Source: a virus. Taken from it: a DNA stretch of 36,078 nucleotides. The stretch covers positions 1 through 36,078 of IMG/VR virus record IMGVR_UViG_3300025102_000106, one strand, 5' to 3'. Below are positions 1-36,078 of the stretch, in pieces (within the stretch, counting starts at the first letter, position 1; every line of letters begins with the position of its first letter). The notes beneath the pieces are model-generated. The model had not been told where the DNA came from. It saw nothing but the letters and a program-made list of their open reading frames with translations, and searched no databases. The translations under genes and the position numbers were made by a program.

Positions 1-1811
1 ACATCATCTAGACAATGTTCCATTTGATTTTTTATTTCTTCTATATCGGAATCTTTACTAATGTTAAAACAAAGTTCATCATGTATTTGTAGCAGTGGCC
101 GGTGGCCGGTGTTGTAACAGTTAATCATCGCTTGTTTAGTCTGATCTGCTGCTGAACCCTGTATCAATCTGTTTAATGCTTTATAGGTCATAGCTCTTTT
201 AATCGAACCTCTTTCGTATTTACTTTCAGCTTCTTCTCTAGTCATAGATTTATGGATACCAAAAGTCTTAGGCTCCCATCTATCAAATCTACAATGTCTT
301 CCTTTAATAGTTACTACACATCCTTTTTTATCAGCTGTGGTCATACATCTATTAGATAACATCTTAACAAAAGGAACCCTCTCGTTGTAGGCATTCAAGA
401 TAGCTTTAGCCTGTTCTATATCTATACCTAATTCTGCAGATAATTTAGCCTTTCCCATACCATAAAACATACCTAAATTGATGGTTTTAGCCTGAGATCT
501 GGGTATATCAGCCATTTCTGCTACAACTTGGTGAAAATCTGCATCATCGTTTTCATAGGCCTTTAAAAGCTCATAGGAGCCCTCAAAACCCTGATCAACG
601 CTAGATGCATAGTGTACCACCAGTCTAGGCTCTTGTTGGCTATAATCGAAGCTACCCCACTTTTTACCCTCATCAGGCAAGAAAAGTGCTCTAATATGCT
701 TACCAAACTCCTTATTTCTAGCAGGAATCTGTTGTAAATTAGGATTACTCATGGATAATCTACCTGTAGCAGTGCCTCCAGAATCTGATTTTAACTGGTT
801 AATTTCAGCATGAATTCTACCATTATGCTCATATCTTAATATAGAATCAATAAATGTAGAATGAAACTTATTCATCTCTCTAGTTTCTCTAATAAGTTTA
901 GCTAATGGATGAGGACAGTTGTGTAACCAATTAGTTGTAAAGCTTGGAGCTTTAGTCTTTGCAGTTCTTTCATATGGAATCTTTAATGCATCAAATGCTT
1001 TAGCTACACTTACTGCTGCCCATATCTCTACATCATGGCCACTCATGTCTTTTATTTGTTTTAGTCTTTTATTTTCTTCTTGTATAAAATTTTTCTTTAA
1101 TGAATCTGCTTTACTGACATCAACTCTTATACCATGCTCTCTCATTTCAATTAGTATAGGAGATAGTTCTGTTTCTAAATCAAATATATTTGTTAAGTTT
1201 TGTTGTTGTATTTCTATTTTAAATCTGTTCCAAAGTTTTAATGTAAGCTCTGCATCTTGTTCAGCATAAGGACCTACATAACCTGCAGGTAATCTCCACA
1301 TATCTTGTTTAGCATCAAGGCCCCACTCTTCTGCTTTCTCTTTTAGTTGTGCTTCTGATTTTACTTCTCCTAAATAATCAAATGACAATGCATTTAAAGA
1401 GTAACTAAATCTATCTTCGTTAATTAATGCACCAGCTATCATAGTATCATAAACTTTACCTACAGGTTTAATACCCATAGATCTTGTCCAACCAATATCA
1501 TAAGAAGCATTATGACAAACTTTATCTACACCATTCTCCATTAATCCTTTGTACCACTTCAAAGTCATATTCTTATCCATGTTACCACCAGCTTCATGTC
1601 CTATTGGAAAGTATCCTTTAAAACCATCTGCAGCTACAGCTATTCCTACTACTTCACCATCTTTAGTAGCCCATCCTGGTCCTTTAGTTTTAATATTAGG
1701 ATCTCTAGTCTCTAAGTCTACAGCTATAATAGATCTATCAGATAAGTCTGGATAACTTTCTGGTCTTTTCCAATCAGATTCTGTTTGATTAAATACTAAT
1801 TCAGTTGTCAT
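1..1811 (-). CDS. Family A DNA polymerase with 3'-5' exonuclease (3' end cut by window edge)
   Basis: Replicative phage DNA polymerase of the Pol I/T7 type. About 603 residues are visible. The N-terminal exonuclease shows ExoI VDLET (D32, E34), ExoII HNASYD (N101, D105) and ExoIII YAEQDAE (Y182, D186). The polymerase domain shows motif A DYSQQEPR (D389), motif B RSQAKTINLGMFYG (K442, Y450) and motif C HDE (577-579). Probably only the last few tens of residues are missing. There is no 5'-nuclease domain, as in T7-like enzymes. The residue equivalent to E. coli Phe762 is Leu446 (TTA codon), a variant reported as more common in temperate or slow-replicating phages. The ATG overlaps the stop of the upstream 54-aa gene (TAATG), indicating translational coupling. 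It is the last visible gene of the replication operon. Confidence 0.97.
   Translation of the reverse strand, partial: MTTELVFNQTESDWKRPESYPDLSDRSIIAVDLETRDPNIKTKGPGWATKDGEVVGIAVAADGFKGYFPIGHEAGGNMDKNMTLKWYKGLMENGVDKVCHNASYDIGWTRSMGIKPVGKVYDTMIAGALINEDRFSYSLNALSFDYLGEVKSEAQLKEKAEEWGLDAKQDMWRLPAGYVGPYAEQDAELTLKLWNRFKIEIQQQNLTNIFDLETELSPILIEMREHGIRVDVSKADSLKKNFIQEENKRLKQIKDMSGHDVEIWAAVSVAKAFDALKIPYERTAKTKAPSFTTNWLHNCPHPLAKLIRETREMNKFHSTFIDSILRYEHNGRIHAEINQLKSDSGGTATGRLSMSNPNLQQIPARNKEFGKHIRALFLPDEGKKWGSFDYSQQEPRLVVHYASSVDQGFEGSYELLKAYENDDADFHQVVAEMADIPRSQAKTINLGMFYGMGKAKLSAELGIDIEQAKAILNAYNERVPFVKMLSNRCMTTADKKGCVVTIKGRHCRFDRWEPKTFGIHKSMTREEAESKYERGSIKRAMTYKALNRLIQGSAADQTKQAMINCYNTGHRPLLQIHDELCFNISKDSDIEEIKNQMEHCLDD
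103..112. repeat. GC-rich 10-mer TGGCCGGTGT, copy 1
   Basis: Lies inside the polymerase gene, where the minus strand reads ACACCGGCCA and encodes N-T-G-H just upstream of motif C. An overlapping, slightly different copy (TGGCCGGTGG) sits at 96-105. Exact copies occur at 5419-5428 and 9841-9850, and a one-mismatch copy at 18295-18304. Function unknown. Confidence 0.5.
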
Positions 1812-1975
1812 TAATGTATTCTTCGACTATTATTTGTATCGCTTATTGCCTTTACATTACGTAAATTAATTCCTTTTGCAAACAAATAACAATCTGCACA
1901 ATAAAATTTTTTATTTTCAACAACAATAGCACTTCTTCTACACTTACCGTGTTCGCACTTAATCTTTTTCTTCAT
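1811..1975 (-). CDS. Small Cys-rich (zinc-finger-like) protein, 54 aa
   Basis: A short gene filling the space between the 218-aa gene and the polymerase. The protein starts MKKKIKCEHGKC and carries C7, C12 (with H9 between), then C26-x2-C29 in FYCADC. That spacing suggests one small zinc-binding knuckle or ribbon. The N-terminus is very basic. The start overlaps the end of the upstream gene by 17 nt, and the TAA shares a base with the polymerase ATG. Both junctions fit a gene translated in a coupled operon. A role in replication, nucleic-acid binding or host takeover is inferred only from position and the Cys pattern. I do not recognise a named family. Confidence 0.7.
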   Translation of the reverse strand: MKKKIKCEHGKCRRSAIVVENKKFYCADCYLFAKGINLRNVKAISDTNNSRRIH

Positions 1976-2615
1976 CTAAATTTCTTAGTTGGTAATCATA
2001 GCTACCTTGTTCATGTTCATCAGTAATCCATTTTGCAGAATTTTCAACAGAATATATTTTACTTGTAACTAATCTATTAATACAATTTTTAGATGGATCT
2101 ACACCCATTGATGCATCAAACATTTTTAATCTGTTGTTTGGTTGTATAGCAAAATTACCGTCTTCTAATTCAAGCACATGACCACATTTATGTTGGTCTG
2201 GTTTTTCTGCATAACCAAAATTTAATTCATTAAAATCTCCTGCACACCAATCTATTGTAAAAAGATATTTGCCTTTACGTTTTACTTTACGTCTAGATGT
2301 GTATTGCATTGTAGCACCAGCTAGTTCATAAAAAGTTGTAACACTTACGTTGTAACTAAAACTATCCCACATAACTACTTCGTCTAATGGTAATTCTTTT
2401 ACACCTGGTTTAGTACAGAAAGCTGTAATAGGTGCTCGCCACCATAAACCACCATCTTCCATTAAGAAATGAAACAAAGGTACTCTGTTTGGTATAGAAC
2501 TAAAACCAAATACTCCTACTTCAAAATATTTATCATGTGAATCTTTTTGATCTCTCAAATAATTACCTCTAACCCAACATTCTATTACTGGTATATTAGC
2601 GTTTAGATAAGCCAT
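1959..2615 (-). CDS. Conserved phage protein of unknown function, 218 aa
   Basis: I do not recognise a characterised family. The protein is soluble, with many aromatic residues in its first half (FGFSSIPNR, GGLWWRAPITAF), a basic stretch near residue 110 (SRRKVKRKGK) and an acidic C-terminus ending DEEKD. No Walker, HxD or nuclease motif is evident. It overlaps the upstream DUF3310 gene by 20 nt and the downstream 54-aa gene by 17 nt, so it is firmly part of the replication operon. Its ATG is followed directly by AYLNANIPVIECW. An accessory role in replication or nucleotide metabolism is a guess from context only. Confidence 0.8.
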   Translation of the reverse strand: MAYLNANIPVIECWVRGNYLRDQKDSHDKYFEVGVFGFSSIPNRVPLFHFLMEDGGLWWRAPITAFCTKPGVKELPLDEVVMWDSFSYNVSVTTFYELAGATMQYTSRRKVKRKGKYLFTIDWCAGDFNELNFGYAEKPDQHKCGHVLELEDGNFAIQPNNRLKMFDASMGVDPSKNCINRLVTSKIYSVENSAKWITDEHEQGSYDYQLRNLDEEKD

Positions 2616-2859
2616 TTTTATTTTCCTCTTTTAAGTGTTGTATTTCTAGATCACAATAATGTTTTATTTTATTAAGATCTTCAATTGTTTTACCCTTAGT
2701 TAAGTATCTACAAACATACTTTATTACATTTGCTTGAAAAGGATTCAAGCCATTTTTTCTAATAAAAGTCCATGGTTGAATAATAAATTTTTTATAATGA
2801 TTCCCGCCGACCTGCTTTCCATCTGGAAAAGCTTCGTCAAACATATCTTTGCTACTCAT
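2596..2859 (-). CDS. DUF3310 family protein, 87 aa
   Basis: Matches the small DUF3310 family common in phage replication regions (sometimes labelled nucleotide kinase-like without firm proof). The family signature is clear: VGGNHYKKFIIQPWTFI, then NPFQANVIKYVCRYLTKGK, then EDLNKIKHYCDLEI. The length is normal for a single-domain member. It overlaps the helicase gene by 8 nt upstream and the 218-aa gene by 20 nt downstream. The biochemical function of the family is not settled. The link to DNA metabolism comes from its constant association with polymerase, primase and helicase genes, as here. Confidence 0.88.
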   Translation of the reverse strand: MSSKDMFDEAFPDGKQVGGNHYKKFIIQPWTFIRKNGLNPFQANVIKYVCRYLTKGKTIEDLNKIKHYCDLEIQHLKEENKNGLSKR

Positions 2860-4474
2860 TTATAGTTCTCCGGTTGAAATTAGATGCAAGACGCCCCAAA
2901 GGAAAAAAATATGTATGGTTAGTAGAGAGTATATGTAGGGATGTCTTAGACCGTGTAATACCAGTATACCAAACCCTCGCTTCAGCCATCTTGTCTTTGA
3001 AGTTTTTGGTTGAAAAATTAGATGGCCAATTAGCTTTCTCATATATTAGTACGTTGTCTGCCTCCCCACCTTTTACTGAGTGGATTGTGTCAATTATTAT
3101 TTTTGCTTTTTCATTAAATTGAATGTTTCTTTTTAACATACTTTCAAAATAATCCAAGTCTCGCACAGTAAATTTTCTGTTTAAGACTTTCCACCAATTG
3201 CTCTCTGTAGTCTCTAACCCACAATTCTTTTTCAAGAACTCTAGATCTAAAGGTTGATTAGGATGAATGTCTGACCAGGCTTTGTTGTCAATTTTTCTCC
3301 ATCCTTTTTTTATTTCGTCAATAAAATCATATAAAACACCTACCTGTTCTTTGGTTATTGTTTCTCCTTTTTGTAAGGTTAACCAATGATTTATGGCATT
3401 CCATTTGTTTATATTAAACGATTTATTTCCTCGCATGTCTTGGAAATATAAACCTTTTTGTCTAGCATATTCCTTCAGCTCATCGACATTATCTCCAACT
3501 CTGCCTAATACAAACCAAGTTCCTTCTAAAGAATCAAAAGGAACCTCGTTAAATCTACTGTAGGTCTTAATAAAACCTTCTGATTTATTAGTTGAGGTAA
3601 ATTCTTTGTGTTGTCTCTCAGGTATAAATTTAAGTATTTCTTTAGAGAAGTTAAGTATAGTTTCATTTAACCTATATGATTTATTTAATATAAATACCTT
3701 ACCTGCAAAGTCTAAAAAACTTCTAACTCTAGCACCATTCCATTCATAGATAGCCTGGTCATCATCTCCAGCTAAATAAATTCTATTAGCTTGAGCTGCA
3801 ACCTTATCTACAAACTGCCACTGCAATGGTGTCAAATCTTGAGCTTCATCTACTATAAACACTTTGTAAGATGGTGGATTAACTTCTTCTACATATTTCT
3901 CTACCATATCAGTAAAGTCCATTTTATTATCTTTTTTAAATTTTATGTAGTTTCTTATTATATCTGTAAACTGTTGTAGTCGTACTTTCTTGATTGGCTC
4001 AGCCTTGTACAATGAAATAGGATCTACCAACATGTTTCTAGCTTTGTCATATACTCTTAACGACCAGTTATTAAACACTTTATGATTAGCATCGTCTTCT
4101 GTAAAGTTAGCGCTTATAGTTCCCCAATCAGTATGAAACTTCAACATGTCTACTCTAGGATCTAGTACAGGCAATGAAGATAATTCTTTTTTACAGAAAG
4201 AATGTATAGTTCTAAAATTGTTAAAATCATCTTCATCATATTGTTTGAATTTTTTAAGAACTCTATCTACTGCTTCATCAATAGCTTTGTTTGTAAAGGA
4301 TACATAAACCATTTCATGTGGTTGCACACCTAACCTTAAATGTTTTTCTACTATTTTAATTAATCTAGTAGTCTTCCCTGTGCCTGGAGGACCAAATATC
4401 TTAAATGTTTTATTGTGAATCTGGGTCAAAAGGTGCGCTCTGTTGGTTGAAGCTGACATTACGTTCTTTAACAT
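2852..4474 (-). CDS. SF1 (UvrD/Rep-like) DNA helicase
   Basis: ATP-dependent DNA helicase of superfamily 1, 540 residues from ATG 4474. Motifs in order: Walker A GPPGTGKT (near 29-36), motif Ia SFTNKA, Walker B/motif II VDEAQD (near 209-214), motif III AGDDDQAIYEW (near 235-245), motif IV KSYRL, motif V TIHSVKGGEAD (near 463-473) and motif VI VWYTGITRSK (near 501-510). All catalytic positions look intact. A TTG three bases upstream and an ATG at 4459 are alternative starts. None has a good Shine-Dalgarno, so translation may be coupled to the primase, whose 3' end overlaps this gene by 65 nt. The probable role is unwinding during phage replication with the primase and polymerase. Confidence 0.95.
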   Translation of the reverse strand: MLKNVMSASTNRAHLLTQIHNKTFKIFGPPGTGKTTRLIKIVEKHLRLGVQPHEMVYVSFTNKAIDEAVDRVLKKFKQYDEDDFNNFRTIHSFCKKELSSLPVLDPRVDMLKFHTDWGTISANFTEDDANHKVFNNWSLRVYDKARNMLVDPISLYKAEPIKKVRLQQFTDIIRNYIKFKKDNKMDFTDMVEKYVEEVNPPSYKVFIVDEAQDLTPLQWQFVDKVAAQANRIYLAGDDDQAIYEWNGARVRSFLDFAGKVFILNKSYRLNETILNFSKEILKFIPERQHKEFTSTNKSEGFIKTYSRFNEVPFDSLEGTWFVLGRVGDNVDELKEYARQKGLYFQDMRGNKSFNINKWNAINHWLTLQKGETITKEQVGVLYDFIDEIKKGWRKIDNKAWSDIHPNQPLDLEFLKKNCGLETTESNWWKVLNRKFTVRDLDYFESMLKRNIQFNEKAKIIIDTIHSVKGGEADNVLIYEKANWPSNFSTKNFKDKMAEARVWYTGITRSKTSLHILSTNHTYFFPLGRLASNFNRRTINE

Positions 4475-5957
4475 CAATCTTTATTCGTTTAGGTATCTTC
4501 CACAATCGACCTTTGTATTCTTTATGTTGTCTTATGTACTCAGCTCCATTGTCAATTAATAATTCTTTTACTTCAAAAGGTTTTAAGTTGTTGCCATCTT
4601 TCTTTAGAAATTTTTTAAATAACTCTGCTCTAAAAAATAAATAACCTTCTTCTTCAAAAACATAATCAGTTTGTGTTTGTGTAATATCATCAGCAAGTTG
4701 ACTATCATCTATAAAGTTTCTGAATAGATAATCAAATTCATCTTTGTCATCATCAGTAAAGTCATATCCTTCTACAGCAGTTTGAATAGATTTAAGATAG
4801 TTTAACCACAAACCAAACTCTTCTGACTTCATAGTCTTCCATACAATATCACAATCAAATAATTCTGTTTTTAATAATTGTTGCTGACAAAGTTGTTGGC
4901 CTGTTAATCTTACAGGTTTCTTATCTATAGTTAAAATATATTTAGGTGGCTTAGTGCTTATCTTTTGAAAAGAATCTACATGAAAGTTGTAATCTTTTTT
5001 ACCAATACCAAGTTTTCTTTTTACACATGCAGCTTGATCACAATATTTTTTGGCAATAGGAGAACTGCATTTGTAATTATAATCTTTGTCTCCACTTAAA
5101 CTTTTAATAACAGTTATCTTCAATTCTTTTGGATCTATCTTATCATCACCCCAAGACTTATTGACTTCACCTAACTCATCTTCCCACGCACCATCTTTAC
5201 CATGTTTTTTAAGCATACAAACACCAACATTAAACAATGCTTCGTTTCTACCATCGCCTGGTTTAACTGCATTCTTAACAAAATTTTGTACGCATGGTGG
5301 GTAATCAGCAAACTCTTTGTCATCGTCATTTAATTCATCCAATTGTATCTTGTAAAAATCTTCGGGTGTAACCAAAAAAGGTTGAACTGCCTCTTCTAGT
5401 TTTTCTATAGGTATTGATTGGCCGGTGTCGTCTATTGCATGACGTGTAGTTAAGTGAGCATTCTGATAAGGTAAGTTTAACCAATTACCTATCGTACCTA
5501 ACTCAACATTTATAGTTCTTTGTTTAGGAAATATTTCACAATCAGCTAGACCTAATCTACTAGCTAACTTAGTAAGTTTATCAATCATATCAGTTGCTGG
5601 TACCACACCATTGATATGTAAAAATATATGTAATCCTCCAGACTTAGATCTGTAAGGAAACAGTGGTAGTTTTAAATCTCTAATTTTTTTTATAACGTTA
5701 AGTGGATTAAATCCGTCATACTCATCAACATCTATACAACCCCACTTACAGTTGTTGTCTTTCATAATAGGTACAATACCTAAAGATAATTCTCCTTTAA
5801 GATGTTTAGCAAATAGTTCTAAAGTAACTTCTGCTTTCTTAGTTAATGCTCTGCCTTCCGCTTTACCATCTGACCTACGAGCTCCGGAGAGCTCGTAAGT
5901 ACCATATGCTGACGTTAAGCCACCAAAAAGTTTACTAAAAAAATCTAGTGAACTCAT
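4410..5957 (-). CDS. AEP-type (primase-polymerase) primase
   Basis: A 515-aa protein with an archaeo-eukaryotic primase fold resembling TOTE/PrimPol-type primases. Visible motifs: CIDVDEYD with catalytic D76 and D78, SKSGGLHIF with H110 (the sGxxH motif), EIFPKQ (141-146) and NLPYQN (161-166). After residue 220 comes a PriCT-like region with PPC (C222), GRNEALFN, and a cysteine group C297, C306, C311. These four cysteines could bind zinc or an Fe-S cluster, which is inference. The C-terminal third is unassigned. The stop overlaps the start of the SF1 helicase gene by 65 nt, and the start shares one base with the upstream gene's stop (TAATG). Likely makes primers for the family A polymerase, replacing a T7-like DnaG-type primase-helicase. 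Confidence 0.85.
   Translation of the reverse strand: MSSLDFFSKLFGGLTSAYGTYELSGARRSDGKAEGRALTKKAEVTLELFAKHLKGELSLGIVPIMKDNNCKWGCIDVDEYDGFNPLNVIKKIRDLKLPLFPYRSKSGGLHIFLHINGVVPATDMIDKLTKLASRLGLADCEIFPKQRTINVELGTIGNWLNLPYQNAHLTTRHAIDDTGQSIPIEKLEEAVQPFLVTPEDFYKIQLDELNDDDKEFADYPPCVQNFVKNAVKPGDGRNEALFNVGVCMLKKHGKDGAWEDELGEVNKSWGDDKIDPKELKITVIKSLSGDKDYNYKCSSPIAKKYCDQAACVKRKLGIGKKDYNFHVDSFQKISTKPPKYILTIDKKPVRLTGQQLCQQQLLKTELFDCDIVWKTMKSEEFGLWLNYLKSIQTAVEGYDFTDDDKDEFDYLFRNFIDDSQLADDITQTQTDYVFEEEGYLFFRAELFKKFLKKDGNNLKPFEVKELLIDNGAEYIRQHKEYKGRLWKIPKRIKIDVKERNVSFNQQSAPFDPDSQ
5419..5428. repeat. GC-rich 10-mer TGGCCGGTGT, copy 2
   Basis: Exact copy of the word at 103-112. On the minus strand it encodes D-T-G-Q (GAC ACC GGC CAA) in the primase gene. 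Confidence 0.5.
5877..5896 (-). other. Perfect 8-bp hairpin with UCCG (UNCG-type) tetraloop in primase mRNA
   Basis: On the minus strand the sequence ACGAGCTC-TCCG-GAGCTCGT forms an 8-bp perfect stem closed by a C-G pair around UCCG, which is the very stable cUNCGg tetraloop class. It lies about 60-80 nt inside the primase gene, spanning the codons for YELSGARR. It is far more GC-rich than its surroundings. There is no following U-tract, so it is not a standard terminator. It could slow ribosomes, protect or process mRNA, or be accidental coding sequence. Confidence 0.5.
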
Positions 5958-6751
5958 TAAAATGGTGTTGTGCCAGTTTGTGCTTGTTGTTCTTCGGTAA
6001 GATTGACCTTGGCATTACCTTTTTTACATGTCTCATAGAATGACATTGCTGCATTCATTAAAACATCATTAGGTATGTCTTTGTTATGGTCAACTTCCCA
6101 ACCAAACCAAGAACCCAAAGAGTTCTTTTCTAACACAGTTCTCAATTTATATATTTGAGACCATGTTGGTGGTTGGAACATACCTTTACTACCTTTCCTT
6201 CTTTGAGAAAGCATCATTGAATTCCACTTCTTAGACTTTTTAGCCTGAGTAGCTTTCATCACAATGACAGCAGTATCGGTAGGTTGATCATTCTCGTCTA
6301 CCATTAACACATAATGATAGTGAGTAGGCTCGATATAATTACCGTTTGGTAATCTATCTTTCCGATCTTCACCCCTGGTTGTTTTAGTCATTATATCCGA
6401 ATCAGCAGGATATGAATTAACAGGTGCAACAGAATTCTGTGTACCCCTATCAGCCCATTCAACATATTCGAATTTAAAGAAACAAGGAACAGCATTAAAT
6501 CCTGTTTGCCCATCATAGAGCTTATTTAAAACAGAATTAATAACCATACCTGGTCTTGCCTCACTAATAAACTTCGCATCACCTTGAGTGACTTGAGGAG
6601 AATTATTAGTAAGTATTTTTAAGAACGGAAGTGACACATCTTTTGATGTGATGTTCTCCGCTCCTGCACCTGCGAATTGTTCCATATTTGAAACCATAGG
6701 TGCTTGTGCTGTTGCCTTAGTTGCAACTGCGTTGGCTTTTTCTTGTGCCAT
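5957..6751 (-). CDS. Probable ssDNA-binding protein (conserved phage family), 264 aa
   Basis: Belongs to a family widespread in marine phage replication modules and often labelled ssDNA-binding. I recognise the pattern FAGAGAENITSKDVSLPFLK, then SPQVTQGD, EARPGMVINSVLNKLYDG, PCFFKFEYVEWADRG, LPNGNYIEPTHYHYVLM and KSKKWNSMM. The N-terminus is Ala-rich and probably flexible. The C-terminus ends in TTPF; a terminal Pro-Phe recalls bacterial SSB tips, but this tail is not strongly acidic. A Shine-Dalgarno-like AGAGGT precedes the ATG. It sits directly upstream of the primase and shares a base with its start codon. The SSB role is inferred from family labels and context and has not been shown. Confidence 0.65.
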   Translation of the reverse strand: MAQEKANAVATKATAQAPMVSNMEQFAGAGAENITSKDVSLPFLKILTNNSPQVTQGDAKFISEARPGMVINSVLNKLYDGQTGFNAVPCFFKFEYVEWADRGTQNSVAPVNSYPADSDIMTKTTRGEDRKDRLPNGNYIEPTHYHYVLMVDENDQPTDTAVIVMKATQAKKSKKWNSMMLSQRRKGSKGMFQPPTWSQIYKLRTVLEKNSLGSWFGWEVDHNKDIPNDVLMNAAMSFYETCKKGNAKVNLTEEQQAQTGTTPF

Positions 6752-6768
6752 TTTTTACCTCTTAGTTG

Positions 6769-7311
6769 TTACGTGTTAGTTTTTATTTTAGTTCGGTTAG
6801 CAATATACAATCCAAAAGTTTCAGATGGTATAGTTTTATTCTTCTCAATTTGCTCTTTTACAAATCCTCGAAGAGTTTGCCAATGAACGTCCTGTTTTTG
6901 GTCTACGACAAGACCCTGCTTCTCCAGTGATTCTTTTAGTTTCACTGCATCAGCATCTTCCCCCTTACCAAACGAAACTGATAAATTATTTTTTATCAAA
7001 TCCCCGTGGTTGTTCTCACGCAACCATCGGAAGGCTTCGTCTTTATTTGCCTCTTGGATCTTCGCATAGTAGTAAGGTGAAACTTCAACTGAAGTACCGT
7101 CATCAAGTGTTATTGATGAAACTCCTGCTTGCTGCATTAGAGTAGGTATCACTTCCTCAGATAAACGTCTAGCCTCTTCTTGTTGTTCTTTAAGAAGATC
7201 GTTTGTTGCTTCGACTAATTTATTTTGGGAAGTTAGCTTTTTACAAGCATCTGATATCTCTGTTACTTCGTTAGTTTTTATTTTTATCTTTGTTAGTTGT
7301 TCTAGGTTCAT
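6769..7311 (-). CDS. Conserved phage protein with N-terminal coiled coil, first gene of replication operon
   Basis: A 180-aa protein of a family frequent in podovirus replication modules; function unknown. Residues about 10-60 are predicted coiled coil (many E, K, Q, L: DLLKEQQEEARRLSEEV). Then follows a conserved core: GVSSITLDDGTSVEVSPYYYA, EAFRWLRENNHGDLIKN, SVSFGKGED, VHWQTLRGFVKEQIE. The ATG has a strong Shine-Dalgarno, AAAGGAGGT, on the minus strand at 7319-7327 with good spacing. A sigma70-like promoter lies just upstream at 7339-7366. It therefore opens the seven- to eight-gene replication transcript that ends in DNA polymerase. Confidence 0.8.
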   Translation of the reverse strand: MNLEQLTKIKIKTNEVTEISDACKKLTSQNKLVEATNDLLKEQQEEARRLSEEVIPTLMQQAGVSSITLDDGTSVEVSPYYYAKIQEANKDEAFRWLRENNHGDLIKNNLSVSFGKGEDADAVKLKESLEKQGLVVDQKQDVHWQTLRGFVKEQIEKNKTIPSETFGLYIANRTKIKTNT

Positions 7312-7338
7312 AAATATGACCTCCTTTAATAAGTTGAC

Positions 7339-7366
7339 TTTATACTTAAATGAAATAGTATGTCAA
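7339..7366 (-). promoter_or_regulatory. Sigma70-like promoter for the replication operon
   Basis: On the minus strand, TTGACA (7361-7366) and TATAAA (7339-7344) are separated by 16 bp. The expected start site is near 7332, which gives a leader of about 20 nt containing the AAAGGAGGT ribosome site before ATG 7311. The -35 box overlaps the first codons of the divergent plus-strand helicase gene. A weak plus-strand TTGACT (7334-7339) and TATACT (7341-7346) lie in the same gap, so the two directions may interfere. Confidence 0.65.
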
Positions 7367-8805
7367 TCATTATGTTGAACTTGTTTAACTTTAAAACACA
7401 ACCATACGAACACCAGAAAACTTGCCTAAATAAAGCATGGGATAAACCCACATATGCATTTTTTATGGAAATGGGTACAGGCAAAACAAAAGTTGCCATA
7501 GATAATATAGGCCTTTTACGAATTAATAAAAATATTACCGGAGTATTAATACTAGCACCAAAATCAGTGTATACTGTATGGGCTTTTGATGAAATAAATA
7601 AACACATGTCTCCAGATGTTGACTATGAAATATACTCTTGGAACATAGATAAACCTAAACAATTAAAAAAATCATTAGATCCTAAAGGTAAATTAAAAAT
7701 ATTTTGTATGAATATAGAGGCTTTATCAACCTCTAGGGGACTAAAAGGTGCAACAGAATTTTTATACAACCATAAAGAAAACCTTACTATTATAGATGAG
7801 TCTACTACAATTAAAAACCATAAAGCTATTCGTACTAGAAACGTTTTAAAATTATCTGATTATTCTAAATACAAAAGAATACTTACAGGTTCGCCAGTAA
7901 CTAAATCACCATTAGATTTATACACACAATGTAATTTTCTAGATGGTACACATCTAGGATTTTCTTCTTATTTTACGTTTAGAAATAGATATTGTGTAAC
8001 TCACAGACTAGATCTTGGTAATGGTAAATATACAGAGATACCTAAATACTATGTACATCTTGATGAACTAGAAGATAAATTAAGTAAGTTCTCTTACAGA
8101 GTAACTAAAGATGAATGTCTAGATCTACCACCTAAACTATACTCTAAACGATACATAGATATGAATGATGAACAGAAAGATTTTTATGAAAGATTAAGAA
8201 TAGCTGCAATAGCTATTATAGAAGATGAAGCTGTGTCATATAATAATAAACTAACTGAGATAATAAAATTACACCAGGTCTGTAATGGTTTTGTCAAAAC
8301 AAATGATGGAGAACTTAAAGAGTTTAAGAATCCTAAACTACATGCACTATCAGATATTATAGAAGAATCAGAAGGTAAGGTAATTATATGGGCCAACTAC
8401 ATATATAACATAGAATCTATAATAAAATTTTTACAAGAAAAGTATGGAGTGTATTCTGTTGTATCTAATTACGGAGCTGTAGATACTCTTAAACGTGCTG
8501 AAGCAGTAAAGAAGTTTCAAGAAGACGATACCTGCAGATTCTTTGTAGGTAATCCCGCAACAGGTGGTTTTGGTTTAACTCTTACAGAGGCTAAGAATAT
8601 TATTTATTTTTCTAATAGTTTTAACTTTGAACATAGAAGACAATCAGAAGATAGAGCACATAGATCAGGACTTAAACACAGAGTGTTGTACACAGACTTA
8701 ATATGTAAAGGTACAATTGATGAAAGAATTATTTCTTCTTTGTCTAATAAAAATAAATTAGCTATTAAAACTTTAGGTGATGAATTTAAAGAATGGCTTA
8801 CTTAA
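7360..8805 (+). CDS. SNF2-type (SF2) DEAD-box-like helicase, only plus-strand gene
   Basis: A 481-aa SF2 ATPase of the phage SNF2/Rad54-like group. Motifs: PYEHQ near 15-19 (substrate entry), Walker A MGTGKTK (38-44), motif Ia APKSV, motif II IIDEST (144-149; DEST in place of DEAH), motif III LTGSPV (175-180), motif V GGFGLTLTEA and motif VI RRQSEDRAHRSG near 430. The protein is full length. It is transcribed against every other gene in the window. It starts 48 nt from the divergent replication operon and ends tail-to-tail with the exonuclease gene, overlapping it by 8 nt. No Shine-Dalgarno precedes ATG 7360 or the in-frame ATG 7372, so the start is uncertain and the mRNA may be nearly leaderless. 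Likely a DNA translocase in replication or recombination. Confidence 0.93.
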   Translation: MSIIMLNLFNFKTQPYEHQKTCLNKAWDKPTYAFFMEMGTGKTKVAIDNIGLLRINKNITGVLILAPKSVYTVWAFDEINKHMSPDVDYEIYSWNIDKPKQLKKSLDPKGKLKIFCMNIEALSTSRGLKGATEFLYNHKENLTIIDESTTIKNHKAIRTRNVLKLSDYSKYKRILTGSPVTKSPLDLYTQCNFLDGTHLGFSSYFTFRNRYCVTHRLDLGNGKYTEIPKYYVHLDELEDKLSKFSYRVTKDECLDLPPKLYSKRYIDMNDEQKDFYERLRIAAIAIIEDEAVSYNNKLTEIIKLHQVCNGFVKTNDGELKEFKNPKLHALSDIIEESEGKVIIWANYIYNIESIIKFLQEKYGVYSVVSNYGAVDTLKRAEAVKKFQEDDTCRFFVGNPATGGFGLTLTEAKNIIYFSNSFNFEHRRQSEDRAHRSGLKHRVLYTDLICKGTIDERIISSLSNKNKLAIKTLGDEFKEWLT

Positions 8806-9523
8806 TTGTTTCAAGATATTTATCATATCTTTCCCACCATTTCCCTTGGTAGTCTTTTAGTTCCTGGCCTTCAATAGTAAATTCTTGATAATTAAAATCT
8901 CTAGAACACATACATATCTTAGCCTGTTCTATCTCTCCATACATAGATTCATGTGCTAAACTATAAGCACCTAACTGTGTAAAGTAATCTTGGACTGCGC
9001 TCCACTCTCTCCTCTTGGGTTTATTAGTTTGTTTCCAATCAAAGATAGTGGGCTTATCATTCATGACCCCCACGCAGTCTGTAGCTCCCGCATATTTTTC
9101 TGGATAGGCTAAACTTATTTCATTACCCCAAACTTGTGATAAAGGATCTAAGTTTTTCAATATAGTGTGCGCCATTTTTCTTGCACGATTGCCTTTTTCT
9201 GTAAGGTTTAGGTATCCTTCTCCTTCAATATATTTCTCTATAACTAAATGCATTTCAGTGCCCATAGCAGAGGCTTCATTCTTTATTCTTTCTGCACCTT
9301 CTTCACCAACTTTTTCTCTCCACCTGGCCAAAGCATCTATTGATTCTTGGTCCTTAGTAGCTCCTAATATAGTTGTTACACTAGGTAATTTTTTACCATC
9401 TACAGAGTACATACGTTTACCTGTTTCAGGATCTGCTGCTCTTGAGTATTTTTTGTAAGGATATTTTTGTATTAATTCAAATTCGGTTAATGAAAAAGTA
9501 TTGTCATTTTCTATAAATTTCAT
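8798..9523 (-). CDS. RecB-like PD-(D/E)XK exonuclease
   Basis: A 241-aa nuclease of the phage RecB-like/Cas4-like group. The active-site pattern is visible: GTEMHLVIE (H92), NEISL (E135), AGATDCVG (D149), the core IFDWKQTNK (D162-W-K164), and QLGAYSLA (Q183), the RecB-family motif. The N-terminus carries LPSVTTILG, common in this family. Such enzymes take the place of T7 gp6 in marine podoviruses, processing DNA ends during replication, recombination or host DNA degradation. It converges on the SNF2-type helicase with an 8-nt overlap of the coding ends. Nine bases separate its start from the stop of the small membrane protein gene upstream. Confidence 0.9.
   Translation of the reverse strand: MKFIENDNTFSLTEFELIQKYPYKKYSRAADPETGKRMYSVDGKKLPSVTTILGATKDQESIDALARWREKVGEEGAERIKNEASAMGTEMHLVIEKYIEGEGYLNLTEKGNRARKMAHTILKNLDPLSQVWGNEISLAYPEKYAGATDCVGVMNDKPTIFDWKQTNKPKRREWSAVQDYFTQLGAYSLAHESMYGEIEQAKICMCSRDFNYQEFTIEGQELKDYQGKWWERYDKYLETIK
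8813..8831. terminator. Weak AT-rich hairpin at convergent gene ends
   Basis: AAGATAT-TTATC-ATATCTT is a perfect 7-bp stem starting 7 nt past the stop codon of the plus-strand helicase and still inside the exonuclease coding end. It may help stop the plus-strand transcript. The stem is AT-rich and the trailing T run is only three bases, so support is weak. Confidence 0.25.
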
Positions 9524-9532
9524 TCCATACTA

Positions 9533-9715
9533 TTACTTCATCATATTTAAAAGTAAAGCTAAAAGAACAGCTCCCATACCACCAACAATCCAATATTCTA
9601 TTCTTTTTATTCTTTCTTGCATCTCTTTTATTTGTTCAAATGTTTGTTTTTGCATGATACGACACAGCTTCTCGTGACTTTCTATTCTTTGTAATGCTGT
9701 AGTTTTTTTAACCAT
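9533..9715 (-). CDS. Small coiled-coil membrane protein, holin/XhlA-like candidate
   Basis: A 60-aa protein with a charged helical N-terminal half (RIESHEKLCRIMQKQTFEQI, then EMQERIKRIEYW) followed by one membrane segment, WIVGGMGAVLLALLLNMM, running almost to the C-terminus. This layout resembles the XhlA hemolysin-like family of small phage membrane proteins that act with holins, but the match is by shape only. The start overlaps the end of the 1073-aa ejection protein gene by 8 nt. A gene for cell lysis is otherwise not visible in the window, which makes holin a reasonable but unproven guess. Alternatives are an accessory membrane protein or an ejection-complex partner. Confidence 0.6.
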   Translation of the reverse strand: MVKKTTALQRIESHEKLCRIMQKQTFEQIKEMQERIKRIEYWIVGGMGAVLLALLLNMMK

Positions 9716-12700
9716 TTAGAACCTCGTCTACCTGGTTGTATATATCTTCAACAAAACCACCTTGATTAAATTGTCTTGTAGCTACTGCCTGGCCTAACGT
9801 ATCTTGTGGAAACAATGTTGCGTATTGTTGCGCTTGTTGTTGGCCGGTGTTCTGTGTCGGTGGTGGTGTCATCGCTTGTGGTTGAGTATTTGTAGGAGGC
9901 ACACCCATGTTTTGTGGTTGTGTGCTTTGCGGTAACATTTCTTTACCTTCAGCCATCTCTTCAAACTTTTGTTCTTGCAATGCCATTAAATTAGCTCCTT
10001 GTAGAAATTCGTTACCTGCTCTTTGTGCTGATGCAGGTAGTTTTTTCATCATTTCAAATTCAGGGTATATTCTGTCTCTAGTAAATTTAGGCATAGAACC
10101 AAAATCATAACTTACTGTCAAAGGAATGTTGGGATCTAACTCTTGTAATTTTTGTCTTATTTCTTCAAAATCAATATTATCAGGATCTACTCTAAAGTCA
10201 TCACCTTCTGCTTCCATCACACCATTAATAAATCTAGTAAATGTATTAGCTATTCTAGGAGCTAGTTGTGGTTTTAAGGCTATTTTATTTGGATCATCTG
10301 TCATAAACCTCATATACTTATTCATTTCCATTAAATTTTCTGCTCTTTTTGGATCAGTTAAAATACCTCCAAGTAATCTACTTCCTAAAATTAATTTTAA
10401 TGTATTACCAAAACCAAATGCAGCACTTGTTGCTCCTGCCATAATACCACCAGAAGAACCAGCTCTTAACGTAATAGATCTTTGTACGAACTTAGAAGGA
10501 TCTGTATATTCTACTAAATCTAAAGCTCTTTTCATTTGTATAATATCTTCTATTCTTTTTAATGCTTTTTCTCCCTGAGCGCCACCACCAAACATTTCTC
10601 TTATTTTGTCTTTTCCTTGAGGTTTGTCTAAACCTAAATTTTTTACAAACTTATTGGTATCAAATTCTCCAAAGTTATGATTTCTAATTACACCATCATT
10701 TAAATTAGCTATACTATCTCCTTGTGTAAACACTCTTCCATCTACTTCAGTGACGTCTATTGTTTCATTTAATTTTGTTTTAGCTCTAACTCTTTGTTCT
10801 GTTGCATCATCTAAAGCAAATATTCTTTTATTAATAAAACCTTTTTTAACCGCTTGAGCAGCTATCGCTTGTGCAGATAAAGATCTATGATCTCTAAGAG
10901 GGTTAGTCATTGCTTCATTCCAAGAATCCCAAAAGAAAGTTCTTACATATCTGTCATATATTTCTTGAGACTCTTTGCTTTTAGGTATTTGTATAGTTCT
11001 TTTAACTTGGCCATCTTTACCCAATACTTCATAACTAGATTTAGTTACTCCTAATACTTGTTTTAATTGTCTAATAGCGTCAGGACTATCTGAATCTAAT
11101 ACTCTTCTAATAACTTTATCGAATACTTGGTCAGGGTATATACCCGCATTACCTTGCATTTCAATACCTTTGTCTGCAAATATTTTAGCATCTACCGCAG
11201 ACAATTGTCTTGCTACTTTGTTTGTACTAAAAGGTCTAAGGACTAATGAGTAGTAAGCATTTGCTTCTTTTAATTGATTGAAACCAGAATTAGCTACTCT
11301 TATTTGTTTATCTATAAACGCTTCTGCTGCTTGTGGTCCTTCACTATCTAATATATTTTTATATTCATCCGCAAATATTTTATCTTTTAAATTAGTTCTA
11401 ACAGTCGCTTCTTGCATACTGTTTAAATCTTTTTCCATAGCATTTCTAATAACTAATATTTGAGGTTTAACATTTTTAAATTTAGTTCCTGTATATGCTG
11501 CAGTTTGCATTCTAGATAAACCAGACCAATCACTCATTCTAATATACTTATCATTTCTTGTTATATCATTAAGGAATTGTATATACTGTACTAAAGGATC
11601 ATCAGCAGGTGTTAGATCTCTTGCACCTTTCTGCATATTATCAAAAGCACCACTGTAAGAATAAGTACTAGGATATTCATTTTTCATTTGAGTCATTAAT
11701 CTTTCTGTCTCTTGTTTAATAGTTGCTGTTGGAATCATTTTAGGGTTACCTATTTCTTCCCAATGTTTTCTAACTTTACCGTATTCAGTATCTACTGTTT
11801 TCCAAACATTCTTCCACTCTTTTTTAATTTCATTAATACCTGCATAATTCATAATACTTTGATTACTTCCAGGTGCCATATTTAAATTATCTACTGTAGC
11901 TAAAAATTCTTCATTAGATAATCTTTGATTAAACTCTTTATTAAATTTAGTTAAAGGTCCACTAACAAGTGGATATACACCAATAGTTGTAAAGAATTTT
12001 TTAAAGAAATTTTGAAAAGCATTTTCTCCTGGTATTAAAGCTGCAACGTTAGGTCTTTCTCCCATTCTCTCAAACGATTGTGCAATAGCTTTTGATTGTT
12101 GTGAATTTAATCCTAATGATTGTTTTAATGTTTCTCTTCCAGCAAATCTAACTAAAGGTATTAAAGACATAGCACCACCTGCCCAAAGCAGATCATTATA
12201 AGCTTCATTTAATCCATTGTATAAAGCTCTTTGTGCAAAAGGTAATTTTCTAATATCATTATCAGTAAGGTTAGCTAAGTCTTGAGAAGTAGCTCCTACA
12301 TAATCAGAACCTAAATTACCTATACTATATAAAATAGAACCTGCACCTGCTCCACCTGCAGCCAATAATGAAGATTGTGCTTCTGTAGATAATGCTGGTG
12401 TAGCACCATACCTTTTTAATTTTTTAAAAAAATCTATAGTGTTGTCTGCCATACCTGCTAAGCTTCCTAACATTCTTACAGGTAAACCTGCTCTACCTCT
12501 TACAGTAGGTAATTTTTTAACAGCATCACTTAAAGCTGTAAATCTTTTTTGATACATGCCAAACATCTCTGCGTTACGCATATCTACACCAAACCTATCT
12601 TTAAATCCGCTTTGCACAAAAGCTTTCATTAATTGATCTCTGTTCATGTAATAAGGAACCATAGACATAGAGGCAGCTCCTGCAAATACAAGATCGCCTC

Positions 12701-12929
12701 TTTCTAATCCTGTTGATGTTTTTAATGGTTCTAATTTTTGTTCTTTACCAATAGCTACACTTTTTGCACCTAAGTTAATTAATCTATCGTAGTCTTGTAT
12801 ACTATCGTAACCTGTAAGCTCACCACTATCAAAAGCAGCATCAAGAGCTTGCATCTGTTCTGCGTTTAACTTTCTAGTGTCTAGGTTTTTTTCGTTAATA
12901 GCAGTTTGTAATTCTTTAATAGTAGGCAC
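9708..12929 (-). CDS. Large internal virion / DNA-ejection protein, 1073 aa
   Basis: By size and position this is the counterpart of T7 gp16-type ejection proteins. The N-terminal 60 residues are helical and charged. Gly/Ala-rich hydrophobic stretches that could insert into membrane occur near 190 (SSLLAAGGAGAGSILYSIG), 250 (LLWAGGAMSLIPLV) and 840-870 (GGIMAGATSAAFGFG, LILGSRLLGGIL). A Gln/Pro-rich linker near 1000-1040 precedes the end motif FNQGGFVEDIYNQVDEVLNG. I see no lytic transglycosylase domain. Translation begins at GTG, because GGAGG lies 6 nt upstream and overlaps the stop region of the previous gene. It probably enters the host with the DNA to form the trans-envelope conduit. Assignment rests on context and composition. 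Confidence 0.75.
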   Translation of the reverse strand: MPTIKELQTAINEKNLDTRKLNAEQMQALDAAFDSGELTGYDSIQDYDRLINLGAKSVAIGKEQKLEPLKTSTGLERGDLVFAGAASMSMVPYYMNRDQLMKAFVQSGFKDRFGVDMRNAEMFGMYQKRFTALSDAVKKLPTVRGRAGLPVRMLGSLAGMADNTIDFFKKLKRYGATPALSTEAQSSLLAAGGAGAGSILYSIGNLGSDYVGATSQDLANLTDNDIRKLPFAQRALYNGLNEAYNDLLWAGGAMSLIPLVRFAGRETLKQSLGLNSQQSKAIAQSFERMGERPNVAALIPGENAFQNFFKKFFTTIGVYPLVSGPLTKFNKEFNQRLSNEEFLATVDNLNMAPGSNQSIMNYAGINEIKKEWKNVWKTVDTEYGKVRKHWEEIGNPKMIPTATIKQETERLMTQMKNEYPSTYSYSGAFDNMQKGARDLTPADDPLVQYIQFLNDITRNDKYIRMSDWSGLSRMQTAAYTGTKFKNVKPQILVIRNAMEKDLNSMQEATVRTNLKDKIFADEYKNILDSEGPQAAEAFIDKQIRVANSGFNQLKEANAYYSLVLRPFSTNKVARQLSAVDAKIFADKGIEMQGNAGIYPDQVFDKVIRRVLDSDSPDAIRQLKQVLGVTKSSYEVLGKDGQVKRTIQIPKSKESQEIYDRYVRTFFWDSWNEAMTNPLRDHRSLSAQAIAAQAVKKGFINKRIFALDDATEQRVRAKTKLNETIDVTEVDGRVFTQGDSIANLNDGVIRNHNFGEFDTNKFVKNLGLDKPQGKDKIREMFGGGAQGEKALKRIEDIIQMKRALDLVEYTDPSKFVQRSITLRAGSSGGIMAGATSAAFGFGNTLKLILGSRLLGGILTDPKRAENLMEMNKYMRFMTDDPNKIALKPQLAPRIANTFTRFINGVMEAEGDDFRVDPDNIDFEEIRQKLQELDPNIPLTVSYDFGSMPKFTRDRIYPEFEMMKKLPASAQRAGNEFLQGANLMALQEQKFEEMAEGKEMLPQSTQPQNMGVPPTNTQPQAMTPPPTQNTGQQQAQQYATLFPQDTLGQAVATRQFNQGGFVEDIYNQVDEVLNG
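9841..9850. repeat. GC-rich 10-mer TGGCCGGTGT, copy 3
   Basis: Exact copy of the word at 103-112 and 5419-5428. On the minus strand it encodes N-T-G-Q in the Gln/Pro-rich linker of the 1073-aa ejection protein. Confidence 0.5.
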
Positions 12930-12931
12930 TA

Positions 12932-15196
12932 TTAACCTCCAATTGGTATTGTGTTTAATATATCTTGTCTAGTTTTTTGATTAGTAACGTTTTGTTTTCT
13001 CATAAAGTCTTTGTTTTTTCTTTGGTATTGTAAAGCAACACCAGGGATGTCCATAAAGTTATCTTGAATATAAGATTCTTCTCCACCATTTAGTTTATAT
13101 TGACTTAAATAACTGCCAGCTTTTTCTGCAAATTCTTCTCTTAGTTGTTCATAGTTTAGTCTAATAGTTCTAGGTGAAGTAATATATTTAATAATCTGTG
13201 TACGTTTAGCAGCGTTATCAATATCTTTTTGTGTTAATCTGTCTTCTGATTTGTTTGCGTTTGCAACAATGTACTTCATACGTTGTTCAATCAAAGCAAG
13301 TCTAGTGTAGTTTCTTAATTCGTCTTCCGTTGGTCGGTAGTTTTTAGCAATGATTCCAGCTTTCTTTAATTGTTTTTCAACTCGTTCTGCTCCATTTTCT
13401 TTAGCATCTTCTAAATCTGAATTAAATCTTTTAGTCATGTTGTCAGATTCTTTTGCAAATATATTTACCTTGCCACCACTAAAGTCTAATCCCTCTCTAC
13501 CTGTAGTTTGTGCCATCTCTGCTCTGATTTGATCATCAATAACAGAGCTATCTCCACCTACATTACCACCTGCAAAAAAGTCTAATGTACCAAAAGCATC
13601 CTCAGTTAATAATCCTAGAGCAGCTTTAGTACCACCTTCTCCTGCATTTTTAATTACAAACTCTACCATCTTACCACCACGTCTATTGTCTTCTAGACCC
13701 ATAAGAGCTTTGTTTAATTTCTCTGTATTCTCTTTTACATCAGTCCCTGTAAAATCTGCAGGTAAAAAAGATTGTTGACCTGTGTTAGGATCGTATTGTC
13801 TTGTGTAATATTTATTATCTTTACCTAAAGATACTCTGACATTTCTAAAACCACCTGGTACGCTTGGGTCAGATACTCTAACTGTTTTATCTCCGCCCGT
13901 TAACATTCCCGCACCTTTAGCTTTATCTGATTTCATTTTTAAGAAAGCTTGTGCTAGCTTCATATCTGAATCTTGTTGTTTTAATTTAAGACCAATCATA
14001 GCGTCAGCTGTAGATCCCATTGTTTGACCTACTATATCTAGAAAACCTCTAACACCTTTTTCAGGAGACTTACCTGACAACAACTGTCCTGCAACTCTCA
14101 TCATCAACAAATTGTTTAGATTATCATTGTTTGTACCAGTCATTTTATTTATTTGATTTTTAAATTGTAAGAACTGACCTGATAAAGCATCAGTACCTGC
14201 TAGCTCGTTACCTGCTGCAACATCTCTTTTTCTTTTCTCTATCATGTGTTGAATTTCAGCTTGACCTTCATTACCTGTTATTACAGGAACACCATCATTA
14301 TTAGGTGATGGCATATTATCTGCAGTTACAGCACCCTCATCTCTTTGTCCAACCATAGTTTTTAAAGTGCTTAAATCTACATTAGACTCAATAGATATTT
14401 GTTTTAATTGTTCATCAGTTGCTTCAATAGGATCTACACCTAATTTATTTGCAACTTCTTTTACTTTAGCTACAGTTTTTAACTGTGCATCTAATGCTTT
14501 CTCACCTTCTGTTAGTGGGTTTTCAATACCAATAGCATATGGTTTAAAATCTTTTGTACTTTCTTTATACTCTTTTAAATTTTCTGTAACTTTCTTTTTA
14601 GGATCAGGTTTATATTCAGGCTTCTCTTTGTATATTAATCTTTCTTGAATATCTTTTGCATAATCTTCATTAGACATTTCCGCAGGTTTTGCTTGAGCAA
14701 TAGCATCTGGAGAGATGTAAGCTCCTGTAACACCTGTACCAATAGAACCTATGGCAGTCTTTCCAGGGTTTCTAACTAAAGCTTGTGCAGCTCCTGTCAT
14801 TCTAGGAGATAAATATTCTCCTGTTTCTCTTAAAGCTTGTATACCGGATCGTTTTGCAGATGATGGTAAGAAAGCAGCACCAGGCACAGCTAAGGCAGCA
14901 CCTTGTAAAAATTTACCTGTATCTCCTTCAACAACACCTTGCGCCATATCTTGAGATCCAACACCTATACCATAACCTTCTAAACCAACTATACCTGTTT
15001 GTGTTGCAGGTTTATTCATAAATGAAGAAACTTTAGGAGCAAGATATCTATAGACTGGAGCAGCACCTGCTCTAATCATATTACCTGCTTGCATTATTCC
15101 ACCAAGAAAAAATTTAGGTACTTGTTTAGGGTTTACCTGTTGATGAATCTCTTGTGCTCTTTTTTTAAATAGAGGTCTGTTTAATGTCTTATCCAT
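12932..15196 (-). CDS. Internal virion protein (T7 gp15-like position), 754 aa
   Basis: A large structural protein in the ejection block. The N-terminal 170 residues are rich in Gly/Ala and contain hydrophobic helices (FFLGGIMQAGNMIRAGAAP, GKFLQGAALAVPGAAFLP, GTGVTGAYISP). They are followed by a Lys/Glu-rich segment near 190-230 (YKPDPKKKVTENLKEYKEST) and a long mostly helical C-terminal part. No enzymatic motif was recognised. It lies between the gp16-like gene (2 nt downstream) and the Gln-rich 296-aa gene (8 nt upstream). In T7-like phages this position holds a core/ejection protein. The function is therefore inferred from synteny. Confidence 0.7.
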   Translation of the reverse strand: MDKTLNRPLFKKRAQEIHQQVNPKQVPKFFLGGIMQAGNMIRAGAAPVYRYLAPKVSSFMNKPATQTGIVGLEGYGIGVGSQDMAQGVVEGDTGKFLQGAALAVPGAAFLPSSAKRSGIQALRETGEYLSPRMTGAAQALVRNPGKTAIGSIGTGVTGAYISPDAIAQAKPAEMSNEDYAKDIQERLIYKEKPEYKPDPKKKVTENLKEYKESTKDFKPYAIGIENPLTEGEKALDAQLKTVAKVKEVANKLGVDPIEATDEQLKQISIESNVDLSTLKTMVGQRDEGAVTADNMPSPNNDGVPVITGNEGQAEIQHMIEKRKRDVAAGNELAGTDALSGQFLQFKNQINKMTGTNNDNLNNLLMMRVAGQLLSGKSPEKGVRGFLDIVGQTMGSTADAMIGLKLKQQDSDMKLAQAFLKMKSDKAKGAGMLTGGDKTVRVSDPSVPGGFRNVRVSLGKDNKYYTRQYDPNTGQQSFLPADFTGTDVKENTEKLNKALMGLEDNRRGGKMVEFVIKNAGEGGTKAALGLLTEDAFGTLDFFAGGNVGGDSSVIDDQIRAEMAQTTGREGLDFSGGKVNIFAKESDNMTKRFNSDLEDAKENGAERVEKQLKKAGIIAKNYRPTEDELRNYTRLALIEQRMKYIVANANKSEDRLTQKDIDNAAKRTQIIKYITSPRTIRLNYEQLREEFAEKAGSYLSQYKLNGGEESYIQDNFMDIPGVALQYQRKNKDFMRKQNVTNQKTRQDILNTIPIGG

Positions 15197-15204
15197 TAAA
15201 CTAC

Positions 15205-16095
15205 CTATACTGTTCTGCCCATGGCCATCGCCGCAGCCGTTGGGTTTTTATTCAACATTGAGTAAGTTGCGTATGCACCAAGTCCAGCTCCTGCAGCTTG
15301 TGCTAAAGGATTACCACTAGATCCTGGTGTTGTAACCTGTGTTACTGCAGACTGAGATGTTGGTCCCGCAGCATAGATATTTTTTAAGAACTCAGCTCTT
15401 TGATAAGGCTCGTACTCTCTTTGTAACGTAGTTTGTCTTTGTGCATCTAATGCTTGTTGACCTAACTGTCTTTGCAATCCACCTGCAGCCATTAATTGAT
15501 TAATGTCTGACTGTGCCATGTTTTGTTGTTGTTGACCTAATGCACCTAACAACTGACCGCCTTGTAATCCTATTCTTTGTTGGTTCTGTGCTGCACCTAA
15601 TGCAGTATTAAAACCTTGAGCTTGCGCTTGACCCATTGCCGATAAAGTTCTTCCTTGAAGTTCTGCTTGTTGAACTCCTTCACGTCCTCCACCAAATGCA
15701 CCTGAGCTAATTGCATTTGCTCCTAATTTATTCTGCATCATTAGTCCTTGTCTACCAATCTCATCTGTTACATAAGACTGATAAGGATTTAGAAATTGAG
15801 ATATTTGTTGAGCACCTACAGGTGCCATTGCTCCTTGTACTCCAGATACTGCAGAGCTAACAGTTGGTTGTCCAACACCTGTAATTCCAGAAGCTGTAAT
15901 ACCTTGTTGTTCTAAAGCACCCATAGGTGCTACTTGAATTTCAGGAATAGTAACTGGTTTTTGTGCAAGAGATGAAGCTATGTCCATCAAACCAAGTTTT
16001 CTTTCTTCTATACCAGGTGCTTCTCTTATATATTGTGTAGTAGTTGAAGGTTGGCTTCCGCCGCCTCCACCACCTCCGCCTCCGAAGATACTCAT
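15205..16095 (-). CDS. Gln/Ala-rich internal virion protein (T7 gp14-like position), 296 aa
   Basis: Begins with MSIFGGGGGGGGGS, a nine-Gly run encoded by an unusually GC-rich patch. It then has a conserved marine-podovirus pattern: QFLNPYQSYVTDEIGRQG, then SGAFGGGREGVQQAEL, then a Gln/Ala-rich helical stretch (GALGQQQQNMAQ) and a small C-terminal region with a possible membrane helix (GAGLGAYATYSMLN). The FLNPYQ...GGGREG arrangement is typical of virion proteins near the ejection apparatus. The start overlaps the stop of the acetyltransferase-like gene by 4 nt. Likely a DNA-injection component. Confidence 0.7.
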   Translation of the reverse strand: MSIFGGGGGGGGGSQPSTTTQYIREAPGIEERKLGLMDIASSLAQKPVTIPEIQVAPMGALEQQGITASGITGVGQPTVSSAVSGVQGAMAPVGAQQISQFLNPYQSYVTDEIGRQGLMMQNKLGANAISSGAFGGGREGVQQAELQGRTLSAMGQAQAQGFNTALGAAQNQQRIGLQGGQLLGALGQQQQNMAQSDINQLMAAGGLQRQLGQQALDAQRQTTLQREYEPYQRAEFLKNIYAAGPTSQSAVTQVTTPGSSGNPLAQAAGAGLGAYATYSMLNKNPTAAAMAMGRTV

Positions 16096-16553
16096 TTACT
16101 TAACTCCTTTTGAAATTCATAGTGTTTAACTTTCCAATTATATTTATTCATAATTTTTTTATAGCCAGGTCTCATTAATGCAGTTACTCTTTTACAATTA
16201 TTTACTTTCGCAAATTCTTCTAGTGTTTGCACTAATTTATCAGACCATAAATGCATTTTCTTACCTGTGCATATTAATCCTTGTAGTTCTTTAAAATTAG
16301 GATTATCAAAAAATCTACTAGTACAACAACCAAATACTTTGTTTTCTCCATCGTCATCTGTTCCAAACATAACCCACAAATGCATTATGTTTTGTTTTAA
16401 TAATTTTTTTATATGTTTAGCGTCAGCATATTGACCACTAAACTTTAATGCTTCTGCAATAAGAAACTCTACTAAAGGCCAAAAGGTATCTATCTCAGTT
16501 GGCTTAATAGTTAATACTTCTACGTTAGCTTTAGTTGTCTTTTCTACTTGCAT
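16092..16553 (-). CDS. GNAT acetyltransferase-like protein, 153 aa
   Basis: The fold pattern suggests a GNAT domain: a helical N-terminus, the central strand pair KVFGCCTSRFF, then LEEFAKVNNCKRVTALMRPG and the closing NKYNWKVKHYEFQKEL. This arrangement occurs in small phage acetyltransferase-like proteins located beside internal virion genes, the position of T7 gp13. The classic acetyl-CoA loop (Q/RxxGxG/A) is not clear, so activity is doubtful. The start lies inside the end of the upstream 324-aa gene (23-nt overlap). It could be a scaffold or virion protein using a GNAT-like fold. Confidence 0.55.
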   Translation of the reverse strand: MQVEKTTKANVEVLTIKPTEIDTFWPLVEFLIAEALKFSGQYADAKHIKKLLKQNIMHLWVMFGTDDDGENKVFGCCTSRFFDNPNFKELQGLICTGKKMHLWSDKLVQTLEEFAKVNNCKRVTALMRPGYKKIMNKYNWKVKHYEFQKELSK

Positions 16554-17505
16554 CTAAAATATCCATAATTCTTTTAAAACGTTTTTGTTGTTCGTAAAAA
16601 AACTCAGCACCCTTTTTTCTTTGATCTTCTTTGTCTGAAAGACTTGCTCCTGCAATAATACCAGCTCCTCTTACAGCTGCAGATCTAGAAACAAATTCAC
16701 CATCAGCTAATTGAGCTAACATTGTATCTTCATTGTCATTACCCATACCAGCTCCGTCTTCAACAAAACCATGAGCTCTTACATAGTTGCTATAATCTTT
16801 TTCATCATGACTAAATTTAGAAGGCAGTGCTTGTCCACCTGTATTAAATTTTGCAACGTTAGCAATACCACCCGTTTTTAATCCTGTAGGTTGTTGTTCT
16901 TCGCCTAGTATTGCTTCTACTGATTGATAAGTATTTTTATCTTCTAATGGAGTATCTGAATAACTTCCATCTGCATTGTATGCTCTAGTTTGAAAACCTG
17001 TAGGGCCTCCTGCAAAACCACTCTCCATAAGTTTTTGATAATTTTTATTAAAGCCTGGCGGAACGTTTGACATATCATCTCCACCACCCATACCACCAAG
17101 TAAAGGAATAACTGCTGAACCTAATGCAACTTTACCTGCTGTAGTTTTTGGAATCATATTAGATAAAAAACTTCCTTCGTTACCAACTAAACCTGCTGCT
17201 GTTCCTGGATCAGCTCCTGAACTTGCAATGTTTGCTGCATTTGTTGCTTGACTTCCCGCAATCTGTGGAAATAAACTTTTTATTCCTGTCATAGTAGCTG
17301 TATTACCAAACTGTGCTCCTAATGTAGATCCTGCTAAAGTGTTAGCTCCTGTTTGACCAAATGCTGATAGTCCACCAACACCTGCCATACCACCTACTTG
17401 ACCTAAACTTCCAACTATTAAAGCATCTCTTAAAGATCTTTTAGTTGATTTTCCTCGAAGTTTTTGTACGCCAAATGTGGCTAGTGCTAGTGTAAATGGA
17501 TCCAT
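16531..17505 (-). CDS. Virion-associated Gly/Ala-rich protein, 324 aa
   Basis: First gene of the ejection block. The first 140 residues are Gly/Ala-rich with weak hydrophobic helices (KVALGSAVIPLLGGMGGG). The C-terminal half has LKTGGIANVAKFNTGG and the pattern AQLADGEFVSRSAAVRGAG. Variants of that last pattern (DGEFV/PGEFV) are common in the tails of phage tape-measure or ejection proteins. It ends in a charged helix (KKGAEFFYEQQKRFKRIMDI). The function is structural by context; I cannot name the T7 counterpart. A sigma70-like promoter lies at 17530-17558, so this gene may head its own transcript, which would continue through the ejection genes. Confidence 0.65.
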   Translation of the reverse strand: MDPFTLALATFGVQKLRGKSTKRSLRDALIVGSLGQVGGMAGVGGLSAFGQTGANTLAGSTLGAQFGNTATMTGIKSLFPQIAGSQATNAANIASSGADPGTAAGLVGNEGSFLSNMIPKTTAGKVALGSAVIPLLGGMGGGDDMSNVPPGFNKNYQKLMESGFAGGPTGFQTRAYNADGSYSDTPLEDKNTYQSVEAILGEEQQPTGLKTGGIANVAKFNTGGQALPSKFSHDEKDYSNYVRAHGFVEDGAGMGNDNEDTMLAQLADGEFVSRSAAVRGAGIIAGASLSDKEDQRKKGAEFFYEQQKRFKRIMDILDASRKDN

Positions 17506-17529
17506 AATTTATTCTTTTAAATATGGATA

Positions 17530-17558
17530 ATAATATCATTTTACTTGGCTAGTTTCAA
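17530..17558 (-). promoter_or_regulatory. Sigma70-like promoter for the ejection-protein operon
   Basis: Minus strand TTGAAA (17553-17558) and TATTAT (17530-17535) with a 17-bp spacer. The pair sits at one of the few gaps in the minus-strand gene chain, overlapping the end of the glycosyltransferase gene. The predicted leader to ATG 17505 is about 17 nt. Confidence 0.45.
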
Positions 17559-18398
17559 CTCATCAAGAAAACACCCTTCGTATTGGTGTTCTCCTACATG
17601 TATAATAGGGTCATTGACATAGACATAGCATTTACCTCCTATGTCTTTCCAAAGCTTACAGAATGAAAAATCTTCACCCATGTAAGTTTTAGTTTCAGGG
17701 TCATGTATACAATCAAAAAAGTTCCATAGGTTAGGTCTATCTACATACTCACCATTTATAACAGTCTTTTGAACTATGTTTTTATCTGGATACTTGTCAA
17801 TCATTTTGTCAAACACACTTCTTTTTATTAACATACATCCTGTAGGACTATGTGTAACTTCCATAACACCATTATCTAATTTAATGTTTTCAGGGTTTTC
17901 TACTTTCATAGGATAAGTATTTAACCATCTATGTATATCTCCAGGGTTTTTAACTTCACCTTTATTCCATTTCTCATAAAGCTTATCCCACATCATTGTT
18001 TTAAGTGGGTAAGGAATAGATATTAATTCTTTATCTAAATCTAACATTTTAATAATAGATTCTGCTTTAAAATATATATCTGAATCTACAAACAACATGT
18101 GTGTACAACTAGATTCTAAGAAAGCTGAAGTACATAAGTTTCTCCCTTGAGTTACTAAAGAAGATTTTAATAAAGTAAATGTAATCTTAACTCTTTTTTT
18201 AATACAAAGTTGTTGTAATTCTAATAACGCTTGTGTGTAATGCATAGTCACATCACTATGACAAGGAGTACAAATCATTATACTATGGTTTGGTTGTCCG
18301 GTGTCCCGTTTCCACATAGGAGTAGAAGCTTTTTCGTATGGGCTTACCTCAACCTCTTTTAATGTTTGGTATGTATCTTTATTTATTGTTTCTTTCAC
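17541..18398 (-). CDS. Glycosyltransferase, GT-A fold
   Basis: A 285-aa putative glycosyltransferase. After an N-terminal extension it shows a Rossmann-like start SIMICTPCHSDV, a TQGRNLC stretch, the metal/nucleotide-sugar motif FVDSDIYF (DSD at 105-107), and later YMGEDFSFCKLWKDIGG (GED 241-243), the usual catalytic/acceptor region of GT2-like enzymes. H267 in IIHVGEHQ may be a further metal ligand. The start is GTG with AAAGGAG seven bases upstream, inside the end of the preceding glycosyltransferase gene (20-nt overlap). The pair are therefore probably co-translated. The acceptor is unknown: virion protein, host surface glycan or DNA are all possible. The sequence at 18295-18304 encodes D-T-G-Q and is a near-copy of the GC-rich 10-mer. 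Confidence 0.82.
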   Translation of the reverse strand: MKETINKDTYQTLKEVEVSPYEKASTPMWKRDTGQPNHSIMICTPCHSDVTMHYTQALLELQQLCIKKRVKITFTLLKSSLVTQGRNLCTSAFLESSCTHMLFVDSDIYFKAESIIKMLDLDKELISIPYPLKTMMWDKLYEKWNKGEVKNPGDIHRWLNTYPMKVENPENIKLDNGVMEVTHSPTGCMLIKRSVFDKMIDKYPDKNIVQKTVINGEYVDRPNLWNFFDCIHDPETKTYMGEDFSFCKLWKDIGGKCYVYVNDPIIHVGEHQYEGCFLDELKLAK

Positions 18399-19314
18399 TC
18401 AAAGCTCCTTTCAAAAAGTTTGTCCATTCTATGCCTTTTTTCTCCCAGTTATAAAATCTTTTGTAAAATTTTTGTTGTTCTTCTAAATGTTCTTGCATAA
18501 AACTTTCATGTAAATAATCAGCAGCTATGTTAATTGCTCCTGCTGTATCTTTTGCCATCTGTTCATAGTTTGTTGAATAATTAATATACACAGGCCACTC
18601 TGCACAAGTTTCATACAAAGCTCCATAGTTATTAGTAATAACGTGTACACCAGAAGCTAATGCTTCAAGTGCTGATGCACATGATGTTTCTTCAAATATG
18701 GATGGATACACAAACATATCATAACTAGGCATTACTTCTCGTATATGTTCATTAGATTTATATCCAATGTAGTTTACATTAGGTAATTGTCTAGCTTGTT
18801 CATATAATGATTCAAAATCTTTTTCTGTATTTTTTTCAAATTCAGATCCATAAACTTTACATGAACTATAAACATCTAATTTTATATTAGGATTTTCAAT
18901 TTCTTGCATGGCACGTAATAAAACATTTAAACCTCTCCAAGGAGTACAATGATGTATTAGTTTAATAGCATGACCTCTTTTGTATATTTTTCTATTAGGA
19001 AAACTATCTACACCATTTTTTATCACTACAGATTTTTCTGTAGGTATGTCAAAAGCATATCTAAATTTTTCATAATTCCAATGACTATTAAAAACATACC
19101 AATCGTATTCATGGTGTCGTGACTTATCTTTAAAAAATTTTTGAAGGTTAGGTTGATCCCAAGAATTTTTTTGCCATAAAATATTTAATTTATCTGGATC
19201 TATCGGAACTTTACCTGGTATAGATGTACATATCTGTACTTGATCTAATAGTTCTTTGGAAACATGCTTTTGAAGCATTTCCATTTGTAGCTCTGTGGCT
19301 CCTCTGGGCTGCAT
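18379..19314 (-). CDS. Glycosyltransferase family 4-like (GT-B fold)
   Basis: A 311-aa retaining-type glycosyltransferase. It starts directly at the N-terminal substrate motif (RGATELQMEMLQKHV), slightly shorter than cellular GT4 enzymes. The C-terminal domain shows KLIHHCTPWRGLNVLLRAM, then NVNYIGYKSNEHI, then YPSIFEETSCASALEALASG containing the EX7E motif (E209, E217), then GVHVITNNYGAL. All are typical of group 1 glycosyltransferases. It shares one base with the upstream 65-aa gene and overlaps the GT-A gene downstream. The two enzymes of different fold probably act in sequence on one acceptor; that is inference. Confidence 0.87.
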   Translation of the reverse strand: MQPRGATELQMEMLQKHVSKELLDQVQICTSIPGKVPIDPDKLNILWQKNSWDQPNLQKFFKDKSRHHEYDWYVFNSHWNYEKFRYAFDIPTEKSVVIKNGVDSFPNRKIYKRGHAIKLIHHCTPWRGLNVLLRAMQEIENPNIKLDVYSSCKVYGSEFEKNTEKDFESLYEQARQLPNVNYIGYKSNEHIREVMPSYDMFVYPSIFEETSCASALEALASGVHVITNNYGALYETCAEWPVYINYSTNYEQMAKDTAGAINIAADYLHESFMQEHLEEQQKFYKRFYNWEKKGIEWTNFLKGALSERNNK

Positions 19315-19511
19315 TACTTTTTGGTTTCTGCCCCCATAGTAACTTTAGTAACCTTTATTTCAAGGTCTTGTCTAAAATCATCCACAGTAGTATCAGTATT
19401 GGGATCAGCAACATCAGCATCAAACTCATCTTTATTAGCATAAACTTTACCTGTTCTTTTGTGTTTAACTATTTCTTTTGCTTCTGCTGGTAATTTAATT
19501 ATATCACTCAT
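19314..19511 (-). CDS. Small conserved acidic phage protein, 65 aa
   Basis: A short soluble protein beginning MSDIIKLPAEAKEIVKHKRTG. It has a KRTGKVYANKDEFDADVADPN region that looks like a compact fold, and an acidic middle. No enzymatic motif. Such proteins occur beside tail and head-closure genes in marine podoviruses, but I do not know a function. The ATG overlaps the stop of the 45-aa basic gene (ATGA) and the end shares a base with the GT4 gene. Confidence 0.7.
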   Translation of the reverse strand: MSDIIKLPAEAKEIVKHKRTGKVYANKDEFDADVADPNTDTTVDDFRQDLEIKVTKVTMGAETKK

Positions 19512-19645
19512 TTTTGTCTCCGTCCTTGTCTATTATATTTTTTATTATTCTGCAACTTCTTTTTTTTGTTAGGATTCTTAGTGTGTCTTCTAGGTCTCTT
19601 TCTAGGTTTATCTCTTTCAACAAAGTCTTTAAATTTTCTAGCCAT
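19508..19645 (-). CDS. Very basic 45-aa protein
   Basis: Opens MARKFKDFVERDKPRKRPRR; almost half of all residues are Lys or Arg. The start overlaps the end of the upstream 111-aa gene by 8 nt and the stop forms ATGA with the next start, so the reading frame fits the tightly coupled chain here. The composition suggests binding to nucleic acid or to acidic virion surfaces. I do not recognise a family. Confidence 0.68.
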   Translation of the reverse strand: MARKFKDFVERDKPRKRPRRHTKNPNKKKKLQNNKKYNRQGRRQK

Positions 19646-19973
19646 TTTCTTGTGAACGATCTATCAAAGCATAGCTTACAATACCAGTAATTTCATTAGC
19701 TGCACCTGCTTGCATAGATAAGATATCGCTAGCTTCTAAATTAAGAGACCCTTTAACCATATTTACAGTTGCTTTATTTAGTTCTGAATAAGATACTTTT
19801 ACAGCAGATCCACCTGATTTAGTTACTATTGCATGAGTATCAACATTACTTGCAGTGTCATGCACTGCTTGTATACTTTTTACAATAATAGTTGCATCAC
19901 TAGGGCACGTTAAAACTGGTGTAACGTTAGTAGTTGTTAAATCAAATGTTTCGCTTTTATATCTTATTGTCAT
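19638..19973 (-). CDS. Probable virion structural protein, 111 aa
   Basis: A predicted all-beta protein (TIRYKSETFDLTTTNVTPVL, then ATIIVKSIQAVHDTASN, then LEASDILSMQAGAANEITG) typical of small phage virion or tail accessory proteins. The pattern of SIQAVHDTA and DILSMQAG suggests a beta-sandwich subunit similar to those in decoration or tail-tip proteins. There is no enzymatic motif. It is flanked by and coupled to the 54-aa gene (ATGA overlap) and the basic 45-aa gene. The assignment is based on fold appearance and its position next to the gp10-like protein. Confidence 0.6.
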   Translation of the reverse strand: MTIRYKSETFDLTTTNVTPVLTCPSDATIIVKSIQAVHDTASNVDTHAIVTKSGGSAVKVSYSELNKATVNMVKGSLNLEASDILSMQAGAANEITGIVSYALIDRSQENG

Positions 19974-20134
19974 TGCATAAAGTAATTAAACGAATCTTGT
20001 TCGTTTTTCAAGTCTTGTTGATATGAAGTATTTAATTGATTTTCAATAGTTGCAAGACCTTGGTTTATTTGTCTAAATCCTTCCACACTATATTCTTGTG
20101 GTGGTTCTGGTACATATACATTTATCTTAGCCAT
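19970..20134 (-). CDS. Small conserved protein next to tail protein gene, 54 aa
   Basis: Starts MAKINVYVPEPPQEYSVEGF and continues as one helix with Gln and Asn (RQINQGLATIENQLN). Its ATG shares a base with the stop of the gp10-like gene (TAATG) and its own stop forms ATGA with the next start. That two-sided coupling strongly supports it as real. A role in tail assembly is likely by position only. Confidence 0.7.
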   Translation of the reverse strand: MAKINVYVPEPPQEYSVEGFRQINQGLATIENQLNTSYQQDLKNEQDSFNYFMQ

Positions 20135-22062
20135 TATCTTCTTCCATCTGGGTTTACATCTGCTCTAAATGTACCAAATCTCCAAGTTTCGTCAACAGCA
20201 TTATTTTGTATTTTAATATTTGCAAGTCTACCCCTAGCTCTTGTGTCTATTTTTTGTGTACTAGAAGTAATAGTAAATGGCCCTAATTGAGATGAAGATC
20301 CTGTATCAACAGGAAACTCTTTTAAAAATATTGTGACAATTGCATTACCTTGTAGGTTTTTAAAATCTGGTAAAAATCTACTTACTCTTAACATATATTC
20401 TCCATCTCCTTCTGTAGGTAAATCAAAATCTCCTGATTGTATGTACGCAGGTATAGCTGTTTCTGTTCCATTTAATGCTATTTCATTATTACCTACTTCA
20501 TGAGCATAATAAGTAGATGCTCCAAAAGTATTTGTTGCACCACTTAAATTAGAAATTGTTGGAGTGCCACTAGAAGAATATTCAGTTGCATAAGGCACAT
20601 CATAAGTACTAGCATCTGCGTATGAACTTCTAGCTAATGACATGGTAGACCAACTATTTTCTACATAGTTATAAACTACAGCTCTATTGTTTTGAACCGC
20701 TGGATTACCTAAAGGAGTACCTGATGGGTAAAACCACACAATTTCATTAAACAAAGAATTGTGTGAACCATATATAATTTCATTTGAAGAATAGTTTATT
20801 CCTACATTTGTTCCGGTGGTCGTGAACACAAAATCTTCTACAAGTGACGGAAGTAATTTAACTGTACCGTCAAATACAAAAAATCCTCCCCCTGCCCCCA
20901 TCCAAAATACTTTACCATCTGCATATACAGTAGCGTGTTGTCCAATACACCCACAGTTTGATCCAACTTGTCTTATAGAAAAAGTAAATGGTGGACCTAC
21001 AAACTGCATCGTATATGCTGCTTGATCAGTTAAAATTAAATTATAATCTTTACCAGATACAGCTGCTACAATCTTATTACCTGTATCAAGTCTAAATGTT
21101 CCAGCAGTATTTACTGAAGTTGGTTGATAAACACTAAAGTTTTCTTGATCACTAAATCTAATAAACATAGGATCTTGCGTTGTAGTATCTCCTATTGTTG
21201 TTTCAGTTCCAAAATGAACTACATGTCTATCTCTGTCTGATGTTATTGTTAATCTTGATGCCGTTGGAGCGCCTGTCATAACTACTGCTCTTTGTTCCAA
21301 AGGATTTGAAACTCCAGGATTCCATACAAATGTTTTACCATCTTTAACTGTTGCTATTAATTGTTGTCCAAAGTTATCTAAAGACCATGTTCCAGGATCA
21401 AGTATTACTGTAGAACTTGTTGTTCCAGAACCCCAACCAACTGTACCCCATGTACTAGTACCCCAACCATAACCATATGTTTGTATTGTAGGACCAATTT
21501 CTTCGTAAGCATTAATGCTTGCAGATCCTGCTGCAGTCATGCCTGAACCAGATTCATTTGTTTGCATTTGAATTGTAAAACTGTTTGCATTTGGTACAGT
21601 TAAAACTTCATAAGTTAAATCTTGAAAATTAGCTACAGTAAAACCTGTAGCTCCACCACCTGGTAAAGTAACCGAAGTAAATGTTACATATTCTCCAACA
21701 TCTAAAGCATGACTTGTTTTATTTATTGTAACTGTGTTAGATCCATTTGTAGATGTAAAAGTTGCTCCTGTTAAAGCTGTTGCTAAAGGTGTTACATCAT
21801 AAAATTTATCTTCATAATAAATATATAGAGCTTTTGAAGTACCAAGTGCTGCGTATCTATTTCCTTCTAAATCTGTCCAAGTATGTTGAGCACGTGTTGG
21901 TCCAGAAATAGTTTCTTGTCCAATAGCTGTATAGCCACCTATTTTTTCTGGTTGGCCATATCTAAATCTAACAAAATCTCCATCAATCCACTGTCCTTCT
22001 GCTCCTGATGGGGTATCTGCTTTATTAATTCCTGGTACTATTTTTACATTAGCTAATGGCAT
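20134..22062 (-). CDS. Tail/packaged-DNA stabilisation protein (P22 gp10-like), 642 aa
   Basis: The N-terminus MPLANVKIVPGINKADTPSG, followed by GQWIDGDFVRFRYGQPEKIGGY and LEGNRYAALGTSKALYIYY, is the signature of a common marine podovirus structural protein related to the P22 gp10 group of tail-needle-proximal proteins. The body is beta-rich, with repeated TSTWGTVGWGSG-type turns and FWMGAGGGFFVFDG. The length is normal for the family. It probably forms part of the tail hub that closes the portal. The stop shares one base with the start of the 54-aa gene. Weak -35/-10-like boxes (TTGGAA, TAAAAT) precede the start with a 17-bp gap. Confidence 0.75.
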   Translation of the reverse strand: MPLANVKIVPGINKADTPSGAEGQWIDGDFVRFRYGQPEKIGGYTAIGQETISGPTRAQHTWTDLEGNRYAALGTSKALYIYYEDKFYDVTPLATALTGATFTSTNGSNTVTINKTSHALDVGEYVTFTSVTLPGGGATGFTVANFQDLTYEVLTVPNANSFTIQMQTNESGSGMTAAGSASINAYEEIGPTIQTYGYGWGTSTWGTVGWGSGTTSSTVILDPGTWSLDNFGQQLIATVKDGKTFVWNPGVSNPLEQRAVVMTGAPTASRLTITSDRDRHVVHFGTETTIGDTTTQDPMFIRFSDQENFSVYQPTSVNTAGTFRLDTGNKIVAAVSGKDYNLILTDQAAYTMQFVGPPFTFSIRQVGSNCGCIGQHATVYADGKVFWMGAGGGFFVFDGTVKLLPSLVEDFVFTTTGTNVGINYSSNEIIYGSHNSLFNEIVWFYPSGTPLGNPAVQNNRAVVYNYVENSWSTMSLARSSYADASTYDVPYATEYSSSGTPTISNLSGATNTFGASTYYAHEVGNNEIALNGTETAIPAYIQSGDFDLPTEGDGEYMLRVSRFLPDFKNLQGNAIVTIFLKEFPVDTGSSSQLGPFTITSSTQKIDTRARGRLANIKIQNNAVDETWRFGTFRADVNPDGRR

Positions 22063-22081
22063 AATGTTATTTTACATCATT

Positions 22082-22756
22082 TTAGAGCTTCTTCCAAGTC
22101 GCAGGAGAAGGTATATTATGTTCAGATTTAATACCTTCTTTCATGGTCAACATTATATCTCCTGATATAGATATTCGAGGCACGTCTTTTGTGTTCTTTC
22201 CAGTTTCATGAAACATCATAGATGGAAATATAATTACATTACCTGTCTCTGCAGGATACTCAGCTTTACCATAATTGTTCTGATCCCACTCTGTAAAGTA
22301 TGGATCTCTCTTTGGAATATTTAATCCTACCTTATGTGCATCGTCATCAAGTAAAAAAAGATTACCTTGTTCATGGGCTTGTGGGTAATAAACAAAACTA
22401 AAGTGACTACTCATATGTCGATGATAAGAAATAAATTGTTCTTTAACAGATAAGGTAGCCCAAGACTTAGTTATATATATTTCAAACAAATCTAAGTTAT
22501 ATTTTTGTGCAGATAAACAACCTCGTATTACTTTAGATAACTCTGTATATAATTCTTTAAATCTTTTATCTTTGTGAAGATTATCATCAATAGATTGTAA
22601 TTCTTTTGGTTTTACATCTGTAGTTGTTGAGTATTGAGAATTAGTTGGAGTAATATCTCTTAGTATTATAGGTACAATTTTTTTGTTAATATTTTCAAAA
22701 TTTTCTAACTTAGTAATGTATATAGGATAACCAAACCATTTTGATATATTTGCCAT
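22082..22756 (-). CDS. 2OG-Fe(II) oxygenase, sixth copy outside the cassette
   Basis: A 224-aa putative non-haem iron dioxygenase. The double-stranded beta-helix core shows ISYHRHMSSHFSFVYY (candidate iron ligands H112 and H114), TGNVIIFPSMMFHETGKN (H183) and VPRISISGD (R194, 2-oxoglutarate binding). This is the pattern of the phage PF13759-type family, with HxH in place of HxD. It lies alone between the gp10-like tail protein and a Gly-rich adhesin, not with the other oxygenases. Substrate unknown. The full ligand set suggests an active enzyme. Confidence 0.82.
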   Translation of the reverse strand: MANISKWFGYPIYITKLENFENINKKIVPIILRDITPTNSQYSTTTDVKPKELQSIDDNLHKDKRFKELYTELSKVIRGCLSAQKYNLDLFEIYITKSWATLSVKEQFISYHRHMSSHFSFVYYPQAHEQGNLFLLDDDAHKVGLNIPKRDPYFTEWDQNNYGKAEYPAETGNVIIFPSMMFHETGKNTKDVPRISISGDIMLTMKEGIKSEHNIPSPATWKKL

Positions 22757-22767
22757 AAGGCACTATA

Positions 22768-23703
22768 TTAATTTACTCGTAAAAATCTATACCTAACTTC
22801 TCCATTTCCACCTGCAAAAGCAGTTTCTCCTGTACTGCCAATATTTTGTGCACCACCTCCACCACCACCAGAACCTCTTGTACCAGCAGTTGCTGCGGGT
22901 CCACCTATACCACATCCATTTCCACCAGATATATTGCCAGCATAAGAGTCAGCACCGTCAGAACCAGCAATTTGACAGTTGTCTCCTCCACAGTTTCCGT
23001 TATTATCACCAGCAGCTCCATTACCAGATTGATTAAATGTTCCAACTGGTCCTGATGTTAAAGTTGTTACTGCTTTAGTTGATCCGTCACTATCTCTAAA
23101 ATTTCCTGATGTCACAGCTGAAGCATTTATTGTAGCTGATCCAGCAGTTCCAGCAGTATTTGTTCTTAAAGGTCCTTGAACTCCACCACCTGTACCACTT
23201 GCTCCACCACCTGCACCTAAAGTAAATATAGCTCCAGTTGAAGATCCAGATAGTGTTGTGTTTGTTCCAGCACTTCCAGTTTTTGGTTGACCAAAGTTTG
23301 CAGTTTGATTTCCTGGAGATCCACCAGATCCTATCGAATAAGATAGTGTTTCACCTTCAGTTACGGTAAAAACTTTATCTGATACATATGCACCAGATCC
23401 ACCACCTGCCCCAGAGGATTCACCACCAGCTTTGTCATAACTTACTCCACCTGCAGCTCCACCACCTCCACCAACAGCAGCTTGTATGTGAATTGCGTTA
23501 GCTCCTTCAGGAACTGCAAAGGTTCCTGATCCTGAACTTAATGTTTGAATTGAAGTTGCTTGAAAAGCTGCAAATACTAATTTCCAAACACCAGATACTT
23601 TTCCATATATTTCATCTGCTTCTTGCCAAGTACCTGATACTTTGCCATATGCATTATCTATTTCTTCAAATGTTCCTGAAACTTTAGCATAGGTATTAGC
23701 CAT
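22768..23703 (-). CDS. Gly-rich tail fibre/adhesin with YxKVSGTW repeats
   Basis: A 311-aa protein. The first 40 residues contain three copies of a YAKVSGTF/YGKVSGTW/YGKVSGVW unit, about 14 residues apart, which may be the virion-attachment part. A beta strand region (TFAVPEGANAIHIQAAVGG) leads into a long Gly-rich domain with GGGGG and GSGGGGGGAQ runs, closing with NGEVRYRFLRVN. Gly-rich domains of this kind form polyglycine-type lattices at the tips of fibres in several phages. The C-terminal strand resembles the IVIIRYKFQ ends of the three fibres at 28499-33274. AGGAG precedes the ATG. Likely receptor-binding. Confidence 0.75.
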   Translation of the reverse strand: MANTYAKVSGTFEEIDNAYGKVSGTWQEADEIYGKVSGVWKLVFAAFQATSIQTLSSGSGTFAVPEGANAIHIQAAVGGGGGAAGGVSYDKAGGESSGAGGGSGAYVSDKVFTVTEGETLSYSIGSGGSPGNQTANFGQPKTGSAGTNTTLSGSSTGAIFTLGAGGGASGTGGGVQGPLRTNTAGTAGSATINASAVTSGNFRDSDGSTKAVTTLTSGPVGTFNQSGNGAAGDNNGNCGGDNCQIAGSDGADSYAGNISGGNGCGIGGPAATAGTRGSGGGGGGAQNIGSTGETAFAGGNGEVRYRFLRVN

Positions 23704-23711
23704 CTAAACTC

Positions 23712-24386
23712 CTATGTTGAATATTTAAACCAAATATCTCCATCACTACCTCCCGAAGGAGAAGATGTACTTATTGTAAATTTTCTTTGTAATTTATCAG
23801 CAGTCACTGCATTATCAGCGATCTTAGCTGTGCTCACATTTGCGTTAGAAATGTTGACGGTCAAAACTGCATTATCTGCTAGTTGTGCGCTTTGAACTGC
23901 ATCATCAGCAATTTTATCGTTGTTTACTGCATCATCAGCAATTGAAGCTGTGCCTATTGTACCACCTAATGTATCTAGCGATACTTCATTTAAGTTTGTA
24001 CCATCAGCGTATGCTGCATAAATTTTTGAAGAATCTAATGTAAAGCCAGTTCCTGATGCAGTTTTAATTGTAAGGTTTGTTGGATTAGTAATTAGCCTGC
24101 AATCAAATATATAAAATTTTTCTATAGAGTCTGGTATGGTTACTGTGGTTGCTCCCGATAGTGTAATTGTTGCAAATTTAATCACCATATTTCTAGCAGT
24201 AGAAATAGATGCATTACTCATTACTAAAGCTGTAGTAGAACCACTTGATAAAGTTATAGATTCAAAACCTGCAATAGCTTGTTGAACAAGTTCTAAATTT
24301 GTATTTGTTTTAGTTCCCCATGTACCGGCATTCTCACCGGTAGCCATTAGCTCTAGTTTAAGATCTGATGAAAAAGTTGATGCCAT
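23712..24386 (-). CDS. Tail fibre protein with AD(D/N)AV repeats
   Basis: A 224-aa fibre-type protein. The N-terminus (FSSDLKLELMATGENAGTWG) is the well-known fibre start shared by many marine phages. The middle is beta-rich. Residues about 150-200 are tandem repeats of the form ASIADDAVNNDKIADDAV / SAQLADNAV, expected to make a trimeric beta/coiled shaft. The end reads SPSGGSDGDIWFKYST, a typical fibre terminus. No Shine-Dalgarno precedes the ATG, but a strong -10 box ends 8 nt upstream, so the mRNA may be leaderless. Confidence 0.78.
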   Translation of the reverse strand: MASTFSSDLKLELMATGENAGTWGTKTNTNLELVQQAIAGFESITLSSGSTTALVMSNASISTARNMVIKFATITLSGATTVTIPDSIEKFYIFDCRLITNPTNLTIKTASGTGFTLDSSKIYAAYADGTNLNEVSLDTLGGTIGTASIADDAVNNDKIADDAVQSAQLADNAVLTVNISNANVSTAKIADNAVTADKLQRKFTISTSSPSGGSDGDIWFKYST

Positions 24387-24394
24387 AATTTGGT

Positions 24395-24423
24395 ATTATA
24401 CACTTTTTAAGCTGCCTTATCAA
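24395..24423 (-). promoter_or_regulatory. Sigma70-like promoter close to a fibre start codon
   Basis: Minus strand TTGATA (24418-24423), 17-bp spacer, TATAAT (24395-24400). The -10 ends 8 nt before ATG 24386, so a start site 6-8 nt downstream would make a leaderless message. The gene lacks a ribosome-binding site, which agrees with that reading. Confidence 0.5.
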
Positions 24424-25090
24424 CTTCTGTCCAAGTGTTAGAAACTCCTTTATTTACTTCAGTCCATGTGTTGGTCACATCTGGATTTACGTTAGACCAA
24501 GCTGTTATTAATGGACTATTAATTGAAGCCGTCATTTGTATACCTGTAACCAAAACATCTACTCCAGGAACAGCTGTTACACTACCAACAGAAGTTGCTG
24601 CAGAAATTCCTGTTAAGTTAACTTCATTAACTAATTCAACTTGTGCTTCTCCAAGTAATAATGTGCTTTGAACACCGGTTACACTTACGTTTGCATCTCC
24701 TGTAACAGTTGGTATTGCACCAGCTGTTATTGATAAATCATGCTCAGTTACAATAACACTTACATTACCATCAGCACTTACAGAATAAGTACCAAGTGAT
24801 AAGCTTAATTGAGATCCTGTAACCGATACTGTTGCATTACCTACAAGAGATTCTTCTCCCATAGACATTGTTAATTGAGATCCTGTTACATTAACAGGTG
24901 TATTAATTGCTGTAGTTGAATTACCTATTGTTCCTGTTAATTGAGATCCTGTTACATTTACATTTGCATTTGCAGTGACAGTTGAAGCACCAATAGAACT
25001 AGTTAATTGTAAACCTGTAACGTTTACATTGACATTAGTTCCTCCTAAAGAAGCTATTGGTGATTGTGATATAGCTGTAATACCTAACAT
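24407..25090 (-). CDS. Beta-repeat virion/fibre protein, 227 aa
   Basis: Built from five to six tandem repeats of about 22-25 residues with the core VNVTGSQLTxSxG (for example NVNVTGSQLTGTIG, PVNVTGSQLTMSMG, TVSVTGSQLSLSLG). They are followed by more divergent copies and a Trp-bearing C-terminal pair of TNTWTEV units. The start MLGITAISQSPIASLG is common in podovirus structural proteins. The repeats should stack as a beta-solenoid-like shaft. AAGGA lies about 9 nt upstream of the ATG. The gene begins directly after the terminator-like hairpin of the oxygenase cassette. Confidence 0.72.
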   Translation of the reverse strand: MLGITAISQSPIASLGGTNVNVNVTGLQLTSSIGASTVTANANVNVTGSQLTGTIGNSTTAINTPVNVTGSQLTMSMGEESLVGNATVSVTGSQLSLSLGTYSVSADGNVSVIVTEHDLSITAGAIPTVTGDANVSVTGVQSTLLLGEAQVELVNEVNLTGISAATSVGSVTAVPGVDVLVTGIQMTASINSPLITAWSNVNPDVTNTWTEVNKGVSNTWTEVDKAA

Positions 25091-25104
25091 ATAATATAAT
25101 CCTT

Positions 25105-25142
25105 AAAAGGAGACAGGGAGTATGTGGTGGTGCCCTGCCTCC
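25105..25142 (-). terminator. Factor-independent terminator after the oxygenase cassette
   Basis: On the minus strand GGAGGCAGGG (25142-25133) pairs with CCCTGTCTCC (25118-25109) as a 10-bp stem with a single G-U pair and a 14-nt loop. TTTT (25108-25105) follows. The stem is strikingly GC-rich against AT-rich surroundings. It lies right after the stop of the last oxygenase gene and before the next fibre gene. Confidence 0.75.
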
Positions 25143-25156
25143 ATCTAAGAATTATA

Positions 25157-25777
25157 TCATCGCTTAAACCATGAAGGAAGACCTAGATGAGGTCTTTTAT
25201 CAAACATATTCTCTTTTGCACCTGGTGTTTTACGATTATTATAATGTAAAAAAACTTGTACACATTCTTTACCTTTAAATTTATTTCTCCAATGCTCTAG
25301 CTCACAGCCAGAATAAACTAACATATCTCCTGGTTTTAAATCTACCTTAATGCCTTTCTTACCTATTTCTCCAGATGGCTCCAAGTATATTGGCCAATCA
25401 TCACCACCAAGATTCATAGTCGTAGATATTTCACAACTAAACCTATCTTTATGTCTTTTTAGTTCATCACCTTTTTTATAGATTCTTGCATAGGTATATG
25501 CAGGATATAATTTAAGTCCTGTTGCTTTTTCCATATCTGGTAAACACTTAAGTAGTAATGTCTCCATAGCCATATTAGAATACTGACTATATGTATTTGG
25601 TATTTGTTCGTCCTTTCCTTCATAGTACCCAATGATAGTTTCAAATGGTGAAAAGTATCTACGCTCTCTACATGTATCATATACTTGCTTTTGCATACAA
25701 AAATAGTTTGCAATAAAAGCTGCTAAATCTTTTGATATTGCTTGACGAATAACTGTATATTTTTTCTTTTTAAACAT
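25157..25777 (-). CDS. 2OG-Fe(II) oxygenase (prolyl 4-hydroxylase-like), cassette gene 5
   Basis: A 206-aa dioxygenase when started at ATG 25777. A longer reading to 25843 would need a TTG start deep within the upstream gene and is unlikely. Motifs: ELKRHKDRFSCEISTTMNLGG with iron ligands H109 and D111, VDLKPGDMLVYSGCELEHWRN with H162, then CVQVFLHYN. The HxD...H set is complete and the KPGDMLVY/EHWRN pattern is characteristic of P4H-like phage enzymes. The start overlaps the preceding oxygenase by 8 nt. It is the last gene before a strong terminator. The substrate is unknown; neighbouring fibres are the obvious candidates. Confidence 0.88.
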   Translation of the reverse strand: MFKKKKYTVIRQAISKDLAAFIANYFCMQKQVYDTCRERRYFSPFETIIGYYEGKDEQIPNTYSQYSNMAMETLLLKCLPDMEKATGLKLYPAYTYARIYKKGDELKRHKDRFSCEISTTMNLGGDDWPIYLEPSGEIGKKGIKVDLKPGDMLVYSGCELEHWRNKFKGKECVQVFLHYNNRKTPGAKENMFDKRPHLGLPSWFKR

Positions 25778-26402
25778 CTTTAGCCATTTCTTTTGGCACC
25801 GCTTGTATATTCCAATGTATGAATCTAAAAGGTTCTTTACCAAAATCTACTGCAAATTCGTGTTCTAAAAATCCTGGAAATATAATTAACGTACCTGGTG
25901 TGGGCTTAAAGTGAATTAACTCTGATCCACTCCACACACCTTTTTGGTTTGGTTTCATTTTTAATTTAGTAGCTCTTGCTCCAGTACGAGGTTCGTGAAA
26001 TATTGGATATGATGTTTTATCACTACACTTTAAAAAGTAAAATCCTGATACGTGTTGGTTCCAATGTATATGTGCTGAATGATGACCACCACCTTTTTTA
26101 GCAAACTCTTGTACCCACATCTCACTAAACATAGTTGTGTATTGCTGCATATCGTAACCTTGATGATCTAAATACTCCCAAGACTTTTGACCAATGTAAT
26201 TTCTAAAATCTAAAAAATCATTATCAGCTGTAAGCGGTGTTGAGTGATATGATCTCCCAAAATCACCGTGCTCTTTAATGAAAGTTTTCTCTCTTGTTCT
26301 TGCATCTTTAATATATTTATTAGATGCTTTGTTTAATGATTTTACAAACTCTGGTTTTTGTTCTGACCAAATGGTCGTGTTAAAGTAATTATTTAAAAAC
26401 AT
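25770..26402 (-). CDS. 2OG-Fe(II) oxygenase (PF13759-type), cassette gene 4
   Basis: A 210-aa protein. The core shows HSAHIHWNQHVSGFYFL (candidate ligands H111 and H113), then YPIFHEPRTGAR, then PTPGTLIIFPGFLEHEFAVD (H181), then PFRFIHWNIQ (R193 for 2-oxoglutarate). That is the HxH...H...R layout of the phage oxygenase group also found at 22082-22756, although the two copies differ strongly in sequence. The start codon shares a base with the stop of the previous oxygenase gene, so production of both is coupled. Confidence 0.86.
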   Translation of the reverse strand: MFLNNYFNTTIWSEQKPEFVKSLNKASNKYIKDARTREKTFIKEHGDFGRSYHSTPLTADNDFLDFRNYIGQKSWEYLDHQGYDMQQYTTMFSEMWVQEFAKKGGGHHSAHIHWNQHVSGFYFLKCSDKTSYPIFHEPRTGARATKLKMKPNQKGVWSGSELIHFKPTPGTLIIFPGFLEHEFAVDFGKEPFRFIHWNIQAVPKEMAKDV

Positions 26403-27031
26403 TATTTAAAAGGCCTTCCTAAATGCCAAACAACAAGACTATATCTTGTGCCAGCTGTTACTGGTTTAACTCTGTGCCAAACAAAAGAAGGAAAAACAAT
26501 AATAGAACCCTTAGGTAATATCTCTTTTGCTTTTCTTAAATGTTGACTTTCATCTCTCATATGTGGATCATAGTTTCTAAAATCAAATTCTAATTCACCA
26601 CCTGTGTATTCTGAACCATCTGTTAATTGACAGGTCATAGATAATTTTCTAATCATACCTTTTTCAGGTCCTTCTTTTTCATAAGGTTTATCCCAACCAT
26701 CACAATGCCAATCATAATATTGATTGTGTTTATATTTTGTAAACTGACAAGATTCAGATCTTTCCCAATCAAAGTTCCAACCAGCCATTTCATTTGCTCT
26801 ACGAACATAAGGATGTAATTCTTTATATATCCAAGTATCATTAAGCCATACTAGATCAGATTTTCTTTTTCTTTGTAAATTTTTAATTTCTTCTTTATTT
26901 AATTTTCTATCACCATAACCACCCGTTCTAGCCATCACTTCTTTTTGTGAATTTGCATAAGCTATTACATCATCACAAAACTTTGGTGTAAGCACACCAC
27001 TAAAATACCAATAATAATTAGTTAAGTTCAT
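26402..27031 (-). CDS. 2OG-Fe(II) oxygenase (PKHD-hydroxylase-like), cassette gene 3
   Basis: A 209-aa protein with the clearest motif set of the cluster: YYDWHCDGW (H109, D111), KLSMTCQLTDGSEYTGGELEF, KGSIIVFPSFVWHRVKPV (H186) and GTRYSLVVWHLGRPF (R196). The GGELEF/FPSFVWHRV/RYSLVVW series is characteristic of PKHD-type prolyl/peptidyl hydroxylase relatives (PiuC-like). Length and motif spacing are normal. It overlaps cassette gene 2 by 14 nt and shares a base with cassette gene 4. Confidence 0.9.
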   Translation of the reverse strand: MNLTNYYWYFSGVLTPKFCDDVIAYANSQKEVMARTGGYGDRKLNKEEIKNLQRKRKSDLVWLNDTWIYKELHPYVRRANEMAGWNFDWERSESCQFTKYKHNQYYDWHCDGWDKPYEKEGPEKGMIRKLSMTCQLTDGSEYTGGELEFDFRNYDPHMRDESQHLRKAKEILPKGSIIVFPSFVWHRVKPVTAGTRYSLVVWHLGRPFK

Positions 27032-27500
27032 AATTAAAATTTATTACCACTCTCACATCTTTATCTGTTTGAATTTGTGCTCTATGTTTTTTATACGCAT
27101 CAAATATAACTATTTGATTTTGAATACATTTTACTTTTTTGTCTTCAAATTCTGTAAAACCATTGTTATTATTAACATAATAAATAGCTGTTTTATGTTT
27201 TAAATCATCAGTAAACTTATCTACATGCCAACTACAATAAGAGGGTTTTTTAAAACAAAGATTAGCTCTAACGTGTAATACTTTTTTAGCCTTTAATTTA
27301 TATAAAATAGGTTCTATTAAAAATGTTTCATCTGAATTTTTTTTACCATCTAAGACAAAAGTATGACCCATAAAAGATGAATCTTTTTTACTTGTTGAAA
27401 CTTGATGTGGAAAATAATACCAAGGAAAACTTTCATGTAAAAGAGTTTTATAAATTTTGTCTGAATAATTTTTATCTATAAAATTTTTATATATATTCAT
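27018..27500 (-). CDS. 2OG-Fe(II) oxygenase, short form, cassette gene 2
   Basis: A compact 160-aa dioxygenase: YCSWHVDKF (H92, D94), KTAIYYVNNNNGFTEFED, QNQIVIFDAYKKHRAQ (H139) and VRVVINFNYEL (R150). All four expected catalytic positions are present despite the short length. The family resembles small phage 2OG oxygenases that consist of the beta-helix core with few added helices. Both ends overlap neighbours by 14 nt, supporting coupled translation. Confidence 0.86.
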   Translation of the reverse strand: MNIYKNFIDKNYSDKIYKTLLHESFPWYYFPHQVSTSKKDSSFMGHTFVLDGKKNSDETFLIEPILYKLKAKKVLHVRANLCFKKPSYCSWHVDKFTDDLKHKTAIYYVNNNNGFTEFEDKKVKCIQNQIVIFDAYKKHRAQIQTDKDVRVVINFNYELN

Positions 27501-27990
27501 ATGTTATAGTCTGTACAAAATTTAAACTATCTTTTTGATTATTGGTTAAATAATACATATTAGTTGATGGGAACATAATAAATTTATTATTTTCTAATGA
27601 TATATCCCAACTTCTACCTTTACGTCTGTTATCTTCAAAGTGTATTCGAACATTACAATCTTTGACTTTTACACCATATAATAATGTAAAGTCTGGAGAG
27701 TTACGTAAATCTACTGGATCAATATTTAATAATGGAATTGTAGTTTCGCTAGGTTTATAAATATTACCCCATGTTTCTTTGTTAATTAAATTGAAACCAT
27801 ACTCAAGAGAAACGTGATCTCGTATGTAGGTGTTTAACATATCCCAAGTTCGTGAAAATGGAAAATCTTTGTTTTGAATTACTGATTGTAAGATGTCACC
27901 TGATAATTTATTTCGGTCAATGTCCCAATTTTTTGGCATTTCCACATCGCCAAAGAATAAACTTTGTTCACTTAAAACCTGCTTTTGCAT
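27487..27990 (-). CDS. Putative degenerate 2OG-oxygenase-like protein, cassette gene 1
   Basis: A 167-aa protein at the head of the cassette. The C-terminal part follows the beta-helix layout of its neighbours (SWDISLENNKFIMFPSTNMYYL, then LNFVQTITYEY). The distal His is replaced by Tyr (NMYYLTNN), no HxD is seen in the expected region, and the Arg that binds 2-oxoglutarate is missing. It may be a catalytically dead partner, a binding protein, or an unrelated beta-barrel. The gene begins 10 nt after a promoter-like -10 box and has no clear Shine-Dalgarno. I am sure it is a gene and only moderately sure of the fold. Confidence 0.55.
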   Translation of the reverse strand: MQKQVLSEQSLFFGDVEMPKNWDIDRNKLSGDILQSVIQNKDFPFSRTWDMLNTYIRDHVSLEYGFNLINKETWGNIYKPSETTIPLLNIDPVDLRNSPDFTLLYGVKVKDCNVRIHFEDNRRKGRSWDISLENNKFIMFPSTNMYYLTNNQKDSLNFVQTITYEYI

Positions 27991-28000
27991 ACCACCACCA

Positions 28001-28029
28001 TATATAAATTATGCTTTAGAGTCTGTCAA
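28001..28029 (-). promoter_or_regulatory. Sigma70-like promoter for the oxygenase cassette
   Basis: Minus strand TTGACA (28024-28029), an exact -35 consensus, then a 17-bp spacer and TATATA (28001-28006). The -10 ends 10 nt before ATG 27990. Together with the terminator at 25105-25142 it brackets the five-gene cassette. The -35 lies inside the last codons of the preceding gene. Confidence 0.55.
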
Positions 28030-28458
28030 ATCCCAAGTTGTGTTATCTTCATTCCAGACGTAAGACCAAGAATGAGTTTCAGCTGTATTTTGTGAAGTCT
28101 GTTCTTCTGTTAATGCTGGAGCGTCACCGATTGGTGATTTCCAAGAAGCTGAATCATTATGTTTTACCCAAGATGCATATGGTTTTTTAGGCCAGAAGAT
28201 TTGATCATCCTCATCCCAAGTATAACCTATACCTGCGTAATTTCCTCTAAAAGGTGTGCCACCATCATTATGTTGATTACCAGATGTATTGTATGAAGTT
28301 TGAATCCACATTTGTGCAGGCCAATTATTGTGTGTTTCTAAATATTGTTGACCTACTGATTCATCTTCAACACCATCAGCGTTTTCCATATCTTTGTTAT
28401 CAAGTGTTAATACTTGAATAACTTTTCCGTTCGCTCCGAGTTTTGCAAAATGTGCCAT
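28009..28458 (-). CDS. Conserved marine-phage virion-type protein, 149 aa
   Basis: Starts MAHFAKLGANGKVIQVLTLDN and contains QMWIQTSYNT, FRGNYAGIGYTWDEDDQIFWPKKP and SWSYVWNEDNTTWDL. This is a well-spread cyanophage and pelagic phage protein found next to tail fibres, usually listed as structural or hypothetical. The RGNYAGIGYTWDEDDQIF segment is the family hallmark. It is soluble and Trp-rich with acidic patches. A clear AGGAG lies upstream of the ATG. Its exact role, possibly fibre-associated, is unknown. Confidence 0.75.
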   Translation of the reverse strand: MAHFAKLGANGKVIQVLTLDNKDMENADGVEDESVGQQYLETHNNWPAQMWIQTSYNTSGNQHNDGGTPFRGNYAGIGYTWDEDDQIFWPKKPYASWVKHNDSASWKSPIGDAPALTEEQTSQNTAETHSWSYVWNEDNTTWDLTDSKA

Positions 28459-28469
28459 AATTAACTCCT

Positions 28470-28498
28470 ATTATATATTATAAATTTTAATCATTCAA
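28470..28498 (-). promoter_or_regulatory. Possible sigma70-like promoter before the 149-aa gene
   Basis: Minus strand TTGAAT (28493-28498), 17-bp spacer, TATAAT (28470-28475), in a 40-bp gap. The expected start site would fall at or after the AGGAG ribosome site, so either the start site lies closer than usual or the match is a chance product of the AT-rich gap. Confidence 0.3.
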
Positions 28499-29992
28499 CT
28501 ACTGGAATTTGTATCTTATTACTACTATACCAGAACCACCGTCACCTCTACGTCCTCCACCACCACCGCCTTGATTAACTGATCCACTGCACCCAGTTGT
28601 AGGACTAGGTTTACCATCTCCTCCACCACCAACACCGCCTGCATTAGTTCCTGGATTTTGTTGAGCCCCTCCACCACCACCTGCAAAATATCTACCTGGA
28701 TTAGGACCACCTTCTCCATAAGTTGGTGCTTGAGGAACTGAACCAAATATTGTTGTTGGTGCTCCTGCACCTCCTGGAGTTCCACCTGGAGTTCCTATAC
28801 TTGTATCTGCTGCACCTGAACCTGCACCACCGCCACCACCAGAACCATTATCTGCTGTTCCATAAGTACCGTGACCTCTTCCACCTGCATTTCCTTGTGG
28901 AGGAGAGACTGGAGGAGTATTTCCTGCACCTCCGTTTTGATGTGCTGTACCTGGTGGACTTCCTGGACTTGGAGCTGGAAAATCATAACCTGGTGCACCT
29001 GCACCTGATCCACCTGGAGCATTAGTTGAAGAAGTAGATGCTGGAGTAGCATTACCACTCGCTCCACCACCAGCTGATGTTATTGTTGAAAAAATTGAAT
29101 TTGAGCCTCTTGATGCACATCCTGATGGAGTCCCTGATCCACCAGCACCGACTGTAATTGGAAATCCACTTACAGAAAGAGGTATAGTTCCTGCACAACT
29201 AACATTGGTTCTAAAACCACCAGCACCACCTCCACCATAATTAGATCCTCCACCTCCTGCAACTACTAAATAATCTGCATTTGCTGGTCGTCCAGCAGGT
29301 GCAGAATTTCCAAGAGATGAAACACAAAAAGTACCTGGACCTGTGAAAACGTGAATTTTGTAATTACCACAAGTTAAAATAGCATTACCACCTGTAGCAG
29401 CAGTAAATGTTGGCTTTGGTACATCTGATTCAGTAGCAGCTGCAACTGATTGCCAGCCTTTTGTTGAATCGCCATAAACTAAAGTTATTGCTTGACCTTC
29501 TGTTGAGATTACTGCATCAGCATCTGTACCAGAAATAGGTTGACTATTTCTTCCAATAGTTAAGTTGTTTGTGTCAAAAGTATTTGCATAATCTTTTAAA
29601 GCTACAATATCTCCAACACTTGGAGAACTAGGTAGTGTCATTGTTACTGCACCACTTGTTGTGTTTATAAAGTAACCTTCTCCAGATACTGCTGTAAAAT
29701 CTCCTGTTTTAATACTTGTCTGCCAATCAACTGAACCTGCTCTACCAAAACCTGATTGACTTGCTCCACTTGCAAGAGAAACCGTATCACCAGAAGCACC
29801 TAAAGTTATTGTAGTCCCTGATTGAGAAATTATGCTACCACCATCAGTTGCTTTTAATGCATTTGATTTTAAATCACCATTAACTGTTACTGGAACACCT
29901 GCTGTTACCGATACTGAATCTCCAGAATCTCCAACAGTTACTGTACCACAATTTGTTCTTGGACTTATTTTATTTACTTTTACTTCACTCAT
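28499..29992 (-). CDS. Gly-rich tail fibre, paralogue A
   Basis: A 497-aa fibre. An N-terminal module shared with the next two genes includes IISQSGTTITLGASGDT (54-70), GEGYFINTTSGAVTMTLPSS and TGNYKIHVFTGPGTFCVSS-like strands (C208 and C223 region). After residue about 240 comes a long Gly-rich domain (VVAGGGGSNYGGGGAGGFR) with the Pro motif TPPVSPPQGNAGG and a closing strand GGSGIVVIRYKFQ. The Gly-rich part is typical of fibre tips that touch the receptor. Codon use there gives long spurious open frames on the other strand and in another frame. Confidence 0.82.
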   Translation of the reverse strand: MSEVKVNKISPRTNCGTVTVGDSGDSVSVTAGVPVTVNGDLKSNALKATDGGSIISQSGTTITLGASGDTVSLASGASQSGFGRAGSVDWQTSIKTGDFTAVSGEGYFINTTSGAVTMTLPSSPSVGDIVALKDYANTFDTNNLTIGRNSQPISGTDADAVISTEGQAITLVYGDSTKGWQSVAAATESDVPKPTFTAATGGNAILTCGNYKIHVFTGPGTFCVSSLGNSAPAGRPANADYLVVAGGGGSNYGGGGAGGFRTNVSCAGTIPLSVSGFPITVGAGGSGTPSGCASRGSNSIFSTITSAGGGASGNATPASTSSTNAPGGSGAGAPGYDFPAPSPGSPPGTAHQNGGAGNTPPVSPPQGNAGGRGHGTYGTADNGSGGGGGAGSGAADTSIGTPGGTPGGAGAPTTIFGSVPQAPTYGEGGPNPGRYFAGGGGGAQQNPGTNAGGVGGGGDGKPSPTTGCSGSVNQGGGGGGRRGDGGSGIVVIRYKFQ

Positions 29993-29999
29993 AATTTAC

Positions 30000-31760
30000 C
30001 TATGTTTGAAACCTATATCTTATTATAACAATACCTGAACCTCCAGAATTACCATTACCATTAAAATTAGCTCCACCACCATTACCTGAATTTGTAGGAC
30101 CTGCTGGAGAACCTGGATTACCACCGTCACCACCGTTTGCACGTTTTACAGGACTTCCATTAATTGAAGAAGTTGCACCATTTCCAGATCCAGTTGAAAG
30201 AGCTGATCCTCCATCTGCACCAGGAATAGGATTACCTGGACTTCCTTGAGGTGGACTAACCGGAGGTGTATTTCCTGAGCCTACCGAACCACCTCCACCT
30301 CCTGGTCCTGAATAACCTGCTCCTCCTCCTGAGCCTCCTGGATTACCATTTCTAGATGACTCTGTGCCACCATATCCATACCCAGAAGCTCCACCACCAC
30401 CGCCAGCTGATGTAATAGATGAGAAGACTGAATTACTTCCATTACTTCCTTTACTAGGAAAAGAACTACTTCCACCACCGCCACCACCAACTGTGACTGG
30501 GTAAGGCGATACTGATACAGGTAAAGCTGAAACACCTGAGCCCAAAGGACTTCTTGAATAGCACCCTGAAGCTGCACCAGAGGATTCTCTATAACCTCCA
30601 GCACCACCTCCTCCTGATGGGTCACTGGTTCCTGATTTACCACCACCGCCACCACCAGCTACTACCATATAATCTACGGTGTTTGAACCTGCAGCATTAC
30701 CTGCTGAAGATACGCAGAAAGTTCCAGGGCTTGTAAATGTATGAATTTTAAAATCTCCAGAGGTTGTAACTGTTCCACCTGTTGCTGCAACATATGATGC
30801 ATCTGGATTAACTGTAATTGAAAAAGCTCTGTCTGATGTAGCTCCTGTTTCAGTTACTGTAATTCTAACTGTAAAATTAGAAGTTGTTGAAGTAGATTGT
30901 GCAGTAGCAGTTCCAACAAAAGCACCTGTCGATGAATTAAGAGTTAAACCTGCTGGTAAACTTCCTGATTGAATAGAATAACTTACTGTACCAAATGTAC
31001 TTGTACCTGTTACAGGAGATAAATTTGCATTTGGATCTGCTCTTTCAGAACTTCCTGCGATTGAACCTAAGGATCCTGCTGCAGTAGTAAAAGTAATTGT
31101 TAGAGGTGCTATTGGTCCTGAATCTCCAGCACTTGATACTAACCAACCTTGAGTAGCACCTGAATAAGTTAATGTTGTTGCTTGTCTATTTGCAGTAACA
31201 CCTTGTCCTACTGTTCCACCTTCAATTTTTTCTCCAGATTGTGGAGAAAGAATAATAGCATTTGTATTTGCATTTGATACATAATCTAAAATAGTTACTG
31301 ATTCTCCTGCAACCCCTGTTGGTAAAGTTACTGTTACTTCATTCGAAGATGTATCAACAAAATAACCTTCACCAGCACCTGCATTAAAATTAGCAGTCTT
31401 TGGTGTAGTTTCCCATTGGACACCAGCACCTAAATCGTTAGTAGCACCAGAAGCTAATTGAATAGTATCTCCACTTGCTCCAAGTGTAATAGTGGTTCCT
31501 GATTGACTTATAATTATTCCTCCGTCAGATGCTTTATAACTGTTAGATCTAATATCATTACCAGGAACAGAAACAGTTTGACTTGCTCCACCGACCGTTA
31601 CTGCAGTACCACATTTTGCAAGATAAGTGTTGTTACTTGTATCCTTAATTGTGTCTGCTTTATAAACCTCAGCTGTCACTGTATGTGTTGAACCACATCT
31701 AGAGATAACTGCGTTATCATCTTGGTCTGTTATATTATCTACTTTTATTTTACTTGCCAT
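30000..31760 (-). CDS. Gly-rich tail fibre with Ig-like (He_PIG) domain, paralogue B
   Basis: A 586-aa fibre. It has an extra N-terminal segment (about 45 residues) before the shared module IISQSGTTITLGASGDT and GEGYFVDTSSNEVTVTLP. Residues about 220-325 form an inserted Ig-like domain: VSYSIQSGSLPAGLTLNSST, GAFVGTATAQ, FTVRITVTETGATSDRAFSI, which is the He_PIG pattern. Then come FKIHTFTSPGTFCVSS and the Gly-rich tip with TPPVSPPQGSPGN, ending GGSGIVIIRYRFQT. The Ig insertion is absent from the two flanking paralogues, showing modular exchange. There is no Shine-Dalgarno; translation may be coupled to the upstream gene, which ends 2 nt away. Confidence 0.82.
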   Translation of the reverse strand: MASKIKVDNITDQDDNAVISRCGSTHTVTAEVYKADTIKDTSNNTYLAKCGTAVTVGGASQTVSVPGNDIRSNSYKASDGGIIISQSGTTITLGASGDTIQLASGATNDLGAGVQWETTPKTANFNAGAGEGYFVDTSSNEVTVTLPTGVAGESVTILDYVSNANTNAIILSPQSGEKIEGGTVGQGVTANRQATTLTYSGATQGWLVSSAGDSGPIAPLTITFTTAAGSLGSIAGSSERADPNANLSPVTGTSTFGTVSYSIQSGSLPAGLTLNSSTGAFVGTATAQSTSTTSNFTVRITVTETGATSDRAFSITVNPDASYVAATGGTVTTSGDFKIHTFTSPGTFCVSSAGNAAGSNTVDYMVVAGGGGGGKSGTSDPSGGGGAGGYRESSGAASGCYSRSPLGSGVSALPVSVSPYPVTVGGGGGGSSSFPSKGSNGSNSVFSSITSAGGGGGASGYGYGGTESSRNGNPGGSGGGAGYSGPGGGGGSVGSGNTPPVSPPQGSPGNPIPGADGGSALSTGSGNGATSSINGSPVKRANGGDGGNPGSPAGPTNSGNGGGANFNGNGNSGGSGIVIIRYRFQT

Positions 31761-31762
31761 AA

Positions 31763-33274
31763 TTATTGAAATTTGTACCTTATTATTACTATACCTGATC
31801 CACCATTAGAACCTGTATCTGAACTACCATTAGTATATTGTCCTCCACCACCGCCACCACCAGTGTTGGTTGTTCCAGCAGCTCCATTAGCTCCACCATC
31901 TGGGCCTCCACCTCCTTTTCCACCACCACCTGAACCTCCAGGTGCGCTTGGACCACTTGTTCCAAAAGAAGGACTTCTTGATCCTCCTCCACCACCACCT
32001 GCATATGTTACTGGACTTCCTGTAATTGAATTGGCTGTACCATTTCCACCAAATCCCCCTCTGTTAGGAGTTGGAGAACTTCCACCTGTTGCTCCTGATC
32101 CTCCTCCACCACCACCGTGTCTTATACCTGATGCAGGGGAAGGTGCTGATGGACCACCAGGATTTCCTTGAGGTGGACTTACGGGAGGAGAATTTCCTGA
32201 TCCTCCAAGGTTTGCTCCACTACCATCTGGTCCAGATCCACCACCACCTCCTCCAGATCCTCCTGATCTTCCTGTATTATCTCCAGGTCCTGGACCATCA
32301 CCGCCACCGCCACCACCGCCACCACCTGCTGAAGTTATTATTGAAAAAATTGAATTTGATCCTGAGTTACCAAAATTATTTGATTGAGCTGTACCACCAG
32401 CACCAACTGTAATAGGAATACTACCAGGTACAACAGGTATTCCTGAACAAGAGGATGGATAATTTGTTCTGTGACCTCCTCCAGCTCCACCACCACCTGA
32501 CACTGCTCCACCTGCTCCACCACCAGCAACAACTCTGTAGTCTACTACTGCTAAACTTCCAGATCCAGAACTTACACAAAAAGATCCTGGTCCTGTGAAT
32601 GTATGAATTTTAAAATCACCACAAGTTGCTATTGATCCTCCAGTTGCTGAAATAAGTTCTGGTGCTGGCTCTCTGTCACTTAGTTCACCACTACTTACAG
32701 TTTTCCAACCCTTAGTACCATCAACATATACAAATGTCATACTTATACCTGAATTAGATATAGTTATATCTGAAGCACTTCCTTCAATGTTAGAACTATT
32801 TCTAGCTACTGTAATATTATTTGATTCTGCTGTGTTTGCATAATCTGATATAGCAACAATATTACCAGCACTTGGTGAGGATGGTAAAGTAACTGTTACA
32901 GCTCCACCTGTTGTGTTTACAAAATATCCTTCTCCGTTTGCTGCTGTAAAATTAGATGTTTTAATACTTCCTGTTTGCCAGTCGACAGTACCTGTTCTAC
33001 CAAAACCTGATTGTGATGCACCTGATGCAAGAGTAATGGTATCTCCACTTGCACCTAATGTAATAGTCGTGCCAGATTGACTGATAATATTACCAGCATC
33101 TGATGCTTGTACAGCATTTGTTTTTACAACATTACCTGAAGCAATAAGATTTGCTGCAGTTGCGTTTCCTGTAACTGTTGCACTTCCTGGAACGTTTACA
33201 CTGGTGTTGCATTTACCAACAGTTAATGTTGTTCCGCATTGTGGCTCAACTGTGTTTACTTCTATCTTACTCAT
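31763..33274 (-). CDS. Gly-rich tail fibre, paralogue C
   Basis: A 503-aa fibre with the same plan as its neighbours: N-terminal region (CGTTLTVGKCN), IISQSGTTITLGASGDT, GEGYFVNTTGGAVTVTLPSS, FKIHTFTGPGSFCVSS, then a Gly-rich tip with SPPVSPPQGNPGG and ending GGSGIVIIRYKFQ. It is the closest relative of paralogue A (same module order, no Ig insertion). Its start shares a base with the stop of the cupredoxin-bearing gene upstream. Probably one of several receptor-binding fibres or a co-assembling set. Confidence 0.82.
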   Translation of the reverse strand: MSKIEVNTVEPQCGTTLTVGKCNTSVNVPGSATVTGNATAANLIASGNVVKTNAVQASDAGNIISQSGTTITLGASGDTITLASGASQSGFGRTGTVDWQTGSIKTSNFTAANGEGYFVNTTGGAVTVTLPSSPSAGNIVAISDYANTAESNNITVARNSSNIEGSASDITISNSGISMTFVYVDGTKGWKTVSSGELSDREPAPELISATGGSIATCGDFKIHTFTGPGSFCVSSGSGSLAVVDYRVVAGGGAGGAVSGGGGAGGGHRTNYPSSCSGIPVVPGSIPITVGAGGTAQSNNFGNSGSNSIFSIITSAGGGGGGGGGDGPGPGDNTGRSGGSGGGGGGSGPDGSGANLGGSGNSPPVSPPQGNPGGPSAPSPASGIRHGGGGGGSGATGGSSPTPNRGGFGGNGTANSITGSPVTYAGGGGGGSRSPSFGTSGPSAPGGSGGGGKGGGGPDGGANGAAGTTNTGGGGGGGQYTNGSSDTGSNGGSGIVIIRYKFQ

Positions 33275-34095
33275 TAAATTACTACTACCGTTCCTGTTAT
33301 AGTTTGTGTTCCAGTTACTGTAACTGGTCCTGCTAACACTCCTGAGTCAACTGTCTGATCTTCAGACAATGTTGAATTGTGTGTGACTACATAAGTTGTA
33401 GCTTCCATAATTGGTGAAATAGTCTTAGTAGATGGTATGGTACAAAATACTTCTTTTTCACCCGCTGAAAAATTAACTAAGTTATTAGAATTAGTTGAAG
33501 ATATTACTGTTGCTCTTGATAAAGTTGCAGTGCCGGTTGTGGTCAATGAATAACCCATTCCAGAATGATATTGACAATATGTATATAATGTTGGTGCAGA
33601 AGCAGCTACCGTAAGTTCTAATCTTCTAGTAGTTGCAGAAGCAAAACCAGATACGTAAGCGGCTTCACTAACAGCACTTCCATCTAATTTGTAAACTACA
33701 CCTGTATTATAACTTGATCCCCCACCATGTGTCCCATCTGCAGTGGTTGAAATTTTAAGTGGATGTGAATCTACCGAAGAGTCATCCATATTAAAAGTGT
33801 ATGTTACACCTTCAGCTAAATTAATTGTAGTTTGTAAACTTCCGTCTGTATAATATTTGTTTCCACTTCCTGGATTGACAACAGTAATAGCTAAAGTAAC
33901 ACCAGCGTTAACAAGGCCAGTTCCAACTTCAAATTCATCAGATCCAGTATTTGTTATGCAGTAATATGTATTTTTACCCGCACCAATACCTCCAACAAAC
34001 CCTATGAAGTCTTGAGTTGCACCTAATAAAGTAACTGTTCCAGTTCCTGTAGAGGTGCTTGTTTCTTTAACTCTATCATCAATGACAAGAGCCAT
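33274..34095 (-). CDS. Fibre-type virion protein with cupredoxin-like insertion
   Basis: A 273-aa protein. Residues 1-64 (MALVIDDRVKETSTSTGTGT, YYCITNTGSDEFEVGTG) and 190-222 (TLSRATVISSTNSNNLVNFS, EVFCTIPS) are the two halves of a fibre N-terminal domain that is continuous in many phages. Between them lies a beta-sandwich segment with a blue-copper-like ligand set: SHPLKI (H111) and YCQYHSGMG (C174, H177, M180). The C-terminal 50 residues form a repeating VTVTGTQTITGTV strand series. AAGGAGG stands just before the ATG. Copper binding is not proven; the segment may be a structural remnant of a cupredoxin. Confidence 0.78.
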   Translation of the reverse strand: MALVIDDRVKETSTSTGTGTVTLLGATQDFIGFVGGIGAGKNTYYCITNTGSDEFEVGTGLVNAGVTLAITVVNPGSGNKYYTDGSLQTTINLAEGVTYTFNMDDSSVDSHPLKISTTADGTHGGGSSYNTGVVYKLDGSAVSEAAYVSGFASATTRRLELTVAASAPTLYTYCQYHSGMGYSLTTTGTATLSRATVISSTNSNNLVNFSAGEKEVFCTIPSTKTISPIMEATTYVVTHNSTLSEDQTVDSGVLAGPVTVTGTQTITGTVVVI

Positions 34096-34104
34096 GCATC
34101 CTCC

Positions 34105-34566
34105 TTATGTTAATCTTAGTATTGCTGCTGATGTTGTAAATGCTGGAAACTGAATAGTAAATGTTCCTGCAGTTGCAGTTTTATCTCCACCAAAATCTAA
34201 AACACAAACAGCATCAGTAGTACCCGAACCACCATCAGTTGTTGTATTATAAATTAAAGCTCCTCTAGCTGTTAATGTAACACCAGTAAAAGATAAATCA
34301 GCAAAGTCAGTAATTGCTATTGATGATGAAACTTTTACACCTTGGTTTACAAGTGCTTTACCACCCGCAGTGTATCCTGAAGAAGTAACTTCAGTATTAG
34401 ATCCACCACCTGGATTTGTTGAATAATTTTCTGTTGATTTACCTAAAGTTGCTGATGATGTATACATCGCTAATTTATATGTATCAGATGATGTATCAAA
34501 ATCGTGTTTCCCTTGAAGTAATTCTTTTTTAAATGAATTACATATTGCGTTAGTTGTTATAGCCAT
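34105..34566 (-). CDS. Conserved virion structural protein, 153 aa
   Basis: Beta-rich protein of a family common in pelagic podovirus tail regions: AICNSFKKELLQGKHDF, YKLAMYTSSATLGKSTENY, SSGYTAGGKALVNQG, ITDFADLSFTGVTLTARGAL, VCVLDFGGDKTATAGTFTI. The pattern fits a small virion protein near the head-tail junction or tail fibres. No catalytic motif. AAAAGGAG precedes the ATG. It lies between the adaptor gene and the cupredoxin-bearing fibre gene. Confidence 0.75.
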   Translation of the reverse strand: MAITTNAICNSFKKELLQGKHDFDTSSDTYKLAMYTSSATLGKSTENYSTNPGGGSNTEVTSSGYTAGGKALVNQGVKVSSSIAITDFADLSFTGVTLTARGALIYNTTTDGGSGTTDAVCVLDFGGDKTATAGTFTIQFPAFTTSAAILRLT

Positions 34567-34585
34567 TTTATTCTCCTTTTAAATT

Positions 34586-35248
34586 TTATGGTGATGGTGA
34601 AGGTACCTTAACTCTAGGAACTCCATCATCGTATTCTGCTCGTCTTCTTCTACCCATTTGTTGTAAGGCAAAAGCTTCTACTTCCTCATTATACTTTGTT
34701 TTATAAAGATTGTACATATCCATAGGACCTTTCAAATAAGAAAAAGCCTCAGTTAACACACCATGTAATAACATAGATTCTTGATACTCAGATAAATAAG
34801 TAGCATTTGTTGAAGTAAAATTAGGTGGAGTTACAATATAGTTTAATTGAACTGCGTAAGCTTGATCTGGAGTTGGTGCTACAACAATTGAAGCATCATC
34901 CCAATTAGCATAATATTTAGGCTGTCCTGTACTTCCAGCACCATTGTATTCTGATATAAAACTAGTGTCTCTTTTTTCCATAAAAGTTCTAGCACTTGTA
35001 ATACTAGTATCTGCAAATACTTGTAATGATCTAATAACTAAAAAATCAGCAGGTGTCACTAAAAATCTTTTATTTGCAGTAAATGATGAAGTTGCGTATT
35101 TTCTAGTGTCATCGTAATCAACTTTACCTGCAATATCTAATTCTATATTTCTAATAAATTGACCTAACAAAGTATCACTTAAAACATTAGCATCTACTTC
35201 TGTGTAGCTTCTAATCTGTGTTAAAAAAGTTGAATAAGCTATAGCCAT
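34586..35248 (-). CDS. Head-tail adaptor protein, 220 aa
   Basis: Resembles phage adaptor/tail-tube-A-like proteins: FIRNIELDIAGKVDYDDTRK near the N-terminus, FLVTPADFLVIRSLQVF, PKYYANWDDASIVVAPTPDQ, VQLNYIVTPPNF, YQESMLLHGVLTEAFSYLKG, and a basic end QMGRRRRAEYDDG. The helical bundle plus a beta insertion is the usual plan of proteins that join the portal to the tail. The gene shares a base with the stop of the 120-aa gene. Confidence 0.78.
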   Translation of the reverse strand: MAIAYSTFLTQIRSYTEVDANVLSDTLLGQFIRNIELDIAGKVDYDDTRKYATSSFTANKRFLVTPADFLVIRSLQVFADTSITSARTFMEKRDTSFISEYNGAGSTGQPKYYANWDDASIVVAPTPDQAYAVQLNYIVTPPNFTSTNATYLSEYQESMLLHGVLTEAFSYLKGPMDMYNLYKTKYNEEVEAFALQQMGRRRRAEYDDGVPRVKVPSPSP

Positions 35249-35610
35249 TATGTAATACTCACTGTTACAGTACCTGCGGTACTTGTTAATTGTCTTTGTC
35301 TATTTTGTTCTGCACCACTATCAGGTTGCATACCTGAAGATTCAAAAGCAAACTCTCCAGGAAGAACTAAATCAATTGTTGTGAATCTAGAGCCACCAGA
35401 TTTTAAAGTAAAATCTTGAGTCCTACTATTTTGTAATGCTATTGCATCTGCTTTTATTGTTTTTCTTCTTATCTGAGGTTGTTTAGATTCAAATTCAGAT
35501 ATATGTACTAAAGCTCCTGTCCATTCTCTTACCATTTCTTTATAAGGAAATGCCATGCCTGATCTATCGGATATAGCAAGAGATTGTTTTCCTGTTGCGT
35601 AATTAGCCAT
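35248..35610 (-). CDS. Conserved phage protein, zinc-ribbon family without its cysteines
   Basis: A 120-aa protein beginning MANYATGKQSLAISDRSGMA, then FPYKEMVREWTGALVHISEF and ESKQPQI. Many relatives have a four-Cys zinc ribbon (CDRCG and CPEC) in this place; here the positions are SDRSG and HISEF and the protein has no cysteine at all. The C-terminal half looks disordered or beta. It lies between two head-tail connector genes, sharing one base with each. Probably a small connector accessory protein. Confidence 0.7.
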   Translation of the reverse strand: MANYATGKQSLAISDRSGMAFPYKEMVREWTGALVHISEFESKQPQIRRKTIKADAIALQNSRTQDFTLKSGGSRFTTIDLVLPGEFAFESSGMQPDSGAEQNRQRQLTSTAGTVTVSIT

Positions 35611-36078
35611 TATACACCATCTCCAAAATAAGTTTGTGGTGAAATATATAAAGAAGTTCTAGAACCATCTTCATCTAAAGCTCTTTTCATCTCATCTTCA
35701 TAAGCCATTTTTAACATTTGAGTTCTATCTGCAGCTTTTAAAAAAGAAATATAATATGCAAGACCTGCAACCATACAAGGTAAAAATCTATAAGGAGCAT
35801 CTGGAGTATTTGTATATCCTCCAGCATCTTCTATTCTTCCAATATAATAATATTTTACGTGGGTGTATGTTGTTTTATTAGGTGTCTGATATAAATAAAT
35901 TTTAGGAGTAATATGTCTTTCAACATAATACTGAGAAGGTTGACCTGTAGCACCTTTGTTAGGTAATGCAGCGTAAGTAGATCTATCAATTTTAGTTATA
36001 GAAACATCTTGAGTATCAGCAGTAGTTCCTGATGTTGTAGATATATAAGCTTCTAATACATCGCTACAATCACTTGGT
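35610..36078 (-). CDS. Head-tail connector / minor structural protein (5' end cut by window edge)
   Basis: The last 155 residues of a gene whose start lies beyond the right edge. Visible features: SKIDRS-like strand (ITKIDRSTYAALPNKGATG), QPSQYYVERHITPKIYLYQT, YYYIGRIEDAGGYTNTPDAP, YRFLPCMVAGLAYYISFLKA and an amphipathic helix MLKMAYEDEMKRALDED, ending SPQTYFGDGV. The IEDAGxYTN...RFxPCxVAGLAYY series is typical of podovirus connector proteins near the portal. The stop shares a base with the next start codon. Confidence 0.75.
   Translation of the reverse strand, partial: PSDCSDVLEAYISTTSGTTADTQDVSITKIDRSTYAALPNKGATGQPSQYYVERHITPKIYLYQTPNKTTYTHVKYYYIGRIEDAGGYTNTPDAPYRFLPCMVAGLAYYISFLKAADRTQMLKMAYEDEMKRALDEDGSRTSLYISPQTYFGDGV

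Follow-up and report, generated by a model that had tools for sequence, protein, structure and literature searches.

The tail-fibre region of this phage contains a run of five small, overlapping genes, and the locus raises the question of whether they constitute a discrete unit, what defines its two ends, and on what the encoded proteins might act. The window (36,078 nucleotides, IMG/VR record IMGVR_UViG_3300025102_000106) is from an HTVC023P-type pelagiphage; pelagiphages infect SAR11 bacteria and are among the most abundant viruses of the ocean. The HTVC023P type is reported as the most abundant pelagiphage group, with ~7.6% of viromic reads (PMC12753301). All features of the window given here with coordinates are on the minus strand. 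The cassette (positions 25157–27990) consists of the ORFs P5, P4, P3, P2 and P1, where an initial annotation had placed five overlapping genes. Upstream of it are the fibre-accessory gene p6 (28009–28458; phrog_7759, 2e-31) and three glycine-rich fibre proteins (28499–29992, 30000–31760 and 31763–33274, together 28499–33274; PF21722), in which a PPVSPPQG motif is seen. Glycosyltransferases are found in the same region, downstream of the cassette. As an observation the initial annotation is largely right and partly confirmed, and its interpretation is supported in part.

Three of the five proteins can be assigned, on their sequences, to 2OG-Fe(II) oxygenase families. P4 (27018–27500, 160 residues) is an oxygenase-like accessory protein, and the position of its gene in the cassette varies between loci. 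It has a conserved HxD...H...R motif (alignment A4) and matches phrog_274 at 1e-36 (labelled endonuclease V) and phrog_81 at 8e-4; its profile also weakly matches an N6mA demethylase (8haz, E 0.004). P3 (26402–27031, 209 residues) is PKHD/prolyl-hydroxylase-like, with the ligands read from the sequence as HCD...H...R, and matches PF13640 (1e-14), the PiuC PKHD hydroxylase (E 1e-4) and the NCBIfam PRK05467 series. P2 (25770–26402, 210 residues) matches PF13759 at 2e-12 and TIGR02466 at 4e-15, the latter under that family's curated cut-off, and shows HxH where HxD is expected, followed by H and R. The HxH form is also seen in other PF13759 members that occupy this locus in relatives. The initial annotation had credited four of the genes with complete ligand sets, which is the case for P4 and P3; P2 reads HxH, and P1 has HxD...H without the canonical 2OG-binding Arg. 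The fold that it called a beta-helix is correctly named the double-stranded beta-helix (DSBH), or jelly roll. Pairwise profile comparisons among P2, P3, P4 and P5 give low probabilities, in agreement with its view that no recent duplication is involved. Overall, P2, P3 and P4 are oxygenases by family and P5 by fold, without the ligands, and P1 is a probable member only.

P1 (25157–25777), labelled 'ferrochelatase' in the databases, was given the ATG at 25777 as its start, which yields 206 residues, as annotated for HTVC023P gp67. His109, Asp111 and His162 are invariant in nine phage homologues, so that the motif is kept across marine phages and out to cyanophages, and these residues point to a probable 2OG-Fe(II) oxygenase. 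The canonical 2OG-binding Arg was not found, neither Pfam nor NCBIfam gives any match for the protein, and a search of its profile against solved structures returned nothing. The AF2 model has a pLDDT of 36, and pairwise profile comparison gives no link to the other cassette families. An apparent link to P4 was dropped as an artefact, as it covers only an out-of-frame N-terminal extension. The Ferrochelatase family profile does not match P1. Of five homologues, four are without a Pfam family and one has a PF13640 match, located in its second domain. Both the 'ferrochelatase' label and the heme or iron story resting on it need revisiting.

P5 (27487–27990, 167 residues) is the gene that had been described as degenerate, and this description holds. 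It is strongly conserved, with a mean column identity of 84% (alignment A2). The AF2 model (pLDDT 83.8) has the DSBH fold, and its matches include prolyl hydroxylases of viral and human origin as well as related proteins, with Z scores of about 13–14 (13.3 for the viral collagen prolyl hydroxylase 5c5t); the Foldseek E value against PHD2/P4H is about 2e-5. The facial triad is incomplete (NxD...Y): HxD...H was not found among the invariant columns of 70 P5 sequences, and Tyr146 appears to occupy the place of the distal His. Judged by its model, P5 is a pseudo-oxygenase and is not filed as an enzyme; it may perhaps serve as a partner subunit.

The 5′ end of the cassette is marked by a promoter (28001–28029), with TTGACA at 28029–28024, a 17-bp spacer and TATATA at 28006–28001, where the initial annotation had noted TTGACA with a 17-bp spaced –10. 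The –10 agrees with the consensus at 4 of 6 positions in the window and reads TAAAAA or TATATT in relatives. Promoter-like sites across the region are at chance level (57 found, 62 expected), so that the significance of this promoter comes from comparison rather than from the count of sites. The –35 lies within the last codons of p6, and the Leu-Thr codons that bear it are TTG-ACA in 85 of 91 p6 genes of relatives, against 4.3% expected from codon use. TTGACA is retained in 100 of 113 loci, including loci in which the upstream gene has been replaced by non-coding DNA, and the promoter also precedes the unrelated first genes of alternative cassettes. By comparison, therefore, the TTGACA promoter is real, with its –35 under selection. 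Directly before the P5 start codon is the leader motif GGTGGTGGT (27991–27999), which is complementary to the loop of the hairpin at the other end of the cassette (see below).

Between these two ends the contents vary. In the loci of 150 relatives, 27 protein families were found, mostly 2OG-like oxygenases; others are a sulfotransferase, a tryptophan halogenase and a carbamoyltransferase (members of PF00685, PF04820 and PF16861). A second cassette type has a different gene set and is flanked by the same ends. A scan with the P5 of locus L078 found only four loci. A search of the relatives for a movable block shows contents that are exchanged while both ends stay. This exchange, together with the persistence of the 5′ promoter, gives good support to the earlier proposals that the unit is discrete cargo placed between fibre genes and that the set was assembled for distinct steps. 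The locus is probably an exchangeable slot for tailoring enzymes that would modify the adjacent glycine-rich fibres.

The 3′ end is formed by an RNA hairpin of ~26 bp (25091–25160), composed of an outer AT-rich stem (25160–25144 with 25107–25091) and an inner GC-rich stem (25142–25133 with 25118–25109). The 14-nt loop in the window is CACCACCACATACT (25132–25119), and the loop sequence CACCACCACATACC is nearly invariant. In alignment A1, 93% of the cells are paired, 17 of the 18 stem pairs have compensatory changes, and there are 105 double-change cells as compared to 29±6 after shuffling. Cells with GU/UG number 119 and those with AC/CA 12. The compensatory changes and the excess of G-U over A-C indicate that the hairpin is selected as sense-strand RNA. 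A DNA cruciform was rejected on the same counts, since a strand-symmetric constraint on DNA would not give this bias. On the P1 tree, parsimony puts the number of changes at about 14 for the reoriented pair 14-65 and about 17 for the reoriented pair 15-64, numbers that recombination may inflate. A leader peptide within the hairpin (MEAGHHHILPVSF*) was also rejected, because in many relatives both arms contain one-base insertions that disrupt the reading frame, and sequestration of the Shine-Dalgarno sequence of the next gene is not general, this sequence being outside the stem in loci L146 and L115. A search of 24900–28200 against Rfam returned nothing relevant at E values up to 5.

There is one strong match to the hairpin per genome, and wherever the hairpin occurs it is located precisely where the cassette ends. 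HTVC023P itself (MN698239) has the elements of both ends, with the hairpin at 44919–44991 and the P5 start at 42548. In a scan with the loop sequence only, each of the 31 further hairpin loci examined, some of which are on contigs encountered before, lies after an oxygenase gene, and these genes belong to two unrelated types; when the last gene of the alternative cassette was used for the scan, the hairpin follows that gene in 67 loci.

Just before the hairpin, the stop codon of P1 is fused to a TGnTATAAT extended –10 in the sequence TGATATAAT (25151–25159), which is probably a promoter for the tail genes that lie downstream. The P1 stop codon is TGA in 80 of 121 loci, as compared to 12 of 136 or less in P5, P3 and P2. 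The alternative cassettes have a TTGATA-(15–18)-TATAAT-like element at the same place before the hairpin in 36 of 42 distinct loci. The outer stem overlaps this second –10, and an RNA initiated at the second promoter would therefore contain the outer stem incompletely.

The initial annotation had read the cassette as a plain promoter-to-terminator unit that ends in a strong GC-rich 10-bp intrinsic terminator with a T-run. The 10-bp stem at 25142–25109 and the TTTT after it are real, and the position exactly at the cassette end would suit a terminator. They are, however, only the inner part of the longer hairpin. The U-run (four in the window) is 3–5 nt and variable across relatives (TTTTAA, TTTATA, TTCTAA), short of the U-tract of about 6–8 expected of an intrinsic terminator, and compensatory changes extend strongly past it to pairs that a terminator would not need. 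With a promoter-like –10 directly before the element as well, a plain terminator is not supported and we consider it unlikely. The ~26 bp in the sense RNA, on the other hand, are within the range of an RNase III-type site, with a stem of about 20 bp or more.

The conserved ends could also be mainly recombination boundaries, that is, short homologous edges for the exchange of fibre or cargo modules. Such edges would be kept while the contents are swapped, as observed; the hairpin type often changes on the P1 tree, and one motif occurs in both leader and loop, inverted in one relative to the other. Selection on DNA identity would not produce the compensatory stem changes or the G-U over A-C bias, which require selection on RNA pairing, and we regard this explanation as the least probable of those considered here.

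The complementarity of loop and leader suggests another possible function. The C/A-rich loop might pair with the G/U-rich sequence at which translation of the first cassette gene begins, and so repress the operon. Loop and leader could be parts of a single long mRNA, or the loop could act on a small RNA transcribed from the second promoter. The predicted energy of the loop duplex is –13.7 kcal/mol for cassette leaders and –2.8 kcal/mol for other gene starts, and the complementarity is present also where the first gene is unrelated. Matching variants are found in L078 (12 nt, ATTGAGGTGGTA/TACCACCTCAAT), L051 (GATGGTATG/CATACCATC) and L146 (TTGGTGG/CCACCAA), and the permutation p value within P5-type loci is 0.006. 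For alternative-type loci, however, the value is 0.54 and for all loci together 0.14, and the loop is kept beside a poorly matching leader in L012, L137 and L267. Moreover, dozens of equally good targets are provided by Gly codons in the fibre genes, and GGTGG may be just a ribosome-binding site. Riboregulation by the loop is thus possible but rather doubtful. The pairing was not retained as a proven kissing interaction, because the permutation is significant only in the P5-type loci.

We slightly favor, over all other explanations, a model in which the HTVC023P-type tail-fibre region carries a self-contained, exchangeable slot for tailoring enzymes, organized as promoter, operon and hairpin and directed at hydroxylation of the fibres. 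A sigma-70-type promoter in the 3′ end of p6, for which the support is comparative, would start a short operon. The operon contains one to seven small genes, mostly for single-domain 2OG-Fe(II) oxygenases, which are gained, lost or replaced between relatives. At its end, the second promoter element is fused to the last stop codon and the sense-strand hairpin follows at once. The hairpin most likely separates or protects two mRNAs, closing the oxygenase mRNA at its 3′ end and standing at the 5′ end of the tail mRNA, for example as an RNase III processing site. The enzymes would most likely hydroxylate virion adhesins, the neighboring glycine-rich fibres, and the slots of relatives may add sulfotransferase, halogenase or carbamoyltransferase steps, by which the receptor-binding surface would be diversified.

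The fibres are the most likely substrate in view of the position of the cassette among glycine-rich fibres, the likeness of P3 and P5 to prolyl hydroxylases, and the downstream glycosyltransferases. P5-type cassettes go together with the fibre motif GNTPPVSPPQG, whose PP form did not turn up next to the other cassette type; as this association tracks clade, the proline motif is only suggestive. The 4-of-6 match of the cassette –10, the overlap of the outer stem with the second –10 and the unconfirmed 2OG fold of P1 count against the model. HTVC027P, in gp72–74, and HTVC008M have oxygenase genes on the opposite strand and without the hairpin, which is therefore not required for such genes in general.

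Alternatively, the oxygenases may be auxiliary metabolic or nucleic-acid enzymes, acting in 2OG/iron metabolism or in AlkB-like repair or demethylation, that merely reside in a variable region. In Wittmers et al. 2022 (PMC9599517) the genes are listed among auxiliary metabolic genes and given a 'ferrochelatase' as partner, Clokie et al. 2010 (PMC2984593) relay the suggestion of AlkB-like repair in the case of Syn9, and the weak P4 match to the N6mA demethylase is in the same direction. The placement beside fibre genes is constant, however, sulfotransferase, halogenase and carbamoyltransferase co-occur, and the supposed ferrochelatase lacks any Pfam match and has an HxD...H motif. Such a role appears to us a minority possibility.

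Oxygenase clusters at this locus are already known. The HTVC023P-type 2OG-Fe(II) oxygenase and 'ferrochelatase' genes of Wittmers et al. 2022 (PMC9599517) are the same genes in the same phage group, and their clustering was noted there. They were described as nearby 'although not adjacent', with P1 as a ferrochelatase, whereas in the window the genes overlap in one operon whose ends are conserved; the oxygenase-like nature of P1, the pseudo-oxygenase, the second exchangeable cassette type and the RNA hairpin go beyond that account. Fe(II)-dependent oxygenases are also among the frequent genes of metaviromic islands, the hypervariable host-recognition islands of marine phages (Mizuno et al. 2014, PMC3909814), but here the variable region takes the form of a slot bounded by defined elements at its 5′ and 3′ ends. 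The T4-like marine phages HTVC008M, Mosig and S-CREM1 likewise have oxygenase runs, with up to eight 2OG genes and a JmjC gene, P1-type included; these are at other positions and strands, and the hairpin was looked for in them and not found. In T7, promoters between late genes are directly followed by a long hairpin that is an RNase III site. The order of promoter and hairpin is alike, but here the promoter is of host type, the loop is conserved, and there is a single site at the cassette end. Collagen is modified by virus-encoded hydroxylases in mimivirus. A collagen prolyl hydroxylase is also encoded by a Chlorella virus (PDB 5c5t), and P5 and P3 resemble prolyl hydroxylases, although here they are in a phage and the substrate is putative. 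No description of the cassette bracket or the hairpin was found in the literature, and searches on phage tail-fibre hydroxylation and on pelagiphage hairpins gave nothing on point.

If the model is correct, the exchange of oxygenases, sulfotransferases, halogenases and carbamoyltransferases in a slot next to the receptor-binding fibres would give these phages a chemical means of diversifying their adhesins, in addition to changes in sequence. The conserved hairpin, which is not in Rfam, provides a marker for the cassette edge and poses a concrete RNA question. A sixth oxygenase, X6 (22082–22756; PF13759, 2e-14; phrog_81, 6e-33), which is absent from the initial annotation of the region, is located outside the cassette.

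The structural genes of this 36-kb virus contig match those of Pelagibacter phage HTVC023P (60.9 kb, MN698239) and of the environmental genome 023Pt_psg01 (59.8 kb, MW574966), with DNA identities of 80–81% to both over the region described here. Glycine-rich fibre proteins (PF21722) are encoded on both sides of the cassette region, and a sixth oxygenase (22082–22756) and two glycosyltransferase-like genes are located further downstream. A ferredoxin-like gene (1959–2615; phrog_3704, 1e-52) is perhaps relevant beside iron-dependent oxygenases.

The cassette contains five overlapping minus-strand genes, arranged in the order P5-P4-P3-P2-P1. P3 (26402–27031) matches PF13640 (1e-14) and PKHD hydroxylases, and P2 (25770–26402) matches PF13759 (2e-12). 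P4 (27018–27500) keeps HxD...H...R in 24 relatives and, by profile comparison, weakly matches N6-methyladenine demethylase. P1 (25157–25777), labeled 'ferrochelatase' in PHROGs and GenBank, has no match in Pfam or NCBIfam. Its H109-x-D111...H162 is invariant among phages, down to 37% identity, and it is probably a 2OG-Fe(II) oxygenase, graded no higher because structure prediction gave no usable fold. P5 (27487–27990) has no match in family searches; AF2 modelled it (pLDDT 84) with the prolyl-hydroxylase fold (Z 13–14). The ligand positions are substituted, and the protein is strongly conserved (mean column identity 84% in an alignment of 70 sequences), and P5 can reasonably be read as a conserved pseudoenzyme. 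The PHROG and GenBank labels of P1 (phrog_2954, phrog_3531) and P4 ('DNA endonuclease V', phrog_274) are apparent misannotations of oxygenase-like proteins, and published heme/iron interpretations depend on the former.

The initial annotation placed a TTGACA promoter at the start of the cassette and a GC-rich terminator at its end. The promoter is borne out by comparison with relatives and not by a scan of the window alone, where promoter-like sites were not above chance. TTGACA is retained in 100 of 113 relatives, also where unrelated non-coding DNA has taken the place of p6, the upstream fibre-accessory gene. With p6 present, it encodes Leu-Thr, and 85 of 91 p6 genes spell this pair TTG-ACA, where the Leu and Thr codon usage in the rest of those genes predicts 4.3%. 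This codon choice is strong evidence, at the sequence level, for selection on TTGACA as a -35 element. A second promoter-like site (about 7366–7310, minus strand), TTGACA then GTATAA, is found ahead of AAAGGAGG, in the gap adjoining an oppositely oriented helicase gene.

The proposed terminator is less well supported. Its stem continues outward, giving a hairpin with about 26 bp of pairing and a predicted energy of -34 kcal/mol, the U-run is 3–5 nt, and a promoter-like -10 element, TGATATAAT, fused with the P1 stop codon, directly precedes it. Among 52 distinct relatives, 93% of the aligned cells are paired and 17 of 18 pairs show compensatory changes, the seven pairs beyond the U-run also being among these. 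Double-change cells number 105, compared to 29±6 after shuffling and no more than 29 when the partners were slid. The excess of G-U/U-G cells (119) over A-C/C-A cells (12) points to selection on the hairpin as sense-strand RNA. The stop codon is TGA in 80 of 121 P1 genes, compared to at most 12 of 136 for P5, P3 and P2. In alternative cassettes, with the same edges but different genes, a promoter-like TTGATA...TATAAT is present at the same place in 36 of 42 distinct loci. Based on the covariation past the U-run, its short length and the preceding -10, we read the 3′ edge as a putative promoter and RNA hairpin rather than a terminator.

There is one strong copy of the hairpin per genome, with no match in Rfam. 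Its position, long stem and adjacent promoter fit a role in separating and protecting two mRNAs, which it would fulfil through RNase III-like processing or as a 5′ or 3′ end hairpin. The nearly invariant loop, CACCACCACATACC, asks for more than this. Leaders directly before the first cassette genes are complementary to the loop (-13.7 kcal/mol, compared to -2.8 for other starts), with striking matches such as one of 12 nt in locus L078, and the loop may pair with them; significant pair-specific covariation was confined to P5-type loci (those of the window's type). The loop is also complementary to GGTGGTGG stretches that recur dozens of times through glycine codons in the fibre genes (28499–33274 and 22768–23703), possibly off-target or real partners.

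The contents between these edges are exchangeable. An IMG/VR scan by the loop sequence alone found 31 more loci with the hairpin, some of them on contigs that were in the set before. An oxygenase gene precedes the hairpin in all 31: P1 in 26, and in five a gene unrelated to P1, which is of PF13759 type in the cases examined. A scan with this alternative last gene found 67 loci where it is followed by the hairpin. Alternative cassettes start with other genes, and most keep TTGACA near the p6 end and a GTGG-rich start. Over 150 loci, 27 protein families lie between the edges, the majority 2OG-like. The others include a sulfotransferase (2e-11; family 10, L127), a tryptophan halogenase (9e-111; family 18, L067) and a carbamoyltransferase (1e-45; family 25, L122); a JmjC/cupin protein is also found. 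P4-like genes are located in the P5–P3 interval, in the P2–P1 interval, or in both. The commonest set is P5-P3-P2-P1, and the window's precise combination of five genes is one of many variants. Earlier work has already described clusters of oxygenase genes in HTVC023P-type phages (PMC9599517) and the presence of oxygenases in host-recognition islands (PMC3909814). In the open-licence literature searched, we found no description of the conserved edges, of an exchangeable slot with non-oxygenase tailoring enzymes, or of the pseudo-oxygenase and hairpin RNA.

The reactions expected from these families, hydroxylation, sulfation, halogenation and carbamoylation, are of the tailoring kind, and tailoring would be the function of the slot. 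The leading substrate candidates are virion adhesins, since the slot is among fibre genes, P3 and P5 are prolyl-hydroxylase-like, and fibres beside P5-type cassettes carry GNTPPVSPPQG, an association confounded by clade. With the same confounding, the motif survey did not find the PP form in fibres beside alternative-type cassettes. Repair, metabolic or host-surface roles are possible instead of adhesin tailoring.

In the alternative lineage (L178, L163), a separate p6-like gene accompanies each of the glycine-rich fibre genes, which suggests a role for p6 as a partner of the fibre (chaperone or tip). At the corresponding place in HTVC027P (L416, 13292–14953), for which an RNA-seq series exists, there are three opposite-strand genes (gp72–74), one annotated as a 2OG oxygenase, without the hairpin.
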